From Rhodospirillaceae bacterium (lineage in GTDB: Bacteria; Pseudomonadota; Alphaproteobacteria; Rhodospirillales; Rhodospirillaceae), in the NCBI GenBank assembly GCA_947476925.1, contig CANJSF010000012.1:1-64000 (forward strand): DNA of 64,000 bases, read 5' to 3'. Positions 1 through 64,000 of the stretch are shown one piece after another; the first letter of the stretch is position 1; every line of letters starts with the position of its first letter. The notes under the pieces were generated by a model. The model was not told the DNA's origin and ran no database searches. It saw only the letters and a list, made by a program, of their open reading frames with translations. The translations under genes were made by a program, and so were the position numbers.

Positions 1-45
1 CCTTAGTTTTCTTGGCCTTAGTTTTCTTGGCCTTAGTTTTCTTGG
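1..45 (-). repeat. 15-bp tandem repeat coding AKKTK units
   Basis: Three perfect head-to-tail copies of the 15-mer CCTTAGTTTTCTTGG fill positions 1-15, 16-30 and 31-45 and run off the window edge, followed by a degenerate copy. On the minus strand each unit reads as the pentapeptide Ala-Lys-Lys-Thr-Lys, a pattern typical of basic, nucleic-acid-binding tails. Confidence 0.8.
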
Positions 46-250
46 CCTTCTTTTTTGCAACTTGTGAAAACGAACCTTTGAGCTGGGTCGGGAAGAACTT
101 CCCCCGCTGCTGCTTCCCGTTGAGGAGTGCAGCAAGCGAGGGAAGAAAAAGCCTTACGTCACTGGGGGAGGGAACTGACTTATGGAGTGTGAGGGGTAAG
201 GCTTGGTCACTGTAGTCTTCCTGAACACGGTCTCTGGGTTGGCTATTGCA
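1..250 (-). other. possible edge-truncated Lys-rich protein (no start codon seen)
   Basis: A minus-strand frame is open from about 250 to the window edge and ends in repeated AKKTK units preceded by a plausible-looking basic stretch (GKFFPTQLKGSFSQVAKKK). Lys-rich pentapeptide tails are known from H1-like and HU-like DNA-binding proteins. No ATG, GTG or TTG lies in this frame between the upstream in-frame stop at 251-253 and the repeats. The frame is therefore a decayed gene, a gene with a very unusual start, or a non-coding repeat. The rest of it lies outside the window, so no function is assigned. Confidence 0.25.
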
Positions 251-275
251 CTAAGGTTGCTACGCTCCTTGTTTA

Positions 276-294
276 CGTGGGAATTATTCCCACG
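276..294. promoter_or_regulatory. perfect 19-bp palindrome, operator copy 1
   Basis: CGTGGGAATTATTCCCACG is a perfect dyad (9+1+9). A near-identical second copy lies 62 bp downstream (centre to centre, about six helical turns), and both precede the DUF6502 gene. Two spaced copies of one dyad in a promoter region indicate a dimeric DNA-binding protein acting at both sites. Confidence 0.6.
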
Positions 295-337
295 AATGCT
301 GCCATGATACCTTTGTAAACTGGACTGTCAAGATAAT

Positions 338-356
338 TGTGGGAACTATTCCCACA
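338..356. promoter_or_regulatory. 19-bp near-perfect palindrome, operator copy 2
   Basis: TGTGGGAACTATTCCCACA shares the TGGGAA-N3-TTCCCA core with copy 1 and has a single central mismatch. It directly follows a -10-like GATAAT at 332-337, so a protein bound here would sit on the likely transcription start and repress. The downstream gene product has a predicted helix-turn-helix and is the obvious candidate ligand; autoregulation is an inference. Confidence 0.55.
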
Positions 357-412
357 CTATGTTAGAACTATGTCCATGAACCTGGCCCTACACATCTCAC
401 TCCACCTGCACC

Positions 413-1270
413 ATGGCTGAGGCAAACCCGCCCACACCGCCAAAAGCCTTAGTTTCCGCCATTGCGCGGTTGCTCCGGCCATTGGTCCGCCTGCTGATTG
501 CCAAGGGATTGGGCCTGCCGGCGCTCATCGACATGCTCAAAGAGGTCTATGTCAGCGTCGCCGAAGAAGACTTTCCGACCCCTGGTAAAAAGCAAACCGA
601 CAGCCGAATCAGCGTTTTGACGGGGGTGCATCGCAAAGACGTCAAGCGCCTGCGCAACGTGAAACCCGAGGAATTTGTGGCGCCACGCTCGATTGGCTTG
701 GGGCCTTTAGTGGTCGCGCGCTGGCTCAGCACCGCAGCCACCATCGATGCCAATGGCCAGCCCTTGCCGCTGCCGCGTCAAGCCGAGTCGCCTACCGGCC
801 CCTCGTTTGACGCGCTTGTAGCTGGGGTTTCGACCGATATCCGCCCGCGCGCGTTGCTCGATGAATGGCTGCGCTTGGGTGTTGCCCGAATCGATGCCCA
901 GGGGCGAGTCGTGCTGAACCAGGCGGCTTTCGTTCCCGAAAAGGGCTTTGACGAAAAGGCGTTCTACTTGGGCCGCAACGTCCATGACCACCTGGCTGCG
1001 GCCGGCAACAACCTGCTGGGCCTGGGCAACCCGACCCTCGAACGAAGCGTTCATTACACAGGCTTGACCGAAGAATCGGCCAAAGTCGTCATGGAGGCCG
1101 CCGAGCGCCTGGGGATGCAGTCTTTGTTAGCCATTAACCGTTTGGCCCTAGAACTCGCCGACAAGGACCAAGACAAGGCCGAAGCCACACGCCGCCTCAA
1201 TTTCGGCTTGTATTTGTATGATGGTCCCACCACCTTGAACGGACCCAATGGGGGCGATGCGGTCAAATGA
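413..1270 (+). CDS. DUF6502 family protein, putative HTH regulator
   Basis: The 285-residue product matches the DUF6502 family, whose biochemical role is unknown. Residues 11-45 are an amphipathic helical region (RLLRPLVRLLIAKGLGLPAL). Residues 33-82 look like a winged or plain helix-turn-helix, ending in the pattern TDSRISVLTGVHRKDVKRLR, where a basic recognition helix would lie. The rest is soluble, without signal peptide or membrane segment. The stop overlaps the start of the DUF5666 lipoprotein gene (ATGA), so the two are translationally coupled; this gene pair recurs in proteobacteria. Two palindromes at 276-294 and 338-356 lie upstream and fit autoregulation. Family call is firm; the regulator role is inferred. 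Confidence 0.8.
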   Translation: MAEANPPTPPKALVSAIARLLRPLVRLLIAKGLGLPALIDMLKEVYVSVAEEDFPTPGKKQTDSRISVLTGVHRKDVKRLRNVKPEEFVAPRSIGLGPLVVARWLSTAATIDANGQPLPLPRQAESPTGPSFDALVAGVSTDIRPRALLDEWLRLGVARIDAQGRVVLNQAAFVPEKGFDEKAFYLGRNVHDHLAAAGNNLLGLGNPTLERSVHYTGLTEESAKVVMEAAERLGMQSLLAINRLALELADKDQDKAEATRRLNFGLYLYDGPTTLNGPNGGDAVK

Positions 1271-2427
1271 TTCAAAGCTCTGGCAAACACTCTGGGACAA
1301 AGTGGCGCGCGTTATGCGCAGCGCTTGTGCTTGGGTTTTTGTCAGCTTGCGCCACCGCACCGCAACAAACCGCCCACCTTGAGCCCAAGCCCGGCGACGG
1401 GATTGGCGGCACAGGCATCGCGCCGAAAATTATCGCAGGCGATATCCGCAAAGGTGACGGCATCGGCGGCACCGGAATTTTGGGCACCATTTCCGGCTTC
1501 GGTTCGATCATCGTCAATGGCCTGGAGCTGGAATACGACCGCGGCACTGCGGTCGAAACCGACGGCCGCCCCGCCGCGTTGGAAGAATTGAAGATTGGCC
1601 AAGTGGTGTTGGGCACAGCACGCATGAAAGGCGACAAGCTTTATCTCGACAAGCTCGAGATGCAGCATGCCGTCACCGGCCCCATCGAGAGCATCGACCA
1701 CGACAAGGGCACGCTGACAGTGTTGGGCCAAGCCATCCGCACCAACATGGCAGGTGATAAAACCGCGATCGATTCATTCAAGACATTAACCACCGGCGAC
1801 ATGGTCAGCGTGTCGGGCCTACGTCAGACCGATGGCACCATCATTGCCACCCGTGTCGACCAACACGCCGATGATGGCCGCGTGGTTGTGCGTGGCAGTG
1901 CACAAAAGGTCACGTCAGCCTCGATTACTGTCGGCGGCCTGACTGTGCCCCTCAGCAAAGAAACCACCATCGCGCCTGTCAAAGACGGAGGTCGCGTGTT
2001 TGTCTCGGGTCGCATGATCAACGGTCAATTTGTGGCGGATGTGATTGTCGGCTCTGCGCCGCTGCCCTTTGGCGATGGCGTGAAGGACGTGTCGATTGAA
2101 GCCTACACACCCAAGAGTGCGCCGGGTACGGCCATGACCATCGAAGGCATTACCATCAACGGCGCCTCGTTGCCGAACGGAACAGCCGCGGGTGATCGTG
2201 TGGTCATTACAGGTGAGGTCAGCGGCACTGATCGTATTACTGCAACCAACATCGATAAGGTGCGTACCTTCGTGACCATCTTGAAGGCGCGCGGCTCGCT
2301 GCGCCCGGCCGCGATCCGTCCTGATAACAACACGCGCCCAGAGCGCATGGCGCCGCCACGCCCGCCCGAACGCCCCAATACCGAACGCCCTCAGCGCGAG
2401 CGCCCTGAAGGCGTGCCGATGGTTTAA
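1267..2427 (+). CDS. DUF5666 domain lipoprotein
   Basis: This 386-residue secreted protein starts with a lipoprotein signal: a hydrophobic segment followed by the lipobox LSAC with Cys28. Two copies of GDGIGGTGI (residues 43-51 and 63-71) follow. Several small beta-rich repeats of the DUF5666 type come next, with GFGSIIVNGLELEYD the first; each looks like an OB-like barrel strand set. The C-terminal 50 residues are Pro/Arg-rich and probably disordered. It is co-transcribed with DUF6502 through a 4-base overlap. Function is unknown; an envelope-anchored role sensed or controlled by the upstream HTH protein is a guess. Confidence 0.8.
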   Translation: MIQSSGKHSGTKWRALCAALVLGFLSACATAPQQTAHLEPKPGDGIGGTGIAPKIIAGDIRKGDGIGGTGILGTISGFGSIIVNGLELEYDRGTAVETDGRPAALEELKIGQVVLGTARMKGDKLYLDKLEMQHAVTGPIESIDHDKGTLTVLGQAIRTNMAGDKTAIDSFKTLTTGDMVSVSGLRQTDGTIIATRVDQHADDGRVVVRGSAQKVTSASITVGGLTVPLSKETTIAPVKDGGRVFVSGRMINGQFVADVIVGSAPLPFGDGVKDVSIEAYTPKSAPGTAMTIEGITINGASLPNGTAAGDRVVITGEVSGTDRITATNIDKVRTFVTILKARGSLRPAAIRPDNNTRPERMAPPRPPERPNTERPQRERPEGVPMV

Positions 2428-2843
2428 CCTGAGCTGAGATTTTCCAGCTCAGAGGGCGGCAAGAAACACATCGCCTCGATTTTGTTGCCGTCGGGATCTT
2501 TTAAAAACGCGCCGTAATAATTAGGCGTGTACTGGGGCCGCAAACCGGGCGCGCCGTCGCACGTGCCACCATTTCTCAAACCTGCGGCGTGAAATGCGTC
2601 GACAGCATTTTTGCTGGATGCATTAAAGCACACATGCACGCCATTGCCAGGCGATGGTGCTTTTTCATCAAAGGGCGTTTGGGCCCAGAAAGTTGGAAAT
2701 GTCTCGCCCCAAGCGTTGGCAAACTCACGGGCGTAAACACGCTTGTAACCCAGCGTTGCGAGGACGGCATCGTAGAACGTTGCCGCGCGCGCCACATCAC
2801 GCACACCAACAGAGACATGGCTGATCATAGGAGCGCCCGCCAT
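2424..2843 (-). CDS. VOC (glyoxalase/bleomycin-resistance) family protein
   Basis: A single vicinal-oxygen-chelate domain begins at MISHVSVGVRDVARAATFYDAV and ends with a typical PNYYGAFLKDPDGNKIEAMC strand. VOC proteins bind a divalent metal and act as isomerases, dioxygenases or antibiotic-binding proteins; the substrate cannot be told. The start at 2843 is chosen because AGGTG overlaps the stop of the preceding gene and lies a few bases upstream; an upstream ATG at 2879 would overlap that gene. The 8-bp gap to the barrel gene implies one transcript. Its end overlaps the convergent DUF5666 gene by four bases. Confidence 0.85.
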   Translation of the reverse strand: MAGAPMISHVSVGVRDVARAATFYDAVLATLGYKRVYAREFANAWGETFPTFWAQTPFDEKAPSPGNGVHVCFNASSKNAVDAFHAAGLRNGGTCDGAPGLRPQYTPNYYGAFLKDPDGNKIEAMCFLPPSELENLSSG

Positions 2844-2850
2844 CAAGCAC

Positions 2851-3669
2851 CTATTTGAAAACCGGGAATGGAGATTCACGCGGGGTGAATCGATATGTGA
2901 ATGTCAGCCCACCACCAATGTTGGGGCTGTTGCGCGAAAAACCGCGCAGCGCGTAAACGTTAAATGACCAAGCATCGGTGAAGCGCCTGCTGAGATAAAC
3001 TGAACCTTCTTGCGGGTCGGCGGATGTTTTCAGTGCGCTTTGGCGATAGTCAAACGCTATGCCCGTGGTTACCCGATCATCCCACGCATATTGAAGGCCA
3101 AACGTGCCGAACATGACGTTTCGTAACTTCAGTTTATCGGGCACGCCGTTGACCTTATATCCAAGCGTGACGAAGGGCATGAAATCGCCCAACGCAATGG
3201 CGGCATCGGTTTGCACCGCCGCATCGACCTTGCCCGTGCCCAGGCCCTTTTTAAAACTGGCCGAGGGTAATTTCGTGCGCGCCGTCAGGTCGATGTAGAC
3301 GCCCCGGTCGTAAAGCCCCTCAAGGCTATACATGGCTGAAAAGCTGGTATCAGAAACGCCCGACACTTTGCGATTGATGGCGGGGGTTGATGAGGCTTGG
3401 CCCGCACCATCGAGGATCAACGCTGGACCAGCGACCGACAACCAGCCACCTGAAACCTTGAAGGTGAACGGCCCGCGGGCGGTTTGAAAGGTGACCGGCA
3501 CAAATGCAATTTCGGTGGTTTGGGCTTCGCCGAATTTACCAGCGCTGTAGTCAAAGCCGGTTGTCAGTCGCGGTGACCAAAAGAAGTCGTTAAACGAATC
3601 TTGCGCGCACGCCGCCGAAGACAGCACCCCAAACGCGCACAGCGCATAAATCAAGCGTTTCCAAGACAT
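2851..3669 (-). CDS. outer-membrane beta-barrel, MetA phenol-degradation/transporter-like
   Basis: The 272-residue product has a Sec signal peptide (cleavage near AACAQD, residue 22). It continues as alternating hydrophobic/polar strands with aromatic girdles and ends in a C-terminal strand FTYRF near the terminus. Strand content and length fit the putative MetA-pathway or transporter-type barrels (PF13557-like), which are of uncertain cargo. The gene is divergent from the first SBP gene, 76 bp away, and is followed by the VOC gene in the same operon. Specificity is not deducible. Confidence 0.65.
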   Translation of the reverse strand: MSWKRLIYALCAFGVLSSAACAQDSFNDFFWSPRLTTGFDYSAGKFGEAQTTEIAFVPVTFQTARGPFTFKVSGGWLSVAGPALILDGAGQASSTPAINRKVSGVSDTSFSAMYSLEGLYDRGVYIDLTARTKLPSASFKKGLGTGKVDAAVQTDAAIALGDFMPFVTLGYKVNGVPDKLKLRNVMFGTFGLQYAWDDRVTTGIAFDYRQSALKTSADPQEGSVYLSRRFTDAWSFNVYALRGFSRNSPNIGGGLTFTYRFTPRESPFPVFK

Positions 3670-3745
3670 ACTTTATTATACCTAGGCCCGAGCCGGGTGT
3701 CGCAAATTCTTGCTCTGGGCGTGCAAGGCCCGATAAACTCGCAGC

Positions 3746-5254
3746 ATGACAAAACCATTTTGCCGTCTATTGCTACCTGCGTTGGTGGGGCTTTCATTGA
3801 TCGCAGGCACGGCCAATTCCGCCGAGACGGTGCGCATCGGTTTGGCGTCGTTGCCGCCCGGCAACGCCAACCCCTTTACGCAAGCCTCGCGCACATCGTG
3901 GTACACCTGGCGCGCGTTCTTAGACACGCTCACACAGATTGGGCCCGGCATGGCCCCCGCCCCTGCCTTGGCGCTGAGTTGGAAAAACACCAACCCTAAT
4001 ACGTGGGTTTTAAATTTGCGGCCCAACACCACCTTCTCGAACGGCGAGCCGTTCAACGCCGAGGCGGTGATCGCCACGATCAAATATCTGCAAGGTCCCC
4101 AAGGGCAAATCGAAGTCGTTGCGACGGAATCAAAAAACATCGCGAACTTGCGCGCCATTGATTCGTTGACGCTTGAAGTGACAACCAAGCAGCCGGACCC
4201 CATCTTCCCGCGAAGCATCGCTGCACTCCCCATTGTTCCACCCGCATATTGGGCCAAGGTTGGTCGCGAGGGCTTTGCCTTAGCCCCGATCGGCACGGGC
4301 TCGTATGTTGTCGAAAATTGGGGCAAAGCCAAAGTGACTTTGAAAGCCAATGCCCAGTCGTGGCGCGCGCCAAAGTCTGAACGTGTTGAGATTATTGCGC
4401 TGCCTGAAATGTCGTCTCGCATTCAGGCGTTGTTGTCTGGCCGCATCGAACTGGCCTCTGAAATTGGCCCGGAAGACATTGACGCGTTAGAAGCGGCGGG
4501 CTTCAAATTCTATCAGCGCCCAGCGACATCGATTGAGGTGATGGCGCTCAACACCATCATCGACAGCCCGCTTAAAGACGTGCGCGTGCGCCAAGCGCTC
4601 AACTACGCCGTTGACCGCCAAGCTATTTCTGCAACCATCATGCATGGGCTGGTACCGCCGGGCACGCAAACGACCCCACGCTCGAACCCCGAGTACGATC
4701 AATCCTTAAGTGCCTATCCCTACGATCCCGTCAAAGCCAAAGCATTGTTAGCTGAGGCGGGATACGCCAAGGGCTTTTCGTTTGTCGTTGAGTTGAGCAG
4801 CGGCACCACAGGCAGCCATTACTTCAGCATGTTTCAAAAGATCGCCGATGACTTGGCCAAAGTCGGCGTGAAACTGGAAATTCGCCCCATTCCCTGGGCA
4901 CAGTACGTGCGCGGCGTGACGCAAGGCGAATGGAAAAGCCAAGCCTTTGGATTTGAGTATGAGACGATGCCGACCGGCGAGACGCTGCGGCCCTTCCGGC
5001 TGCATTCATGTACGTGGGCGTTCCCGTGGTATTGCGATGCGTCGCTGACACCTGTGATTGCCGAAGCCAAGAGCACGTTTGACCCTGCGCGGAGAATAGA
5101 ACTAGTTCATCGCATTTTGCGCGAGTACCGGGACAAAGCGGCCGCCTTGATATTGGTGGAACCCTTGGGCCTGGATGGCGTTAGCCCAAAGTTGCAAGGT
5201 TATAACCAGATTAGCGGCATCATTCCCTATCAAGATTTGGTCGTCTCAAAATGA
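3746..5254 (+). CDS. orphan ABC solute-binding protein, family 5 (SBP copy 1)
   Basis: A 502-residue periplasmic peptide/nickel-type binding protein (SBP_bac_5) with a Sec signal peptide ending at TANSA. Family landmarks include the ASLPPGNANPF entry motif, TTFSNGEPFNAEAV (family 5 signature region), VRQALNYAVDR, YPYDPVKAKALLAEAGY and the C-terminal HSC-x7-CD element (Cys422, Cys430), probably a disulfide. In known family members this protein hands oligopeptides or similar ligands to DppBC/OppBC permeases. No permease or ATPase of that type is in the window. The stop overlaps the next SBP start (ATGA), so copies 1 and 2 are a translationally coupled duplication. The ligand is unknown. Confidence 0.92.
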   Translation: MTKPFCRLLLPALVGLSLIAGTANSAETVRIGLASLPPGNANPFTQASRTSWYTWRAFLDTLTQIGPGMAPAPALALSWKNTNPNTWVLNLRPNTTFSNGEPFNAEAVIATIKYLQGPQGQIEVVATESKNIANLRAIDSLTLEVTTKQPDPIFPRSIAALPIVPPAYWAKVGREGFALAPIGTGSYVVENWGKAKVTLKANAQSWRAPKSERVEIIALPEMSSRIQALLSGRIELASEIGPEDIDALEAAGFKFYQRPATSIEVMALNTIIDSPLKDVRVRQALNYAVDRQAISATIMHGLVPPGTQTTPRSNPEYDQSLSAYPYDPVKAKALLAEAGYAKGFSFVVELSSGTTGSHYFSMFQKIADDLAKVGVKLEIRPIPWAQYVRGVTQGEWKSQAFGFEYETMPTGETLRPFRLHSCTWAFPWYCDASLTPVIAEAKSTFDPARRIELVHRILREYRDKAAALILVEPLGLDGVSPKLQGYNQISGIIPYQDLVVSK

Positions 5255-6762
5255 GATTTACGCGCCTCATTGCTGTGATTTGCGGTGCAATCTTTTTTGC
5301 GGCCGCGCCATCTTCTGCCGCCGAGAAAACGCTGCGATTGGGCTTCACGGCACTGCCGACGTCGAAGGGCAACCCCTATAAGACGACGGCCACCACAGCA
5401 TATACGTTTTTCACTGCGATGTTTGATCCGCTCACGCAGATTGATGATCAGGGCAAAGTTCATCCGTGGCTGGCGTTGGAGTGGGCCCCCGAAAATGAAA
5501 CAACATGGCGCTTCAAGCTCCGCCCCAATGTCAGTTTTTCCAACGGCGAGCCGTTCGATGCGGCAGCCGTAAAAACCAGTATCGATTTTCTGCTCAGCGA
5601 TGGGGCAGCTGCGCAAACAGTGGCGCGGGATATCGACTTTATTGCCGGCGCGCGTGTGATTGACGCGCTGACCATCGAGATTACAACGAAGTCTCCAAAT
5701 ATTCTGCTGCCGCGATATTTATCGGGAATAAATATCGTTGCGCCCAAGCAATTTACGAAATTGGGGCTTGAGGGTTTTGCCCAGGCCCCCATTGGCACAG
5801 GTTCCTTTCAGCTTGTGACCTGGGACCCCGAGAAAGTCACGATGTCTGCGTTCACGGGTTCGTGGCGTGCGCCGAAAGTGGCCCGATTGGAAGTGTTGGC
5901 GTTACCAGACGGCACATCGCGCCTTCAAGCACTTGAAACGGGGCGCGTCGATGTTGCGACAAACATCAACCCCGATGACATTGGGAGGCTGGAGGCAGCG
6001 GGTCATCGCCTTTATAGCCGCAATCCTACACGCATCATGGTTGTTGCGTTCGAGGCGGTCAGGGCGGGCTCGCCGTTCCGCGATGTGCGCGTCCGCCAAG
6101 CCATGAATTACGCGGTCAATCGCCAAGCCATCGTCGATAGCTTGCTGGGTGGCTTGACCCAACCGGCCAGCCAACCCGCCGCTGCCGTGGCTGTCGGCTA
6201 TATGCCGGACCTCAAGCCATATCCATATGACCCTGCGAAAGCTCGCGCGTTGTTGAAGAGCGCGGGCTATGAGAAGGGATTCAGTTTTGTGATGGAGGTG
6301 CCTAACGGGCAGCTTGCCAACGACGGCGCTGTTGCGCAGCAGATTGCAGCGGATCTCGCGGCCGTCGGCGTGCGCGCAGAAATTCGTGAGATCGATTTTG
6401 CAACAGTTGTGCGCAACATGTCACAGGGCAACTGGAAAGGTCTTGCGATGTTTACTGACTTCGCAATCGCCCCGTCGCTTGACCTGATGCGCGCATTTAC
6501 CCGCCACTCGTGTCGTTGGGCCACACCTTGGTTTTGCGACCCGGCCATTGAACCAACGCTGGCGGAGGCCGAGCGGACCTTCGACTTAGAGCGCCGGATT
6601 CAACTCACCCAGAAGGCCGGGAAACATTATCGTGATGTCGCGGCCAGTTTGTTTTTGTATCCGGGTATTAGCCTGGACGGCTTGTCGCCGCGGGTGACGC
6701 AATGGCAACCATGGAATGATAACTTCATGTACCATTTGGCCGACGTGAAGGATTCGAAGTGA
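5251..6762 (+). CDS. orphan ABC solute-binding protein, family 5 (SBP copy 2)
   Basis: A 503-residue tandem paralogue of the preceding gene with its own Sec signal (cleavage near APSSAAEKT). It keeps the same landmarks in the same order: TALPTSKGNPY, VSFSNGEPFDAAAV, VRQAMNYAVNRQAI, YPYDPAKARALLKSAGY and HSC-x7-CD (Cys421 and Cys429). Overlapping stop/start codons on both sides place it in the middle of a three-gene operon with SBP copy 1 and the DUF6265 gene. Two binding proteins in one operon without a translocator suggest either sharing of a distant permease or a non-transport role such as sensing or scavenging; both are inference. Confidence 0.92.
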   Translation: MRFTRLIAVICGAIFFAAAPSSAAEKTLRLGFTALPTSKGNPYKTTATTAYTFFTAMFDPLTQIDDQGKVHPWLALEWAPENETTWRFKLRPNVSFSNGEPFDAAAVKTSIDFLLSDGAAAQTVARDIDFIAGARVIDALTIEITTKSPNILLPRYLSGINIVAPKQFTKLGLEGFAQAPIGTGSFQLVTWDPEKVTMSAFTGSWRAPKVARLEVLALPDGTSRLQALETGRVDVATNINPDDIGRLEAAGHRLYSRNPTRIMVVAFEAVRAGSPFRDVRVRQAMNYAVNRQAIVDSLLGGLTQPASQPAAAVAVGYMPDLKPYPYDPAKARALLKSAGYEKGFSFVMEVPNGQLANDGAVAQQIAADLAAVGVRAEIREIDFATVVRNMSQGNWKGLAMFTDFAIAPSLDLMRAFTRHSCRWATPWFCDPAIEPTLAEAERTFDLERRIQLTQKAGKHYRDVAASLFLYPGISLDGLSPRVTQWQPWNDNFMYHLADVKDSK

Positions 6763-7220
6763 AGGCGCTTCTTTGCGTGATGCTGGCGATGAGTTGGCCA
6801 GCCGTGGCCCAAACCCCTCTCTCCGTCAAAGCCCTAAGTTTTATGAACGGGTGTTGGACAACACCCAAAGGCGCGGCCGAGGAGCTGCGCGAGTGTTTTA
6901 CCGCGCCTTACGCCGGGCTGATTCAGGGCTCCAGCCAAACTGTGAAGAACGGCAAGACGACTCAAATTGAATTTGCGGCCATTTACGAGAAAGACGGCAA
7001 GGTGATCTACGCGCCCATCTTCAACGGTAAAGCCCTTTCGACTTTTTCGCTGACAAGCGTCGAAGGCACGACGGCGACTTTTGAAAATCCGGCCAACGAT
7101 TTCCCCAAGAAGATCATCTACCAACGGAGCGCTGAAGGTAAACTTATCGCCCGCACCGAGGGGTCCAGCCCCAGCGATAAAGCCAATGAAGAGTGGACTA
7201 TGGTGCCGCAGCGGATGTGA
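6759..7220 (+). CDS. DUF6265 family secreted protein
   Basis: A 153-residue exported protein. It starts at GTG, which overlaps the stop of SBP copy 2 (GTGA), and has a short signal peptide ending at AVAQ. The mature part shows the DUF6265 pattern: LSFMNGCWTTPKG, the variable middle, TATFENPANDFPKKIIYQR and the final EEWTMVP. Members look like small lipocalin-like beta-barrels and have no assigned activity. Coupling to two SBPs suggests it acts in the same periplasmic process. Confidence 0.8.
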   Translation: MKALLCVMLAMSWPAVAQTPLSVKALSFMNGCWTTPKGAAEELRECFTAPYAGLIQGSSQTVKNGKTTQIEFAAIYEKDGKVIYAPIFNGKALSTFSLTSVEGTTATFENPANDFPKKIIYQRSAEGKLIARTEGSSPSDKANEEWTMVPQRM

Positions 7221-7224
7221 GCGA

Positions 7225-7698
7225 TTAGTTTTGTTTCGCAGATTCGCTGACGTTACGTTCTGCCGCCAAACGCGCCATGCTCAAAAGATCGACCGGCCCT
7301 TCCATCAGGTGAAAGAAGCGCCAGCCTTCGGGCTTTCGGCGCAAGAGCGCGGTCACGCGCACATCGGCGGCAATAGGTTTGCGTGCAACGTTGGCGGGGC
7401 CGGCGAGGGTCGCCACCCAACGCATGTCATACGTCACCAACGCAATGTCCGGCGCAACTTGTCGCACCCGATGATTTGCCGTGCGTGACTTCAGACTTTC
7501 CATAATGACGCGAGATTTTGACCAATAGGCATTGATCGCGGGCCAACCGATCAAAGGCTCGTGGGCTTCTTCGGGCATGAGCAACGGCGCTGGGTCGTCA
7601 ACATCCCAGAGTGCGCGCTTGCCCTCGAAGTCCATGCCTTCGGAGTAACCAACATAGCGTTCCACGAGCGCGATTAGGTCGGGTATAAAGTCAGTCAT
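7225..7698 (-). CDS. NTF2-like (SnoaL-type) protein A
   Basis: A cytosolic 157-residue alpha+beta cone protein of the NTF2 superfamily. The pattern of an N-terminal helix pair, LIGWPAINAYW, VAPDIALVTYDMRWVAT and the closing strand GWRFFHLMEGP is characteristic. Family members serve as isomerases, dehydratases or plain ligand binders; the active residues cannot be assigned here. It is a paralogue of the next gene: APDxxLxxxxxxW, PIxxxVRVTxxxR and the GWRFFH/VWSVFH strand align. It overlaps that gene by four bases. The operon begins with SBP copy 3. Confidence 0.8.
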   Translation of the reverse strand: MTDFIPDLIALVERYVGYSEGMDFEGKRALWDVDDPAPLLMPEEAHEPLIGWPAINAYWSKSRVIMESLKSRTANHRVRQVAPDIALVTYDMRWVATLAGPANVARKPIAADVRVTALLRRKPEGWRFFHLMEGPVDLLSMARLAAERNVSESAKQN

Positions 7699-8195
7699 GA
7701 TGCATTTTGCAGAAATGACCGGGTGGGCATACGATCCAGGCCCTCAGCGGCAACAGCTTCGTAGAAGGCTTGAAGTTCGAGTAATGGTGCCAACGGCGCT
7801 TCGGCATAATGAAAGACGCTCCATACACCCGCGTGTTGACGCATCATCATGGTGACGCGAACATGGCCACCGATTGGTAAAGAACGATCAAGCCCGCGGT
7901 TGGTCTGCTCAGACCACGCGAGTTGAAAAAACGCCAAGCCAAGATCGGGCGCCAAGCGCCGCAGATGAAGATCGCTCGGCTGATAGCCGATCGTCGAGGC
8001 ATTCAGGCAGCGGCGCTGAATAAACCCGACAACGGCGTTTCCAAGAAACGGCTCAACACTGCTAGCTGACAAATACCAACTTTCGGCATCTGATTTGTCC
8101 CACAGCGCAATGAGGTGGGCGGGTTTTCGATCTTGCCAGGCCTTGGCCCATGCCGCGACCACACCTTCCAATGGCGATGTCTCGTTGGGGGGCAT
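7695..8195 (-). CDS. NTF2-like (SnoaL-type) protein B
   Basis: A 166-residue paralogue of NTF2-like protein A with the same strand order (LRRLAPDLGLAFFQLAW, GGHVRVTMMMRQH, VWSVFHYAEAPLAPLLEL). Its ATG immediately follows the SBP copy 3 stop codon (TAAATG), and its end overlaps protein A. Two adjacent diverged NTF2 folds may form a heterodimer, as many members are dimers; that is inference. No catalytic residue can be named. Confidence 0.78.
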   Translation of the reverse strand: MPPNETSPLEGVVAAWAKAWQDRKPAHLIALWDKSDAESWYLSASSVEPFLGNAVVGFIQRRCLNASTIGYQPSDLHLRRLAPDLGLAFFQLAWSEQTNRGLDRSLPIGGHVRVTMMMRQHAGVWSVFHYAEAPLAPLLELQAFYEAVAAEGLDRMPTRSFLQNAS

Positions 8196-9752
8196 TTAGT
8201 CTGCCAACTCGATTAGGTCATAACGAATCACGGTATGCGCCACTTGGTAGTTTTTGACGCGCGCCGAAAGTCCTTCGAACATTGCCACTTCATGCAGCCA
8301 AATCACCGGTGCCTCCTCGTGATAGGCCGCCATCACCTCTTGGGTGAGTTTGCGGCGTTCATCAAGATTGCCCAGTGTATAGATGTACGAGATTTTATCG
8401 CTGATGGCTTTGTCGCAATACCACGGCGCGCGGTGAAGACACGAATGCATGCGCACCGAGCGCAGCGCATCGAGCATGCGTTCAGACGAGAAGTTCATAC
8501 CAAAGGCTTCGCCGCTCCATTCGCCCTGTTGCACGCCGCGGAGAAGCTGAGGCACCGTAATGTTTCGCAACGTGACATTCACGCCAATCCGGGCCAGATC
8601 GGCAGCCACGGTTTGATACGTCTCAGCAAGCGCTGCTCCGCCGCCGTTGGTGACTTCAGCGGTGAATGAAAAGCCCTTGGGAAAACCGGCTTCCGCCAAA
8701 AGCGCTTTGGCTTTTTCAGGATCATAAGGATAGGGCTTGATGTCGGGATTATAGCCAAAGCCGCTGCTGGTGGTGGGCTGGCTGGCCGGCTGGGTCATGC
8801 CACCCAGAAAGGCTTTGATATAACCCTCTTTGTTCAGCGCGTAGTTCAAAGCTTGCCGGACGCGCTTGTCCAAGAGCGGGTGGCCCGGCGGCAGGTGCGT
8901 GAGTACAAAAGTCAAACTCAGCGCGCTGGTGACATGGCTGACATTCATCCGCGCACCCGCTTGTTCCAATTGCGAGATGTTGTCGTAACCCAACGCAACG
9001 GCGATATCGATTTGATTGGATTGTATGGCCTGCACGCGCGCAGATGTTTCCGGCGAGGCGATGATTTCGAGAGCATCGACTTTCGGTGCGCGCCAGGATT
9101 CTTTGAAGGCGGCAAGTTCAATTTTGGCGTCGCCCCAGCTCACGACCTTGAATGGACCGGTGCCAATGGGCGCTGCGGCAAAACCTTCTTGGCCCAGTTT
9201 TTGGAACTGCCCAGGCTCAACGATCAGCAATTGTTCCAGCGCCGCGGGAAGCAAGGGTTCGGGGCGCGAGGTTTTGATCAAAACGCTAGAGGGTGATTCA
9301 GCAGTAGCCGATTTGACCCCCACAAGTTCGCGCGCAATGACTTCAGCAATCGCTCCGGGGCGTGTGAGGTGCTGGATGGCAAAAACAACCGAATCGGCGC
9401 TAAAGGGCGCCCCATTTGAAAACGTCACGCCTTCGCGCAGTTTAAATCGCCAGGTTGTCTCATCGACCTGTTCCCAGGATGTCGCGAGGTAAGGCTGCAC
9501 CTCGCCGGTCTCGGTGACAAATGTCAGGCCATCGAAAATCGCGCGGTAGGTATAGATGGTGGGAATACCCGATGAATTGTACGGATAGCCCCGATCAGGC
9601 GGCAGTGCGACCAGCGCGACGCGCAATGTTTTGGGCTTGCCCGAGGCTGTTTGAGAAACCCCCCGCCCTTGGCCATCGCGGTCGCCGAGCATCAACGACG
9701 CGCCTGCAGCGAGCGCGCCCAACGCCAGCAAAACGCCTAGAACCTTACGCAT
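8196..9752 (-). CDS. orphan ABC solute-binding protein, family 5 (SBP copy 3)
   Basis: A 518-residue family 5 binding protein. The first 22 residues are a hydrophobic signal or anchor (MRKVLGVLLALGALAAGASL), followed by an unusual Gly/Arg/Ser linker before the domain begins at TLRVALVALPPDRGYPYN. Shared landmarks are VTFSNGAPFSADSV, VRQALNYALNKEGYI, YPYDPEKAKALLAEAGF and HSC-x7-CD. It leads an operon with two NTF2-like genes and faces the SBP copy 1/2 operon tail-to-tail. No permease accompanies it. The missing classical signal-peptidase site next to the hydrophobic segment leaves open whether it is anchored or released. Confidence 0.9.
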   Translation of the reverse strand: MRKVLGVLLALGALAAGASLMLGDRDGQGRGVSQTASGKPKTLRVALVALPPDRGYPYNSSGIPTIYTYRAIFDGLTFVTETGEVQPYLATSWEQVDETTWRFKLREGVTFSNGAPFSADSVVFAIQHLTRPGAIAEVIARELVGVKSATAESPSSVLIKTSRPEPLLPAALEQLLIVEPGQFQKLGQEGFAAAPIGTGPFKVVSWGDAKIELAAFKESWRAPKVDALEIIASPETSARVQAIQSNQIDIAVALGYDNISQLEQAGARMNVSHVTSALSLTFVLTHLPPGHPLLDKRVRQALNYALNKEGYIKAFLGGMTQPASQPTTSSGFGYNPDIKPYPYDPEKAKALLAEAGFPKGFSFTAEVTNGGGAALAETYQTVAADLARIGVNVTLRNITVPQLLRGVQQGEWSGEAFGMNFSSERMLDALRSVRMHSCLHRAPWYCDKAISDKISYIYTLGNLDERRKLTQEVMAAYHEEAPVIWLHEVAMFEGLSARVKNYQVAHTVIRYDLIELAD

Positions 9753-9825
9753 TCTTCACCCACATAAGTATGGTCGCTACCATTTCAGTATCTTTAAGTG
9801 CGATTCAAGCTGTCTGCTGCCCGAA

Positions 9826-12303
9826 TTATATGCGCTCGAGCTCGCGGCGCAGCTCGGCAATCAGATCGCCACTTTGGTCGAGATGCTTTGATTCTTCATC
9901 GAGAATTTGGCGGAACGCCATTTTCTTGAGGTAGACGAGATCGACGTCTTTTGCCGCCCCCTCAATGCGCGCAGCATCGATGACGATATCCATCAGGCGC
10001 TCGGCTGCATGCAGCCGTCCCCAAAGGTAATCGTTCTGTCGGTATGCGAGACTAAAGAACGCACCAAAATGGTAAAATTGCACACCCTTGAGAGTGGCAT
10101 CCGCGCCGCCTTTGCGCAGTGTTTGAGAGTCGTCTGGGCTGAGGCGATCAACGCGAATCTCATCGAACTCATTCAGGTCGCGCCAGTTGGTCGTGGAGAA
10201 CGTGAGGACATCCCAAACTGCAAAGCCGATGTAGTGCTCGAGCAGCTCTCGGCGAACGGTTGGCGGCAATAGCCCGCCACTTTTTCCATCGATCAGCGCC
10301 ACCAGCAAATCATCAGTTCTGGAATTATAACTTTCCAATGCCATGTCATCGCCCAGGGCAGCCAATCCCTCAGTGATTGTCTTCGCGTGGGCTTGCACTG
10401 CGACAGGATCTTTCTCGTTGGCACCGGCCAGGTCAGCGATCATTGATTTGATTTTATCGACTGTGGTTTGGCTGAGCGTACCCTTGCCGTCGAAACCGGC
10501 GATTCCGCGCGCTGACATTTGTTGCAAGAATCCCAACGCGTCATAAAGCCCGGCTTTGACCCGATCCAGCCGTTCGGGCTTGATATCGCGGAATTCTGGT
10601 TCGTTGAGTCGTGTGTAGAATTGATTGACGGCGCGAATAACAAAACGTACGCGTCGTTGCCGATAGCGTACATCAAAGCGCAACAAAAACCGCACCCACG
10701 TGGCCAATGTTCCGGCCTCGGGGTCCACTGGCTTCAACAGGTCATCGTTGCTGGGCGCTGCACCGGTATAGAGCGCCCATTGTTGGGCCAGGGCTAATAT
10801 GCGGGCGGCTTCTTTGGTTTCGCTGCTATAGCCGCAAATTTCGGCGATAAGGTAGGCAACATCTTCAAGCACCGCGCCTAACTTCAATCGCAAATAGCCT
10901 TCGTAAGCAAACCCGGTCTCGGTTCGCGCAATTGTATTGGCACGTTCACGGAAAACGCCAAGCTGTTGGCCGGTGATCGGCTTGTCGAGCGCATCACCGG
11001 CAATGGTGTGCGACATCGAGCGAATATGAACCCGCGCACTTTCAATGATTGTCTGTAGGCGTTTGACTTCCTTGTTATAGCCGTTGACCCACGAGAGATC
11101 GTCGTGAACCGGTTCGTTGCGTGGAATGTCGGAAAGAGCGCCTTTCCAAGTTTCAAACCAGCCCGGCGGACGCGTCCGGTTGCGCCTGTCCGTGGTGCGC
11201 GGGTGCGGGTCAATGTACAACAGGCGGCGATCAACATGGCGGTAGGCTGGCCGCCCGGCAATGGCTGCGATTGCCTGGGCGAAGGGTTTGTTGTTGAGCA
11301 CACTTCCGTCGATGAATGACGCGTCGGTTGGGTTGGCGCCCGCAGCCATGTAAGGGCGAAAATTCGCGAACAAAAAGTCTGCCCGCGTCGGCCAGCCCAA
11401 TCCGCGTTCGGCGAGCAGCCGATCGATTTCGCGAAACTGCATGGGCGGAAAGGCGCCCGGAAATGAAGACGTAGCGCGCGACGCAAACGTCAACGCAGCT
11501 AAATCATCGCGTCCAAAATTCGACTGTTCGTAATTCTTTGGCCAATGGCGATACGAAAATTTGAAATTCTGGCGGTGCTCGCGATCATGCACAATCGGTG
11601 GGTCATGGATTGGCGTATCGGTGACGTAACCGTAGAAGTCTGTCACCGTCACGAACAAGTCGAGCGGCAGCCCGGAGGGCATCAGTGAACTGCCGAACTG
11701 GGCGGGGTCGCCCATGGCAGAAAAACCATCAAAAAGAACCTTGGTGAGGTTGTATCCATCAAAGGGCGGCTTGAACCAGCGCGAGCGCAGGAACATCGAG
11801 ACGTTGCTACGCATTTCGCTGTTGCCGCCAAAGTCTTTGCGGTACTTCCACAGAAACCACCACACAAACGGGCGGAAATACCATTTGCGCCAAGGCCCGG
11901 CTTTCACATGCTCGGGCATGAGTTCGCGAACGTCTGAATGCTTCAACCAGAAGTCGCGCAAGGGATCGATTTTAAGATCGTGCGCGAGTGCCCTGGCCAA
12001 AATAACGCCGTTAATGCCTCCAGCCGAAGCCCCCGCAATAACATCGACAACAATGCGCAGATCCAGCGTTTTGCCGATTTCGCGCAGGAGCACGAAATAG
12101 GCTTTTTCGGTGTCGACGGCGTCGCCGCGCAGCGGTGCGGGTTGGCTTTGTCCGTGGTCAGGGTCGTTCGTGTTGGCGAAGGCGTGGTAGTCGCGTGAAG
12201 CGCGCACCAGCTTGAGAATTTCCTTGGTCACGCCGTGCATGTACACGGCCAGCGACACCCCGCCGTAGCAGACCAGCGCAAAACGAAGTTCTTTTTCTTT
12301 CAC
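9826..12303 (-). CDS. patatin-like phospholipase (patatin-related protein with C-terminal extension)
   Basis: An 825-residue patatin-related protein (long type with a DUF3376-like C-terminal half). The oxyanion-hole region CYGGVSLAVYMHGV lies at residues 12-25, the nucleophile elbow GASAGG at 91-96 with Ser93, and the catalytic Asp in the D-G-S motif at 332-334. The Ser-Asp dyad is therefore intact. The enzymes cleave acyl esters of membrane lipids, but physiological roles of the long type are poorly known. There is no signal peptide. It lies 100 bp downstream of the RND pump gene on the same strand, separated by a hairpin, so co-transcription is possible but uncertain. Confidence 0.9.
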   Translation of the reverse strand: MKEKELRFALVCYGGVSLAVYMHGVTKEILKLVRASRDYHAFANTNDPDHGQSQPAPLRGDAVDTEKAYFVLLREIGKTLDLRIVVDVIAGASAGGINGVILARALAHDLKIDPLRDFWLKHSDVRELMPEHVKAGPWRKWYFRPFVWWFLWKYRKDFGGNSEMRSNVSMFLRSRWFKPPFDGYNLTKVLFDGFSAMGDPAQFGSSLMPSGLPLDLFVTVTDFYGYVTDTPIHDPPIVHDREHRQNFKFSYRHWPKNYEQSNFGRDDLAALTFASRATSSFPGAFPPMQFREIDRLLAERGLGWPTRADFLFANFRPYMAAGANPTDASFIDGSVLNNKPFAQAIAAIAGRPAYRHVDRRLLYIDPHPRTTDRRNRTRPPGWFETWKGALSDIPRNEPVHDDLSWVNGYNKEVKRLQTIIESARVHIRSMSHTIAGDALDKPITGQQLGVFRERANTIARTETGFAYEGYLRLKLGAVLEDVAYLIAEICGYSSETKEAARILALAQQWALYTGAAPSNDDLLKPVDPEAGTLATWVRFLLRFDVRYRQRRVRFVIRAVNQFYTRLNEPEFRDIKPERLDRVKAGLYDALGFLQQMSARGIAGFDGKGTLSQTTVDKIKSMIADLAGANEKDPVAVQAHAKTITEGLAALGDDMALESYNSRTDDLLVALIDGKSGGLLPPTVRRELLEHYIGFAVWDVLTFSTTNWRDLNEFDEIRVDRLSPDDSQTLRKGGADATLKGVQFYHFGAFFSLAYRQNDYLWGRLHAAERLMDIVIDAARIEGAAKDVDLVYLKKMAFRQILDEESKHLDQSGDLIAELRRELERI

Positions 12304-12381
12304 CGCGACAACCCCAACCCTAGCGGCACGTTGGCCACCTTAGCACACCATAACATACGATTGGGCTAGTGTGGGATGGCG

Positions 12382-12400
12382 GGATGGCTACAGGCCATCC
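12382..12400 (-). terminator. hairpin 3 nt past the RND stop codon
   Basis: GGATGGC (382-388) and GCCATCC (394-400) form a perfect 7-bp stem with a 5-nt loop just beyond the RND permease stop on the minus strand. No T-run follows, so this is a weak or Rho-assisted terminator, or an mRNA stabiliser between the pump and the patatin gene. Confidence 0.35.
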
Positions 12401-12403
12401 TGG

Positions 12404-15400
12404 TTATTCAGCGGGCTGCTGGTCGTCCTTACCGAAACGACGGCTGGGGAATTCAGCTTCAAATTGCTCCAACTTCGCGGCCACCAATCCGGGCGAGCCC
12501 GTATTCTTGGCCAGAATCTGATAGAAAACTGGCACAACCAACAGCGTGATAAAGCTGGCGAATGTGACGCCAGTGACAATGACCACGCCGATAGCTTGAC
12601 GCCCCTCAGCACCTGCCCCCGAGGCTAACATCAGCGGGACAGCGCCCATAACCGTAGCCAGGGCAGTCATGACGATGGGGCGCAAACGGATGGTTGAAGC
12701 TTCAACTAAAGCGTCGCGGAAGCTCATGCCTGCATCACGTAACTGATTGGCGAATTCGACAATTAGAATGCCGTTTTTGGCCGCTAAGCCCACCAAAACA
12801 ATAATTCCGATTTGCGAATACAAATTAAACGTATCGCCAAAAATCACTAATCCTCCCAAAGCCCCGGCGACCGCCAATGGAACCGTCATAAGAATGACAA
12901 AGGGATGAACAAAACTTTCAAACTGTGCGGCCAACACCAGGTAGACGACCAACAACGACAACCCAAACGCAACGAACATGGCCGAGTTTGTTTCGCTGAG
13001 TTCGGCTGCCTCGCCGCGCCATGTGAGGCGCGCCGTATCGGGCAGGCGTTCTTTCGCAATTTTGTCGATGTCCTTAATAGCATCACCCAGCAGATAGCCA
13101 GGGGCCGGCGTCGCCATCATGGTGATTGAACGCATCCGATCAAGGCGGTTGAGCGAATCCGCGCCTGATATCTCCTCGACCGTCACCAAACTCGATAACG
13201 GGACCAATTCGCGTGTTGTGTCCGAGCGAACATAAATATTGGTGATGTCGCTTGGGGTGCGGCGGTCGTCGAGCTGACCTTGCAACACAACGTTATATTC
13301 CTCGCCTTGGTCGACAAAGGTGGTGACTTTGCGCGACCCAAGCATGATCGACATTGTTTGGCCAATGGCGCCAATCGACACGCCTAAGTCCGACGCCCGA
13401 TTGCGGTCAATCTTGATGCGCATCTGGCCTTTGGTTTCGTTGAAGTTTGAGCGCACCGCAAACAACTTTGGATTCTCGCGCATGCCGGCAATCATGATAT
13501 CGCGCCATTTGCGCAATTCATCATAGGTCTGCCCCCCAATAGCCAATTGCAAACCGCCGCCCCATTGCATCTGACCCATGCCGCCGCCGCTGCTGGTTAC
13601 CATCATGGCGCCGGGAATTTGGCGCACTTTAGGGGCAATCTCGGACATGATTTCAGCCGATGACCGGTGGCGCTTATCCCAAGGCTCGAGCCTAAGAATC
13701 AAATTCCCGGTGTTAGCCGCACCGCCCGCAACGCTTTCGCCCATTGGCAGCATTTGAAGAATGCGCGCCACTTCGCCTTTGCCGACGTAGTCTTTCAAAA
13801 TATTCGTAGCCTGCAGGGCTTGACGGTCCGTGTACTCGAGGCTGGCCCCTTCAGGGGCGCGGACCATCACGTTGACAGTGCCTCGATCCTCAGCCGGCGT
13901 AAATTCCTTGGGCACGACCATAAACAACCCGACTGTCCCGAGAACGATCGCAAGGAAAAACACAACAACGATAGAGGGCCGATCAAGACCCATAATGAGG
14001 GTTTTGCGATAAAATGCCTTCATGCTTTCGAAGGCACTCATGGATGCGCGCGCAACCCGCGTTTCATCTAGCTTGTTGGTCAGAATTTTGCTGCACAGCA
14101 CGGGCGTGAGCGTCAATGCCACAAACATGGAGAAGGCAACGGCGGCAGCCATGGCCACAGCAAATTCGGTGAACAGACGACCAACAGTTCCGGTTTGTAG
14201 CGTGATGGGCACGAACGCTGCGACGAGCACGAGCGTAGTAGCGACAACCGCTACGCCAACCTGACGGGTACCGCGGTAGGCCGCGAGCAATGCCGGCTCG
14301 CCGCGCTTCATGCGACGATGCACGTTTTCCATAACAATGATCGCGTCATCAACCACCAAACCAATCGCCAGAACCATTGCCAGCAATGTTAAGATGTTCA
14401 ACGAGAAGCCCAGAGGGGCAAGCACAATGAACGTGGCCAGCAGGCTAATGGGTACGGTGACAGCAGGAATCAGCGCCGCACGCATGGTGCCCAAAAACAG
14501 GTAGATCACAACCAGCACCAAGATGGCGGCAAAGCCCATGGTGAAGCCGACCTCGCGTAAGGCAGCCGAAATGTAGGTGGACGAATCCATCGAGATCGCG
14601 ACGTCCATATCAGGTGGCAGTGTCTTCTTGATCTGTTCCAATTCGGCTTTGATCGCCTGGGAAACAGCAAGCGTCGAAGCTCCGGGGCGCTTAACCACGC
14701 CGATGCCAACCGCAGCGTTACCATTGGCGCGGAAGCTGGAGTTTTCGTTCTCGGCACCGATTTCGATTTTCGCGACTTCGGCCAACCGTACAAGGTAGTT
14801 GTTTGGGCCGCGCGCGATCACCAGCTTAGCAAAATCATCGGGTGTTTGAAAATTACGCGACGTGCGAAGCGTGAAATCGCGCTCGGATGATTGCAGCACA
14901 CCGGCACCCAGTTCGATGTTCTCCCGGCGCAGGGCAGTTTCGATATCCGTCACGGTAATATTACGTGCGGCCAACGCCCGTCGGTCGAGCCAGACGCGCA
15001 AGGCTTTTTTACGTTCTCCGCCAAACCAGGTGAGCGCAACGCCTTCAATCGATGAGATGCGATCGCGCAAATTGCGCTGGACGTAGTCCGACACTTCCAT
15101 GGCCGAGCGAGTGGTCGAGGCAATGTTGATAAACATGATTGGCTCGGCGTCTTGATCGGCTTTTTGAATCACCGGGGCGTCGGCATCTACCGGCAAACGG
15201 GGCGCCGCACGCGCCACTTGTTCGCGCACATCATTGGCAGCGGCCTCGATATCGCGGCCTAACTCAAACTCGATCGTGATCCAGCCCACGGCATCGCGCG
15301 CGGCCGAGGTCATCGATTTGATGCCCTCAATACCGCTGATTTGATCTTCAATGACTTTGATGATCTTGGTTTCAACAATATCGGATGATGCGCCCGGGTA

Positions 15401-15550
15401 TAAGACACGCACGGATACGACGGGGCGATCAATATTGGGGGTTTCGCGGATTGGCAGTTCTTTGACGGCGAAGACACCAAACACGATCAGCAAAAGGCTG
15501 GCCACAACAGCCACAACCGGGCGCTTGATCGAAAAATCCGAGAGAATCAT
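12404..15550 (-). CDS. RND efflux pump inner-membrane permease
   Basis: A 1048-residue member of the HAE1 resistance-nodulation-division superfamily (AcrB/MexF-type). The N-terminal RPVVAVVASLLLIVFGVF helix, two large periplasmic loops and twelve predicted membrane helices are visible. The proton-relay motif GLVVDDAIIVMENVHRR near residue 400-415 retains both Asp residues, so proton coupling should work. The second half has the typical YSQIGIIVLVGLAAKNGILIVEF. It forms a trimer with the adaptor encoded directly upstream (42-bp gap). No TolC-like outer-membrane factor gene is adjacent, so the pump must borrow one from elsewhere. Substrates cannot be predicted. Confidence 0.95.
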   Translation of the reverse strand: MILSDFSIKRPVVAVVASLLLIVFGVFAVKELPIRETPNIDRPVVSVRVLYPGASSDIVETKIIKVIEDQISGIEGIKSMTSAARDAVGWITIEFELGRDIEAAANDVREQVARAAPRLPVDADAPVIQKADQDAEPIMFINIASTTRSAMEVSDYVQRNLRDRISSIEGVALTWFGGERKKALRVWLDRRALAARNITVTDIETALRRENIELGAGVLQSSERDFTLRTSRNFQTPDDFAKLVIARGPNNYLVRLAEVAKIEIGAENENSSFRANGNAAVGIGVVKRPGASTLAVSQAIKAELEQIKKTLPPDMDVAISMDSSTYISAALREVGFTMGFAAILVLVVIYLFLGTMRAALIPAVTVPISLLATFIVLAPLGFSLNILTLLAMVLAIGLVVDDAIIVMENVHRRMKRGEPALLAAYRGTRQVGVAVVATTLVLVAAFVPITLQTGTVGRLFTEFAVAMAAAVAFSMFVALTLTPVLCSKILTNKLDETRVARASMSAFESMKAFYRKTLIMGLDRPSIVVVFFLAIVLGTVGLFMVVPKEFTPAEDRGTVNVMVRAPEGASLEYTDRQALQATNILKDYVGKGEVARILQMLPMGESVAGGAANTGNLILRLEPWDKRHRSSAEIMSEIAPKVRQIPGAMMVTSSGGGMGQMQWGGGLQLAIGGQTYDELRKWRDIMIAGMRENPKLFAVRSNFNETKGQMRIKIDRNRASDLGVSIGAIGQTMSIMLGSRKVTTFVDQGEEYNVVLQGQLDDRRTPSDITNIYVRSDTTRELVPLSSLVTVEEISGADSLNRLDRMRSITMMATPAPGYLLGDAIKDIDKIAKERLPDTARLTWRGEAAELSETNSAMFVAFGLSLLVVYLVLAAQFESFVHPFVILMTVPLAVAGALGGLVIFGDTFNLYSQIGIIVLVGLAAKNGILIVEFANQLRDAGMSFRDALVEASTIRLRPIVMTALATVMGAVPLMLASGAGAEGRQAIGVVIVTGVTFASFITLLVVPVFYQILAKNTGSPGLVAAKLEQFEAEFPSRRFGKDDQQPAE

Positions 15551-15592
15551 CGTCGTTACCCTTGCAACAGAACCAATATCAATGCTGTGCGA

Positions 15593-16792
15593 TCAACTTG
15601 GTCCACGTGGTGAGGGTGCCGGACCGCGCATGTCGGCTGACGGCGGACTAGCCCCCATTTTATCTTGATTCAGAATTTGTACTTTACCGCCCGGGCGCAA
15701 TTCCATTGTGCCTTCAGTCACTACGATATCGCCCTCGCTGAGACCTTCGAGAACCTCGACCGACCCCACCCGACGGCGACCGATGACAATTTGGACGCGG
15801 CTTGCGGTATTGTCGGGCGCAACAGTGAACACGTATTGCTTGTTGTTTTCAGGAACCAGCGCTTGCTCGGGGATCATCAGCGATTGGCGGCGATCTTTGA
15901 TCAGATCAATCACCATCAGCATGCCGGGCTTCAGGCGCGCTTGTTTATTGGGCACCAGGGCACGAATACCAACCGAGCGCGTGACGGTATCAACACGGCT
16001 GTCGACCGAGACGACTTGCCCCTTAAACAGCTCGCCCTGATAAGCGCTGGTCGTCGCTTCAATATCCAGGCCGGGACGTAGCGTAGCCAAAAACGTTTCG
16101 GGTACAGCAAAATCGAGTTTGATCGTTGAGATATCATCAAGGGTCGTGATCACAGTGCCCGGCGACACAAGCGCGCCTAAGCTAACTTTGCGGGTTCCCA
16201 AGACACCGGCAAAGGGGGCGGCGATTCGGTAGTCGGCCACACGCGCGCGCGCCGAAGCTAGATTCGCCTCTGCTTTCCGCACGGCTGACGTTTGTTGATC
16301 GATGCGCGCTTGCGAAACGTTGTTGGATTTCGCCAAGTCAGTGATGCGCTGCAATTCGCGGCGCTGCTCATCATAGTTAGCAAGTTCCGCACTTAGCCGA
16401 CCGTCTTGTTCGCCAGCATTGATTGCGGCAATTTCTGCACCTTTCTCGACGAACTGTCCGTCGCCAAAATTGAGCGAGCGAATCACGCCGGGCACTTTTG
16501 CCGTTACCGTAATTGATTCGTTAGCTGCTGAGGTACCAATCGCTTCAACGTGATCATCAAACACTTCCGTCGCAACTTTTGTAACAAGCACGGGTGTTGG
16601 ACGGCCCATACCCGGCGGACCGCCGCGTCCGCCACCTGCGCCCATGCCGCCACCCATTCCAGGAGGTGGGCCGCCAGCGCCGCGTGCGGAGGACGCCGTC
16701 GGAGCTGATTGCGGAGCAAAGTAATAATAAAGACCGCCGCCGATAACAGCGATAACGACAAGCCCGGTGAAACCTAAAATAGCGGAACGCAT
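15593..16792 (-). CDS. RND periplasmic adaptor (membrane fusion protein)
   Basis: A periplasmic adaptor of about 399 residues from the ATG at 16792. That start is preferred because it places the single membrane anchor (residues 4-24) at the N-terminus; the frame stays open to 16852. A Gly/Pro/Met-rich linker occupies residues 38-63, then lipoyl/beta-barrel halves (TAKVPGVIRSLNFGDGQFVEKG and VADYRIAAPFAGVLGTRKVS) flank a short alpha-hairpin. The hairpin is short, as in MexA-like adaptors. It is the first gene of the pump operon, preceded by repeated GTTACA elements. Its C-terminal tail is Pro/Ser-rich. Confidence 0.92.
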   Translation of the reverse strand: MRSAILGFTGLVVIAVIGGGLYYYFAPQSAPTASSARGAGGPPPGMGGGMGAGGGRGGPPGMGRPTPVLVTKVATEVFDDHVEAIGTSAANESITVTAKVPGVIRSLNFGDGQFVEKGAEIAAINAGEQDGRLSAELANYDEQRRELQRITDLAKSNNVSQARIDQQTSAVRKAEANLASARARVADYRIAAPFAGVLGTRKVSLGALVSPGTVITTLDDISTIKLDFAVPETFLATLRPGLDIEATTSAYQGELFKGQVVSVDSRVDTVTRSVGIRALVPNKQARLKPGMLMVIDLIKDRRQSLMIPEQALVPENNKQYVFTVAPDNTASRVQIVIGRRRVGSVEVLEGLSEGDIVVTEGTMELRPGGKVQILNQDKMGASPPSADMRGPAPSPRGPS

Positions 16793-16871
16793 GTGACTAA
16801 AACTGACCTTTGTCGAACGCCGACATCGCGCACATCGCACGCGTGTCGACACAATCCGATGCTTTGTACGG

Positions 16872-16925
16872 TGTATAACGGCGGTTGGGTTACAGTACCA
16901 TCAAAGGCGTGTAACCCACTGTAAC
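16872..16925 (-). promoter_or_regulatory. nested dyads and -10-like element upstream of RND operon
   Basis: Two interleaved inverted repeats lie here: GGGTTAC (887-893) with GTAACCC (911-917), and GTTACAGT (889-896) with ACTGTAAC (918-925). A minus-strand TATACA at 872-877 could be the -10 box, about 80 nt before the adaptor start. Such arrangements are typical of TetR- or MarR-type efflux repressor operators; no regulator gene is adjacent, so the protein is unknown. Confidence 0.5.
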
Positions 16926-16957
16926 AAATCGATGATGTTTTGGCCGATCTGGCGCGG

Positions 16958-18037
16958 TTATGAGTGGTTTACTATGGCAAAAATCTCTTTAAGAGAATTA
17001 TTTTCTATTCCTGCAAGATTTAATGCAATTTCTAGGTCTGCAACCGTACCGTCGGGCAAGTCGATACCGTTTTTCGCGCGCTCGGCCCGCGTTTGGGCTT
17101 CAGGCTCACCTGCAATGGCAACGGGGCTTTCACCGCTGGCCGGTGTGGTTTTGAGGTAGGCGATCAGGTGGTCGAACTCGTGCTTGATGGCCTCGGGGTC
17201 ACCCAGTCGTGCAGGATCAATGATAAACGAGAACATGTTATTGATGATGGCGCCCGCGCGCGGCGTTTCGGGCTGTATCGTGCCATAACCAGACATTGCG
17301 CCAGCCAGAATTTCGCAAGCCAGCATGAGGCCATACCCTTTGTGCAACCCGAAGGGCAAAAGCGCGCCCTGCGGTGGGCCAAAATATCTCACGGGGTCGG
17401 TGGTCGGGTGCCCCGCAGAATCAATTACTGCATTTTCGGGAACCTGCTTTCCTGCTTGGCGCGCCACCACAACCTTGCCAAGAGCAACAGCACTTGTCGC
17501 CATATCCAGCAGAAAAGATGGCGTGTTAGTTGTGCCTGGAATGCCAATACAAATGGGGTTCGTGCCAAAGCGTGCCTCGCGTCCGCCGAACGGGGCGACC
17601 ATCGGCGGATGATCGACCACGTTGACGAAATGAATTGAGGCCAGCCCGGCTGCCAGCGCGATGTCGGCATATGCCCCCACACGCCCGATGTGGTGGGCAT
17701 TGCGTAATGTCATCAACACCACGCCGGTGGACTTGCAGCGCTCCATGGCCGAGCGCATCGCCTCTGAGCCCACTCGAATCCCAAAGCCGCGGCCGCCATC
17801 AAATTGCATGATCGCGCCAGAGTCATTCACACAAACAACCGAGGTCCCAGGTTTGCATTGCCCGGCCTTGATGTGTTCGACGTAGCGACGCACCAGTTGC
17901 ACCCCATGACTGTCGTGCCCCAACAGGTTGGCGTCGACCAGATGGTCGGCCACCGCGCGAGCGTCATCGGCTGGGCTTCCTGCACTTGTGAGAATTTGAG
18001 TGATGAGGTGACGCAAGGAATGGTCAGTTACGATCAT
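16958..18037 (-). CDS. malate/L-lactate dehydrogenase family (Ldh2/YlbC-type) oxidoreductase
   Basis: About 359 residues from the ATG at 18037 (MIVTDHSLRHLITQILTSAG); the frame is open further upstream but that part has no family similarity. The sequence shows the Ldh_2 fold: NLLGHDSHGVQLVRRYVEHI with the catalytic-site His, NAHHIGRVGAYADIA, and the NAD(P)-binding FGTNPICIGIP region. Members reduce 2-oxo acids or act on ureidoglycolate, diketogulonate or delta1-piperideine-2-carboxylate; which one cannot be told. The gene is divergent from the NicO transporter gene, with a gap of about 95 bp. Confidence 0.88.
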   Translation of the reverse strand: MIVTDHSLRHLITQILTSAGSPADDARAVADHLVDANLLGHDSHGVQLVRRYVEHIKAGQCKPGTSVVCVNDSGAIMQFDGGRGFGIRVGSEAMRSAMERCKSTGVVLMTLRNAHHIGRVGAYADIALAAGLASIHFVNVVDHPPMVAPFGGREARFGTNPICIGIPGTTNTPSFLLDMATSAVALGKVVVARQAGKQVPENAVIDSAGHPTTDPVRYFGPPQGALLPFGLHKGYGLMLACEILAGAMSGYGTIQPETPRAGAIINNMFSFIIDPARLGDPEAIKHEFDHLIAYLKTTPASGESPVAIAGEPEAQTRAERAKNGIDLPDGTVADLEIALNLAGIENNSLKEIFAIVNHS

Positions 18038-18132
18038 AGCAGCACATTGGACAGAGGTGTGGTTGTCGGGTGTATCATAGCCCGCGAAAAGCATGCGCCA
18101 TATCCACATTACTAAGTGAGGATCGTCAAACC

Positions 18133-19239
18133 ATGTTCCGTACACTGATTGTGTTGCTAACGTTGATAGTGCTTGGGGCAAGCGCGGCGCAGGCCCAGCA
18201 AAATCCGTTTGGGCCACGCAATGGGCCTGGGCAGCAGGCCCCAAGCATGGGCGACGAGGCCCCCGTCAAACCAATGATCACGCTTCCAGCACCGGTCCGT
18301 GCGATGTTTCGGCAAATTGCCGACTGGCAGCGCGATTTGAACCGCTTTCTCGGTGGCAAATTGCGTGAGTCGAGCGCGCAAGGCAGCTGGCTGGCCGCAC
18401 TTACTGTTCTCCTTGCCAGCTTTCTCTATGGCGTACTGCATGCCGCAGGGCCGGGCCACGGAAAGATGGTTGTGGCATCTTATTTCACAGCCAAGAAAGC
18501 ACCCTTGAAAACCGGCATTTTGATGGGCGGGGTGATTGCAATAACGCAAGCGCTCGTTGCCATTGGTGTGGTGGGAGTACTGTTCATCGTCATTGGTCGT
18601 AGCCAACAACAAGTGATGAGTGATGCGAATTGGTTGGAGCTTGTCAGTTACGCCATCATCTTCGGCATCGGCGCCTATATGACGTTTTGCGCCATCACCG
18701 GCCGTGAAGCGTTTGCACACGATCACGGACCCGCCGCCAGCACGTTTGATGACAACGCCAAAGTCGCCCACGTGCATCATGATCATTCACATCATCATTA
18801 CCATCATGGATACGTTCATCATGAGCACGAACATCACCACGATCACGATCATGGTGGAACGAATGCGCGCGAGACCTGGCTAGCGCGCATGGGGCGTTCG
18901 CTCGCGGGACGCGACGGCGAAGTCGTCGCGGTGGGAATTGTCTCGGGCGTGCGGCCCTGCACGGGCTCGATCCTGGTTTTACTATTCTCGCTAGCCAATG
19001 GCGTGTTTCTGCTCGGCATCGCGGCGGCATTATCCATTGCCATGGGCGTTGCAATCACCGTGTCGGCGTTAGGAATCGCCACTATCGTCATGCGCCGCGC
19101 CGTCGCCGGTGGTGAACGCGACCCAGCCCCTTGGCGCGCAAAGGCTAGCTATGCTTTGACGTTGGCTGGCTCAATGGGCGTGATGTTGATGGGCGGCCTA
19201 TTGCTAGGCGGGGCGCTGGAACTCAACGGCATCATTTAA
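18133..19239 (+). CDS. NicO-family nickel/cobalt efflux transporter (RcnA-like)
   Basis: A 368-residue transporter, starting at the ATG at 18133 after a GAGGA box. A signal-like helix (1-22) is followed by membrane segments with the family motif YGVLHAAGPGHGKMVVASYF (residues 99-118). A cytoplasmic or periplasmic His-rich loop at 196-240 holds about twenty His plus several Asp/Glu residues, an obvious metal-capture region. The second motif SGVRPCTGSILVL follows. Known members export Ni2+/Co2+. The DUF1007 gene, its usual genomic partner, lies tail-to-tail 8 bp downstream on the opposite strand. Confidence 0.92.
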   Translation: MFRTLIVLLTLIVLGASAAQAQQNPFGPRNGPGQQAPSMGDEAPVKPMITLPAPVRAMFRQIADWQRDLNRFLGGKLRESSAQGSWLAALTVLLASFLYGVLHAAGPGHGKMVVASYFTAKKAPLKTGILMGGVIAITQALVAIGVVGVLFIVIGRSQQQVMSDANWLELVSYAIIFGIGAYMTFCAITGREAFAHDHGPAASTFDDNAKVAHVHHDHSHHHYHHGYVHHEHEHHHDHDHGGTNARETWLARMGRSLAGRDGEVVAVGIVSGVRPCTGSILVLLFSLANGVFLLGIAAALSIAMGVAITVSALGIATIVMRRAVAGGERDPAPWRAKASYALTLAGSMGVMLMGGLLLGGALELNGII

Positions 19240-19247
19240 AACAGGGG

Positions 19248-19853
19248 CTAATTGCAGTTCAGCTTCACGAGCTGCGGCGTGACTGTGCCATTCTCATTGG
19301 CGATGTCGTCACCCGATGAAAAATTCCAACTACACTTTTTAGGGTCGATGCCCTGAAGTACGAGGGGCTTATCGCCGCCCAGGACGATATCGACGTAAAT
19401 GGTCGGGTCATAAAGACTGAAGAGTGTTTTTGTGGCGCGCAGGTCCAACTGCTTGGGCAACACCAATTCGAAGTTATAGACCAGTTCACCTTTGTCTGTG
19501 GTGGTTGAGAAGTTTTCCACTCGATCAAATTTGGCCTCTGTACCATTCACGCGCAAATGCGTGAAATAACCATAATCACGCAATGACGTGAAAACTTGCG
19601 CCTTCATGGCGGCGGTTTCGTCCGCATCAAACTTGCCGTCCTTATTGGTGTCAAAATCGCCAGTTAGCACTTGGCTGAAAAACGCATCAAACTGCCAGCG
19701 CATGGCAATCCGCGTCAGCATGTCGTTCTCGAATTGAAAGGTTGACGCCCCCGTCACCCAGACGTGGGGATGAGCAAGGGCCGGTTTGGCAGCAAGGGCC
19801 GCAAAAACCACCAAGCAGAGGTCAAGGCGTATGGAACGGGAAAATAAGGGCAT
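19248..19853 (-). CDS. DUF1007 periplasmic protein with EF-hand-like loop
   Basis: About 201 residues from ATG 19853, with a signal peptide ending at PALAHPHVW. The mature N-terminus His-Pro-His is a plausible metal ligand. DUF1007 proteins accompany NicO nickel/cobalt transporters in many genomes. Residues 68-79 (D-T-N-K-D-G-K-F-D-A-D-E) fit the 12-position EF-hand calcium loop at every ligand position. The gene is convergent with, rather than co-directional to, the NicO gene. An assisting role in metal handling is family-based; the molecular function is unknown. Confidence 0.88.
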   Translation of the reverse strand: MPLFSRSIRLDLCLVVFAALAAKPALAHPHVWVTGASTFQFENDMLTRIAMRWQFDAFFSQVLTGDFDTNKDGKFDADETAAMKAQVFTSLRDYGYFTHLRVNGTEAKFDRVENFSTTTDKGELVYNFELVLPKQLDLRATKTLFSLYDPTIYVDIVLGGDKPLVLQGIDPKKCSWNFSSGDDIANENGTVTPQLVKLNCN

Positions 19854-19921
19854 AGGGCACAGTATTGGACGTTGACCAGCAATCTCAAGAGCTGAGGCAA
19901 GCAAAAATCAAAGCATAGAAA

Positions 19922-19950
19922 TTGACCGGGCTCAGGGTATGCAGAATAAT
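19922..19950 (+). promoter_or_regulatory. sigma-70-type promoter for methyltransferase 1
   Basis: TTGACC (19922-19927), a 17-bp spacer and AATAAT (19945-19950) match the housekeeping consensus at five of six positions each. The start would be near 19957, giving a leader of about 80 nt before the ATG at 20036. Confidence 0.45.
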
Positions 19951-20035
19951 GGTTATATATATGATACAATCAGCGGGCGGTTTGGCTGCCGTTTCTGTTA
20001 ACGGCTTGTTTATCGATTGAATTCTGGAGATCCCA

Positions 20036-21208
20036 ATGCACGGACCCAATGACCTCGAGATGAACCTGCATTTAATGCATGATGACTCGGCGCGCAGAAG
20101 TTTTCTGATTGCGTTTAAGCAGCGTGTGAATTTGGCCATGGGCGGTGAAATTCGCACATTGTTCGATACAGAAGTTGCGCCAAAGCTGGAATCATCGGCG
20201 GGCCATAAACTCAGCGACACCGACAAGGCTGACCGTAAATTAACCAAGACCGCACTTGAAGCAACTCACCTTTTCAAGGCATGGGCATCGCTGACCTACA
20301 TCTCCCAAGGGATGATGTGGGACATCGTAGACGGCGTTCTGGATCATGATTTTGACAGGCTGCAAAAGGCGTTCGACATTTACAGCACGCGCTCGGGAAA
20401 ATTGGGTTCATTGGAACTCAACAAGAAACTCAAGCTGCCGAAGAATATCTCTAAAACAGAAATTCACCGCCAACCCGGCGGATTTTGTTTTGAACGAAAT
20501 GACACCGATATTATGGCCGGCGCGCGATATAATGGTGGCGGCCTGATGTACAGCGCCGGACGTGGGCGCAAAGCGGTCGCGGGGCAATCGGGCGGCGACT
20601 TTGTTCTTAGCATCTTGCGCGAGCGTTACCCCGATTTCAAACCCTTACGCATTCTAGAGTTAGGCTGCGGTACGGGCCGGAACACACCGTCGTATAAACA
20701 ACTCATACCCGATGCCGATGTCCACGCCGTCGATATCGCGCCGGGCTTGCTGCGCTGGGCCCACGCATATGCCGAAAGCCAGGGCGAAGCTGTTCACTTC
20801 CATCAAATGGATGCGACCGCGCTCGATTTTCCCGACGAATCGTTCGATCTCGTCGTCTCACACATCTTGGGTCATGAAACGACACAGCGTGGATTGCCCA
20901 AATGGGTGGGCGAGGCTTGGCGGGTCTTGAAGCCGGGTGGCGTTGCCTTCCATGTCGATGTGCCCATCCAAACCGGATACCTGAAACTCGCCGACCAGGT
21001 GATGAATGATTGGCAAGTTCGTTTTAACGGCGAGCCTTTCTGGATGGGTTGGGCAGATGCCGACCTAAAGCAAATCATGCGTGACCACGGCGTGCCCGAA
21101 GACTCAATGATTTCCGAGCATATTAAACGCGGTGAGGGCGGCGTGTGGTTTTGCCATGGTGCGCGCAAGCCCAAAACCTGGACCAACGCCCAACGTCGAG
21201 CTGCTTAG
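20036..21208 (+). CDS. class I SAM-dependent methyltransferase 1 with helical N-terminal domain
   Basis: A 390-residue protein. Residues 1-150 are a helical region of unknown family, followed by a conserved KTEIHRQPGGFCFERND segment. A Rossmann methyltransferase domain begins at residue 200: motif I ILELGCGTGRNT, acidic motif II DVHAVDIAPG, DATALDFPDESFDLVVSHIL and LKPGGVAFHVDV. It is a full-length paralogue of the product at 53549-54721, including the N-terminal domain. CTGGAG precedes the ATG. A sigma-70-like promoter is visible. The methyl acceptor is unknown; the first domain may provide the substrate site. Confidence 0.88.
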   Translation: MHGPNDLEMNLHLMHDDSARRSFLIAFKQRVNLAMGGEIRTLFDTEVAPKLESSAGHKLSDTDKADRKLTKTALEATHLFKAWASLTYISQGMMWDIVDGVLDHDFDRLQKAFDIYSTRSGKLGSLELNKKLKLPKNISKTEIHRQPGGFCFERNDTDIMAGARYNGGGLMYSAGRGRKAVAGQSGGDFVLSILRERYPDFKPLRILELGCGTGRNTPSYKQLIPDADVHAVDIAPGLLRWAHAYAESQGEAVHFHQMDATALDFPDESFDLVVSHILGHETTQRGLPKWVGEAWRVLKPGGVAFHVDVPIQTGYLKLADQVMNDWQVRFNGEPFWMGWADADLKQIMRDHGVPEDSMISEHIKRGEGGVWFCHGARKPKTWTNAQRRAA

Positions 21209-21218
21209 AGTCGTTGTT

Positions 21219-21248
21219 AAAAAAACACCCCGCCAAAGTGGCGGGGTG
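21219..21248 (-). terminator. Rho-independent terminator of the iminopeptidase gene
   Basis: CACCCCGCCA (226-235) and TGGCGGGGTG (239-248) form a perfect 10-bp GC-rich stem with a 3-nt loop. The seven A residues at 219-225 become a T7 tract on the minus strand. It lies about 160 bp past the minus-strand stop at 21408 and could also end the plus-strand methyltransferase transcript. Confidence 0.8.
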
Positions 21249-21336
21249 GAGTTAGGTTTTGGAACTGTCAGCAGTTGCACCTTCCGTAGTAGTGGTCGGT
21301 ACGCATCTTTTGTCCCACATCAGCGCAAAGACGGGA

Positions 21337-21387
21337 CCTGTTGGAACTGACAGGTAGGCCGATTTTAGGCCTGTTAGTTCTGACAGG
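21337..21387. repeat. paired palindromes with CCTGT/ACAGG ends
   Basis: CCTGTTGGAACTGACAGG (337-354) and CCTGTTAGTTCTGACAGG (370-387) are two similar imperfect palindromes. AGGCC/GGCCT between them can pair as well. A third related GGAACTGTCAG occurs at 21261. They lie between the iminopeptidase stop and its terminator, so they may shape the 3' end of the mRNA or bind a protein. Confidence 0.5.
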
Positions 21388-21407
21388 ACGCAGCAAAACC
21401 CAAGATT

Positions 21408-22499
21408 TCAAACGTAGATCTTGAACTCGTCAGCAGCTTTGACCAAGGCGGCGCGAATTCCAGGTTCCATCGATGAATGCCCAGCGTCGGCGACGATCCG
21501 ATATTGCGCTCCGGGCCATGCCTGAGCCAGTAGATCAGCCGTTATAATTGGGCAGACCATGTCATAGCGCCCTTGAACAATAACAGCCGGATGGTCCAAC
21601 AGCGGCCCCAACCCTGCCAGCAATTGGCCAGGGTTGAGAAACCCCTGGTTGATCATGTAGTGGCATTCGATTCGCGCCATCGCCAAAGAGCCCGCCGAGG
21701 CATTGCTTTGAGGTGGGGGAATTTGCGGGCCGCGACGACGCGTCGATGGATCTTTCCCGAGAGGAAGCAGCCGTGAGCAGGCGTTCTCGTAGGTGCACCA
21801 AGCTGCAGCTGCAGGTTTGTGGACGGCCGGATTGGGGTCGGTGAGCCGACGATAGTATGCCGCCAATAAATCGCCGCGCTCGGCAGCCGGAATAAAATCG
21901 CGATAGGCGCGCTGTGCTTCCGGGAAGACCCGCGCCATGCCATGGACAAACCAGTCGACCTCATCCGCGCTGAACAGAAAAATCCCACGTAGAATGAACC
22001 CGACGCACCGGGCTGGATGCGCCTCACCATAGGCAATGGCAAGCGTCGAACCCCAGGAGCCGCCGAACACCAGCCAGCGCTCGATCTTGAGGCATTTGCG
22101 CAGGGCTTCGATGTCAGCCACCAAATCGGCCGTCGTATTGCTTTGAATTTCGGCCTCAGGTTGCGAGCGGCCTGATCCGCGCTGATCGAACAAGACAATG
22201 CGATAGTGTGTTGGATCAAAAAACCGCCGGTAAGCCGGTGCTACGCCTGCGCCCGGGCCACCATGCAGAAATACAACGGGAACACCACTCGGGTTGCCGC
22301 TTTGCTCCCAATACAAGCGGTGCCCAGCGCCGACGTCTAAAACCCCCGTCTCGAAGGGATCGAGGGGCGGATAGAGGGGGCTGTTATCTGCCTCGTTACG
22401 AAATGCACGAGGCAAAGGGCCAGGATGTTCCAAAGCGGCGATGGTCAAAGCTCCAGACAAACATTGCAACGGGGATCGTGGCAGAGCATTTTCAGTCAT
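21408..22499 (-). CDS. pip: prolyl (proline) iminopeptidase
   Basis: A 363-residue S33 peptidase that removes N-terminal proline from peptides. The oxyanion motif VFLHGGPGAG, FDQRGSGRSQP, the nucleophile elbow GGSWGSTLA and the late VADAGHSS with the catalytic His are all present, so the enzyme should be active. The first 40 residues (up to NSPLYPPLDP) are longer than in most homologues; no better internal start with a ribosome site stands out. Its start is 45 bp from the divergent MFS gene. A strong terminator lies downstream at 21219-21248. Confidence 0.93.
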   Translation of the reverse strand: MTENALPRSPLQCLSGALTIAALEHPGPLPRAFRNEADNSPLYPPLDPFETGVLDVGAGHRLYWEQSGNPSGVPVVFLHGGPGAGVAPAYRRFFDPTHYRIVLFDQRGSGRSQPEAEIQSNTTADLVADIEALRKCLKIERWLVFGGSWGSTLAIAYGEAHPARCVGFILRGIFLFSADEVDWFVHGMARVFPEAQRAYRDFIPAAERGDLLAAYYRRLTDPNPAVHKPAAAAWCTYENACSRLLPLGKDPSTRRRGPQIPPPQSNASAGSLAMARIECHYMINQGFLNPGQLLAGLGPLLDHPAVIVQGRYDMVCPIITADLLAQAWPGAQYRIVADAGHSSMEPGIRAALVKAADEFKIYV

Positions 22500-22544
22500 A
22501 TCGAGCAGATGGCGTGCTCGGCAATAACATAGCAGTGGTTTTTC

Positions 22545-23720
22545 ATGTTCCCAATCTTTCTGATCACGTTTGTTGACCTTGTTGGCTTCGGCCTGCTGAT
22601 TCCGCTACTGCCGTTCATTGTTCAGCGGACGGGAGCAAGCATGGAAGTCATCACCATTGTCTTGGGCCTGTACTCGCTTGTGCAGTTCTTGGCCGCGCCG
22701 ATTTGGGGACGCATAAGTGATAAATGGGGACGCAAGCCTGTTCTTGTGATCACCAGCTATGGCTTGGCGTTGTCGTACGTGATTGTTGCCTACGCCCAGA
22801 GCCTTGAAATGCTGATTGTGAGCAGAGTGGTGGGCGGCATCATGGCGGCCAACATTGGCGCTGCGCAGGCGTATATGGCCGACATCACGACGCCCGAAAA
22901 CCGCTCTAAAGGGATGGGCGTTCTTGGCGCAGCATTTGGTTTGGGCTTTATTTTGGGGCCGGCCATTGGCGGCGTGCTGGGAGGCAACGATGCCGCGACT
23001 GCCGATTTTTTCGTCCCCTCGATGGTCGCTGCTGGGATTACCGTTGCAGCCGCGTTGGGCGCTCAGTTTTTCCTGAAAGAAAGCTTAAGCCCGGAGATTC
23101 GCGCCAAGTTGGCATTACGGCCGCCAGAGAAATTGATCGATAAAATTCGCGCCGGGCTCAGCCGTGGCACGCTGGTCATGCTGATCTTGTGCGCCTTTCT
23201 AACGATCACGGCTTGGGCACAATTCGAAACACTGTTCGCATTCTGGGCAGATGCCAGGCTCAGCTATGGGCCGCGCGATATTGGTTTGCTGCTGACGTTC
23301 ATCGGCATGATCAGCGCCCTTGTGCAAGGCGGGGCCATCGGACGGCTTACAAAAATGTTTGGCGAGCGGCGCTTGGTGTTGGCCGCGATGATGTTGACGT
23401 TCGCCGGGTTCATCACGTTCACATTTGCACACAACCTGAGCATTACGCTGGTGGCCTGCGCATTGTTATCGCTCGGCTCGGGCTTATTTAACCCCAGCAT
23501 CTCGAGCCTGATTTCGCAGCAGGCCGCTGAGACCGAGCGCGGCGCAGTGATGGGCACTTTTCAGAGTGCAACCGCCCTTAGTCGTATTGTTGGCCCGGCG
23601 TTTTCGGGCCTCGTGTTTGCGAGCCTGGGCGCCGATGCACCGTTTTTGATTGCAGCAGCTTTGATTGTGCCAGCGTTTCTTTTGGTATTATTCTTACCCC
23701 AATCAGCACCCGCTCGCTAA
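22545..23720 (+). CDS. MFS transporter, Tet/TCR-like drug-H+ antiporter type
   Basis: A 391-residue, 12-helix major facilitator. Motif A between helices 2 and 3 reads GRISDKWGRKPVLVITS, and the GAAFGLGFILGPAIGGVLGG segment in helix 5 matches the drug-proton antiporter motif C. Such carriers export tetracyclines, sugars or metabolites; the substrate is unknown. It is the first gene of a tight plus-strand series with the ABC ATPase, chelatase-like and double-hydrolase genes (gaps 30, 26, 6 and 4 bp) and is divergent from pip. Confidence 0.9.
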   Translation: MFPIFLITFVDLVGFGLLIPLLPFIVQRTGASMEVITIVLGLYSLVQFLAAPIWGRISDKWGRKPVLVITSYGLALSYVIVAYAQSLEMLIVSRVVGGIMAANIGAAQAYMADITTPENRSKGMGVLGAAFGLGFILGPAIGGVLGGNDAATADFFVPSMVAAGITVAAALGAQFFLKESLSPEIRAKLALRPPEKLIDKIRAGLSRGTLVMLILCAFLTITAWAQFETLFAFWADARLSYGPRDIGLLLTFIGMISALVQGGAIGRLTKMFGERRLVLAAMMLTFAGFITFTFAHNLSITLVACALLSLGSGLFNPSISSLISQQAAETERGAVMGTFQSATALSRIVGPAFSGLVFASLGADAPFLIAAALIVPAFLLVLFLPQSAPAR

Positions 23721-23749
23721 AGGGCGCTGGTTTGTTCAGGGAGGCAGTC

Positions 23750-24451
23750 GTGTTAGAAGCCATTCAGTTGAAAAAGAAGTATGGCGAATTTGAAGCGCTT
23801 AAATCGCTCAATCTCAAAATCAATGCTGGCGATATTTACTGCCTATTAGGTGCCAACGGCGCGGGCAAGAGCACGACAATAAATCTGTTTTTGAATTTCA
23901 TCGACCCCAGCGCTGGAACAGCAACCGTGAACGGTTTGGATGTTACCCAACACCCGCTCGCGACAAAAATGTTTCTCGCCTACATCCCAGAGACAGTCAT
24001 GTTGTACGGCAATCTGACGGGGCTAGAGAACCTTTCATACTTTGCCAAACTCGGCGGGCACGACGAATACACACAGGCTGATCTTAAAAACTTCCTAAAG
24101 CATGTCGGCTTGCAGGGCGATGCCCACGACAAACGCGTTGGTGCGTATTCAAAGGGCATGCGCCAAAAAGTTGGCGTGGCGATTGCCCTTGCCAAAAAAG
24201 CCAAGGCTTTGTTGCTTGATGAGCCAACCTCGGGCCTTGATCCCAAAGCCAGCAACGAGTTCTCAGCGTTGCTGAAACAATTGCAAGCCGACGGCGCTGC
24301 GATTCTGATGGCCACGCACGATCTGTTTCGCGCGAAAGAAACGGGCACTCGCATCGGCATCATGCGCGAGGGTGTGCTGATGCAAGAGATGTCCACCGAT
24401 GAAGTCTCGCACGCCGACGTGGAGCGTATTTACCTCGAACATATGCATTAA
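23750..24451 (+). CDS. ABC transporter ATP-binding subunit without adjacent permease
   Basis: About 234 residues from the GTG at 23750, which has GGGAGG five bases upstream; the open frame extends to a TTG at 23732. Walker A GANGAGKS (residues 34-41), the signature YSKGMRQKV, Walker B KALLLDEPTSGLD and the H-loop MATHDLF are intact, so ATP hydrolysis is expected. The closest type is the exporter-like ATPases of gliding/Nat/CcmA class (YIPETVMLYGNLTGLENL). No ABC permease gene is present nearby; the next gene has only one membrane segment. The partner is either unlinked or absent. Confidence 0.93.
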   Translation: MLEAIQLKKKYGEFEALKSLNLKINAGDIYCLLGANGAGKSTTINLFLNFIDPSAGTATVNGLDVTQHPLATKMFLAYIPETVMLYGNLTGLENLSYFAKLGGHDEYTQADLKNFLKHVGLQGDAHDKRVGAYSKGMRQKVGVAIALAKKAKALLLDEPTSGLDPKASNEFSALLKQLQADGAAILMATHDLFRAKETGTRIGIMREGVLMQEMSTDEVSHADVERIYLEHMH

Positions 24452-24476
24452 ATTATTCCACGACTCAGGGACCAGA

Positions 24477-25973
24477 ATGGGCGCGTTGAAAAAAATTGCG
24501 GTTAGCCTTGGTGTTCTGGTTCTGGTCGCAGCAATCGGTGGAGCTGGCGCGTTCTGGTTTATGAACCGTACGCCACCGCAGTTAGCCGAGCCAAATTACT
24601 TCACGTATTACAAAACCCAAGACACCACGCCCGTGGGTAAGGTTGGTATTTTTGTCACCGGGCTGATTATGCCCGAGAATTTCCGCATCGAAGATTTCTA
24701 CAACCTTGCGCTTAAGCCGCAGCAATACATTCCTTGGCCTATCCGTATTTTCGCATTGGCTGATCGCGGCGTTGTGCTGCTCGATCCCGATAAATTCTAC
24801 GAGTTCAATAATTTCACACCGAACAAGCTGGTGGACTTCCACGGCAGCGAGATTGATGTCGACGGAGTCAGGTACATCGACAAGTATAAAGAAGGCCACG
24901 TGCAATGGGTGCCGCCCAACCCAACACAGCACATGGACCATGGCTACTTTTTATATGCGGACCGTAAAAGCGGCATGCCGACCATCGCCAACAAACTACT
25001 GACGAAGGCCAAGGTTTATTACTACGGTAAGGGCAAGGGTTTTACAGATGGCCGTTTACCGCACGAGGCTGGTGAGTGGGCGATTGTCTCGGCCGCCATG
25101 GAGCGCATAAAGGCCAAGTACGGCGATGTGCCAATCCGTTTTGTGAGTGCTGAGCGACCTGGAATCTCGCGGCAATATGTGCGCGAGATGTTGGATGGTG
25201 GCGTTGAGACGATCGTGATGGCAGCGCCGCGCCCAATTTATTCGCATCATGAAGAGTTCAATGGCTCGATCAAACATACCATGCACTACATCGAAGAGTG
25301 GGAGCGCGAACACGGCAAGAAAATCAAAATGATTATTACGCCGCAGTTGGGCGAGTTCCCAGTAATGAAAGACGCATATTTGAATATGTTGCGGGATCGC
25401 TTGGCCACTTTCCCCAAAGACGCCAAGGTAAAGGTGGTTGTTTCAGTCCACGGCATGGCCTGGGACAACGTGCCAAACGAGGCGTGGATCCAACTGGCTC
25501 CACCCTATCGCGATGGCATGGTCCAGGCGGTGAAAGACGAGTTAGCCAAACATGCGTTTACAAAGACGGAAGTTGTGCAGGCACAAGATCATTTTGCCGA
25601 CCCTCAAAGCGATCCCAAAGGAAAATACCTTTCGACCAATCGCGCATTTTGGGAGGGCGTGAAGGGCGGCTACGATTACGTGGTCAATTTACCAATCGAA
25701 TTTTTTGCCGAAAACACCGACACAATGTTTAGCCACGCTATGTTTAACTTTGAAGGTTTTCCTGGCTACGACATTTATGACCCAGTCGATTACCCCGATT
25801 GGAGCGTCCCTTATACGCGCACGTTCAAAGTCGAGAACACTGAAGTCATTTATAACGGCCTGCCGGTAGGTAAATACAACGCGCCAATTGTCGACGCCTA
25901 CGTGCAAGCTATCGATTCTGTGCTATCCAAGAACAAGACGCCCAAGCAACAATCGGCCAGCACAGCGCAGTAA
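24477..25973 (+). CDS. membrane-anchored ferrochelatase/CbiX-superfamily-like protein
   Basis: About 498 residues from the ATG at 24477 (GGGACC upstream; the frame itself extends to 24399). Residues 6-28 are a signal anchor, so the bulk is periplasmic. The middle and C-terminal parts resemble the two-lobed chelatase fold. PIRFVSAERPGISRQYVREM and GVETIVMAAPRPIYSHH recall the first lobe of HemH. VKVVVSVHGMAWDNVPNEAW matches the FSxHGxP catalytic-His strand. LPIEFFAENTDTM aligns with the F-x-x-x-x-x-E-T-L region that carries the catalytic Glu in ferrochelatase. This is a pattern-based family call, not a proven one. Metal insertion in the periplasm would be unusual. Confidence 0.5.
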   Translation: MGALKKIAVSLGVLVLVAAIGGAGAFWFMNRTPPQLAEPNYFTYYKTQDTTPVGKVGIFVTGLIMPENFRIEDFYNLALKPQQYIPWPIRIFALADRGVVLLDPDKFYEFNNFTPNKLVDFHGSEIDVDGVRYIDKYKEGHVQWVPPNPTQHMDHGYFLYADRKSGMPTIANKLLTKAKVYYYGKGKGFTDGRLPHEAGEWAIVSAAMERIKAKYGDVPIRFVSAERPGISRQYVREMLDGGVETIVMAAPRPIYSHHEEFNGSIKHTMHYIEEWEREHGKKIKMIITPQLGEFPVMKDAYLNMLRDRLATFPKDAKVKVVVSVHGMAWDNVPNEAWIQLAPPYRDGMVQAVKDELAKHAFTKTEVVQAQDHFADPQSDPKGKYLSTNRAFWEGVKGGYDYVVNLPIEFFAENTDTMFSHAMFNFEGFPGYDIYDPVDYPDWSVPYTRTFKVENTEVIYNGLPVGKYNAPIVDAYVQAIDSVLSKNKTPKQQSASTAQ

Positions 25974-25979
25974 AAAGTC

Positions 25980-27698
25980 ATGTCTATCAAACGCTATTTC
26001 GTGCCTATCGAAAGCGCGCAGCTTCATGTTCGCCGTGTTGGCGAAGGACCTGCGGTTATTTTGCTGCACCCCTCACCGCAGTCGAGCAGCTTCTCGATTC
26101 CCATGGCCCTTAAGTTGGCGGCGCAAGGCTTTACTGCCATTGCGGTCGATCTGCCGGGTTATGGATTGTCTGATCCTTTGGTGGGCGGGTACCCGAAGGG
26201 CTTGGATCATGACCATGGTTTAGATCCATATTTACCGCCTTTTGTGCAACTGCTTGATGCGCTGGGACTTGAGAAAGCGGTGTTCTACGGCAATGCCACG
26301 GGCGCTGAGCTCTCACATATTTTTGCTTTCAACCATCCGAACCGCGTTGCCGTGGCGATGCTTGATACCGCGGGCCACAACCCCGACGACGAAGTTGATA
26401 AACTCACCGACGGTTATTTTCCCGACACCACGCCCAAACGCGACGGCGGGCATTTGCTGACCTACTGGGACATGGTGCGGTTTTTGTCGATTTATGCGCC
26501 GTGGCAATTCACCGATAAAGCCCATCGGTTACCAGTCGATCAGCCGCCCGCGGACAAAGTTCATGAGAAGCTGATTGAATATTTGCGCGCCGGGCAAAAC
26601 TACGCAGATGCCTACCGGCCTGCGTTCTACACCGCCAAGGGTAACCTGATTGGCCGCTTGAAAGTGCCCGCCACCCTGACCCGCTGGGAAGGCAAAGCCA
26701 ATATCGCCGAGATCGACGCCCTGATTGAGTACGGCTTGCCACCCAATTTTACTGTACTACGCCCGGGCCCCAGCATGGATCAACGGCTTGATGCGAGCGT
26801 GGATTACTTAGTTCAAAACTACAAAGCTATCGGCGTTCCGGCGCCAGCGCAGCCCAGGCAAATCGACAGCGCGGTCAAGCGCTTGCAAAAAATGTGGATA
26901 GATGTTCCTGGCGGGCAAATGCTGGCTCGTGTTTGTATGGCCGGTACTGGGCGGCCAATATTGGGTCTGCACGATCCGGCAGGTTCTTCAAAGCGGTTGG
27001 AATCTATTTTAGCGCCGTTCATCGGCAAGCATCCGGTCATCGCGATTGATAATCCGACGTCGGGTGAATCTGACAAGCTGCTGAAGCGCGAAGATATCTC
27101 CATCGAAGCCTATGCGCGCTATGCCATTGCCGCCCTTGATGCTTTGGGCATCAAAGAGGTGGATGTGATTGGGCGTTACTCTGGCGGCCAAGTCGCTATG
27201 GAGATGAGTGCGCAGCGGCCGGGTTTAGTGAAACACATCGGCCAGTTAGGCGTGATGATTTTTTCCGATGCCGAGCGCGCTGATTTGCTGGCCAACTATA
27301 CGCCCTCCATTGCGCCACAGTGGGATGGCAGCCACCTGGTCACGGCTTGGGCGATTATCCGTGATATGAATTTATTCTGGCCTTGGTACAACCGAACCAA
27401 AGCAGGCGTTATCGCGCGCGATGTGTCGATTGATGGGCCGACGCTGCACCCACGCGTTGAGGATTTACTCAAAATGGGCGATGCCTATCAGAATGCCTAT
27501 GCCGCTTCGTTCAACTACCCCATGGCTGAAAAACTAAAGCAGTTAAAGGTGCCGTGCTTGGTGGCCGACCTGCCCGGCAGCGGAACTTATAACCGCATCG
27601 CAATGGCCAAAGCTGTAGCCCCGCAGATTGCGACCGCTGACTTAACCGAAGACGCGGCGAGTTGGGGTGTGGTGTTTGACAGGTTTTTTGCGAGTTGA
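25980..27698 (+). CDS. double alpha/beta-hydrolase-fold protein 1, nucleophiles lost
   Basis: A 572-residue protein of two fused alpha/beta-hydrolase domains (about 1-285 and 305-572), starting 7 bp after the preceding stop. Each half has the strand-loop pattern LLHPSPQSSS or GLHDPAGSS, then VDLPGYGLSD or IDNPTSGESD. The expected nucleophile elbow G-x-Ser-x-G reads G-N-A-T-G in half one (Ala106) and G-R-Y-S-G in half two (Tyr400). Neither half keeps a serine at the canonical position, and no clear C-terminal catalytic His is seen. It is therefore probably not a classical esterase. The next gene encodes a paralogue with the same substitutions, so they are conserved, not random decay. Confidence 0.85.
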   Translation: MSIKRYFVPIESAQLHVRRVGEGPAVILLHPSPQSSSFSIPMALKLAAQGFTAIAVDLPGYGLSDPLVGGYPKGLDHDHGLDPYLPPFVQLLDALGLEKAVFYGNATGAELSHIFAFNHPNRVAVAMLDTAGHNPDDEVDKLTDGYFPDTTPKRDGGHLLTYWDMVRFLSIYAPWQFTDKAHRLPVDQPPADKVHEKLIEYLRAGQNYADAYRPAFYTAKGNLIGRLKVPATLTRWEGKANIAEIDALIEYGLPPNFTVLRPGPSMDQRLDASVDYLVQNYKAIGVPAPAQPRQIDSAVKRLQKMWIDVPGGQMLARVCMAGTGRPILGLHDPAGSSKRLESILAPFIGKHPVIAIDNPTSGESDKLLKREDISIEAYARYAIAALDALGIKEVDVIGRYSGGQVAMEMSAQRPGLVKHIGQLGVMIFSDAERADLLANYTPSIAPQWDGSHLVTAWAIIRDMNLFWPWYNRTKAGVIARDVSIDGPTLHPRVEDLLKMGDAYQNAYAASFNYPMAEKLKQLKVPCLVADLPGSGTYNRIAMAKAVAPQIATADLTEDAASWGVVFDRFFAS

Positions 27699-27702
27699 GC
27701 GC

Positions 27703-29400
27703 GTGGCAACAATCACAAAACATTTTCTGCCCCTGACTGATGGCGGCCAGATCCACTACCGGCGCGCAGGCCACGGTCCACCGCTGATCATTATGCATCC
27801 CTCGCCCAACTCCTCGGCGAACATGACGACGGCGATTAACGCATTCTCAGAGATTTTTACCTGTATTGCCCTCGACACGCCGGGCTATGGCTTGTCGGAT
27901 GATGTTGTTGCTGATCCCACCTTATTGTGGGGTTATGCCGACGTCGTGGCCCAGGTGCTGGATGGCTTAGGTATTCAACAAGCCTGCATTTATGGCGCGG
28001 CCACCGGCGCGCAAATTGGCATTCAATTCGCACGCAAGTACTCCGCGCGCACGGCGCTGCTGTTGCTCGACGCCAATGGCCATTTTGGCGGGGCTGCAGG
28101 CGAACATATCGCAAATGGCTATTTCCAAGACATCACGCCGGTGCGAGATGGCTCTCACCTGATTCGGATCTGGGATATGTGCCGGCACCTCTCGGTGTTC
28201 TTTCCTTGGCAATCGACACGCGGGACAGACCGCTTAGCTTTGGGCGTTGCGCCGCCCGACTCCATTCAGCACAGCGTGAATGATTATTTGCGCGCAGGGC
28301 CGGGATACAAAAAAGCCTACTACCAAGCCATGGTGGTCGAGACTTGGGAGAACACTCGCCAGGTCAGCGTGCCGGTACACATGGTGCGTAACTCGGGCAG
28401 TGTGTTATTGCCCCACACCGATGCTCTGATTGCCAAGGGCTTGCCGCCTAATTTCACCATCTTGCATTGTGATCCACCGCAGCGCTTCAAGGTGCAGCTC
28501 GACGCAGCGAAACAAAAACTGGCGCAGCTGAATTTGCCGACGCCGCGTCCGTCGCAAAATGATCACACGCCTAGCTATCAGCGCATTCAGAATTTCTATG
28601 CCGCCGCACGCGGTGGTCAATTGCGCATTCGCGGTAATCTAGCGGGCAAAGGTCGGCCGATCATCGCGCTGCACGACCCAGCAGGCTCATCGCTCCTCGT
28701 CGAGCCGATCCTGGCGCCCTATCTGGGGCAGCGGCCGATCATTGCGCTGGATCTGCCCGGCAACGGCGAGTCCGATAACGTGATTGACCCCAGCAACATT
28801 ACATCACGTGCCTATGCAGAAATTGTGATCGAGGCGCTGAATTCAATCGGCGTGCACGAAGTAGATGTGATTGGCCGTTACTCGGGCGGGCCCATTGGCA
28901 TGGAGATGAGTTTTCAACATCCTGCCTTGGTGAAGCACTTGGTGCTGGCGGGTGTGGGCATTTACGAAGGCGCGGAGCAAAAAAGCTTGCTCGATAACTA
29001 TACGCCGTCCATCGCGCCGCGGTGGGATGGCGCACATTTGGTGCGGGCATGGGCGATCATGCGCGACCAGGGTTTGTTTTGGCCGTGGTTTAACCGAACC
29101 AAGAGCGGCAATTTGCCGAGCGACAACTCCATCGACGTGCCAATGATTCACCTCCGCGTCATGGAGATGTTGAAAATTGGCGACCAATATCAAAAAGCGT
29201 ACGGCGCTATGTGGACCTACCCGATGCGCGAGCGATTGCCGAAGCTGAAGGTGCCAGCCTTATTCGCCGTGCCAACATGGGAACCGATTTATAGCAAAAA
29301 TGCAGAGTGCGCGGCGCTGGCGACCTACAGCCGCACTGCCGACTTAGCCCCCCGCATGGGCGACTGGCACCAGGAGTTCACACCCTTTTTCGGGTCATAA
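27703..29400 (+). CDS. double alpha/beta-hydrolase-fold protein 2, nucleophiles lost
   Basis: About 566 residues from the GTG at 27703; a TTG at 27688 is the alternative, and neither start is certain. It is a tandem duplicate of the preceding gene: IIMHPSPNSSAN, IALDTPGYGLSD, then elbow G-A-A-T-G (Ala100) in half one and G-R-Y-S-G-G (Tyr393) in half two. Shared second-half signatures include SIAPRWDGAHLVRAWAIMRD and the FWPWFNRTK and YPMRERLPKLKVP segments. The same signatures occur, in single-domain form, in the hydrolase at 52531-53370. There is no signal peptide, so the pair is cytoplasmic. The function is unknown; ligand binding or non-hydrolytic chemistry is possible. Confidence 0.85.
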   Translation: MATITKHFLPLTDGGQIHYRRAGHGPPLIIMHPSPNSSANMTTAINAFSEIFTCIALDTPGYGLSDDVVADPTLLWGYADVVAQVLDGLGIQQACIYGAATGAQIGIQFARKYSARTALLLLDANGHFGGAAGEHIANGYFQDITPVRDGSHLIRIWDMCRHLSVFFPWQSTRGTDRLALGVAPPDSIQHSVNDYLRAGPGYKKAYYQAMVVETWENTRQVSVPVHMVRNSGSVLLPHTDALIAKGLPPNFTILHCDPPQRFKVQLDAAKQKLAQLNLPTPRPSQNDHTPSYQRIQNFYAAARGGQLRIRGNLAGKGRPIIALHDPAGSSLLVEPILAPYLGQRPIIALDLPGNGESDNVIDPSNITSRAYAEIVIEALNSIGVHEVDVIGRYSGGPIGMEMSFQHPALVKHLVLAGVGIYEGAEQKSLLDNYTPSIAPRWDGAHLVRAWAIMRDQGLFWPWFNRTKSGNLPSDNSIDVPMIHLRVMEMLKIGDQYQKAYGAMWTYPMRERLPKLKVPALFAVPTWEPIYSKNAECAALATYSRTADLAPRMGDWHQEFTPFFGS

Positions 29401-29428
29401 GCGGCGCCCATGTGCCCCGCATGACCAT

Positions 29429-29446
29429 GTGTAAAGATTTCCGACA
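29429..29446. promoter_or_regulatory. enhancer-like site 1 upstream of PEP-CTERM gene
   Basis: GTGTAAAGATTTCCGACA is the reverse complement of site 2 at 29531-29548 with 16 of 18 positions matching. A TGTCGGAAA/TTTACAC-type element is what I recall from upstream regions of PEP-CTERM genes. It lies about 190 bp upstream of the predicted sigma-54 start, a normal place for an NtrC-type activator. Confidence 0.6.
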
Positions 29447-29530
29447 GCCCCAAATCACATCTAAGCCATTGAAATAATTATATTAAATTGTGGTATTCGG
29501 GCCGAAACTGCCGCTAGGCGGTCGCCGAAG

Positions 29531-29548
29531 TGTCGGAAAATTTTACAC
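29531..29548. promoter_or_regulatory. enhancer-like site 2 (inverted copy) upstream of PEP-CTERM gene
   Basis: TGTCGGAAAATTTTACAC, inverted relative to site 1. The centres are about 102 bp apart, and this one is about 85 bp upstream of the predicted start at about 29625. PrsR-like response regulators of exosortase systems act with sigma-54; binding by such a protein is inferred. Confidence 0.65.
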
Positions 29549-29597
29549 CTGATACTTAAGAGCATTTGTAAGTCATTGATTTACGTAGATAAATAAG

Positions 29598-29614
29598 TTG
29601 GCACGCAACTTGCT
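29598..29614 (+). promoter_or_regulatory. sigma-54 (RpoN) promoter, -24/-12
   Basis: TTGGCACGCAACTTGCT matches the consensus TGGCACG-N4-TTGC[AT] at every position, with the required 10 bp between GG and GC. Transcription would begin near 29625, giving a leader of about 57 nt to the PEP-CTERM start. It needs an activator, which fits the two upstream sites. Confidence 0.85.
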
Positions 29615-29681
29615 TGTCATTTGTTAATGATATGGATGTATCGCCCTTGATGTTGGTGGATACAGCTATTAAGAGGAAAAG

Positions 29682-30605
29682 ATGAAATCCAAACTATCAA
29701 TAATTGGTGCGTTGGCGCTTCTTTTGGCGACGGCCCATGGCGCAGCGGCGGCCCCCTTCACTGGCCCGCTCAGCAAGTATTACTTGCTTAATCCCTACGA
29801 CAAGTCGGTCTACGTGGTCCAAGGCGCCGCGGTCATCAATTCCTTCGCGACAAGCTACAACGCCAGCCCGACAGAAGATGCAGAAGCGATGTTGGCTGTA
29901 ACCACCGTCGTCAGCACGCGTAGTTTTGGTTGGGACGCAGGCGGCACAGCGGGACAATACAGCGCAACCGGCACGCCGACGGGCTTCTCGTGGGCGGCCG
30001 ATACGAGCCTTCCTGGGCGTCACTCTGAAATTTATGATGGTACTTCGGACGGCACCTATAATTATGCTGTCGAGTCGATTGGTTGGGGCGCTGGTGGCAA
30101 CGGCGAAAAAGTTTTGCGCTTCGATGCCAACTGGCAAAATCCTGAAATTTTATTTTCATTGAACAGTGACGACTGCCAGATCAGCGGCAATTGCGAAGCC
30201 GTCTTCTCGATTGCCTATGACAGCTTCACCAACACGCTCTGGATGGGCGGCTATGGCACATCTTTCCTGTTTAATTACGACATGACAGGCAATTTGCTGT
30301 CGTCGTTTAACACCAACAATTGGGACAATGGCGCTTTGGCCTTCGACCCCCTTGACGGAACCCTTTGGATGACCGTGGGCGAAAGCTCGCTGCTCAGTCA
30401 GTGGTCGACATCGGGCGTGTTGCTGCAAGAAGGCACACCGATGGGCATGCCAGCTTCGGATGGCATTAATTATTTTGCCTCGGGCGACATGTCGCCTTAC
30501 GCCGAAATCATCAATCCCCCGGCCGTACCCGAACCGGCTGCCATGGCGCTGCTGGGCTTTGGCCTGCTGGGCCTGGGCGCGATGCGCCGTCGCAAGGCCT
30601 CATAA
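29682..30605 (+). CDS. PEP-CTERM sorting domain protein
   Basis: A 307-residue exported protein preceded by AAGAGG. The signal peptide ends at GAAAAPFTG. The mature part is rich in Ser/Thr/Asn/Gly and Trp and resembles beta-propeller or -sheet blades (NTLWMGGYGTSFLFNYDM, GTLWMTVGESSL). The C-terminus carries the exosortase signal: VPEP at 282-285, a hydrophobic stretch and the basic end MRRRKAS. Exosortase removes this tail and routes the protein to the cell surface. No exosortase gene is in the window. The upstream sigma-54 promoter with paired sites ties it to the PrsK/PrsR-type regulon, by inference. Confidence 0.93.
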   Translation: MKSKLSIIGALALLLATAHGAAAAPFTGPLSKYYLLNPYDKSVYVVQGAAVINSFATSYNASPTEDAEAMLAVTTVVSTRSFGWDAGGTAGQYSATGTPTGFSWAADTSLPGRHSEIYDGTSDGTYNYAVESIGWGAGGNGEKVLRFDANWQNPEILFSLNSDDCQISGNCEAVFSIAYDSFTNTLWMGGYGTSFLFNYDMTGNLLSSFNTNNWDNGALAFDPLDGTLWMTVGESSLLSQWSTSGVLLQEGTPMGMPASDGINYFASGDMSPYAEIINPPAVPEPAAMALLGFGLLGLGAMRRRKAS

Positions 30606-30629
30606 CCCACCACGCCGGGCCTGAGCGCA

Positions 30630-30658
30630 CTTGACGCCAGGCTATTTGCACCCAAAAT
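30630..30658 (+). promoter_or_regulatory. possible RpoH (heat-shock) promoter of hsp20
   Basis: CTTGAC (630-635), 15 bp and CCCAAAAT (651-658) lie about 90 bp before the Hsp20 start. CTTGAC is the usual alphaproteobacterial sigma-32 -35 element; the -10 part is weaker. Confidence 0.4.
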
Positions 30659-30748
30659 AAGCCTCGTTACGCTATGACATAGGTAACGGCCCGGTTCCTT
30701 GCCGAACGGGTCAAACGCGGTCTCGCTCACACCCAGAGGAGACGGAGC

Positions 30749-31207
30749 ATGACGAGAGTATCTGTTTTTTCCAGCCCCCTTTTGCTGGGCTTTGACCATA
30801 TCGAGCGCGTGCTCGATCGCGTCAACAAAACTGCGGCCGAAGGCTATCCGCCCTACAACATCGAGCAAACTGCCGAGCATAAGCTTCGCATTACCTTGGC
30901 TGTGGCAGGTTTTTGCGACGAGGACCTGTCGGTAAATGTCGAGGACAACCAACTTGTCATTCGTGGCAAGCAGCACGACGACAGTGCCAACCGCATTTAC
31001 ATTCATCGTGGCATTGCCGCTCGCCAGTTCACACGCAGCTTTGTGTTAGCCGAAGGCATTGAGGTGCGCGGCGCAGAGATCAGCAACGGCCTATTGCACG
31101 TTGATTTAGAGCGCCCCGTGCCGCAACCCAAGATCACGGCTGTGAAAATCAAAACCGCCAATGCCAAAGCGACGCAAAAAACCATCGACGTCGACCCCAA
31201 TACGTGA
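30749..31207 (+). CDS. small heat-shock protein Hsp20
   Basis: A 152-residue ATP-independent chaperone that holds unfolding proteins. It has an IbpA-type N-terminus (SSPLLLGFDHIERVLDRV) and an alpha-crystallin domain from about residue 37 to 130 (PPYNIEQTAEHKLRITLAVAG, GLLHVDLER). A Lys-rich tail follows. A strong GAGGAGACGGAGC ribosome site precedes it. It is followed by DUF1150, a pair common in alphaproteobacteria. Confidence 0.93.
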   Translation: MTRVSVFSSPLLLGFDHIERVLDRVNKTAAEGYPPYNIEQTAEHKLRITLAVAGFCDEDLSVNVEDNQLVIRGKQHDDSANRIYIHRGIAARQFTRSFVLAEGIEVRGAEISNGLLHVDLERPVPQPKITAVKIKTANAKATQKTIDVDPNT

Positions 31208-31242
31208 TCGGCTGACATCGCGATCAAGATCAAGAGAGCGCC

Positions 31243-31497
31243 ATGACCAAGAAAATTGAAGTTGATACTGCCGTCATTACCGACGAAGGAACCAAGGCAA
31301 TGGTCGCCTCCGCTACGGTCGACTTCGCTCGTATGGGCCTCAACCAAGTTGCCTATGTCCGCCAAGCCATGATCAACGACGCGCCGATGTGGAGCATTCA
31401 CGCGGCCACCGGCGACACACTGGGTTCGGCCGACACCTTCGAGCAAGCCTGGGGCGCGGTGATTCAAAACAACCTGGCGCCGCTCAGGGTTCACTGA
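31243..31497 (+). CDS. DUF1150 family protein
   Basis: An 84-residue soluble protein with the DUF1150 pattern (MGLNQVAYVRQAMINDAPMWSIHAATGDTLG written across residues 27-57). The family is essentially alphaproteobacterial and commonly follows an Hsp20 gene, as here (35-bp gap), so a stress-linked role is likely but unproven. There are no catalytic motifs. Confidence 0.85.
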   Translation: MTKKIEVDTAVITDEGTKAMVASATVDFARMGLNQVAYVRQAMINDAPMWSIHAATGDTLGSADTFEQAWGAVIQNNLAPLRVH

Positions 31498-31531
31498 TCT
31501 TTTCGGTCGACTCCGTCGCTCCACTTTCACG

Positions 31532-31942
31532 ATGACAATTTACTGCCTGTACTCTCGGCCAGACGGCACGACCACAGTTGTGCCAATCAACTTTCATGAA
31601 CCAAAGACCGACCCCGCCCTGCTGATTTTCCCAACCGGGGCAGGCGCTACAGTGATGACTGGTCGGCGCGAACGCCAGGGCCAGTGGCACACCACACCTA
31701 AGCTTGGTGTTACGGTCATTGTTCAGGGGTGTCTCGATATCGAAATCAACAAGGCCGCGCCACAGAGCGTGACCTTGAAGGCCGGCGACATTCTTCTGGT
31801 CCTTGATCAAACCGGAGACGGGCACCGCTCACGCGCCCACGGGCCGGAGGGAATGAGCGCGCTTCTATTGCCGCTCGGCGCCGCCAACCTGCCCGCACTC
31901 TCTCAGTTGTTCCGCGATTGGCCGACTGACCTGACAATCTAG
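31532..31942 (+). CDS. cupin-like small protein
   Basis: A 136-residue product with a single conserved-looking beta-barrel: WHTTPKLGVTVIVQGCLDIEI, then a LKAGDILLVLDQTGDGHRSRAHG segment. This is a cupin pattern with His in both motifs. Cupins bind metals or small ligands; no substrate can be inferred. It follows DUF1150 by 34 bp and precedes the tRNA gene, and could share the heat-shock transcript. Confidence 0.7.
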   Translation: MTIYCLYSRPDGTTTVVPINFHEPKTDPALLIFPTGAGATVMTGRRERQGQWHTTPKLGVTVIVQGCLDIEINKAAPQSVTLKAGDILLVLDQTGDGHRSRAHGPEGMSALLLPLGAANLPALSQLFRDWPTDLTI

Positions 31943-31994
31943 TGCCGCACGCCCGGGCCTGATATAACCACGGCGATAACAGCGCTGTGGTTTC

Positions 31995-32071
31995 GTTCCC
32001 GTAGCTCAGCTGGATAGAGCACCAGATTCCTAATCTGGGGGTCGTGCGTTCAAATCGCATCGGGAACACCA
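31995..32071 (+). tRNA. tRNA-Arg (anticodon CCT)
   Basis: The acceptor stem GTTCCCG (31995-32001) pairs with CGGGAAC (32061-32067). The anticodon stem CCAGA/TCTGG encloses the loop TTCCTAA with CCT at 32029-32031. The T-arm GTGCG-TTCAAAT-CGCAT is regular, and the discriminator A plus encoded CCA end at 32071. It reads AGG codons. No integrase or attachment repeat follows it. Confidence 0.97.
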
Positions 32072-32122
32072 CGCTTAACTTTTGTTAAAGAGCTGTCGCC
32101 GCCTACAGAAAGGACCCCCCTC

Positions 32123-32587
32123 ATGACCCCCCCTCAAACCGCGACATTGATGCTGGCCCTGGTGTTTGCTTTGGGCACACTCAGCCTTCCGGCGGATGCG
32201 CAAACACCAACGCCCGCTGAGGTCTTTGCCAAGCGTGTTAATAATTTGGATCTAATTCCCGAGGGCTGGATCACCACACGACCCATCCAACTGGCTGTGT
32301 CATTCAACCTGAAAAGCGCGCCCAACAGCGCTGCGGCCAACGCATTCCTGAAACGCTGGCACACTACAATGCAAGCCATGCCCGAGAAGGTTGATTTGAA
32401 ACTGCATCGGCACGTGACACCCAAACAGTTCCAATACACCGTCACCATGACCTTCAAAAATTGGGCCGACTATATGTCGCACGAGAAAAGCGATGCGTTC
32501 ATGCAGTACTATCGCGCCTACTGGAAACCCGAGGTGACCGAAGCTGAAGAACGTCTTTCGGTGATCGATGACGAGACGACCCGCTAG
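32123..32587 (+). CDS. secreted dimeric alpha+beta barrel-like protein
   Basis: A 154-residue exported protein with a signal peptide ending at PADAQ. The mature sequence has the pattern of small ferredoxin-like barrels (Dabb-like): QLAVSFNLKSAPNSAAANAF, TPKQFQYTVTMTFKNWADYM and YYRAYWKPEVTEAEERLSVID. Such proteins bind small hydrophobic ligands or act as monooxygenases, but no catalytic residue can be named. It sits between tRNA-Arg and the VOC gene (20 bp), possibly one transcript. Confidence 0.6.
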   Translation: MTPPQTATLMLALVFALGTLSLPADAQTPTPAEVFAKRVNNLDLIPEGWITTRPIQLAVSFNLKSAPNSAAANAFLKRWHTTMQAMPEKVDLKLHRHVTPKQFQYTVTMTFKNWADYMSHEKSDAFMQYYRAYWKPEVTEAEERLSVIDDETTR

Positions 32588-32607
32588 CCAGCGCGCTGAA
32601 ACGCGGC

Positions 32608-33609
32608 ATGGCACCTTCCGGATCACCTGTTTATGCCGCGACCATTGGCGTCGCCGACCTTGATCGTTCCATCGAATTTTATTGCACCCACATTGGCTTT
32701 GATGTGTTGGCTCGTACGCGCATGCAAGGCCCTGCCTTTGAACGCCATTGGCAACAGCCCCCCGGCGCCGCCGCCACCGTTGCGGTGCTGGCCGACCGTT
32801 GCGAGATCGGGCGGATTGTGTTGATGCAATGGGATGGGGCGGATCGACGCCTCATTCGCAACGTCGATGCGCAGTTGGCCTATGGTTTTGTTAACCTGAA
32901 CTTCTACTCCAACGATATTCATGCGCATACGCAACGCATCGCGGCTGCAGGCTACCGGGCGTGGAGCGCGCCCACCGTGCATGACATGGGGTGGGATATT
33001 GGCGAGCCGATTGAAGTGATGATTGACGGCCCCGACGGCGTGATCTTGAACCTCATTCAATTCAACGCGCGCAATCCCAAAGCGCGAACGATGGAAACAA
33101 GCGCTTATGTGGCCGATCAGTTTGGCTACAATCGCTGCGGCCTGACGCCCGTAGCAACAACGGCGCACCATGTGCGCGACTTCGATAAGGCATTGGCGTT
33201 TTATCAGCGCGTGTTTGACATGGATGTGCGCATCGCCACCATACTGAAGGGCGCAGACATGGAGCATTTCACGCGCTTTCCGCCAGGCGCCGAAGCGCGC
33301 GATACTTACCTGCGCGGCTATCACCTGTTTGGCAAAATTGCGCTGATTCAACCGCTGAACTTTGCATGCCTTGATATGGTTCACGCGGCAGTTCCGCCCA
33401 ACATCGGTTACATCGCGCAAACTTTTCTGGTGCCTGACCTTGATCAGGCCCTTTTGAACGCTGCAGGGGCGGGGGGCGCCCTGGTTTCTGGCGCCATCGC
33501 GTTGGAGATGCCGGGCCTGGGCAAAACGCGTGCGGCCATCGTGCGCAACCCCGGCAGCGGCGGTCTACAAGAGATCGTGGAAATGACTGAGAAGGTTGGC
33601 CCGGTATGA
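32608..33609 (+). CDS. two-domain VOC family protein
   Basis: A 333-residue protein with two vicinal-oxygen-chelate domains: VYAATIGVADLDRSIEFYC at residue 5 and LTPVATTAHHVRDFDKALAFY about residue 180. The paired halves resemble extradiol-type or glyoxalase-like enzymes that hold one metal. Putative ligands (His, Glu) are present but the reaction cannot be assigned. The ATG follows the preceding stop by 20 bp. Confidence 0.85.
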   Translation: MAPSGSPVYAATIGVADLDRSIEFYCTHIGFDVLARTRMQGPAFERHWQQPPGAAATVAVLADRCEIGRIVLMQWDGADRRLIRNVDAQLAYGFVNLNFYSNDIHAHTQRIAAAGYRAWSAPTVHDMGWDIGEPIEVMIDGPDGVILNLIQFNARNPKARTMETSAYVADQFGYNRCGLTPVATTAHHVRDFDKALAFYQRVFDMDVRIATILKGADMEHFTRFPPGAEARDTYLRGYHLFGKIALIQPLNFACLDMVHAAVPPNIGYIAQTFLVPDLDQALLNAAGAGGALVSGAIALEMPGLGKTRAAIVRNPGSGGLQEIVEMTEKVGPV

Positions 33610-33690
33610 TCGCAAGCCGCCGTCAGCCTTTTTTAAACGGCACAACGCTGTAAGATTTGATGCCTGCGATCAAAGGGGCCGCGTCACGTC

Positions 33691-34503
33691 ATGAGCAACT
33701 TCTCGCTGAAAGAGTTTTCTCGGAAACCGATCCCGCTTTGGGTTTCAGGGCCCGTCATCGGGGCTGCGATTTTGTATGGCGCGTTTCTCATTGGCGATAT
33801 GCACGATCTGCAAGAGGCCGTACTAACCGTTCGCACAGAGATCGGCTGGCCGGCACGTCCCGGTGATGTGCCCACGCAGCGATTGATACTTGCCGCAGAG
33901 GATGGCAACCGGGCCGCACAAGCGCGGTTGGGCATGATCTACATGCGCGGCGGTGGCGGATTACCCCAAGATGTGTCGAAAGCGATTGATCTGTGGACGC
34001 GCGCGGCCGCCGCCGGTGATGCGCGCAGCCAGCAAATGTTGGGGCGGACGTATGCTGAGGGCGCAAAGGGGATCGAGAAGAACCCAACATTTGCATTACA
34101 GTTCACGAAATTAGCCGCTGATCAGGGCATGAGCCGGGCCCAGGCGGATTTAGCGCGATGGACCGTTCATGGCGAGATGGGGTTGGCGAGTGACGTCACT
34201 GAAGGATTGCGGCTGTACAAACTTGCCGCAGATAAAGGCAACGTCCGCGCGCTTGTAGACCTTGGTGTGCTCTATCAGGACGGCGCGCTTGTTGCGCCTG
34301 ATCTCGCCGCAGCTGCCGACTACTATTCAAAAGCGATTGCCCAGCGAAACCACCCGATTGCTCTGAATAACTTGGGGCAGATGCACGAACGCGGACAGGG
34401 CGGTCTGGCCGTCAACAAGGCAGAAGCGATCCGCCTTTACAAACTCGCAGCGGCGCTGGGCAACGCCGATGCTCAGGCGGCCCTCGGTAAAATCGCGCCG
34501 TAG
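33691..34503 (+). CDS. Sel1-repeat protein, membrane-anchored
   Basis: A 270-residue protein. A membrane helix (about 17-35, PVIGAAILYGAFLIGDMH) is followed by about five Sel1-type TPR repeats (AEDGNRAAQARLGMIYMRGG; AAAGDARSQQMLGRTYAEGA; and LAAALGNADAQAALGKI at the end). Such solenoids mediate protein-protein contacts at the envelope. A terminator-like hairpin lies about 100 bp downstream. The partner is unknown. Confidence 0.85.
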   Translation: MSNFSLKEFSRKPIPLWVSGPVIGAAILYGAFLIGDMHDLQEAVLTVRTEIGWPARPGDVPTQRLILAAEDGNRAAQARLGMIYMRGGGGLPQDVSKAIDLWTRAAAAGDARSQQMLGRTYAEGAKGIEKNPTFALQFTKLAADQGMSRAQADLARWTVHGEMGLASDVTEGLRLYKLAADKGNVRALVDLGVLYQDGALVAPDLAAAADYYSKAIAQRNHPIALNNLGQMHERGQGGLAVNKAEAIRLYKLAAALGNADAQAALGKIAP

Positions 34504-34599
34504 CAAAGGCTATAAATCGTTCAACCGTCAGCATCACTGTGGCATCGTCATACTCGTGCCACGATTTCCAGTTATTATACGCTTCGGAATTTGGAAATT

Positions 34600-34625
34600 A
34601 ACCAGGCGAAGAACGGCCTGGTTTT
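34600..34625 (+). terminator. terminator-like hairpin after Sel1 gene
   Basis: AACCAGGC (600-607) pairs with GCCTGGTT (616-623); an 8-nt loop lies between them and only a short T run (622-625) follows. This is a plausible but weak intrinsic terminator. Confidence 0.4.
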
Positions 34626-34675
34626 GATCAACCTCGCACAGTGTTTCAACCATCCTTTTTTGAAATTTCCGCAAC

Positions 34676-35689
34676 ATGAAACGTGAAAAAATGAGCACCC
34701 TTTTGTTGTCTGGGGCTATGGCCGTCATGATGACGATGCCCGCAGAGACTCAATCTCAGGACACAAGTCGCGCAGCCACGGCGCTTCACGAGTTAAGGGC
34801 GGAGCGGCAAGCCGCACAGGGCATCGCGAAGGGCAATGCGACTGAACAAGACGCTGGTGAAGACGAACGCTTAACCCTGCGCGAGCGAATTCAATCCCGC
34901 AGAAATGCGAAGTCTCAGAAATCGAGCGGCGAATCAGTGACTTTAGGAGGCCGTGAAGTCAGTATTTGGGCACCAACAGCAACAGGCCCCGCACCGCTCG
35001 TATTGTTTTCACATGGGTTTGGCGGCTGCCCAACTCAGTCGAAGTTCCTGACGCAAGCGCTGGCCGACAACGGCTATTTGGTGATTGCGCCCAAGCACGC
35101 AGACGCAAACTGTGGCGGAGGAGAACGAGGAAAACCTAAAGAGTCATTCCGTGAGCCTTCATCATGGACTGACGCTACCTATCGTGATCGGCGCGATGAT
35201 GTATCTTCAGTGTTTGAAGCATTGCGCGTTGACCCGGGTTGGAAAATTAGAATCGATTGGGACAAAGTCGGACTGATGGGCCACTCCCTCGGCGGCTATA
35301 CTGTTTTGGGCCTTGGTGGCGGCTGGGCAAGCTGGCGACTCAACGGTGTAAAAGCGATATTGGCTCTGTCGCCTGTGTGTCAGCCGTTCGTTGAGAATGG
35401 AACTTTGCAGTCGCTCACGAGCCCTTTGTCGTTTCAAGGTGGCACTCGCGACGTTGGTATTACGCCGGGCGTAAAGCGCCCGGGTGGATGCTACGATAAG
35501 GCCAGTTCGCCCGCTCAGTTTGTCGAATTTCAGGACGCTGGACATTTTGCCTGGACAGATCGTCAAACAGCATCGTCAGATAACATCGTTTTCTACGCGC
35601 AAAGCTTCTTTGATTCGAGTTTGCGAGGGTTAAATCCGGGATCGTTGCGCGAAAAGCGTGCCGGCGTATCTGAGCTTCGCTGGAAATAG
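34676..35689 (+). CDS. secreted alpha/beta hydrolase (dienelactone/PAF-AH-like)
   Basis: A 337-residue exported hydrolase; the start could also be ATG 34691. A signal peptide (residues 6-25) is followed by an 80-residue Ala/Arg/Gln-rich linker. The domain begins at PLVLFSHGFGGCPTQSKFL and has the intact elbow GHSLGG and the late GHFAW with the catalytic His. A Cys-containing region (ANCGGG, SPVC) could form disulfides. The substrate class is probably esters; no specific one can be named. Confidence 0.8.
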   Translation: MKREKMSTLLLSGAMAVMMTMPAETQSQDTSRAATALHELRAERQAAQGIAKGNATEQDAGEDERLTLRERIQSRRNAKSQKSSGESVTLGGREVSIWAPTATGPAPLVLFSHGFGGCPTQSKFLTQALADNGYLVIAPKHADANCGGGERGKPKESFREPSSWTDATYRDRRDDVSSVFEALRVDPGWKIRIDWDKVGLMGHSLGGYTVLGLGGGWASWRLNGVKAILALSPVCQPFVENGTLQSLTSPLSFQGGTRDVGITPGVKRPGGCYDKASSPAQFVEFQDAGHFAWTDRQTASSDNIVFYAQSFFDSSLRGLNPGSLREKRAGVSELRWK

Positions 35690-35934
35690 CGATTCACGGC
35701 GCCAGGCAGTAACAAGTTGCGGGGCCATAATGGACGCGCAGACTATCGCGGCGTCTGAGTGGTCCAGACGCATTACCCCTCCTGTCATGGACGCCTAGGA
35801 GAATTTGGCCCTTAGTTAAGTGTTGAATTTTCAGGCTTTTCCGGTCGCTGGACGCACGTAGGCAAATTCGGCAAACGGCGTTAGAGTATTGTTGATGGTG
35901 CGCGTAAGCGCAGGGTTTTAACTGGAGGGCTATT

Positions 35935-36789
35935 ATGACGTGCGATGACGTTTGTTTTACCGATTTAACCCGGCGTGAATTTGGCGCCGTGTCCTTGGCC
36001 GCTGGCGTGGTGGGCGCGTCAACACCTGCATACGCAGGCTTGGCGGTCACTGAGACCGATGTTGAAATCAAAACACCCGACGGAACCGCAGATGCCGTGT
36101 TCATTCACCCCACCACCGGCACGCATCCGGGTGTGTTGGTGTGGACCGATATCATGGGCTTGCGCCCGGCGTTCCGCGACATGGGCCGCCGCTTGGCCGC
36201 CGAGGGTTATGCCGTGCTGACACCCAATCCATTTTATCGCAGTGGCAAGGCTCCGCCGACCGGTATGGGGTTGGATTTCCAAAACCCCGATGCCCGCACG
36301 AAAATGATGGCGCTCATGGGCGGGTTAACCGCGCCCGGAGCCGCCGAGCGTGACGCGGGCGCATTTGTGGCTTGGTTAGATGCGCAATCGCAGGTGAAGA
36401 AAAGTGCCAAACTTGGCACCACCGGCTATTGCATGGGTGGCCCGTTGATTATGCGCACAGCCGCCAGCCAACCCGGGCGCATTGGTGCCGCCGGGTCATT
36501 TCATGGCGGCGGATTGGTGACTGACAAGCCCGAGAGCCCGCATTTGATGATTCCTAAAATGAAATCAAGAATGCTGATTGCTATTGCAGCAGATGACGAC
36601 GCCAAGCAGTTGGATGCGAAGGATGTACTGAAAGCTGCTTTCGCTGCCAACAAACTTACGGCTGAAGTTGAAGTATACACCGATACCAAACATGGCTGGT
36701 GCGTGCCTGGTAGCCCGGTTCACAACCCCAACCAAGCCGACCGCGCATACGAGCGTTTGCTCGCGATGTTCAAAACAGCTTTGGTGTGA
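35935..36789 (+). CDS. dienelactone hydrolase family protein (Cys nucleophile)
   Basis: A 284-residue Tat-type exported protein: TRREFGAVSLAAGVVG with the twin-Arg at residues 13-14. The elbow is G-Y-C-M-G-G, so the nucleophile is Cys, as in dienelactone hydrolase. The Asp in the DDDA segment and the His in TKHGWCVPG complete the triad. These enzymes open lactones such as dienelactone from aromatic catabolism. A CTGGAGGG box precedes the ATG. It is followed 7 bp later by a small exported protein gene. Confidence 0.9.
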   Translation: MTCDDVCFTDLTRREFGAVSLAAGVVGASTPAYAGLAVTETDVEIKTPDGTADAVFIHPTTGTHPGVLVWTDIMGLRPAFRDMGRRLAAEGYAVLTPNPFYRSGKAPPTGMGLDFQNPDARTKMMALMGGLTAPGAAERDAGAFVAWLDAQSQVKKSAKLGTTGYCMGGPLIMRTAASQPGRIGAAGSFHGGGLVTDKPESPHLMIPKMKSRMLIAIAADDDAKQLDAKDVLKAAFAANKLTAEVEVYTDTKHGWCVPGSPVHNPNQADRAYERLLAMFKTALV

Positions 36790-36796
36790 GCCATTG

Positions 36797-37114
36797 ATGC
36801 GACCTTTCGTAATTGCTGCAACGCTTGCGCTGGTGGCCCTAGCCACCGCGCAAGCCGCTGAGCCCATCCGAATTGAAACCGCAAGCTGGGGCTATGCGGG
36901 GATGCGCAAAGACGTGAAAGCCGACGTGGGCAAGCTGTGCGACGGCAAACCTAACTGCACATTTATGGTCAAGAACGAAACCTTTGCGATGGCCGAACCC
37001 ACCGACCCCGCCCCAGGTGAACCGAAAGGCTTGATCATGGTGTGGAAGTGCGGCGAGGCCAGCAAAAAAGACCAGTTTCCGGAAAACAAAAACGCTGTCG
37101 TAGCCTGCCGCTAG
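36797..37114 (+). CDS. small secreted protein, unknown function
   Basis: A 105-residue exported protein starting at ATG 36797. The frame is open upstream to 36668, but that part overlaps the hydrolase gene and is not protein-like. The signal peptide ends at ATAQAAEPI. The mature part carries four Cys (LCDGKPNCTFMV, WKCGEA and the terminal ACR), suggesting two disulfides. No recognised domain; co-transcribed with the dienelactone hydrolase gene. Confidence 0.7.
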   Translation: MRPFVIAATLALVALATAQAAEPIRIETASWGYAGMRKDVKADVGKLCDGKPNCTFMVKNETFAMAEPTDPAPGEPKGLIMVWKCGEASKKDQFPENKNAVVACR

Positions 37115-37147
37115 CGCTGACCAGGCTTTAATTCAAAAGGACGATCA

Positions 37148-37675
37148 ATGAAACCTTGGATGATTTTTGCTGGCCTGGCGGCGGCTGTGATAGTCGCTGT
37201 CGCTTTTTTCATGACGAGCGACAAACAATCGGCTAGCACCGTGGCCGCAAAACCCTCAGAGCAGGAAAAGAAAATGGATTGGCCCGCGCAGCAAGCTGCA
37301 TTTTTAGCCGAGAACATCAAAAAGCCAGGCTGGGCCGCCACGCCCAGCGGTATTCAGTACACGGTATTAAAGGCTGGCGACGGCACCACGCCCAAGCCCG
37401 CTCCAGGCAGCGAAGTGACTGTTCATTACGAAGGCAAGCTGATCAACGGCGAAATTTTTGACAGCTCCTACGCCCGTAATGAAAAAATCTCGTTTGGTTT
37501 GAACCAAGTGATTCCCGGCTGGCAACAAGGCGTTCCGATGATGCGCGTGGGCGAAGTGTGGGAGTTTGTGATTCCATCGAACCTCGCCTATGGCGATCGC
37601 GGCACGGGGCCGATTCCCGGCGGATCGGTGCTGATTTTCAAGATCGAGCTATTTGAGGCGAAAACACCGGCCTAG
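37148..37675 (+). CDS. FKBP-type peptidyl-prolyl isomerase
   Basis: A 175-residue membrane-anchored or exported isomerase with an N-terminal hydrophobic segment (MKPWMIFAGLAAAVIVAVAFF). The FKBP domain from residue 75 carries GSEVTVHYEGKLINGEIFDSSY, VIPGWQQGVPMMRVGEVWEF, SNLAYGDRGTG and IPGGSVLIFKIEL. All aromatic pocket residues appear kept. It assists folding of periplasmic proteins. Confidence 0.93.
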   Translation: MKPWMIFAGLAAAVIVAVAFFMTSDKQSASTVAAKPSEQEKKMDWPAQQAAFLAENIKKPGWAATPSGIQYTVLKAGDGTTPKPAPGSEVTVHYEGKLINGEIFDSSYARNEKISFGLNQVIPGWQQGVPMMRVGEVWEFVIPSNLAYGDRGTGPIPGGSVLIFKIELFEAKTPA

Positions 37676-37747
37676 ATTCGTTGCGCCTTTGCGACGATGC
37701 CGGCACACCGATACACTCGAACCACCCCATTCTCACGGAGAAGTAAC

Positions 37748-38341
37748 ATGAAGCGCATTCTCACTTTGGCCCTGCTGACCACCGCCCTGACACTGCCGGC
37801 CTACGCCATGCTGAAAGAGGGCGATGCGGCCGCGACGTTCACCACACAAGCCGCACTGGCCGGCAATGTGTTTACGTTCTCTCTCGACGAAGCCCTGAAA
37901 TCCGGGCCAGTTGTGCTGTACTTCTACCCGGCGGCGTTCACCAAAGGATGTAGCTTAGAGGCCCGTGCATTTGCCGATGCCACAGACCAATTCAAGGCAC
38001 TGGGCGCCACAGTGATTGGTATGTCGAAGGACGATATTGAAACATTGAAAAAATTCTCAACCGCCGACTGCGGTAGCAAATTTGCTGTGGGGTCGGACGA
38101 AAGCAAAAAAATCATGAAGGCCTACGACGCCGTGCTTTTGAAGTTTTTGCCGATGTCTGATCGTACGTCGTACGTGATCTCGCCCGACAAAAAAATCATC
38201 TACTCGTATTCTGCTTTCTCGCCCGACGAGCACGTCACCAACACCCTTGCGGCCGTGAAAAAATGGCGCGATGCCAACCCTGTGGCCACGGCAGTAGCTA
38301 CGCCGATGGAAGCAGCGCCTGCTGCTGAGCCTGCGAAATAA
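37748..38341 (+). CDS. secreted peroxiredoxin
   Basis: About 197 residues from ATG 37748 (GGAGAAGTAAC upstream). The signal peptide ends at PAYAM, and the domain is of AhpC/TSA type. The active-site loop YFYPAAFTKGCSLEA contains the peroxidatic Cys with the preceding Thr; a possible resolving Cys lies in TADCGSKF. It reduces peroxides in the periplasm, presumably with thiol partners. A low-complexity Ala/Pro tail closes the protein. Confidence 0.88.
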   Translation: MKRILTLALLTTALTLPAYAMLKEGDAAATFTTQAALAGNVFTFSLDEALKSGPVVLYFYPAAFTKGCSLEARAFADATDQFKALGATVIGMSKDDIETLKKFSTADCGSKFAVGSDESKKIMKAYDAVLLKFLPMSDRTSYVISPDKKIIYSYSAFSPDEHVTNTLAAVKKWRDANPVATAVATPMEAAPAAEPAK

Positions 38342-38351
38342 AGACTGAAGG

Positions 38352-38588
38352 TTAAGCGGCGGCCGAGTCGAGTTCGACAGCGGCCAGCCACGCTTCAAGA
38401 TTGGCCTGGCCCTGCTTGGTGTAAATCAGCGGCATGGCTTGGCGCTGAAAAGCGTTCAGCCAATCTTCAAGGTCTTGGTCGAGCGGCGGCAGCATTTGTC
38501 CGGCACGCCGCTGACGGGCGATGTCATCGACGATCAACGTCAGCGAGTTTTCTGCCGAATAGGCGATGGTATCGAACTGCACGCCCAT
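38352..38588 (-). CDS. small hypothetical protein (78 aa)
   Basis: Seventy-eight residues with a clear ribosome site (AGGAGCGGAG) before the ATG. Amphipathic helices around IVDDIARQRRAGQMLP and NAFQRQAMPLIYTK suggest a small helical protein. No family is recognised. Convergent with the peroxiredoxin gene (10-bp gap) and 94 bp downstream of ppnN. Confidence 0.55.
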   Translation of the reverse strand: MGVQFDTIAYSAENSLTLIVDDIARQRRAGQMLPPLDQDLEDWLNAFQRQAMPLIYTKQGQANLEAWLAAVELDSAAA

Positions 38589-38682
38589 GCTCCGCTCCTA
38601 AACGGCGGCACACAAAATGCCACCCATAGCCGGTATAGGCGGGGATCGTTAATAATCCCTGAATCGGTCGCAAAAACGAGTT

Positions 38683-40113
38683 CTACGAGGCGATTTTATA
38701 GACAGGCTTATATTCGCCAGAAAGTTTCATGCGCTTTTGCGCCACGAACTGGGCCAACAGCTCGTCCAAATGACTCAACAGCACTTTATCGCCGTGAATC
38801 TCGAAAGGCCCGCGCGCTTCGATTTGGCGCACACCAGCCTCTTTAACGTTTCCTGACACCAACGCCGAGAACATTCGTCGCAGATTTGCCGCGCGCACGT
38901 GCACCGGGCGATCAAGATAGAGGTCAAGCGCGGCCACGCTTTCGTGGGTCACGTCAAAGGGTAGTTGGAAATCTCGCGGGATTCGGAGCGTCCAATTGAA
39001 GTTGAAAGCATCACCCGTCGCACGACGGTGATTGTGGACGTGGTGCAAGCCAGACACCATAACGCGCGCGACTTCGGCTGGATCGTCAATAATAATTTTG
39101 TAGCGGCTTTGGGCCTCTTTGCCCAAAGTCACGCCGACGAATTCGTCCATGCGTTGAAAGTAGGCTGCCGACGAGGTCGGGCCAGTAAACACTACGGGCA
39201 TTGGTTGTTTGGCATTGGCTGGGTCAAGCAACACGCCCAGCAAGTACAAGATTTCCTCGGCTGTGCCCACACCACCAGGGAAAACGATAATGCCGTGGCC
39301 CAAGCGGACAAACGCCTCAAGGCGCTTTTCGATATCTGGCATAATGACGAGATGATTAACGATGGGGTTGGGCGATTCCGCCGCCACAATGCTGGGCTCG
39401 GTCAGGCCGATGTAGCGCCCTGTGGTGATGCGTTGCTTTGCGTGCCCAATCGTTGCGCCCTTCATAGGGCCCTTCATCGCGCCGGGACCGCAACCGGTGC
39501 ACACATTCAGACCCCGCAAACCTAACTCGTAACCCACTTGTTTGGTATAATCGTACTCGTCGCGCGAAATGGAATGTCCGCCCCAACAGACAATTAAATC
39601 AGGCTTGCCCTTATTATCGAGCAAGCGCGCATTGCGGATAATGCAGAAGACGGCGTTGGTAATGCTTTCGGGTTCTTGCAGATTAAACCGCCCGCTTTCG
39701 ACAATTTCGTTGGCGATATAAACAATGTCACGCAGAACGGAGAACAGGTGCTCCTTCACACCGCGAATCATCTTGCCGTCAACGAACGCCACAGCTGGCG
39801 CATGAGTGATCTCAAGCTTAATGCCCCACGATTGCTGAACAATTCGGATTTCGAAATCTTTGTGCTTTTCGAATAACTCAAACGCATCGTCGCTTTGACT
39901 GCCTGAATTCAGAACCGCCAACGCACATCGACGAAACAATGGATAGAGCCCGCCCTGCCCCCGATCAAGCAGCTTGGCAACTTCGTCGTGAGACAGCGTC
40001 TCCATAATGCCCTGCGGGGTCACACGGGCATCGACGAAGTCTTCCGATTCAATAATCACTTCAGCTTGAGTCGACGGATCGGGGTTTTTCTTCACAGTGC
40101 ACTCTCGGGTCAT
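38683..40113 (-). CDS. ppnN: nucleotide 5'-monophosphate nucleosidase (PpnN/YgdH)
   Basis: About 476 residues from ATG 40113. Near end-to-end similarity to E. coli PpnN is evident: FRRCALAVLNSGSQSDDA, WGGHSISRDEYDYTKQVGYE, CTGCGPGAMKGPMKGATIGH, IMPDIEKRLEAFVRLGHGI, VFPGGVGTAEEILYLLGVL and the C-terminal SFNWxxRIP-like region. PpnN cleaves nucleotide monophosphates to base and ribose 5-phosphate and binds (p)ppGpp. The PGGxGTxxE lysine-decarboxylase-like motif is intact. An upstream extension of 13 residues in the same frame is possible. Confidence 0.96.
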   Translation of the reverse strand: MTRECTVKKNPDPSTQAEVIIESEDFVDARVTPQGIMETLSHDEVAKLLDRGQGGLYPLFRRCALAVLNSGSQSDDAFELFEKHKDFEIRIVQQSWGIKLEITHAPAVAFVDGKMIRGVKEHLFSVLRDIVYIANEIVESGRFNLQEPESITNAVFCIIRNARLLDNKGKPDLIVCWGGHSISRDEYDYTKQVGYELGLRGLNVCTGCGPGAMKGPMKGATIGHAKQRITTGRYIGLTEPSIVAAESPNPIVNHLVIMPDIEKRLEAFVRLGHGIIVFPGGVGTAEEILYLLGVLLDPANAKQPMPVVFTGPTSSAAYFQRMDEFVGVTLGKEAQSRYKIIIDDPAEVARVMVSGLHHVHNHRRATGDAFNFNWTLRIPRDFQLPFDVTHESVAALDLYLDRPVHVRAANLRRMFSALVSGNVKEAGVRQIEARGPFEIHGDKVLLSHLDELLAQFVAQKRMKLSGEYKPVYKIAS

Positions 40114-40221
40114 ACTTTGAATTGAAACAGCATACTCCGTTGACAGCACCAATCCACCCTTTGATGAGTAAAATCCGACGCAACCCCTCGCGATTTTGTT
40201 TCAGATTCGCTATGGTGTGTT

Positions 40222-41250
40222 ATGCACAAACCACTCATTGACACGACCGACACAGCCAAACTTGAAATGGCGTCACTAATTTTTGCCGCCCTGGCTCTCT
40301 ATGCAATTCTCAGCTTCGGGCTTCTGTCTGCACTTCTGTCGGGCTTGCTGATCTATCAGCTGGTGCAATTCGCAGCCCCGATGTTGCTCCGCGTTGGCGT
40401 GAACCGCAATCTTGGAACAACGATAGCCGTCACCCTGATTGCGATGCTGATTGGGGTGGGTATTACATTCGGCGTGATAGAACTGATTTCATTGCTGACG
40501 CGCGGCTTTAACAACCTCGCTGTTTTATTGCAAAAAATGGCCGAGGTCATCAGCACGGCGCGCGCGCAAGTGCCACCATGGGCACTGGAGTATCTGCCGA
40601 CGAATATTGACGATTTGCAAAATGTCGCCGCGCGATGGCTCAGCGAGAACGCCGGTCAGTTGGGCGTGATTAGCCAAGATATTGGTAAGTTTTTGTTTCA
40701 TGTGATTATCGGATTAATCATCGGCGGCATCGTTGCCTTTCAGGCTGGTGGCGATAACAAAGTTCCGGGCCCGCTTGCTATTGCCTTGCAAGAGCGCGTT
40801 GCAACGTTGAGTGGCGCGTTCAGGAGCGTTGTGTTTTCACAAGTCCGCATTTCGGCGCTCAATACATTTCTGACCTCGCTTTACTTAGCCGTCACGCTGC
40901 CACTTTTTGGTGTGGAACTGCCATTTATTAAAACCATGATTGCTGTGACGTTCTTTGCTGGCCTATTGCCGGTGTTGGGAAACTTAATTTCGAATACGGT
41001 AATTGTGGTTGTTAGCCTGAGCGTGTCGCCCCTGGTGGCAGCTGGTTCGCTGGCGTTTCTTGTGATTATCCATAAGCTGGAATACTTCGTGAATGCGCGC
41101 ATTATTGGCACCCGCATACGTGCCAAGGCGTGGGAGATACTTGTAGCCATGTTGGCAATGGAGGCGTTTTTTGGCTTAACAGGCCTGATCGCCGCGCCGA
41201 TATATTATGCGTACCTGAAAGACGAGTTGTTCTCGCGCAAACTGATCTAG
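40222..41250 (+). CDS. AI-2E family transporter
   Basis: A 342-residue membrane protein with about eight hydrophobic segments (FAALALYAILSFGLLSALLSG; TTIAVTLIAMLIGVGITFG; FFAGLLPVLGNLISNTVIVV; and others). Members of this family export small molecules, including AI-2 and sometimes act as Na+/H+ antiporters. The region near SLAFLVIIHKLEYFVNARIIG is family-typical. Divergent from ppnN, 69 bp between 5' ends. Confidence 0.9.
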   Translation: MHKPLIDTTDTAKLEMASLIFAALALYAILSFGLLSALLSGLLIYQLVQFAAPMLLRVGVNRNLGTTIAVTLIAMLIGVGITFGVIELISLLTRGFNNLAVLLQKMAEVISTARAQVPPWALEYLPTNIDDLQNVAARWLSENAGQLGVISQDIGKFLFHVIIGLIIGGIVAFQAGGDNKVPGPLAIALQERVATLSGAFRSVVFSQVRISALNTFLTSLYLAVTLPLFGVELPFIKTMIAVTFFAGLLPVLGNLISNTVIVVVSLSVSPLVAAGSLAFLVIIHKLEYFVNARIIGTRIRAKAWEILVAMLAMEAFFGLTGLIAAPIYYAYLKDELFSRKLI

Positions 41251-41460
41251 CGCCGATTTTCTGGCCATTGCCGTCAGCAGTGGCATTGGGTGACGGGATG
41301 AATTCGGTATCGCAGCTGAAATCGATTCAGCAGCTCTTCACCTTGAGCGTGCTTGACGCATTCGCCGTGTTGTACTTGGGCAAAGCCTGAAGCGGAATCA
41401 CGAGGTTGGCTGTGGCTGCTTCCTTGCCTCTGCTTTTTTCATTGTTATGAACCTTGATTC

Positions 41461-41474
41461 TTGATCGGGATCAA
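41461..41474. promoter_or_regulatory. FNR/FixK-type box upstream of small membrane protein
   Basis: TTGATCGGGATCAA is a perfect TTGAT-N4-ATCAA dyad. Its centre is about 67 bp upstream of the 33-residue ORF at 41535. If placed at -41.5, transcription starts near 41509. The remainder of the 284-bp gap after the AI-2E gene shows no other element. Confidence 0.7.
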
Positions 41475-41534
41475 AGTCTGAACCCAGCCCATGCGCCATC
41501 ATTCTTGCGTCTGATCACAAACGTGAGGTGTGCT

Positions 41535-41636
41535 ATGGCAACAGGTGAAATGCTCTATTTGGCGCTGGTGATTACTGCAGTTCTGGTCTTTGGACTCGCG
41601 ACAGTCTATGCCGCGTCCACTGCGCCAAAGCACTAA
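41535..41636 (+). CDS. 33-residue single-span membrane protein
   Basis: Starts at ATG 41535 after GTGAGG. One hydrophobic helix (MLYLALVITAVLVFGLATVY) is flanked by a short polar N-terminus and a C-terminal APKH. Small single-span proteins of this type accompany terminal oxidases (CydX/CcoQ-like) or other membrane complexes. The upstream FNR/FixK-type box suggests oxygen-responsive expression. Partner unknown; no oxidase genes are nearby. Confidence 0.7.
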   Translation: MATGEMLYLALVITAVLVFGLATVYAASTAPKH

Positions 41637-41639
41637 CTG

Positions 41640-42149
41640 TTAAGCCGCGAGCTTTTGCTCGATGGCGGAGCGTGCGGCGCGCAGCTTGCCTTCAGCCGCA
41701 CGCATCTCCAGATAGGGCTTCCAATGCATCCATTGGCGCGTCGCGTCGGGGATAAAGCCCCATGCGCGAATTTTCGGGCCCATCATGAAGATGGTCCACA
41801 CCTCTGAACCATCGTCGGGGATGACAATCCGATGTTGCGTCCAGGCATGGCGAAGACGAAACGCACCGGGCTCGCGTTTGACAACCGCTCCATCCTTTTG
41901 GTGTTCGTTGTAACCGCCGGCCAAGATATACGAACCCCAGAATAGCCACGGATGATCGTGCAGCCCGCCATCGTCATCGGATTTCCAAAAGCGATGAATG
42001 GCAATCTGAAAGATGCCTGGAATTTTGATCAGCGAAATGCGTTCCAAATACGGCTCTGATGTATGCCGTTCGGTGATGATCTTTGTTGGCCACCATGCTT
42101 GGCGGCGGCGCCAAGCGGCGAACCGCTTGTACCAAGGCTCTTTTCCCAT
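41640..42149 (-). CDS. cupin-fold protein, possible Fe(II)-binding
   Basis: About 169 residues from ATG 42149 (GAGGGTGCG upstream; 42170 also possible). The core LHDHPWLFWGSYILAGGY and the H residues in RLRHAWTQHRIVIPDDGS form a two-His cupin-like metal site; the sequence resembles small cysteine-dioxygenase-like proteins. Trp-rich N-terminus (WYKRFAAWRRRQAWWP). The substrate is unknown. Convergent with the small membrane gene. Confidence 0.65.
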   Translation of the reverse strand: MGKEPWYKRFAAWRRRQAWWPTKIITERHTSEPYLERISLIKIPGIFQIAIHRFWKSDDDGGLHDHPWLFWGSYILAGGYNEHQKDGAVVKREPGAFRLRHAWTQHRIVIPDDGSEVWTIFMMGPKIRAWGFIPDATRQWMHWKPYLEMRAAEGKLRAARSAIEQKLAA

Positions 42150-42347
42150 CGCACCCTCGTGTCGGCCCATCTGCGCAGGCCAGAACTTTGTTGCGTCATA
42201 AATAGTCTAAGAGTCGTTACGAATCTACGAAGACCGTAGGTTTTATGCAGGTTTGCAGGCACCTCAGCCGCCTGTGGCTGGTCGACGCGGTGGTGCACAA
42301 TAGGTAGTGGTTGGTGGCCCGGCCGGAGGCTCCTATAAGTCACGGCC

Positions 42348-43043
42348 ATGACTTCCGAGCTCATAAAACCCATTCGCTGGCGACGATTGGCCCTGCGTTT
42401 GATCGCGGCCATCATCCTTTTGCCTGGCGTCTTAACACTGCTGTTCGCGGTGGCGCCCGTTCCCATTACGCCATTGATGATTTTGCGGGCCATTGATGGC
42501 GCGCCCATCGACAAGCAGTGGGTACCGCTGGAAAAAATTGCGCTCCATCTTCAGCGCAGCGTGATCGCGGCCGAAGATGCAACTTTTTGCAGCCACCACG
42601 GCTTTGAGTTTGAGGCGATGAAAAAAGCGTGGGACGGATATCAACGCGGCGAGCGGTTGCGCGGCGGCAGCACAATCACCATGCAAACCGCAAAGAATGT
42701 TTATTTGTGGCCGGGGCGAACTCTTTTTCGCAAAGGACTTGAAGCCTGGCTGACTCTTTACTTGGATGCGTTGTGGAGCAAACAGCGCACGCTCGAAGTT
42801 TATTTAAACATCGTCGAATGGGCTCCGGGTGTTTATGGAGCCGAGGCCGCAGCGCAATATCACTTCCGTAAAAGCGCCACTGCATTGTCCGCCGACGAGG
42901 CCGCCCTTCTCGCCTCTGTGTTACCAAGCCCGCGCCGCTGGTCGGCCTCAAAGCCGGGCCCGTATGTGCGCACGCGCGCCCAAACCATTGCTTATCGGGC
43001 AACACAAATGGGCGATGGCAGTTCGTGTTTGGCAAAGAAATAA
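42348..43043 (+). CDS. mtgA: monofunctional peptidoglycan transglycosylase
   Basis: A 231-residue glycosyltransferase family 51 enzyme with one N-terminal membrane helix (LRLIAAIILLPGVLTLLFAV). The catalytic motif AAEDATFCSHHGFE, the helix GGSTITMQTAKNVYLWPGRT and the KQRTLEVYLNIVEWAPGVYG motif are intact. It polymerises lipid II in the periplasm without transpeptidation. Ends 1 bp before the convergent SBP copy 4 stop. Confidence 0.95.
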   Translation: MTSELIKPIRWRRLALRLIAAIILLPGVLTLLFAVAPVPITPLMILRAIDGAPIDKQWVPLEKIALHLQRSVIAAEDATFCSHHGFEFEAMKKAWDGYQRGERLRGGSTITMQTAKNVYLWPGRTLFRKGLEAWLTLYLDALWSKQRTLEVYLNIVEWAPGVYGAEAAAQYHFRKSATALSADEAALLASVLPSPRRWSASKPGPYVRTRAQTIAYRATQMGDGSSCLAKK

Positions 43044-43044
43044 A

Positions 43045-44562
43045 CTATACGCTTTTGAGTGCCAGCGTATGGAAACGCAGAAAGCCAAATGGCGCGTCGT
43101 AGACGCTTACATTTGGTGCCATCGCATCTAAGTATCGCGTTTCATGCAGCATGATGCCTGGTGGGTCATCGTGCAGATATTTCATGATGTCTTGAATGAC
43201 GGCGCGGCGTTGCGTGATGTCGAAGGTTGCATCGGCTTTGCGAATCAAATCGCTCACTTTCGCATCACAAATCCAGGGCTTGGGCCACAGGCATGAGTGC
43301 ATACGCAAGCTGACCGTGGCATCCATGGCCGGCACGCTGCCGTAGTGCATGGAAAAGGCAATCGCATCGCCCCAGTCACCCTCGTACAAAAACCGGCTGA
43401 ACTGGCTGAGTGGGATGCCGTTTACAACCATATCGACGCCAACTTTAGCCAAGTCACTGGCGACTTGTTGAAACACTGTGGTGTCATTGGGGCTGTTGCC
43501 GATCGTCACACTGGTGGGCATGCGAAACCCGTTTGGGTATCCGGCCTCGGTGAGCAGCTGCTTGGCGCGCGCCGGATCATAAGGAAGGGGGCTCAATGTG
43601 GGATCAAATCCGAATGCGGCTTTCACCGCACCCTGACTGGCGATTTCAGTCGAACCACCCAAGATCGCTTGGACTATTTGGTTGCGGTCCACAGCCAAGT
43701 TCAAAGCTTGGCGCACGCGCTTGTCGCGCAAGGGTGAGTCACGCTCGGTAATGAACTGGATGGCCAGCACCGCACCGCGCGGGGTCAAAATTGTTCGAAA
43801 GCCTGCACTCTCAAGCACTGATTTATCGTCGGGGCTAAGATTGAGCGCCACATCAACCGCACCCGACAACAATGCTTGTAAGCGCGACGCGTTGTCCGGT
43901 AATGCGCGCAGCTCAACATTGTCAGCAACAGGCGCGCGCCATGCTTTTAGGTTGCGCGCCAACCGGATGCGATTTTCGCTCCACTCAGTGGCGACAAATG
44001 CGCCTGTGCCAACAGGTTTGGCCGCAAAAGCAGCGGGGCCAACATCGGAAAAATATTTGGGCGGCACAATACGCAAGCCTGCCAGCTTGCCGGGGATGAT
44101 GGGGTCGGCGGAGCCGGTTTTGATTCGCACCGTCAGGGCATCAACCGCTTCAGCTTTTTCGATGATCTGGGCGTCACGGTACGCGGCAAATACTTTTCCT
44201 GCTGGGCTTGCGATAAAATTCAAAGACCAAGCCACCGCAGCGGCATCACATGCTTCGCCATTGGAAAACATGAGATTGGGTTTGAGGCGGAAGAGCCACG
44301 AGCGTTGGCTCTCGCTTTTCCAACTCTCGGCTAAGGCTGGTGCGATCTCGCCCTGGGGACCAACTTCGGTCAGGCAATCAAATACGCCGAGATAGGCATA
44401 AATTTGCGGAAAGCCGACCGAGGTAAACGGGTTGCCACGCCCTGGCGGCAAACCGCTGACGGCGATGCGCACCGCTGATGTGGCCGCACGCGCTGCCCCG
44501 CCCATAATGGCGGCGGCTGTTGATGCGGCAAGCAAGGCTCGGCGGTTAAACATAAACTGCAT
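43045..44562 (-). CDS. orphan ABC solute-binding protein, family 5 (SBP copy 4)
   Basis: About 505 residues from ATG 44562 (44553 also possible; the frame opens at a TTG at 44589). The signal is Tat-like: FNRRALLAASTAAAIMGG, twin-Arg. Landmarks ISGLPPGRGNPF-type entry, LMFSNGEACDAAAV, VRQALNLAVDRNQI, PYDPARAKQLLTEAGY and HSC-x7-CD are shared with the other four copies. No transport partner is adjacent. It faces mtgA and is divergent from a hypothetical gene. Ligand unknown. Confidence 0.9.
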   Translation of the reverse strand: MQFMFNRRALLAASTAAAIMGGAARAATSAVRIAVSGLPPGRGNPFTSVGFPQIYAYLGVFDCLTEVGPQGEIAPALAESWKSESQRSWLFRLKPNLMFSNGEACDAAAVAWSLNFIASPAGKVFAAYRDAQIIEKAEAVDALTVRIKTGSADPIIPGKLAGLRIVPPKYFSDVGPAAFAAKPVGTGAFVATEWSENRIRLARNLKAWRAPVADNVELRALPDNASRLQALLSGAVDVALNLSPDDKSVLESAGFRTILTPRGAVLAIQFITERDSPLRDKRVRQALNLAVDRNQIVQAILGGSTEIASQGAVKAAFGFDPTLSPLPYDPARAKQLLTEAGYPNGFRMPTSVTIGNSPNDTTVFQQVASDLAKVGVDMVVNGIPLSQFSRFLYEGDWGDAIAFSMHYGSVPAMDATVSLRMHSCLWPKPWICDAKVSDLIRKADATFDITQRRAVIQDIMKYLHDDPPGIMLHETRYLDAMAPNVSVYDAPFGFLRFHTLALKSV

Positions 44563-44645
44563 GGTGCCCGGCGCGCAGGCTAGTGGCAACTAGACCGTAA
44601 GCAGGGCATGCTTCAGGGTGATGAATAATTTAGAGGACTCGTACA

Positions 44646-45332
44646 ATGCCGCGGTTGATTCAGGGCTATATCGCCTACCTAGAGGGAACCAACACGTCAA
44701 AACCCAAAGAATTTGGCCGTGAGTTCTTTACTACGAGTATTCAGGCCGATGGTCTGCGGACCATGCGCGCAGTCTGCGAATTTGATGCCCAGGGCATTAC
44801 GCGGGACGTGACCTATACGGTGGGCCCTGATTTCAAACCCATCGAATGCTACGTGCGCGTGGCCTTAGAAAGCAAGCCTGTGGGCAGCGGATGGTTCCGC
44901 TTTACCGACACCACGGCAGAGGGGGAAGCATTTACGGCATCAGATGGGCGCTTTAGCCAACTTATCAAGGTGCCTGAGCGTGTGACGGCTTTTGGCTCGC
45001 ACCCTATTTGTTCCGACATTCTGCGGCTGGCGCACCTGAAACCCGAACAGCCCGGCAAAACACAAATACTGACCAACTGCATGAATTCCTCGCCGCTCGC
45101 GCACGGCGAGTCTGGGCCCATGCTGGGCACGCGCGATTACACGTATATTTATCGCGGCGTCGAGACAATTACTGTGGGGGCGGGGACCTTCACGTGTCAG
45201 CGCTTCGACTGGCCGGTGCGGACGGGCAAAACTTTATGCATGTGGACCACCGATGACTTTCTGCCCATCCGCATGGTGTTCCCTGAAGGTTATAAAACCT
45301 ACGACCTCATGGACCTCAAAATCCGCGACTAA
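44646..45332 (+). CDS. hypothetical protein, DUF3108-like beta-rich
   Basis: A 228-residue protein with AGAGGACT ahead of the ATG and no signal peptide. Alternating strands such as GLRTMRAVCEFDAQGITRDV and DFLPIRMVFPEGYKTYDLMD suggest a half-barrel like DUF3108/lipid-binding proteins. Two Cys pairs (VCEF/PICSD, TNCMNS/TCQRF) are notable. I cannot assign a function. The stop overlaps that of the convergent PhyH gene. Confidence 0.65.
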   Translation: MPRLIQGYIAYLEGTNTSKPKEFGREFFTTSIQADGLRTMRAVCEFDAQGITRDVTYTVGPDFKPIECYVRVALESKPVGSGWFRFTDTTAEGEAFTASDGRFSQLIKVPERVTAFGSHPICSDILRLAHLKPEQPGKTQILTNCMNSSPLAHGESGPMLGTRDYTYIYRGVETITVGAGTFTCQRFDWPVRTGKTLCMWTTDDFLPIRMVFPEGYKTYDLMDLKIRD

Positions 45333-46153
45333 AGCTTCACGTCGATAAACGCACTTCCAGTTGGCACTGCGCCATCGGCAACGCTGGCGGGGTCGACGCC
45401 TGGAATTTGCATGCTATAGGCATCTCGCTGCCAGCGAACATCGTCGCCGATCCAGCGCGTGATAATGCTGATTCGTTCGCCATCCTTAGAGCGATTGTTG
45501 GTTGTCGAGTGGACAACGTTTTGATGCATGAGCAACGCATCGCCGGCTTGCATCGGCCACCAGATTTTTTCAACTTCGCCGCGCGCGGCTAAGCCATCCC
45601 AATCAGGCTGAGGCGCATAACCGGGGGGCAATTCTTTTGCGCTGTCTGCAGACGGCGGATAAAGCGCGCCGGACTTGTGGCTGCCTTTGACAAAAACGAG
45701 CGGGCTGCGATCCTCATCCACCGGCGACAACGCAATCCAAAGCGACGGCATTTGCGAGCCGCGAAATGGAAACGCTGGAATATCGTGATGCCACGGCGAG
45801 CCGCCATAGGGTGAGCCAACCGTGTACACCAACGTAAGATCGTACCAAAATTTTAGCTGCTTTGCGCCGCACAGTTGGGCCACAACCGGCGCCACACCCG
45901 ATGTCGTGACAAACTGCTGAATCGCTTCGATCTCGCGGCCCATCCAACGAATCACCACGCGCCCTGGACTGCGGCTGAAGTTTTGAGTTTGGCCATTGCC
46001 CGGATCACGTTTGCGATAGTCCGCCACTGCGTCTTGCAACGTCGACAGCCACTCGCCCCGGATAAAGCCCCGCAACAAGACAACGCCATCGGCGTCGTAG
46101 CTGGCTTTCAGGGCTGACCAATCGCGATTGGATGTGGTGTCGATCTTGTTCAT
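45329..46153 (-). CDS. phytanoyl-CoA dioxygenase (PhyH) family protein
   Basis: A 274-residue Fe(II)/2-oxoglutarate oxygenase. The metal triad is visible as WHHDIPAF (His-x-Asp) and the distal His in LLMHQNVVHST, with the 2-oxoglutarate Arg in the following RISIITRW strand. Family members hydroxylate lipids, small metabolites or natural products. It is downstream of the aspartate dehydrogenase gene (37-bp gap) and likely co-transcribed. The substrate is not deducible; a link to amino-acid metabolism is only contextual. Confidence 0.9.
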   Translation of the reverse strand: MNKIDTTSNRDWSALKASYDADGVVLLRGFIRGEWLSTLQDAVADYRKRDPGNGQTQNFSRSPGRVVIRWMGREIEAIQQFVTTSGVAPVVAQLCGAKQLKFWYDLTLVYTVGSPYGGSPWHHDIPAFPFRGSQMPSLWIALSPVDEDRSPLVFVKGSHKSGALYPPSADSAKELPPGYAPQPDWDGLAARGEVEKIWWPMQAGDALLMHQNVVHSTTNNRSKDGERISIITRWIGDDVRWQRDAYSMQIPGVDPASVADGAVPTGSAFIDVKL

Positions 46154-46190
46154 GGTCGAAGTCTCGCGGCTGCCAAGGTAAAAAACAAGA

Positions 46191-46976
46191 TCAGATCACA
46201 ATTGCTGAGGCTTCGTGATCCAACAACCGCATGATGCTAAGTGCCGCCATGTGTGAGGTCTTAGGATTGTCAGGCGACGGGTTAGCGAAAATTTCCAGGC
46301 GCAACGAGCCAAAGGCCCCGTCGGCTTCGAGCCGGTGAACGTTTTGCGTGACCCCGGGGTCGGCAATCAGCGTCACTTTTGTTTTCTCAAAGCCGATCCC
46401 CGCCAGCGCAGCCGTGGCAGCTACATTAGCGTTTTTGGGAAAAGCCAAGGCCGCTTGCCGTGCCGTGCCGCTAAAAATGACCGTCGGCTCCATGATTTTG
46501 GTCAGGTCATGGGTTTTTTCTGCGGGCGTACCCGACCATGCCTTGGGTGGCTTGGATGACTTTAGCTCGACGCGATCAATGCCCGCGAGCTTTCCGGCCG
46601 CCAACGCATCAACACCCGGCAATGCGCCCGCTGGCAGTTTCAACTTCGCTGTGGAGGTGTCAGCAGCCATGCTGATCTCGTCCCACAGGGCTTGATCAGC
46701 CAAACTGCCAGTGGACACGATCATCAGGTTGATGCCGGCCCTTAAAGTCGCAGCGCCATAAGATTTGACCGCGCTATGTCCAGCGCACTCGACCACCAGA
46801 TCGGGCTGAAGGGCTAACAGGTCGGGCAACGAGCGCACAATGGGATGTGCGCCAACAGAGATCGTATCGCTGGGCAAGCCCAAAGCGGCCAGGACGTTGT
46901 ATTTTGTGGAGCGGGCTGCACAAAACTGGGTAACTAATTTGGCGATGGCGCCGTTGCCAATGAGGGCGATTTTCAT
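46191..46976 (-). CDS. nadX: L-aspartate dehydrogenase
   Basis: About 261 residues from ATG 46976. N-terminal Rossmann motif IALIGNGAIAKLV (variant GxGxIG), followed by the catalytic-domain hallmark PKNANVAATAALAGIGFEKT and VTLIADPG. The enzyme oxidises L-aspartate to iminoaspartate, feeding NAD synthesis in place of NadB. Transcribed from a region that also drives the divergent GST; a 15-bp palindrome sits between them. No nadA/nadC neighbours, so a catabolic role with PhyH is possible. Confidence 0.92.
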   Translation of the reverse strand: MKIALIGNGAIAKLVTQFCAARSTKYNVLAALGLPSDTISVGAHPIVRSLPDLLALQPDLVVECAGHSAVKSYGAATLRAGINLMIVSTGSLADQALWDEISMAADTSTAKLKLPAGALPGVDALAAGKLAGIDRVELKSSKPPKAWSGTPAEKTHDLTKIMEPTVIFSGTARQAALAFPKNANVAATAALAGIGFEKTKVTLIADPGVTQNVHRLEADGAFGSLRLEIFANPSPDNPKTSHMAALSIMRLLDHEASAIVI

Positions 46977-47025
46977 GAACATCCTCGGATGTGTTCGATA
47001 AGTGGTGCGCGGCGTAATCCCAATC

Positions 47026-47040
47026 GTTGCCTAAGGCAAC
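47026..47040. promoter_or_regulatory. perfect palindrome between nadX and GST promoters
   Basis: GTTGCCTAAGGCAAC is a perfect 7+1+7 dyad, 50 bp from the nadX start and 63 bp from the GST start. Its central position in a divergent intergenic region fits an operator controlling both; the cognate protein is unknown. Confidence 0.5.
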
Positions 47041-47102
47041 CGCTATTGCTGCACCCCACATCTTCACTATGATGCCAGCTTCATTGTTGAAGGCTCATCG
47101 GC

Positions 47103-47873
47103 ATGGCAACGCGCAAAAAAGCGGCACTGAATAAATCTATGAAATTGTTCTACTCGCCGATTCACGGCTTTATCCACAAAGTTTTGGTCGTGGCACACGA
47201 AGCTGGCCTGTGGGACAAGATCGAATTTGTCCCCATTTACCCTATGCGAGATGGTTATTCGATCGCCGCCATTAACCCGCTGCACAAGGTGCCTGCGCTG
47301 GCATTAAAGGATGGCACCGTTTTGTACGGCAGCCAGACCATCGTCGAGTTTTTGGATTTTACCGGCAAAAAAAAGCTGTATCCCAAACCCGGCCCGAAGC
47401 GCTGGGATGCGCTGCGGCGCTTAGCCTTGGCCGATACGGTATTTGAGGTGACCGTCAACATGGCGCTGGAAAAGGGTGAAAATCCCGTTCGCCCTTCAGT
47501 TTACACATGGTACTGGCCCAAAGTGCTGCGAGCCTTGGACCAAATGGAAATCGACGCGGGTAAAACCAAAGGTTTTGATGTTGGCCACGCCGCCACGCTG
47601 CATGCCTTAAGTTACCTGAATCGCCAACTCGGCAAAGGCCTGATGCCGCCTGTGCCTTCCAACTATGATTGGCGCAAAGGTCGTCCGAAATTGACGGCTT
47701 GGTGGACCAAGGCCCTTGAAAGGCCTTCGGTGAATTCCCACTTCAATAAAGACTATAAGGGCAATGACACGGCGGAGTTTGCTCAACAACAGGTCGCCGA
47801 GGTCTTGCGCGCCCAGGGCAAAAAATTAGCGGCGGCACCGAAGCCGCAAAAAGTCGATATGCATTTAGACTGA
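47103..47873 (+). CDS. glutathione S-transferase family protein
   Basis: A 256-residue GST; the domain starts at KLFYSPIHGFIHKVLVVAHE, so ATG 47139 may be the true start. INPLHKVPALALKDGTVLYG and SQTIVEFLDF are the glutathione-site region. An unusually basic C-terminal tail (KKLAAAPKPQKVDMHLD) follows the helical domain. Divergent from nadX, and 13 bp ahead of the SUMF1-like gene. Confidence 0.88.
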   Translation: MATRKKAALNKSMKLFYSPIHGFIHKVLVVAHEAGLWDKIEFVPIYPMRDGYSIAAINPLHKVPALALKDGTVLYGSQTIVEFLDFTGKKKLYPKPGPKRWDALRRLALADTVFEVTVNMALEKGENPVRPSVYTWYWPKVLRALDQMEIDAGKTKGFDVGHAATLHALSYLNRQLGKGLMPPVPSNYDWRKGRPKLTAWWTKALERPSVNSHFNKDYKGNDTAEFAQQQVAEVLRAQGKKLAAAPKPQKVDMHLD

Positions 47874-47886
47874 GTGGAGAATCACA

Positions 47887-48837
47887 GTGAAAAAAATATT
47901 TTGGATGTCGATGGCCGCTGGCGTCCTTTGCGCCACCGCAACAATTGCCGCAGACGCGCCGACCAAGCCCGGCAGCGTTTTTAAAGACTGCCCCACTTGC
48001 CCAGAGTTGGTGGTGATTCCCCCTGGCAGCTTCACGCAAGGACGTGACGGCAACGATGTGATGGAACCGGTGCGTTACGAAGGCCCACCGCATAAGGTAA
48101 CGATCAAATACAGTTTTGCTGTTGGCAAAACTGAAGTGACCACCGGCCAGTTCAAAGAATTTGTCGATGCAACAGGTTATGTGGCCAACGATGTCTGCAA
48201 TATTTGGGATGGCAAACGCGCCGAAAAAACACCTAACACAGGATGGCGAAACCCAGGCTATGGTCGCCCACCCGCCGACAATGAACCCGGTGCATGCCTC
48301 AGTTGGGATGATGCTGCCGCGTACATCAAATGGCTCAGCAAAAAGACCGGGCAGACCTATCGCCTGTTGACTGAGTCGGAGTGGGAGCATGTCGCGCGGG
48401 CCGGCAGCGGCAGCACGTCTCTTTACACCTGGGGCGACAAGCCTGACGACGCCTGCAAAACCGCCAACGTCGCTGATTTAGCTTCGAAAGATTTGAAGCC
48501 GCCATTTACCCCGCGGCCCTTCCCGCCAGCCAATTGCAATGATGGCTATCCGTTCATCGCACCTGCCGGCGCGTTGAAGCCAAATGCCTTTGGTGTTTAC
48601 GACATGATCGGCAGCGTGTGGGAGTGGGTGCAAGATTGCTACGTCATGCCCTATCCCGCCAACACACCCACCGACGGCAGCGCATACCTTGGACCCGATG
48701 GCTGCGATCGGCGCGTGTCGAAAGGGGGCAGCTGGGGCTCGACCATCGACCGCCAAATCCCCACCTTTCGGGGCCGCGACCCCGTTACTCTGACATCGCA
48801 GGTGTTTGGTTTCCGGATTGCGCGCGATCTGAAGTAA
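47887..48837 (+). CDS. SUMF1/FGE-like domain protein, active-site cysteines absent
   Basis: A 316-residue exported protein, starting at GTG 47887 with a Sec signal ending at TIAAD. The DCPTCPELVVIPPGSF entry and the sequence GKTEVTTGQFKEFVD, TYRLLTESEWEHVARAG, YDMIGSVWEWVQD and KGGSWGS are classical for the formylglycine-generating-enzyme fold. The C-terminal pair of active-site Cys that binds copper in true FGE is missing: the segment reads GGSWGSTIDRQIPTFRGRD. It is therefore unlikely to modify sulfatases; no sulfatase gene is nearby. Confidence 0.88.
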   Translation: MKKIFWMSMAAGVLCATATIAADAPTKPGSVFKDCPTCPELVVIPPGSFTQGRDGNDVMEPVRYEGPPHKVTIKYSFAVGKTEVTTGQFKEFVDATGYVANDVCNIWDGKRAEKTPNTGWRNPGYGRPPADNEPGACLSWDDAAAYIKWLSKKTGQTYRLLTESEWEHVARAGSGSTSLYTWGDKPDDACKTANVADLASKDLKPPFTPRPFPPANCNDGYPFIAPAGALKPNAFGVYDMIGSVWEWVQDCYVMPYPANTPTDGSAYLGPDGCDRRVSKGGSWGSTIDRQIPTFRGRDPVTLTSQVFGFRIARDLK

Positions 48838-48877
48838 GCCCTCGGAAGAGGCATCGGTTAGCTCGACATGAGAAATG

Positions 48878-48904
48878 GTCGGAGCGGGAATGACCTGCTC
48901 CGAC
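48878..48904 (+). terminator. hairpin between SUMF1-like and TonB receptor genes
   Basis: GTCGGAGC (878-885) pairs with GCTCCGAC (897-904) across an 11-nt loop. No T-run follows, so it could be a weak terminator or a leader element of the receptor mRNA. Confidence 0.35.
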
Positions 48905-49032
48905 AGGGAACCTGTGCATGCCAATACTCAACAGGTGGACGCGGTTTTCGTAGTGCGATTGACCGTTATTCCCTTTAGCCCGACCATGCGGGTGTTGGCG
49001 AAGGTCCGCCACAACAAATCGAGGGGAATTAC

Positions 49033-51588
49033 ATGCAAGTCGTCAAGCGGCTATCAATTTTATCAAGTGTAAGTGTTTTGGCACTAATGTCGTCTGCTCA
49101 GGTGCCTGTTTTGGCCCAAAGCGGCACGCAAACGGCACAGGCCACGACCGGCGGTCTTGAAGAAATTGTTGTTACGGCACGTAAACGCGCAGAAGCCCTG
49201 TTCGATATTCCAGTTGCCATTACAGCGTTCAGTGCACGCGATATCGAAAAAGCACAGATCTTCGATATGCGCGAAGTCACGAAGTTTTCCCCCGGACTGA
49301 CCTTTCAGAACACCGGCGGCAACGGACCGGGCGGGCGCGGCCAGCCTTACATTATTTTCCGCGGGATGACTGGATCCTCAACGCTGCCCCGCCGGCAAAC
49401 AGGCGCAATATTTGTGGACGGCATCTACGTCCTGGGCGGCACAAACGCTGTCAACACTGTCGATGTTGAACGCGTTGAAGTTATCAAAGGACCTCAGAAT
49501 GCTTATTTCGGGCGCAACACATTTGGTGGCGCTGTTAACTTTGTAACGAAGAATCCGGGTAACGAATTCAAAGGTCAAATCAACGCGAACGCGTCGGCGC
49601 GCAGCTCATATGACACAAACCTGAGTGTCGAAGGCCCGCTTGTGAAAGACAAGCTCGCGGCGCGCGTTTCGACGGTGCTTCACAAAAAGGGCGCGCAATA
49701 TACGGCCACCGATGGGGGAGCGCTTGGCGAGGAGACCACGCGGTCGATCACATCGACACTCTACTTAACCCCCACGGATAATTTCTGGGTACGTTTGCGC
49801 GGTCAGTACCAAGAAGATGATGACGGCCCGCCGACGTCATCGCACATCACAGCTGCGCTGCACGGGCAAGCTGACACCTCATGCACGGGCAAGACTTTTA
49901 ATGCCTTCGACGCGGTCACTCGTACGCCACGCACCTTTACTGTGACGTTGCCATATTTTTGCAATCGCGTGCCGACAATTAAGGATTTAGGCGAAAGAGT
50001 GGTTACGTCGAACACAAGTTTGAACAGCCCCCTTTTGGCCAGCCTTGGAAATCCGAACGGCTTGTACAATGCCTTTGTGAACAATCAATTTGCCGTGCCG
50101 CTGCTCGACCAGGCACCAAAACGCGATAGCTTTGGCTTAACGCGTCATATGAAGCGATTGACGGCACAAACCGAATACACGTTCACGAACGGCATAACGG
50201 CGGGCTTTAACTTCGGATACGAAGATACCGGCACAAATACGATCAGTGATCCGGACCGCAGCGATGTCGAAAACGTCTATACAGTCAACCCGTCGGTCTT
50301 TGAAACCTATACGTACGAAGCGCGGATTCAATCGGCGCAAGACCAACCCCTTCGCTGGTTAGTGGGCGGCACGGTTTATGACGGCGATTACGATGCCCAT
50401 TTCAATGGGTCGGTCCAATATCAGTCGCGCACTTTCCGCATTTTTACTGTGGGAGCAACGCGAGGCCAGGTCGTGCCATTCAATACCGCTCTGGCGCCAA
50501 ATTTGCCGTTCAACCGCGATGGAGAGCGGGCATCGGTGAAGGCCGGCTTCGCCGCGGTTGAGTATGACATCACCGATCAACTTTCTTTGAATGGCGAAAT
50601 TCGTTACCAGAAGGATAAGTCGAAGTTGCAGCCATCGGCTGCTACGTCGCTGTCAGCATCGTTCAAAGATTGGTTGCCGCGCGTTATTGCGGAATACAAG
50701 CCCGACGAAAACTGGACTCTGTACGCCAGTTGGTCGAAAGGCACCCTGCCGGGACAATTCAATGCACAGTACATTACAGCAACGCCGTCTGAGCGACGTG
50801 ATTTAGAAGCCGTTTTCCCTGGCGTCGCGGAAATTGTATCGTCTGAGAAAGTTGATAACTACGAAATCGGCTCCAAGCAGCAGCTGATGGACGGTCGCCT
50901 TCAGTACACGTTGGCGGCCTATAAAATGAAATGGAAGAACATCCAAGCCAGCGCCGCCTTTGTTGCCCCTTCTACGGCACGCACGCTAACAGGTGTGGTG
51001 ATCCCAGGAGATGCCAATCTTAAGGGCATTGAATTCGAATCAACCGCACGCGTCACTGACGAGTGGGACGTCAATCTTCGGCTCGGCTGGCAAGACGGAA
51101 AGTACACGAACTTGGTACAGCCGTTCTTGGCTCAGCTGACCCAGAACGTGACACGTTTTGACGGAAATCATATCGCACGCGTTCCCGATGTTACGGGCTC
51201 CCTTGCCAGCACATATCGAGCCAAGATGACTGCTGACTGGGATTGGTACGTGCGCGGGGACTTGAACTACACTGGAAAAACCTGGGATAGCGAAGCCAAC
51301 ATCGTCAAAATGAACGACTACTTCCGTACCAATGCCCGCGTTGGTGTCGAAAAAGAGAATCTGCTGATTGAGTTTTTTGCGACCAATTTGTTCAACGACA
51401 AGAACTGGAACTATGGGTTCCGAAATGTCTATCAGGGAACGGCTGGCGGTATTTTCATTGAGCTGCCAGCTCAGTTCTTCCCGCCAACCGGCAACCCGCC
51501 GGTTGCACAACAGAACTTCCCACAGGGCATAATTGTCGAACCGCCCGATAAGCGCGAGTTTGGGATCAGAATGCGCTATAATTTCTAA
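49033..51588 (+). CDS. TonB-dependent outer-membrane receptor
   Basis: An 851-residue receptor with a signal peptide ending at VLAQS. The TonB-box-like EEIVVTAR is at 43-50, the plug domain at about 55-170 (FRGMTGS, VFVDGIY-type IFVDGIYVLGG, VEVIKGPQNAYFGRNTFGG), then a 22-strand barrel ending in FGIRMRYNF with C-terminal Phe. Transports a substrate such as siderophore, vitamin or carbohydrate; ligand unknown. GAGGGGAATT precedes the start. A strong terminator closes it; the IclR regulator follows. Confidence 0.93.
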   Translation: MQVVKRLSILSSVSVLALMSSAQVPVLAQSGTQTAQATTGGLEEIVVTARKRAEALFDIPVAITAFSARDIEKAQIFDMREVTKFSPGLTFQNTGGNGPGGRGQPYIIFRGMTGSSTLPRRQTGAIFVDGIYVLGGTNAVNTVDVERVEVIKGPQNAYFGRNTFGGAVNFVTKNPGNEFKGQINANASARSSYDTNLSVEGPLVKDKLAARVSTVLHKKGAQYTATDGGALGEETTRSITSTLYLTPTDNFWVRLRGQYQEDDDGPPTSSHITAALHGQADTSCTGKTFNAFDAVTRTPRTFTVTLPYFCNRVPTIKDLGERVVTSNTSLNSPLLASLGNPNGLYNAFVNNQFAVPLLDQAPKRDSFGLTRHMKRLTAQTEYTFTNGITAGFNFGYEDTGTNTISDPDRSDVENVYTVNPSVFETYTYEARIQSAQDQPLRWLVGGTVYDGDYDAHFNGSVQYQSRTFRIFTVGATRGQVVPFNTALAPNLPFNRDGERASVKAGFAAVEYDITDQLSLNGEIRYQKDKSKLQPSAATSLSASFKDWLPRVIAEYKPDENWTLYASWSKGTLPGQFNAQYITATPSERRDLEAVFPGVAEIVSSEKVDNYEIGSKQQLMDGRLQYTLAAYKMKWKNIQASAAFVAPSTARTLTGVVIPGDANLKGIEFESTARVTDEWDVNLRLGWQDGKYTNLVQPFLAQLTQNVTRFDGNHIARVPDVTGSLASTYRAKMTADWDWYVRGDLNYTGKTWDSEANIVKMNDYFRTNARVGVEKENLLIEFFATNLFNDKNWNYGFRNVYQGTAGGIFIELPAQFFPPTGNPPVAQQNFPQGIIVEPPDKREFGIRMRYNF

Positions 51589-51607
51589 CCCCCTCGACAA
51601 GTAAATA

Positions 51608-51642
51608 AATGGGCCCAGGCGCAATCCTGGGCCCATTTTTTT
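51608..51642 (+). terminator. Rho-independent terminator after TonB receptor
   Basis: AATGGGCCCAGG (608-619) and CCTGGGCCCATT (626-637) form a perfect 12-bp stem with a 6-nt loop, followed by a T run (636-642). Confidence 0.93.
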
Positions 51643-51715
51643 GCCCTATTGGTTGGGTTCGTGCGGGTCGGACGCGTTCACTTGACGAACGGGCCTTTTG
51701 TTGGCAGGTTAGCTT

Positions 51716-52534
51716 ATGGTCGACTCAGAACCTCGCCGTCCCGATTCGTTTTCCGTCCGTTCGCTTGAGCGGGGCCTTGATATTTTATCGCTGCTCAATC
51801 GGCACAATGGTTTGACGGTTACTGAAACTGCCGAGCAAGTGGGCCTGCCGCGCCCGACCGCGTTTCGATTGCTGCGCACACTTGAACGTCTTGGTTACAT
51901 TTTCCGCGATGATGCCGACAAAAAATATCGGCTGACCGCACAAGTGCGCAGCCTCAGTCACGGGTATGACCAAGAAGAATGGCTGCCGAAAATTGCCCGC
52001 CCGATCATGGTCGAGGTGTGCAAAAAAATTCTGTGGCCACTGACGATCGTCACCAACATGGGCTCGCAAATGCTGGTACGCGATTCCACCCACGACATCA
52101 GCCCTTTTGCCATGTGGCGGCATCGTGGCGGGTTTAAAATACCGCTTTTGCATACGGCCGCGGGACAGGTGTACTTGGCCTACTGCGCTAAAGATTTGCG
52201 CGATGCATTAATCGAGCAAGCCCTTCAGGAAGACCCGCAGTCGCTCTCCAGGCACGGCACGACCATGCAAGCGTTTCAGCGCGGTTTGGAGCGTATTGAT
52301 GTCGATGGCTATGCCTGCCTGAAAGTACCCGACCAAAATCATTGCGCTGTTGCCACGCCCGTGATGGTCGGGGGCGAGGTTTTTTCTGTGATGGGCGTGT
52401 CGTTTTACCCAACGGCCATGACCTTGAAACAAGCCGCTGACTCATTTGCGCAACCCCTGAAAGATGCCGCGCAAAAACTGGGTAAAGCCTTAACGGTTTG
52501 GCGCGCTGAGCGCGCCGCAGAAGATAACGACTAA
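51716..52534 (+). CDS. IclR-family transcriptional regulator
   Basis: A 272-residue regulator. Residues 15-75 are the winged HTH (RSLERGLDILSLLNRHNGLT, then TAEQVGLPRPTAFRLLRTLE), and the C-terminal effector domain follows (HTAAGQVYLAYC; CAVATPVMVGGEVFSVMGVS). IclR proteins repress or activate catabolic genes in response to a small ligand. A CGTTC-N7-GAACG dyad (51675-51691) lies just before its start. It overlaps the end of the convergent hydrolase gene by four bases. Likely targets: the receptor, the hydrolases and SBP copy 5; inferred from proximity. Confidence 0.93.
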   Translation: MVDSEPRRPDSFSVRSLERGLDILSLLNRHNGLTVTETAEQVGLPRPTAFRLLRTLERLGYIFRDDADKKYRLTAQVRSLSHGYDQEEWLPKIARPIMVEVCKKILWPLTIVTNMGSQMLVRDSTHDISPFAMWRHRGGFKIPLLHTAAGQVYLAYCAKDLRDALIEQALQEDPQSLSRHGTTMQAFQRGLERIDVDGYACLKVPDQNHCAVATPVMVGGEVFSVMGVSFYPTAMTLKQAADSFAQPLKDAAQKLGKALTVWRAERAAEDND

Positions 52535-53370
52535 GCCTTTAAATTTTTAATGTAATCGATAACGGGCGCAGCGAGGCTGGTGAGTTGCCCAGGTTGTGCC
52601 GTTAGCGGATCGCCCTCGAATGGCGGAACCCACGTTGTCGCATTGGCGACAAACCCAGTCGTTTCCGCACGACACATCACCGGGACCACCAGTCCCTTCA
52701 GCTTTTCGGCGATCGGGTAATTCCAATAGGCCGTGAAGGCTTTGTGCGATGTTTTGCACATTTTAATGTGCTCGACGAATGACACATGCATCGTCTCCGC
52801 GGGGGGTAAATCAGTTTTTCTCATGTGCGCGGCGTCTTGCTTGAACCACGGAAAATAGGTGCTGAGCGCGCGCATTCGATTCCAAACAAACGACACATAT
52901 TCACCTGTTTGGTCGGGCATCACTTCAGGTGCGTGCTTTGCTTTCATTTCGTTCAAATCTTCGCCAGCGATCATCATGATGCGATTCAACACCAATCCCT
53001 TCACGCGGGCAGGCTGTTGCAACGCCATCTCAACGGCCGTGCGCCCGCCAAGGGACGAGCCCATCAACGCACAGTGCGTAACGCCGATGCTATCGAGGAA
53101 TCGCCAATTGGCGTCGGCGAAATACCCAAGATCTGGCGCCGGTATATCAGCGCGCGGTGGCGCAGAATCACCCATCCCCAGCAAGTCGGGAGCGATCACA
53201 CGCAGCGACTGTGACAGCACATCCAGCAACGGCACTTGGTGACGGGCCGTGCCCGGGCCGGGGTGCAAAACCACCAGTGGAATGTTGCTGACGCTGCGAG
53301 CAGGGGCTTGGGCATACCAGTAATGAACCTGGCCTTCGGCAATATCGGCAAACGCGCGCTTCATAATCAT
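52531..53370 (-). CDS. alpha/beta hydrolase, single-domain relative of the double hydrolases
   Basis: About 279 residues from ATG 53370 (GAAGGA upstream; the frame extends to GTG 53412). The elbow G-S-S-L-G-G retains Ser. The C-terminal segment FEGDPLTAQPGQLTSLAAPV lacks an obvious catalytic His. Segments FPWFKQDAAHMRKTDLPPAE and NYPIAEKLKGLVVPVMC align with the second halves of the two double alpha/beta hydrolases at 25980-29400, so they share one subfamily. The lost His may make it slow or inactive. Divergent from methyltransferase 2. Confidence 0.85.
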   Translation of the reverse strand: MIMKRAFADIAEGQVHYWYAQAPARSVSNIPLVVLHPGPGTARHQVPLLDVLSQSLRVIAPDLLGMGDSAPPRADIPAPDLGYFADANWRFLDSIGVTHCALMGSSLGGRTAVEMALQQPARVKGLVLNRIMMIAGEDLNEMKAKHAPEVMPDQTGEYVSFVWNRMRALSTYFPWFKQDAAHMRKTDLPPAETMHVSFVEHIKMCKTSHKAFTAYWNYPIAEKLKGLVVPVMCRAETTGFVANATTWVPPFEGDPLTAQPGQLTSLAAPVIDYIKNLKA

Positions 53371-53548
53371 ATCAAGTCCTTCACTTAGTGCCGGGAGTTT
53401 AGGGTCGTACACGCAGGAGCGGCAGGGGCTTTGTCGGACATGCTCGGATTCTCGTGATTGCGGTGCGACCTCGGCCCGCGAGGTGGTAGACAGATCGGGT
53501 TCATCACTTCATCCTCTTGTGGCAGCACCATCGCACCGGAGATTGGCC

Positions 53549-54721
53549 ATGAAGAACCAAGCCTACAGCCACGGCATGACCCCTGATCTGACTCATGACG
53601 AGGCTGCTCGCGAGCATGCGGTGCGCGCCATGCGGTTTCATTTGTACTCCCAGGTCTCGCAAGGCACGCGTGGATATTTTACCAATGTTGTCGCGCCCGA
53701 ATTTGAAAAGGCCAACGGTCGCGCTCTGAAAGACCGCCAAGAAGTCCGCAAGGTAATGGAGGAACGACCCTACGTGCAACTTCACTTATCGTTGCAACGC
53801 AGCGTTCAAGAGGTGATGTGGAACACGGTGGTCGAAAACATCGAGCGCCAATTGCCAGAGCTGAATGCACGGGCAAAGAACTACGGGCAAGGCCTGGGCA
53901 GCTTAACGTTGGACGAGAAGCTTGAGATTCCGCGCTATGTCGCCAATGTCGACATTCATTGTATGCCCGGCGGGTATGGCTATGACGCCGGAATGCCCGA
54001 CAGCGTTGCTGCGGGTGCGATTTATGATCGTGGCATATCGATGTATCAGCGCGGCGCCGAGGGCAACTTAGGCTTATCGGTGCTCGCCTATTTGCAGCGA
54101 AATTTCCCCAACCTCAAGCCCACTCAAATTCTAGACTTAGGCTGCACGGTTGGTATGAGCACACAAAGATATTGCGAGGCGTTCCCCGACGCTGAGATTC
54201 ACGCGATCGATGTCGCAGCCCCTTGTTTGCGCTATGGCCACGCACGCGCTGAATCGTTGGGTAAGAGAATTCATTTCAGCCAACAAAACGCCGAGCACAC
54301 CAATTTCGGCGACAATACATTTGATGTGGTGTTCTCGACGATTCTCGCTCACGAGACCTCAACGACCGCGTGGCAAAATATTTTGACGGAAAGTCACCGC
54401 GTTCTCAAACCTGGTGGCGTGATGGTGCATGCTGATTTGCCGCAGTTTGCAGACATTGACGTGTATAGCCAATTCCTGTTCGGCAACGAGACGCGTTACA
54501 ACAACGAGCCATTTTGGAGCACGTTCCGTGCTATGGACCTGAAAGCGGCGATGGAGGCTGCGGGCTTTGCGCCGGATCAGTGCTTTGTTGATTTGGCGCC
54601 CATGGCTGACCGCGAAACGGGTTTTACAAACACCAAAGTCACCGCTGCAGCACGCACACGCGGCGGCAGTTCTGCGCCAGGTTTCGGATGGGGCGTCCAG
54701 GTTGGCATAAAATCCTCGTGA
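53549..54721 (+). CDS. class I SAM-dependent methyltransferase 2 with helical N-terminal domain
   Basis: About 390 residues from ATG 53549 (GGAG 8-11 bases upstream; the frame extends to 53483). Paralogue of the protein at 20036-21208: same N-terminal helical domain (YSHGMTPDLTHDEAAREHAV), then NVDIHCMPGGYGYD. Its motif I is LDLGCTVGMST in place of LELGCGTGRNT, so the glycine-rich loop is altered (GCTVG). DIHAIDVAAPCLRYGH and LKPGGVMVHADL follow. The SAM site may still work. Neighbours: the IclR-side hydrolase (divergent) and a small protein gene downstream. Confidence 0.88.
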   Translation: MKNQAYSHGMTPDLTHDEAAREHAVRAMRFHLYSQVSQGTRGYFTNVVAPEFEKANGRALKDRQEVRKVMEERPYVQLHLSLQRSVQEVMWNTVVENIERQLPELNARAKNYGQGLGSLTLDEKLEIPRYVANVDIHCMPGGYGYDAGMPDSVAAGAIYDRGISMYQRGAEGNLGLSVLAYLQRNFPNLKPTQILDLGCTVGMSTQRYCEAFPDAEIHAIDVAAPCLRYGHARAESLGKRIHFSQQNAEHTNFGDNTFDVVFSTILAHETSTTAWQNILTESHRVLKPGGVMVHADLPQFADIDVYSQFLFGNETRYNNEPFWSTFRAMDLKAAMEAAGFAPDQCFVDLAPMADRETGFTNTKVTAAARTRGGSSAPGFGWGVQVGIKSS

Positions 54722-54735
54722 TCGGTTGAGCTCAC

Positions 54736-55062
54736 ATGACCGAGACCCCGTCCCGTAAAAAACTCACCCGCGTCGCGCGCGGCAAGCGCCCACGCATGCT
54801 CGAGAACTGGTCTGATGACGTGTTCATGTCGATGATCACAGCCCTGACGACCGAGTTGATGGTCATGCGCGACCGGGTTGATACGATTGAGCGCATTGCC
54901 GCCGACAAAGGTGTGATGGTGAAATCTGACATCGAAACTTATGAGTTCGATGACAAAGCGTTGGCAGAGCGCGAGGAAGCCCGCAAGGCGCTGGCCGATC
55001 GTATTTTTTACCTGGTCTTGCAACAAGCCGAGCGTAACAAGACACCAAAGCGCAAAACTTAG
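54736..55062 (+). CDS. small hypothetical protein with C-terminal helix
   Basis: A 108-residue protein with a basic N-terminus (RKKLTRVARGKRPR) and long amphipathic helices (ALTTELMVMRDRVDTIERI and DKALAEREEARKALADRIFYLVLQQAERN), predicted to form a coiled coil. No known family. It lies 14 bp after methyltransferase 2 and 20 bp before the esterase gene, so it is part of that operon. Confidence 0.6.
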   Translation: MTETPSRKKLTRVARGKRPRMLENWSDDVFMSMITALTTELMVMRDRVDTIERIAADKGVMVKSDIETYEFDDKALAEREEARKALADRIFYLVLQQAERNKTPKRKT

Positions 55063-55082
55063 AGCGCCCGAAGGAGAACACT

Positions 55083-56360
55083 ATGAAATCTCTAATCTCA
55101 CACGCCCTTACTGTGGCGCTCGCGTTTTCGGCGACAACATCTGCTTTGGGAAAAGACTTGGAGAAAGTCGACCCCGCAACCGTGGGCATGAGCGCAACAG
55201 GCATCGCCAAACTATCGGCGGATATGAGAGCCTTTGTTGACCAGAACCGTCGCGCAGGCATGGTGTATGGCGTGATGCGACGCGGAAAGTTGGTGGCATT
55301 TGAAACCTACGGTCTGCGCAACGTCGAGAAAAACCTACCCATGACGCCAGACACGGCGTTTCGATTGTACTCGCAAAGCCGTGCCGTTACGGGAGCGGCC
55401 ATCCTGACGCTGATGGACGAAGGCAAATTCAAACTTGATGATCCGGTGGCGAAATTCATCCCCGAAATCGGCAAAATGGCTGTCATCAAGGAGATTAAAG
55501 ATGGCCAGGTGATCGGTACAGAACCCCAAAAGTCACCCATGACCATCAGGCATTTGTACACCTATACCTCGGGGTTGGGCTATGCGGCCGATTGGCCCAA
55601 GTCATTGGGCATGAACCAGCGCGACATTTTGTCGCTCGACGGCACCATTGAAGACAGCATGAAGAAGCTAACCAAATATCCGCTGCTCTTTCAGCCGGGA
55701 GCGAAGTGGTACTACGGCTTTTCGTCCGACGTGCTGGGCCGTGTGGCTGAAGTCTCATCCGGACAAAAGCTCAATTTGTTTTTGCAGGAACGCCTGTTTG
55801 ATAAAATCGGCATGACCGCGACCGGCTATTGGGTCAAAGACGCCGACATGTTGGCCGAGGTTTATGGCCCCGATGACGCGGGCAAAATGGTTTTGAAGCA
55901 GGCCCCCACGTCGTCGAGTTATACCAAGCCGGGCACTTTGTTCTCGGCGGGCGGTGGGTTGGTCTCGACCGCGCCCGACTATTTGCGGTTTTTACAAATG
56001 CTGCTCAACGGCGGCACCTTGGATGGCGCGCGCGTGCTGAAACCTGAAACAGTGAAGATGATGCTCACCCGCCAAACCACGCCCGCGCAAGGTTTGGTCT
56101 ATTGGTACAACCACGACTCGACACCGGCGTTTCGCGGCTATGCGTGGGGCCTGACAATTGGCGTGCGTGCAGCCGAGGGCCCCCATGCAGCACCTGGGTC
56201 GGATGGCGATGCCGCCTGGGGTGGGTTGGCCAACACGGCATTTTTTATCGATCCCAGAGAGCAAATCGCTGCCGTGGCTATGACACAATATTTAGGCCGC
56301 GATGAGCCAGCCTTGCCGTTGACGTTGCGCAATGGCGTGTATGGCGCGATTGTGAAGTAG
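55083..56360 (+). CDS. class C beta-lactamase-fold protein, SxxK changed to SxxR
   Basis: A 425-residue serine-hydrolase-fold protein with a signal peptide ending near TSALGK. The expected SxxK motif reads S-Q-S-R (residues 97-100, FRLYSQSRAVTG). The expected Y-x-N reads within WYYGFSSDVLG, and the HxG-like strand WGGLANTAFFID is present. EstB-type esterases and DD-peptidases require Ser and Lys; Lys is replaced by Arg. Activity would be reduced or altered, although Arg might partly substitute. AGGAGA precedes the start. Final gene of the methyltransferase 2 operon. Confidence 0.85.
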   Translation: MKSLISHALTVALAFSATTSALGKDLEKVDPATVGMSATGIAKLSADMRAFVDQNRRAGMVYGVMRRGKLVAFETYGLRNVEKNLPMTPDTAFRLYSQSRAVTGAAILTLMDEGKFKLDDPVAKFIPEIGKMAVIKEIKDGQVIGTEPQKSPMTIRHLYTYTSGLGYAADWPKSLGMNQRDILSLDGTIEDSMKKLTKYPLLFQPGAKWYYGFSSDVLGRVAEVSSGQKLNLFLQERLFDKIGMTATGYWVKDADMLAEVYGPDDAGKMVLKQAPTSSSYTKPGTLFSAGGGLVSTAPDYLRFLQMLLNGGTLDGARVLKPETVKMMLTRQTTPAQGLVYWYNHDSTPAFRGYAWGLTIGVRAAEGPHAAPGSDGDAAWGGLANTAFFIDPREQIAAVAMTQYLGRDEPALPLTLRNGVYGAIVK

Positions 56361-56362
56361 CG

Positions 56363-57871
56363 TTAGTCAGCCAGCTGCATCTCTTCGAACCACAAGCTTG
56401 TGGGGCCGAGCACAATGTTTTTAACCCGCGCGCTGTGCGCATAAACGCTGGTGAGGTTCACCAGAAAAATCGTCGGTGCCAAATCGTGATAGCGCGCCAT
56501 GATGTTTTGCAAGATCACCTCACGCTTTGCGCCATCAAGCTCGGCATTGCTGGCATCTATCTGCGGCTCGATGCTGGGGTCGCAAAAGAACGCCCCCGGC
56601 TTGCGGCATGAATACGTTTCAATGGCGCGAATAGTGTCGTTGTAAGACGCCGCGTTCCAGGTTGATGAAATGATGTCTGCATCGCCCCACTCACCCGACG
56701 TGTAAATACGAACCCATTCTGGACCCTGAATAGGCCGCAGCTCTAAAGTGACGCCAACATCGGCCAAGTCGGCTGCCACTTTTTGAAAAATCGCTGCAGC
56801 TTCTGTCGAGGCTGCCAACTGGATGCGCGCGGACAATTTGAGGCCCGCGCCATAGCCCGCTTCCGCCAACAGCGCTTTGGCTTTGGCGATGTCGTGCGGA
56901 TAAGGTTTGATGGCGGGGTTAAAACCCGTCACGCCCTTAATCGCGCCTTGCCCCACGGCTTGCGCGGTGCCGCGCAGAATCACGTCGGCGATAGCCGATT
57001 TATCGACAGCATAGTTGAGCGCTTGGCGCACGCGCACGTCATTGAGCGGCTTGCCCTGATTGCCGACATTGCGCAGCGCCATGGCCATGATTTGGGGTTC
57101 TTGCTGGTTGTGAACTTGAAAGCCCAACTCCTGCAAGCTCGCGACATCTTCGGGACCAAAGGCCTGCGTCATGTCTACACGCCCGCTGGTGAGCGCTTGA
57201 ACACGACTAACGGCCTCTTTTAATGGATACAGTTCGACGCGGGTGATCTGTTGGGGTTTGCGCCACGAGGTGGGGTTTGTTTCGATAATCGTTTTGCCCG
57301 TACCTTGCCCCCAGTCTTTGAGAACGTACGAGCCCGTACCAATGGGCGCTTGGGTGAAACCCTCAACGCCGATTTTCGCCCAGGCGACAGGCGGCACAAT
57401 CATGATAAGGGCCAGACGCTTTGGCAATACGGCATCGGTTTGCGCTGTCAACAGATCGACCGTGAGGTCGTCGACAATTCGAACCTCCGAAATGCCTCGC
57501 ACTTCAGCGGCCATGAGCTGACTGCGTGCATCGGGACCCTTCAGCCAGTCAATCGTCGCTTTCACCGCGCCTGCGTTGAAAGGTTCGCCATTCGAGAAGG
57601 TGACGTTGGGCCGCAACTTGAAGCGCCAGGTGCGGGCATCTGTCGGCTGCCACGCCAGCGCCAGCGCAGGTTGAAGTTGACCTTCGGGGCTGAGACGCAC
57701 AAGGCCATCGAGAATCGTCGAGCGCGTATGCGACGAGGATTGCGCAATAGAGCCGTAGGGATTGCCCAAACCCGGCGGCAAACTCGGCGAAGCAATTCGC
57801 AGCGTGGCCGATTCGGCTTGGGCTGCACAAAACACAGCCAACAACAACAAACTGAAGCCTGATTTGGCCAT
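56363..57871 (-). CDS. orphan ABC solute-binding protein, family 5 (SBP copy 5)
   Basis: About 502 residues from ATG 57871 (AAGG upstream; 57898 is possible, and the frame extends to 58036). The signal peptide ends at QAESATLRI. Landmarks ASPSLPPGLGNPY, VTFSNGEPFNAGAV, VRQALNYAVDKSAI, YPHDIAKAKALLAEAGY are shared; the Cys element is YSC-x7-CD. The upstream hydrolase (58040) is on the same strand 168 bp away, with a 13-bp-armed inverted repeat in between. Again no permease or ATPase is near. It meets the esterase gene tail-to-tail. Confidence 0.9.
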   Translation of the reverse strand: MAKSGFSLLLLAVFCAAQAESATLRIASPSLPPGLGNPYGSIAQSSSHTRSTILDGLVRLSPEGQLQPALALAWQPTDARTWRFKLRPNVTFSNGEPFNAGAVKATIDWLKGPDARSQLMAAEVRGISEVRIVDDLTVDLLTAQTDAVLPKRLALIMIVPPVAWAKIGVEGFTQAPIGTGSYVLKDWGQGTGKTIIETNPTSWRKPQQITRVELYPLKEAVSRVQALTSGRVDMTQAFGPEDVASLQELGFQVHNQQEPQIMAMALRNVGNQGKPLNDVRVRQALNYAVDKSAIADVILRGTAQAVGQGAIKGVTGFNPAIKPYPHDIAKAKALLAEAGYGAGLKLSARIQLAASTEAAAIFQKVAADLADVGVTLELRPIQGPEWVRIYTSGEWGDADIISSTWNAASYNDTIRAIETYSCRKPGAFFCDPSIEPQIDASNAELDGAKREVILQNIMARYHDLAPTIFLVNLTSVYAHSARVKNIVLGPTSLWFEEMQLAD

Positions 57872-57987
57872 CGGCCGCGCCTTGCAAAATTGGTTCATTC
57901 TTATGGTGAGTTCAGCATTGTTGGCCCCCATGTTCAAACGCCATTTGCGATGCCGGGGAAAGCCGATGCTGCACTGCCTGGGCTTGT

Positions 57988-58020
57988 TATGCTTGTTAAT
58001 GTCGCCAATTAACAAGCATA
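57988..58020. promoter_or_regulatory. perfect 13-bp inverted repeat between hydrolase and SBP copy 5
   Basis: TATGCTTGTTAAT (57988-58000) and ATTAACAAGCATA (58008-58020) are perfect complements separated by GTCGCCA. Half-sites are 20 bp centre to centre, about two helical turns, as expected for a dimeric operator. There is no T-run, so a terminator is less likely. It lies about 120 bp upstream of the SBP start; the local IclR protein is one candidate ligand. Confidence 0.6.
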
Positions 58021-58039
58021 CCAGGCCGGTATACACCGC

Positions 58040-58942
58040 TTAGGTATCTAAAAATTTTCGGGCTTCCCGCGCGATGATGTGCGAGCCCAGCGAAAACACG
58101 CCATGATCGAGTTCCGGTATATCGACTAACGTTGCCCCGGGGATGACCGTTGCAGCGGCCAACGTCTCTTTATACAGCACACCATGCGGATTGAGCAGCG
58201 CCGTGGGTTGCTTAATTTTAGGGAACTGCGTTTTGCTGTCGTAAGCAAATACTGCCGTATAGGCCCACCACTCTTTGTCACCGGGCTTCATGCGTTCGAG
58301 AAAGATGTCCACCGCCTGTTCCAGCGTGACGCCCTTGGCGCGCTTTTTGATGGTTCCGTTCCACATCTCGACCACATGATCGGGCTCCTCGCCGTAAGCG
58401 AAACGGTCGATGCCTGCCAATAATTTCTGCTGTCGTTCGAGCGTATCGTAGTACGGCACCGCCACAAGACACAGCTTGCGAACGAGATCGGGGCGGCGGA
58501 TGGCCAAATCAACGGCAATGATGCAGCCGGTATGGTAGCCGAGCAGATCAATTTTTTTGCCGTTCTTGCCATAGCCTAGATTTTCCAGTGCGTCGGCAAA
58601 GGCGCCTGAATAGCCTTCCATCGGCGGTGGTGCATTGGGTGGGCGATCAGACTCACCATAACCTGGTGTGTCGGCGGCCATAGCAATGCGGTCGGTCCCC
58701 ATCTCGCCAATGAAATCGAGATAGTACCGCCCGCTGGCCGGGCTGGGGTGCATGCACAGGAGTGGGTTTTTAATAGCTTTGTCGGCGGCGACCGGCGCGG
58801 CCACTTGCATATGCAATTGACCATAGCGGCAATCGACATATCTGCGTTTGATTTGCACGGCCCCTGCTGCAAAGGCGGAATTGGAGGCGAGAGCCGTCGC
58901 CGCTGCAGCCGTCATTAAGCTTCGGCGTGAAAGATCTGTCAT
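58040..58942 (-). CDS. secreted alpha/beta hydrolase with His at the nucleophile elbow
   Basis: A 300-residue protein with a Tat signal (LSRRSLMTAAAATALASNS). Fold landmarks LLCMHPSPASGRYYLDF and AADTPGYGESDRPP match the double hydrolases. The elbow is G-Y-H-T-G, so His occupies the nucleophile position. The late ELDHGVFS carries the expected catalytic His. Export plus this change argues for a non-standard activity or ligand binding. It follows the HCCA-isomerase-like gene by 3 bp, and SBP copy 5 lies downstream. Confidence 0.85.
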   Translation of the reverse strand: MTDLSRRSLMTAAAATALASNSAFAAGAVQIKRRYVDCRYGQLHMQVAAPVAADKAIKNPLLCMHPSPASGRYYLDFIGEMGTDRIAMAADTPGYGESDRPPNAPPPMEGYSGAFADALENLGYGKNGKKIDLLGYHTGCIIAVDLAIRRPDLVRKLCLVAVPYYDTLERQQKLLAGIDRFAYGEEPDHVVEMWNGTIKKRAKGVTLEQAVDIFLERMKPGDKEWWAYTAVFAYDSKTQFPKIKQPTALLNPHGVLYKETLAAATVIPGATLVDIPELDHGVFSLGSHIIAREARKFLDT

Positions 58943-58945
58943 GTC

Positions 58946-59548
58946 CTAGGCCCTTTCTTGCAAGCGGCGTTCGAGCTGACCCAAACGGTCAGCGCCCCAA
59001 AATGGTTCACCGTCGAGTACAAAAAATGGCGCACCCACCATACCGTCAGCAACCGCGGCATCGAGTGACGCAACAAGCGCGGATTTGGCTTTGGGGTCGG
59101 CGGCAGCCGCTTCGATGTCAGCCACGCTCACGCCCGGCAGACCTTGGCACACTGCCGCCAACTGTGCCGGTGTCGCGACTTCGGCCCCGTGGCCAAACAC
59201 AGCCATCGACACTGTTTTGGCGAAAACATGTGAGGCACCTTCATCTTTTTGCTTGAGGTGACAAAACATGAACCGCGCCAATTTAACATCAGGCGGAAAG
59301 CTGGGCGGCATTTTGCAAGGCAGATTGGCAAAAGCGCACGAGCGCGCAAAATCAATGCTGAGGTACTTTAGCTTCGTGGGAATGGTCGGTGGGGGAGCAA
59401 TACCTTGAGCCTGAAATAGATGGCCCAACGACAACACGCGCCAATCGACGCTGCGATGAAATCGCGCCGCTAACGTATCGATGCTGTGAATGGCGATGTA
59501 CGAAAACGTTGAGTTGAAATCAAAATAGAAACGGATAGGCTCGGCCAT
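58946..59548 (-). CDS. 2-hydroxychromene-2-carboxylate isomerase-like (DsbA superfamily) protein
   Basis: About 200 residues from ATG 59548, with AAGGTG in front (59551 is equally possible). The thioredoxin-like/GST-kappa fold shows the entry IRFYFDFNSTFSYIAIHSID with the catalytic Ser region, the helical insert SHVFAKTVSMAVF and the closing VGAPFFVLDGEPFWGADRL. HCCA isomerases use glutathione in naphthalene catabolism, and relatives act on other aromatic substrates. It leads the operon with the hydrolase; the 5' end is 23 bp from the divergent OsmC gene. Confidence 0.85.
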   Translation of the reverse strand: MAEPIRFYFDFNSTFSYIAIHSIDTLAARFHRSVDWRVLSLGHLFQAQGIAPPPTIPTKLKYLSIDFARSCAFANLPCKMPPSFPPDVKLARFMFCHLKQKDEGASHVFAKTVSMAVFGHGAEVATPAQLAAVCQGLPGVSVADIEAAAADPKAKSALVASLDAAVADGMVGAPFFVLDGEPFWGADRLGQLERRLQERA

Positions 59549-59571
59549 CATTTCACCTTGCGTGATACGAG

Positions 59572-60069
59572 ATGAAGGATAGGACGTCCATTGAGGCAAC
59601 GGCAAGCGTGAGCGCTTATACTACGACAGTATCTTGGCGGCGCCGCGACGCCGTGTTTTCGGATAATCGCTATAGTCGCGAACACACCTGGACATTTGAC
59701 GGGGGCGTGGTAGTGCCCGCCTCGTCCTCTCCTCACGTCGTGCCCATCCCATTATCAAACGCCGCTAACGTTGACCCAGAAGAATCCTACGTGGCTGCGA
59801 TTTCATCGTGTCACATGTTGTTTTTCTTAGGCCTGGCTGCGGCCCGCACGTTTGTAATCGACAGCTATGACGATGCGGCGGTTGGCGTGATGGAAAAGAA
59901 TGAAAATGGAAAAATGTGGATGTCGCGTGTGACCTTGCGACCGAAAATTGTTTTCTCCGGCACATCACTTCCCAGCACCGCCGACATTAACGCGCTGCAT
60001 CACGACTCACACGCACAGTGCTACATCGCAAACTCGGTAAAGACCGAGATTGTCATCCAAGCCGCTTAG
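59572..60069 (+). CDS. OsmC/Ohr family protein
   Basis: A 165-residue protein of the OsmC fold, which reduces organic peroxides with two Cys. The first Cys lies in AAISSCHMLFFLG and the second in HAQCYIANSVKTEI. The start is uncertain: ATG 59572 gives a 23-bp gap to the divergent gene, while GTG 59605 would leave room for promoters and match the usual N-terminus. The stop overlaps that of the convergent CoxM-like gene. Confidence 0.85.
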   Translation: MKDRTSIEATASVSAYTTTVSWRRRDAVFSDNRYSREHTWTFDGGVVVPASSSPHVVPIPLSNAANVDPEESYVAAISSCHMLFFLGLAAARTFVIDSYDDAAVGVMEKNENGKMWMSRVTLRPKIVFSGTSLPSTADINALHHDSHAQCYIANSVKTEIVIQAA

Positions 60070-60860
60070 GCAATCGCTGCGACAGCGCGTCGCGCCATCA
60101 CGCCGACCAAGTGTGCGCGGTATTCAGCCGTGGCGTGCATATCATTGTTTAAGTCATCGGCAGGGATCGCAATATCTTTGATCGCTGCAACGCTGAATGA
60201 CTTTGACAAGGCTGTTTCCATAGCTGAGAGGCGAAACGCACAAGCGCCTGCGCCGATCACAGCGACACGCACACCTTGCGCGGTTTCGGCGACCATGACG
60301 CCGACCACGGCATAGCGCGAGGCGGGGTTGGGAAATTTCATGTATGCCGCACGCTTTGGGATCGGGAAGCTGACCTTCACGATCAATTCGCCCGGCTTCA
60401 GCGCAGTTTCAAACAGGCCTTTGAAAAAATCATCGCCGGAAATTTGACGAGTGTTGGTATGGATGGTGGCACCCAATCCCAAGACTGCCGCAGGATAATC
60501 AGCCGACGGGTCGGAATTGGCGAGCGAGCCCCCGATCGTGCCGCGATTGCGCACCTGCGGATCGCCGATGGTGCCCGCTAAATCTGACAGCGCGGGGATA
60601 ACACGACGAACATCGGCAGAAAGCGCAACATCAGCGTGGCACGCCATGGCGCCAATCGTCACCGCACCATCAGTGACGACAATGCCCTTGAGGTCGGCAA
60701 GGCCGGCCAGGTCAAACACTTGGGTGGGTTGGGCAAGTCTTTGTTTTAGCGTGGGGATCAAGGTCATGCCGCCCGCAAGGTAGCTGGCATCAGCATCGGC
60801 TGAGCGTTTGGCAACGGCGTCGGCGACAGATGTAGGGCGATGATAAGTAAATGCGTGCAT
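60066..60860 (-). CDS. coxM: molybdopterin-dehydrogenase FAD-binding subunit (CoxM-like)
   Basis: About 264 residues from ATG 60860, just after the CoxS stop. The FAD-binding domain carries ASYLAGGMTLIPTLKQRL and VRNRGTIGGSLANSDPSADY. The small C-terminal CoxM domain follows (AVIGAGACAFRLSAMETAL). It transfers electrons from the FeS subunit in xanthine dehydrogenase/CO dehydrogenase-type enzymes. The large Mo subunit (CoxL) is not present in the window. Confidence 0.9.
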   Translation of the reverse strand: MHAFTYHRPTSVADAVAKRSADADASYLAGGMTLIPTLKQRLAQPTQVFDLAGLADLKGIVVTDGAVTIGAMACHADVALSADVRRVIPALSDLAGTIGDPQVRNRGTIGGSLANSDPSADYPAAVLGLGATIHTNTRQISGDDFFKGLFETALKPGELIVKVSFPIPKRAAYMKFPNPASRYAVVGVMVAETAQGVRVAVIGAGACAFRLSAMETALSKSFSVAAIKDIAIPADDLNNDMHATAEYRAHLVGVMARRAVAAIA

Positions 60861-60862
60861 GA

Positions 60863-61360
60863 TTAGGCCACCCTCACGCCCATGTTTTTCGCGCCCATCA
60901 GCACGGCATTGACGATGCCCTGATAGCCGGTGCAGCGGCAAAGGTTCCCCTCAAGTTCGTGGCGCACGATGGCCTCTGTGAGTTGATCGTTTTTGTGGCG
61001 TTCGACGATGCCCAAGGCGCTCATCACCATGCCCGGTGTACAAAAGCCGCATTGCAAGCCATGGCACTCTTTGAAGGCCGCTTGCATGGGATGAAGCGCA
61101 TCACCGCCCTGCTGTGCAGTGGGGGCAACACCCTCGATGGTCGTCAGTTGTTGGCCGTCGGCCTGAACGGCCAATATAGTGCACGACTTCACCGGCTTGC
61201 CGTTGAGATGGATTGTGCAGGCACCGCATTGGCTAGTGTCGCAACCGACGTGCGTGCCCGTAAGGCCCAGATGGTTGCGCAGGAATTCAACCAGCAGCGT
61301 ACGCGGCTCGACATCGCCGCTGCGCGCCGTGCCATTCACGGTAAGGGAAATTTTTGTCAT
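60863..61360 (-). CDS. coxS: (2Fe-2S)-binding subunit of a Mo-dehydrogenase (CoxS-like)
   Basis: About 165 residues from ATG 61360. The N-terminal plant-type ferredoxin domain has [18 protein letters not shown] and VKSC; the C-terminal domain has [18 protein letters not shown] and [15 protein letters not shown]. All eight cluster Cys are present. TAA-TC-ATG spacing to CoxM shows a shared transcript. Confidence 0.92.
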
Positions 61361-61361
61361 C

Positions 61362-61982
61362 TTAGAATCCGAAAACAAACGCCAAGGCTGCGATCACGAC
61401 GACCACAACTGCCGCGATGATCCATGTATAATTGGGCCCAGCAGCGGGCGGGACCGTAACCGATGGTTGGTTTTGAGTCATCTCCGTTTGAGATGACGGT
61501 TGCGCATCGGACGATGAGGATGAGGATGAAGTCTCCGCGGCTTTGGCCGCAGCCAGGGCGCTGAACGCAGCAAAAAACTCATCGGCGAGTTTTTTGGCCG
61601 TGGAGTCAATCAACCGAGCGCCGATTTGCGCAATTTTTCCGCCCACCGAGGCATCGACCTCGTAGCTCAGAATGGTTTCAGAATTTGCTTCTATCAGCCG
61701 TACTTTTGCGCCGCCCTTGGCAAAGCCGGCCGGGCCGCCCTTGCCTTCCCCGCGAATAGTGTAACCGTTTGGCGGGTCGATGTCCGACAGCGTCACGAGG
61801 CCTTTGAACGAGGCCTTCACCGGGCCGATCTTGGCCGTGACAGTGGCTTCAATTTCCGTATCTGACAGGCGGTTGATCGTATCGCAGCCCGGAATGGCAG
61901 CTTTCAGCACGTCGATATCGTTGAGCGCCGCCCACACCACTGCGCGCGATGCCGGAATGCGATATTCGCCTTTCATATCCAT
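61362..61982 (-). CDS. coxG: CoxG-like SRPBCC protein with C-terminal membrane anchor
   Basis: A 206-residue protein. Residues 1-145 are the SRPBCC/CoxG fold ([40 protein letters not shown]). A Ser/Gln-rich linker and the final helix [20 protein letters not shown] anchor it to the membrane. In CO dehydrogenase clusters CoxG helps bring the enzyme to the membrane or assemble it. First gene of the coxGSM run. Confidence 0.9.
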
Positions 61983-62050
61983 CGGCAGAGAGCTCCAGGA
62001 AAACGAACTGAGCGGCTTATGTAGAGGGGGCGGCAGGGCACGGCAACCGC

Positions 62051-63337
62051 CTATTTTGTGCGCGTCGCGCGACCTTTCCCAATGGCTTTGCGACCAAACT
62101 TAGCCCGTACCGCGTCCATGGCCTTTTCAATGCCCGCTTGGCGCCCCGGGCCGTCGGCGAATAAATCGGGCGGATCGGCTAAATCGGCTTCGCATAAGTC
62201 ATCCACGCCAATACCGATCAATCGGTAATGCGCGCCTTTGGCTTCTTTCACCAATAGCATCTCACCGCTGCGAAAAATGACCTCGGCCAGTTGCGTCGGT
62301 GCGGCTAAGCGATGTTGGCGCGTGACCAGCTTAAACCGAGAGGTTTTGAGTTTCAGGGCAATGGCCCGACCAGCAAGGCCGTTTTTCTTCAGGCGCTCTG
62401 ATACGCGCTCGGATTGCAGCCAAAGCTGGCGACGTAATTCAACGATATCGGACACGTCATCATTGAACGTTGTTTCCGCCGAAACACTTTTTGATTCACG
62501 TTCGGTATTAATGCGCCGCGTGTCTTGGCCACGCGCACGACGGGCCAATTGCACACCGGTCTCGCCATATCTTTGCGCGAGCTCACTTTCAGGTTTGGCT
62601 TGCAGATCACCGATTTTGAAAAAGCCATCGACTTTCAAGCGATCCGCAAGTGATGGACCGACGCCGGGAATTTTGGTGATTGGCATGTCATGCAGTCGCG
62701 AGACTGCGTCGGCCATGCCAATCACGGCAAAGCCGCGCGGCTTATCGAGATCCGAGGCAATCTTGGCCAAGAATTTATTGTAACTGAGCCCAATCGAGAC
62801 CGTGATGCGCACTTGGCGTTCGATCTCGCGGGCGACAAATGCCAAGGTTGCGGCCGCGCTCCGTTGAAAAAGTGTTGTCGTTCCCGCCAAATCCAGGAAG
62901 GCCTCGTCGAGGGACAACGGTTCGACAATCGGAGTGGCGGAATCAAAAATTCCGCGCACCTGCCGACTGGCCTCGGCATACTTGGCCATGTTGGGGCGAA
63001 TGACCACGGCATGCGGGCACATTTTCAACGCGGTATACATGGGCATGGCCGAACGCGGGCCGTACTTGCGCGCAATGTAACAGGCCGTCGACACCACGCC
63101 GCGTTTGCCCCCACCAATCAGAACAGGTTTATCAACCAAGTCTGGGTTGTCGCGTTTTTCAATGGCCGCATAAAACGCATCGCAATCAATATGCGCCGTG
63201 GTGAGTGTGCCCAACTCGGGGTGCGATACCATTCGGTCAGACCCGCACACAACACACGAGCGTTGCGTGCGCTCAAACTCCGCCAGGCAATCGCGACACA
63301 GCGACACTGTGGCGGTGAATGAAAGTTTCGTCGGCAT
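62051..63337 (-). CDS. dinB: DNA polymerase IV with N-terminal zinc ribbon
   Basis: A 428-residue Y-family polymerase for lesion bypass. Catalytic carboxylates lie in AHIDCDAFYAAIE and LSLDEAFLDLAG; the IPGVGPSLADRLKVDGF helix-hairpin-helix and a little-finger domain follow. The first 45 residues hold a zinc ribbon (CRDC...CVVCG), common in alphaproteobacterial DinB. The C-terminal end is basic (KFGRKAIGKGRATRTK). No LexA box is clear in the upstream gap. Confidence 0.95.
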   Translation of the reverse strand: MPTKLSFTATVSLCRDCLAEFERTQRSCVVCGSDRMVSHPELGTLTTAHIDCDAFYAAIEKRDNPDLVDKPVLIGGGKRGVVSTACYIARKYGPRSAMPMYTALKMCPHAVVIRPNMAKYAEASRQVRGIFDSATPIVEPLSLDEAFLDLAGTTTLFQRSAAATLAFVAREIERQVRITVSIGLSYNKFLAKIASDLDKPRGFAVIGMADAVSRLHDMPITKIPGVGPSLADRLKVDGFFKIGDLQAKPESELAQRYGETGVQLARRARGQDTRRINTERESKSVSAETTFNDDVSDIVELRRQLWLQSERVSERLKKNGLAGRAIALKLKTSRFKLVTRQHRLAAPTQLAEVIFRSGEMLLVKEAKGAHYRLIGIGVDDLCEADLADPPDLFADGPGRQAGIEKAMDAVRAKFGRKAIGKGRATRTK

Positions 63338-63561
63338 TGCCCCACGATAAAGGCTTCAGCATGAGCGGACAAATATGCCTGTGTTTGTGCTGTTTTCCTT
63401 GGCTTTTTCGCAGGTCGGGGGGTGACAAAGCACAGCGAACGCCTTAGCTATCTGAGACAACCACCCACATCACGGGCCTTCTAAGTGGCCCATTATAGAC
63501 GGGGCTTGAATTGAGCGATCATCCTCATGGCGGGCGGGCCAGCGGCCCAACCCGTTGGAAT

Positions 63562-64000
63562 ATGCCCGACCGGCCTTCCAGCAAGAATTACACCTATTTG
63601 CGCCGGACCTGGGGCTTCATGAAGCCTTATAAGTCAAAGTTGGTTGCGGCTGGTTTGGCCTTGATCGTGACATCCTTGGCCACGCTGAGCATTGGCGTGG
63701 GGCTGAAATTCCTGATCGACCGCGGATTGAGCGCAGGCGACGCGCAGTTTCTCAATCTTGGATTCATGGGGTTGGTTGCCATTATTCTGGTGATTTCAGG
63801 CGGCACTTATTTTCGCTTCTACTACATCTCCTGGGTGGGCGAGCGCGTCGTAGCCGATGTCCGTCGGGCCGTGTTCGACCAAGTGATTAAGCAGAGCCCG
63901 GGCTTTTACGAAGTTACCAAAACCGGTGAGATTTTATCACGCCTGACATCTGACACGACACTGCTGCAAACGGTGGTCGGATCGTCATTGTCGATTGCCC
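63562..64000 (+). CDS. ABC exporter, transmembrane plus ATPase type (5' part)
   Basis: The first 146 codons of a gene that runs off the window. ATG 63562 is the only in-frame start seen. The region is the N-terminal transmembrane domain: RRTWGFMKPYKSKLVAAGLA, then LIVTSLATLSIGVGLKFLID and the signature SWVGERVVADVRRAVFDQVI, followed by GEILSRLTSDTTLLQTVV. These match MsbA/LmrA-type exporters. The 224 bp upstream, shared with dinB, shows no clear promoter or hairpin. Confidence 0.85.
   Translation, partial: MPDRPSSKNYTYLRRTWGFMKPYKSKLVAAGLALIVTSLATLSIGVGLKFLIDRGLSAGDAQFLNLGFMGLVAIILVISGGTYFRFYYISWVGERVVADVRRAVFDQVIKQSPGFYEVTKTGEILSRLTSDTTLLQTVVGSSLSIA

Follow-up and report, generated by a model that had tools for sequence, protein, structure and literature searches.

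The locus described here may encode part of a NosFY-like ABC machine for a periplasmic step involving a metal or a metallo-tetrapyrrole, with one ATPase common to its permease sets, a reading to which we give about an even chance. The core of this system would be an ABC-2 transporter of the NosFY-like kind with two DUF3526 permeases, coupled to an anchored, periplasm-facing protein with a ferrochelatase fold (the chelatase-like protein, CHP). ATP hydrolysis would drive permease movement, by which a metal or metallo-tetrapyrrole might be loaded onto, or unloaded from, periplasmic partners. CHP would be one such partner, a metal-binding and possibly porphyrin-handling protein whose role can be likened, by analogy, to that of NosD, the beta-helix protein that NosFY serves.

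Anatomy and distribution of the locus

Within the window, that is, the whole stretch of 64,000 nucleotides that was analyzed, five open reading frames follow one another on the forward strand and encode an MFS transporter (22545..23720), an ABC ATPase (23750..24451, from a GTG start at 23750 with an alternative TTG at 23732), CHP (24477..25973), and two tandem alpha/beta hydrolases, DH1 (25980..27698) and DH2 (27703..29400). The first-pass annotation had described these five frames in this order, and all are present, although the gaps between them are 29, 25, 6, and 4 bases rather than the 30, 26, 6, and 4 it had given. Scans for promoter-like sites (2 found, 5.7 expected) and terminator-like sites (11 found, 9.9 expected) were uninformative. 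The neighborhood survey that the annotation had called for recovered the gene order in several genera, and the outcome in which the genes are never together did not occur. This recurrence, along with purifying selection on the window genes (dN/dS of ~0.02-0.03 for the ATPase and CHP genes, a rough estimate as dS is saturated), indicates that the gene set is more than a chance grouping. The flanking genes NicO, DUF1007, MT, and PIP keep the same synteny.

The MFS gene looks like a conserved neighbor that probably lies outside the unit. Its product has Tet-like similarity, below the curated Tet cut-offs. In four genomes (G001, G002, G004, and G096), a TetR gene in the opposite orientation lies between the MFS and ATPase genes, making the MFS gene a separate unit there; it is on the opposite strand in G389, and 6 of the 17 CHP loci examined either lack it or carry it in reverse orientation. 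A TetR gene divergent to the ATPase gene is found in the same four genomes, in G036, and on a contig named Gammaproteobacteria, whereas the window has none at this position. The layout in relatives suggests that a TetR gene facing ABC-permease-permease-CHP may have been the ancestral arrangement, from which the cis permeases would have been lost in the window's lineage. The five-gene unit that had been proposed thus stands as to gene order, but the MFS gene probably falls outside it and the double hydrolases belong to it only in part, as 3 of the 17 loci have none beside CHP. The accompanying proposal of a dedicated membrane-associated process remains plausible, with these same two reservations.

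The ATPase subfamily and the DUF3526 permeases have an identical distribution, in 11 of 61 related genomes, 10 of which also encode CHP, a co-occurrence that is confounded by descent, as the 11 genomes represent five genera of one family. CHP is also carried by G092-G095, and in G028 and in the second copy of G389, it occurs without an adjacent ABC gene of this subfamily. A class-wide search for CHP gave 2 of 385, and a phylum-wide search of 398 genomes gave no second true CHP, the one weak extra match being an ordinary HemH beside HemE. Plasmids gave no match to CHP.

The ABC ATPase and its candidate permeases

All four ATPase motifs are intact, as first noted: GANGAGKS (Walker A), SKGMRQ (signature), LLLDEP (Walker B), and THD (H-loop). 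The companion claim, that this ATPase has no permease, is accurate locally, no ABC permease being encoded at the window locus, but it does not extend to the genome. The window's own genome (G000, contigs C38/C78) encodes one DUF3526/ABC2_membrane_2 permease pair away from the ATPase locus, and in four relatives (loci L014, L018, L019/L060, and L024), two ABC-2/DUF3526 permease genes adjoin CHP. The permease genes are adjacent to the ATPase gene at L014, L018, and L024, in G339 and G322, and on three named plasmids. A permease-free ABC system is rejected, since relatives encode permeases in cis and the window's genome encodes a pair in trans.

The trans pair of G000 adjoins CopC/CopD and DUF1775 genes, and the copper-type operon has the order OEP, multicopper oxidase, DUF1775, CopC/CopD, permease, permease. 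Of 13 permease loci away from the CHP locus, 12 show no ATPase of this kind, although several of the 13 are on short contigs that might end before a neighboring ATPase gene; the exception, in G028, is an ATPase 77% identical to that of the window. Contigs end early at the loci of G001, G020, and G036, as well as at the C38/C78 ends of G000. In 10 of the 11 genomes, there is a single ATPase gene of this subfamily, and in G001 and G036 (88% and 66% complete, respectively), two permease pairs accompany the one ATPase. The genome of G002, without CHP and cis permeases, retains the ATPase and the copper-locus permeases; in G004, no copper-locus permease pair was seen. The cis and copper-locus permeases form separate clades, and we therefore infer, rather than observe, that one ATPase drives both sets. 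Sharing of one ATPase is also not general: G005 has three additional ATPases (59-63% identical), encoded next to DUF1775 genes but apart from the permease pairs of that genome, which slightly lowers the probability of the pairing proposed next. On balance, we consider it fairly probable that the window's ATPase serves the trans copper-locus permease pair, which it would power as the sole ATPase of its kind, presumably through physical pairing.

NosY was the sole PDB match below E 0.1 for the permease profile (E 6.5e-5), and NosF was the best-scoring prokaryotic chain in the list for the ATPase (E 4.7e-36), where the strongest matches, above NosF, were ABCA lipid transporters; the best NCBIfam model for the ATPase was drrA, below its cut-off. 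NosY functions in copper delivery to nitrous oxide reductase, and the NosFY (NosDFY) copper-delivery transporter (PDB 7o0y) resembles the system described here both in these matches and in the copper-type neighborhood of the trans permeases. It differs in having one NosY in place of two large DUF3526 permeases and NosD in place of CHP, while here the ATPase and permeases are encoded apart. No nos genes (NosD, NosL, or NosZ partners) were seen among the typed copper-locus proteins. ATPase-permease-permease operons are also present in Methylocystis bryophila, Hymenobacter canadensis, and Blastomonas sp. RAC04, with ATPases 54, 60, and 48% identical to that of the window, respectively, and two permeases of which one or both are annotated as DUF3526. 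In these operons, however, the ATPase gene adjoins its permeases and no chelatase-like protein is annotated; a TonB-dependent receptor gene is adjacent in Hymenobacter and Blastomonas and ~10 kb off in Methylocystis. The records of these operons name no function. Encoding of CopCD and DUF1775 proteins beside the trans permease pair is reminiscent of copper uptake by the CopC-CopD and DUF1775 proteins YcnJ/YcnI; the B. subtilis copper uptake operon is ycnKJI, with ABC permeases not mentioned in the abstract of that work (PMC12362106). By analogy only, the system may also be compared with CcmABCD/E, described as a membrane complex that shuttles heme to a mobile chaperone (PMC10457321). No mention of DUF3526 was found in the literature searched, nor was a paper describing this gene set among the matches listed (titles and abstracts).

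The chelatase-like protein and the double hydrolases

The one hydrophobic span of CHP is N-terminal, with a membrane anchor predicted from hydropathy at approximately residues 7-28 (24495..24560) and Lys-Lys before it; by the positive-inside rule, the protein probably faces the periplasm. Its scores fall under the curated cut-offs for ferrochelatases (20.9 of 27 bits for PF00762 and 16.9 of 124.6 bits for TIGR00109), and its predicted model (mean pLDDT of 70) matches ferrochelatase with a Foldseek E of 1e-7 and a VIA-align Z of 20.5 (rmsd 3.5 over 287 residues), which bears out the earlier description of a single-span chelatase-like protein. Homology between CHP and HemH was seen from both sides of the comparison, with an hhalign probability of only 39 and thin alignments. 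These alignments place His325 of an SAHG motif (codon 25449..25451), present in 13 of 14 alignment rows, at the position of the HemH catalytic His, and residues 412-416, ENTDT (25710..25724), opposite HemH EHVET, with Asp415 replacing the catalytic Glu; we take these HemH His and Glu positions to be catalytic. Against PDB sequences, the CHP profile found nothing beyond a single chance match (E 0.024), so that only the fold comparison revealed the relationship to solved structures.

CHP therefore shares with HemH/CpfC the fold (Z ~20) and the conserved His but differs in being anchored and predicted to be periplasmic, in exceeding the solved chains by ~140-190 residues, and in having Asp in place of Glu. 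Desulfovibrio CbiK (2xvx) and Porphyromonas FetB (9b86) share with CHP the class II chelatase fold and a periplasmic or surface location, although both are smaller and match it less well than HemH does (Z 13.6 and 13.5, respectively). To our knowledge, neither is coupled to a DUF3526 ABC transporter. FetB is presumably the same protein as IhtB. Published work refers to IhtB as a putative ferrochelatase/reverse ferrochelatase (PMC13227078). Among the labeled neighbors at the CHP loci and the minority of unlabeled ones that were typed, neither a TonB receptor nor a heme importer, as expected of an Hmu/Iht-type heme acquisition operon, was recognized.

The alpha/beta hydrolase fold was confirmed for DH1 and DH2 (Z 27.1 for the C-half of DH1), which are paralogs with 45% identity. 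The nucleophile elbows read GNATG in DH1 and GAATG in DH2 for the N-halves and GRYSGG for both C-halves, placing Ala and Tyr, respectively, at the nucleophile position; no Ser, Cys, or Asp nucleophile is present at any of the four elbows, in agreement with their initial description as nucleophile-less double hydrolases. Both fall within a wider double-hydrolase family with a G-x-H-T elbow, in which the N-half nucleophile position is His in 22 of 22 other aligned members and Ala only in DH1, DH2, and the G002 orthologs. DH1 and DH2 are under purifying selection (again a rough estimate from saturated dS). For DH1 and DH2, the missing nucleophiles lend support to the proposal of a chemistry that may be other than ordinary ester hydrolysis; the two proteins may act as cytoplasmic helpers, perhaps binding rather than hydrolyzing. 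Their coupling to the ABC-CHP core is partial. A glyoxalase/dioxygenase-superfamily (VOC) protein of 333 amino acids (32608..33609, forward strand), relatives of which adjoin tandem double hydrolases elsewhere, is a possible distant member of the set, but it is not adjacent to DH2 in the window and was not seen near DH2 in the labeled CHP loci.

Alternative readings and significance

Other explanations account for parts of these data. The locus might be a TetR-controlled export or detoxification system. A toxic small molecule would then be removed by an ABC-2 exporter together with the MFS pump, CHP would serve in the periplasm as an adaptor or for sequestration, and binding or modification of the molecule would fall to the proteins of hydrolase fold. 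The divergent TetR genes, the Tet-like MFS, and the drrA match are consistent with this, but the irregular presence and orientation of the MFS gene, the match of the permeases to NosY, the copper-type setting of the trans pair, and the lack of a TetR gene at this place in the window argue against it, and we consider it rather unlikely. It is less likely still that DH1 and DH2 are active enzymes carrying out a catabolic step, with the ABC and CHP genes beside them being an inherited neighborhood that has no functional link to them. DH pairs do occur elsewhere without ABC or CHP genes beside them, the wider family sits among genes for IclR, an FAD oxidase, aldehyde dehydrogenase, and substrate-binding proteins, and the flanking genes are syntenic as noted above; however, the combination of ABC, CHP, and a DH-like gene recurs in a differing setting in G389 (L066), and the three CHP loci lacking a DH (G028, the second G389 copy, and L018) have a single-domain alpha/beta hydrolase gene nearby.

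CHP could also be a membrane-anchored replacement ferrochelatase that finishes heme synthesis where HemH is absent. Besides its fold and conserved His, this would fit the absence of HemH over cut-off from 4 of the 53 family genomes with a completeness of 90% or more and a contamination of 5% or less; 3 of these 4 have CHP (Fisher p 0.025, ignoring descent). On the other hand, CHP faces away from the cytoplasm by the positive-inside rule, CHP and HemH occur together in G004, G005, G027, and G028, among others, and G002 has neither. Moreover, searches of G000, G003, G008, and G020 found neither HemE nor HemJ, and these genomes would thus make no protoporphyrin by the classical route. The HemH/CHP distribution and the missing HemE and HemJ lead us to reject a replacement ferrochelatase as the main reading, and we regard it as very improbable. 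HemE was missing from 8 of 10 genomes tested, one of which (G006) lacks the ATPase, so no link between HemE and CHP follows.

Returning to the NosFY-like reading, a more specific version of it, which we offer as a long shot, is that CHP acts outside the cytoplasm on an external porphyrin (heme, a chlorophyll derivative, or a copper-porphyrin), inserting or removing its metal, and is powered by the NosFY-like transporter with its single ATPase shared with the copper-delivery permease set. These bacteria, without HemE and often without HemH, would depend on salvaged tetrapyrroles, and the tetrapyrrole, once freed, would be bound or processed by the nucleophile-free double hydrolases. That HemE seems to have been lost is an added reason to examine tetrapyrrole salvage. 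If the broader reading is true, it would tie a chelatase-fold protein placed outside the cytoplasm to an ABC-2 transporter and would mean that an ABC ATPase changes between the permeases of a chelatase module and those of a copper-type operon. It would also make testable the questions of what cargo DUF3526 transporters carry and whether class II chelatase folds act on periplasmic metals.

A probable split gene set for the ABC transporter

The five forward-strand ORFs spanning 22545-29400, which encode an MFS protein, an ABC ATPase, a chelatase-like protein (CHP), and two double hydrolases (DH1 and DH2), match MFS_1 (MFS), ABC_tran (ATPase), and Abhydrolase_1 (DH1 and DH2) in Pfam. Their intergenic gaps of 29, 25, 6, and 4 bases confirm the close-packed, same-strand arrangement reported in the first-pass annotation, and the ATPase motifs, described there as intact, are indeed so (GANGAGKS, SKGMRQ, LLLDEP, and THD). 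That the ATPase lacks a permease is true of this locus but not of the genome (G000; 3.8 Mb, 99% complete, with the window as contig C12), which encodes one pair of DUF3526 permeases on contigs C38 and C78, sharing 149 identical overlapping bases. A metal-related neighborhood at 12404-16852 and 18070-19904, comprising an RND efflux pump with a CusB/HlyD-type adaptor, a NicO nickel/cobalt transporter, and DUF1007, retains its synteny with the five-gene locus elsewhere. After DH2, a PEP-CTERM protein is encoded on the same strand (29682-30605) and suggests an exosortase system in the organism.

In L014 (G004), L018 (a contig named Gammaproteobacteria), L019 (G001), and L024 (G036), two extra proteins, of ~490 residues where complete, precede CHP, and those of the two loci typed, L014 and L018, match ABC2_membrane_2 and DUF3526 above cut-off. 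DUF3526 is present in 11 of 61 genomes (1 of 14 well-known control genomes, Caulobacter), and the close ATPase subfamily occurs in the same 11, namely the ten CHP genomes and G002, which lacks CHP and cis permeases but retains ABC, DH1, DH2, and copper-locus permeases. Because these 11 are confined to 5 of 47 genera, the co-occurrence does not represent many independent observations.

Thirteen permease loci away from CHP were labelled (L044-L055 and L124, with L044 and L045 being two ends of one). Six (L046, L047, L048, L049, L051, and L052) display the order OEP, multicopper oxidase, DUF1775, CopCD, permease, permease; L045, L050, L053, and L124 contain part of it; and L044, L054, and L055 show permeases at contig ends, two of the three together with DUF1838. 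These names were confirmed by Pfam on L046 and L045, and on L124 for CopCD and CpeT. No ATPase of the window's type was detected by blastp (1e-5) in 12 of the 13, although five of these (L045, L050, L053, L054, and L055) span less than 9 kb; the exception, L052 (G028), carries one 77% identical to that of the window, and the CHP of G028 stands without ABC. The cis permeases form a clade (98/99) separate from the copper-locus permeases (90/93). Against the PDB, NosY was the only match to the permease profile below E 0.1 (E 6.5e-5), and NosF was the best-scoring prokaryotic chain in the ATPase list (E 4.7e-36), although outscored by ABCA lipid transporters (2.5e-52).

A single ATPase gene was found in 10 of 11 genomes, including G036, whose ATPase fragments overlap by 385 identical bases and thus represent one gene; G001 (88% complete) and G036 (66% complete) each encode two permease pairs and one ATPase. 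The exception is G005, where three further ATPases (59-63% identical) adjoin DUF1775 genes rather than its two permease pairs, which weakens a strict one-ATPase rule and again ties the subfamily to DUF1775. Canonical ABC-DUF3526-DUF3526 sets are found in G339 and G322, and plasmids of Methylocystis, Hymenobacter, and Blastomonas carry ATPase-permease-permease sets (ATPases 54, 60, and 48% identical, respectively), with a TonB receptor adjoining the set in the latter two and ~10 kb away in Methylocystis.

CpeT-family (bilin lyase-like) genes lie near copper-locus permeases or adjoin DUF1775/ATPase genes (L052, 3425-4891, minus strand; L062, 3075-4121; L124, 10274-10978).

The chelatase-like protein and its neighbors

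CHP contains one hydrophobic span (about residues 7-28), in keeping with its earlier description as a single-span chelatase-like protein. Membrane protein orientation follows the positive-inside rule, and since Lys-Lys precedes this span, the body of CHP is predicted to be periplasmic. Its Pfam Ferrochelatase match is sub-threshold (20.9 bits; cut-off 27). The predicted model (mean pLDDT 70, built with 14 sequences) matches ferrochelatases (Foldseek E 1e-7; VIA-align Z 20.5, rmsd 3.5 over 287 residues) ahead of SirB (Z 15.6), periplasmic CbiK (Z 13.6), and FetB (Z 13.5), the CHP profile recovers a true HemH (ferrochelatase) at E 4e-4, and hhalign aligns CHP with HemH at E 3e-4, with a probability of only 39. 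In that alignment, H325 falls on the catalytic His of HemH and ENTDT (412-416) on EHVET, so that the catalytic Glu is replaced by Asp415 in CHP. H325 is kept in 13 of 14 CHP rows, the exception being G020 (L013), where an in-frame TAG stop also interrupts CHP. On the basis of the model, profile, and alignment, CHP is a divergent class II chelatase-fold protein and is not filed as HemH. In G096, a second copy (L069, C28) has both CHP and DH1 split, with an intact copy elsewhere.

Among 61 relatives, 10 encode CHP, and the family-wide count is 15 of 73 genomes. The class set of 385 genomes has it in two, G000 and G389, and the phylum set of 398 in G000 only, where one weak extra profile match proved to be an ordinary HemH. 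When 84,980 species genomes were scanned by pattern for close relatives, nine loci emerged. The named records with CHP relatives are MAGs, mostly with Rhodospirillaceae or Alphaproteobacteria in their titles; one came from deep Lake Baikal.

The first-pass annotation had proposed a neighborhood survey, and the genes do co-occur elsewhere. Across 17 CHP loci (the window, L012-L016, L017/L064, L018, L019+L025+L060 of G001, L020/L070, L021-L024, L066, L067, and L069), ABC lies directly upstream of CHP on the same contig in 14, allowing for intervening permeases; a contig break separates them in G001, and no ABC of the window's subfamily adjoins CHP in L017 or L067. DH follows CHP in 13 of the 17 but not in L017, L018, or L067, and L024 stops at a contig edge. 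The MFS gene, included in the original five-gene unit, lies upstream with matching orientation at 11 of the 17 loci, but a TetR gene parts it from ABC in G001, G002, G004, and G096; it is a conserved neighbor of the ABC-CHP-DH set. Conserved order alone is weak evidence, as the flanking NicO, DUF1007, MT, and PIP genes are also syntenic. Stronger evidence of linkage comes from G389, where the order ABC-CHP-IclR-DH recurs amid different surroundings.

The double hydrolases

As paralogues, DH1 and DH2 share 45% identity. All 20 proteins of the double-hydrolase alignment have the N-half nucleophile elbow G-x-A-T-G, and the C-half elbow is GR-Y-[SA]-GG; alignment with solved hydrolases places Ala and Tyr at the nucleophile position, which upholds the view of these proteins as nucleophile-less. 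The wider family occurs in 18 of 385 class genomes (E 1e-45 or better). Beyond the window and G002, every one of the 22 aligned members (each ≥400 aa and encoded on the regions retrieved) has His at the N-half position (G-x-H-T). The elbow reads GTHTG in a single-domain relative from Comamonas and GSHTG in one from Sphingomonas, and two double proteins show GTHTG in the C-half (Azospirillum) and ATHTS in the N-half (Sphingomonas pJE1). G000 encodes a third double hydrolase (C40:881-2542, L109) with a GFHTG elbow. Tandem pairs in L106, L107, and L108 have, adjoining or near, a VOC protein related to that at window 32608-33609, and in distant alphaproteobacteria VOC-superfamily proteins turn up repeatedly next to double hydrolases or close to them (these loci and L113). 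With dS saturated, dN/dS is ~0.07-0.13 for DH1/DH2 and 0.02-0.03 for ABC and CHP, and these low values indicate that all four genes are maintained rather than decaying.

Heme context and a putative function

A PF00762 match above cut-off was obtained for 62 of the 73 genomes in the family, and among the 53 with completeness of 90% or more and contamination of 5% or less, it is missing only in G000, G002, G008, and G020, all of which carry the ATPase. Of 10 genomes searched for HemE (TIGR01464), two gave a match (G006 and G028; controls, 7 of 14); none was found in G000, G002, G003, G004, G005, G008, G020, or G027, with HemH kept in G004, G005, and G027. All eight genomes without a HemE match carry the ATPase, as does G028; the search included just one ATPase-less genome, and the apparent loss of HemE therefore serves as context for the ATPase/CHP set. 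The eight may depend on tetrapyrroles or make heme by another route. HemJ was above cut-off in G006 only (controls, 2 of 14), and its absence is weak evidence, because G028, with both HemE and HemH, also has no HemJ match. A cytochrome b561 gene adjoins the copper-locus permeases of G000, and heme is therefore probably needed in this organism. A DUF1838-like gene, one gene from HemH in L134 (G027), L135 (G005), and L140 (G096) and next to or one gene from copper-locus permeases in L044, L046, L047, and L124, possibly links the heme and copper loci.

By our rough judgment, the ATPase very likely pairs with DUF3526 permeases and probably serves the trans copper-locus pair; the chances are about even that CHP acts in the periplasm as a partner for a metal or tetrapyrrole, and a functional link of DH1/DH2 to the ABC-CHP set is somewhat less likely than not. 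A split gene set would thus encode an ABC machine resembling NosFY, the copper-delivery transporter serving nitrous oxide reductase, that may act on a metal or metallo-tetrapyrrole substrate, with CHP as its chelatase-fold partner in the periplasm.
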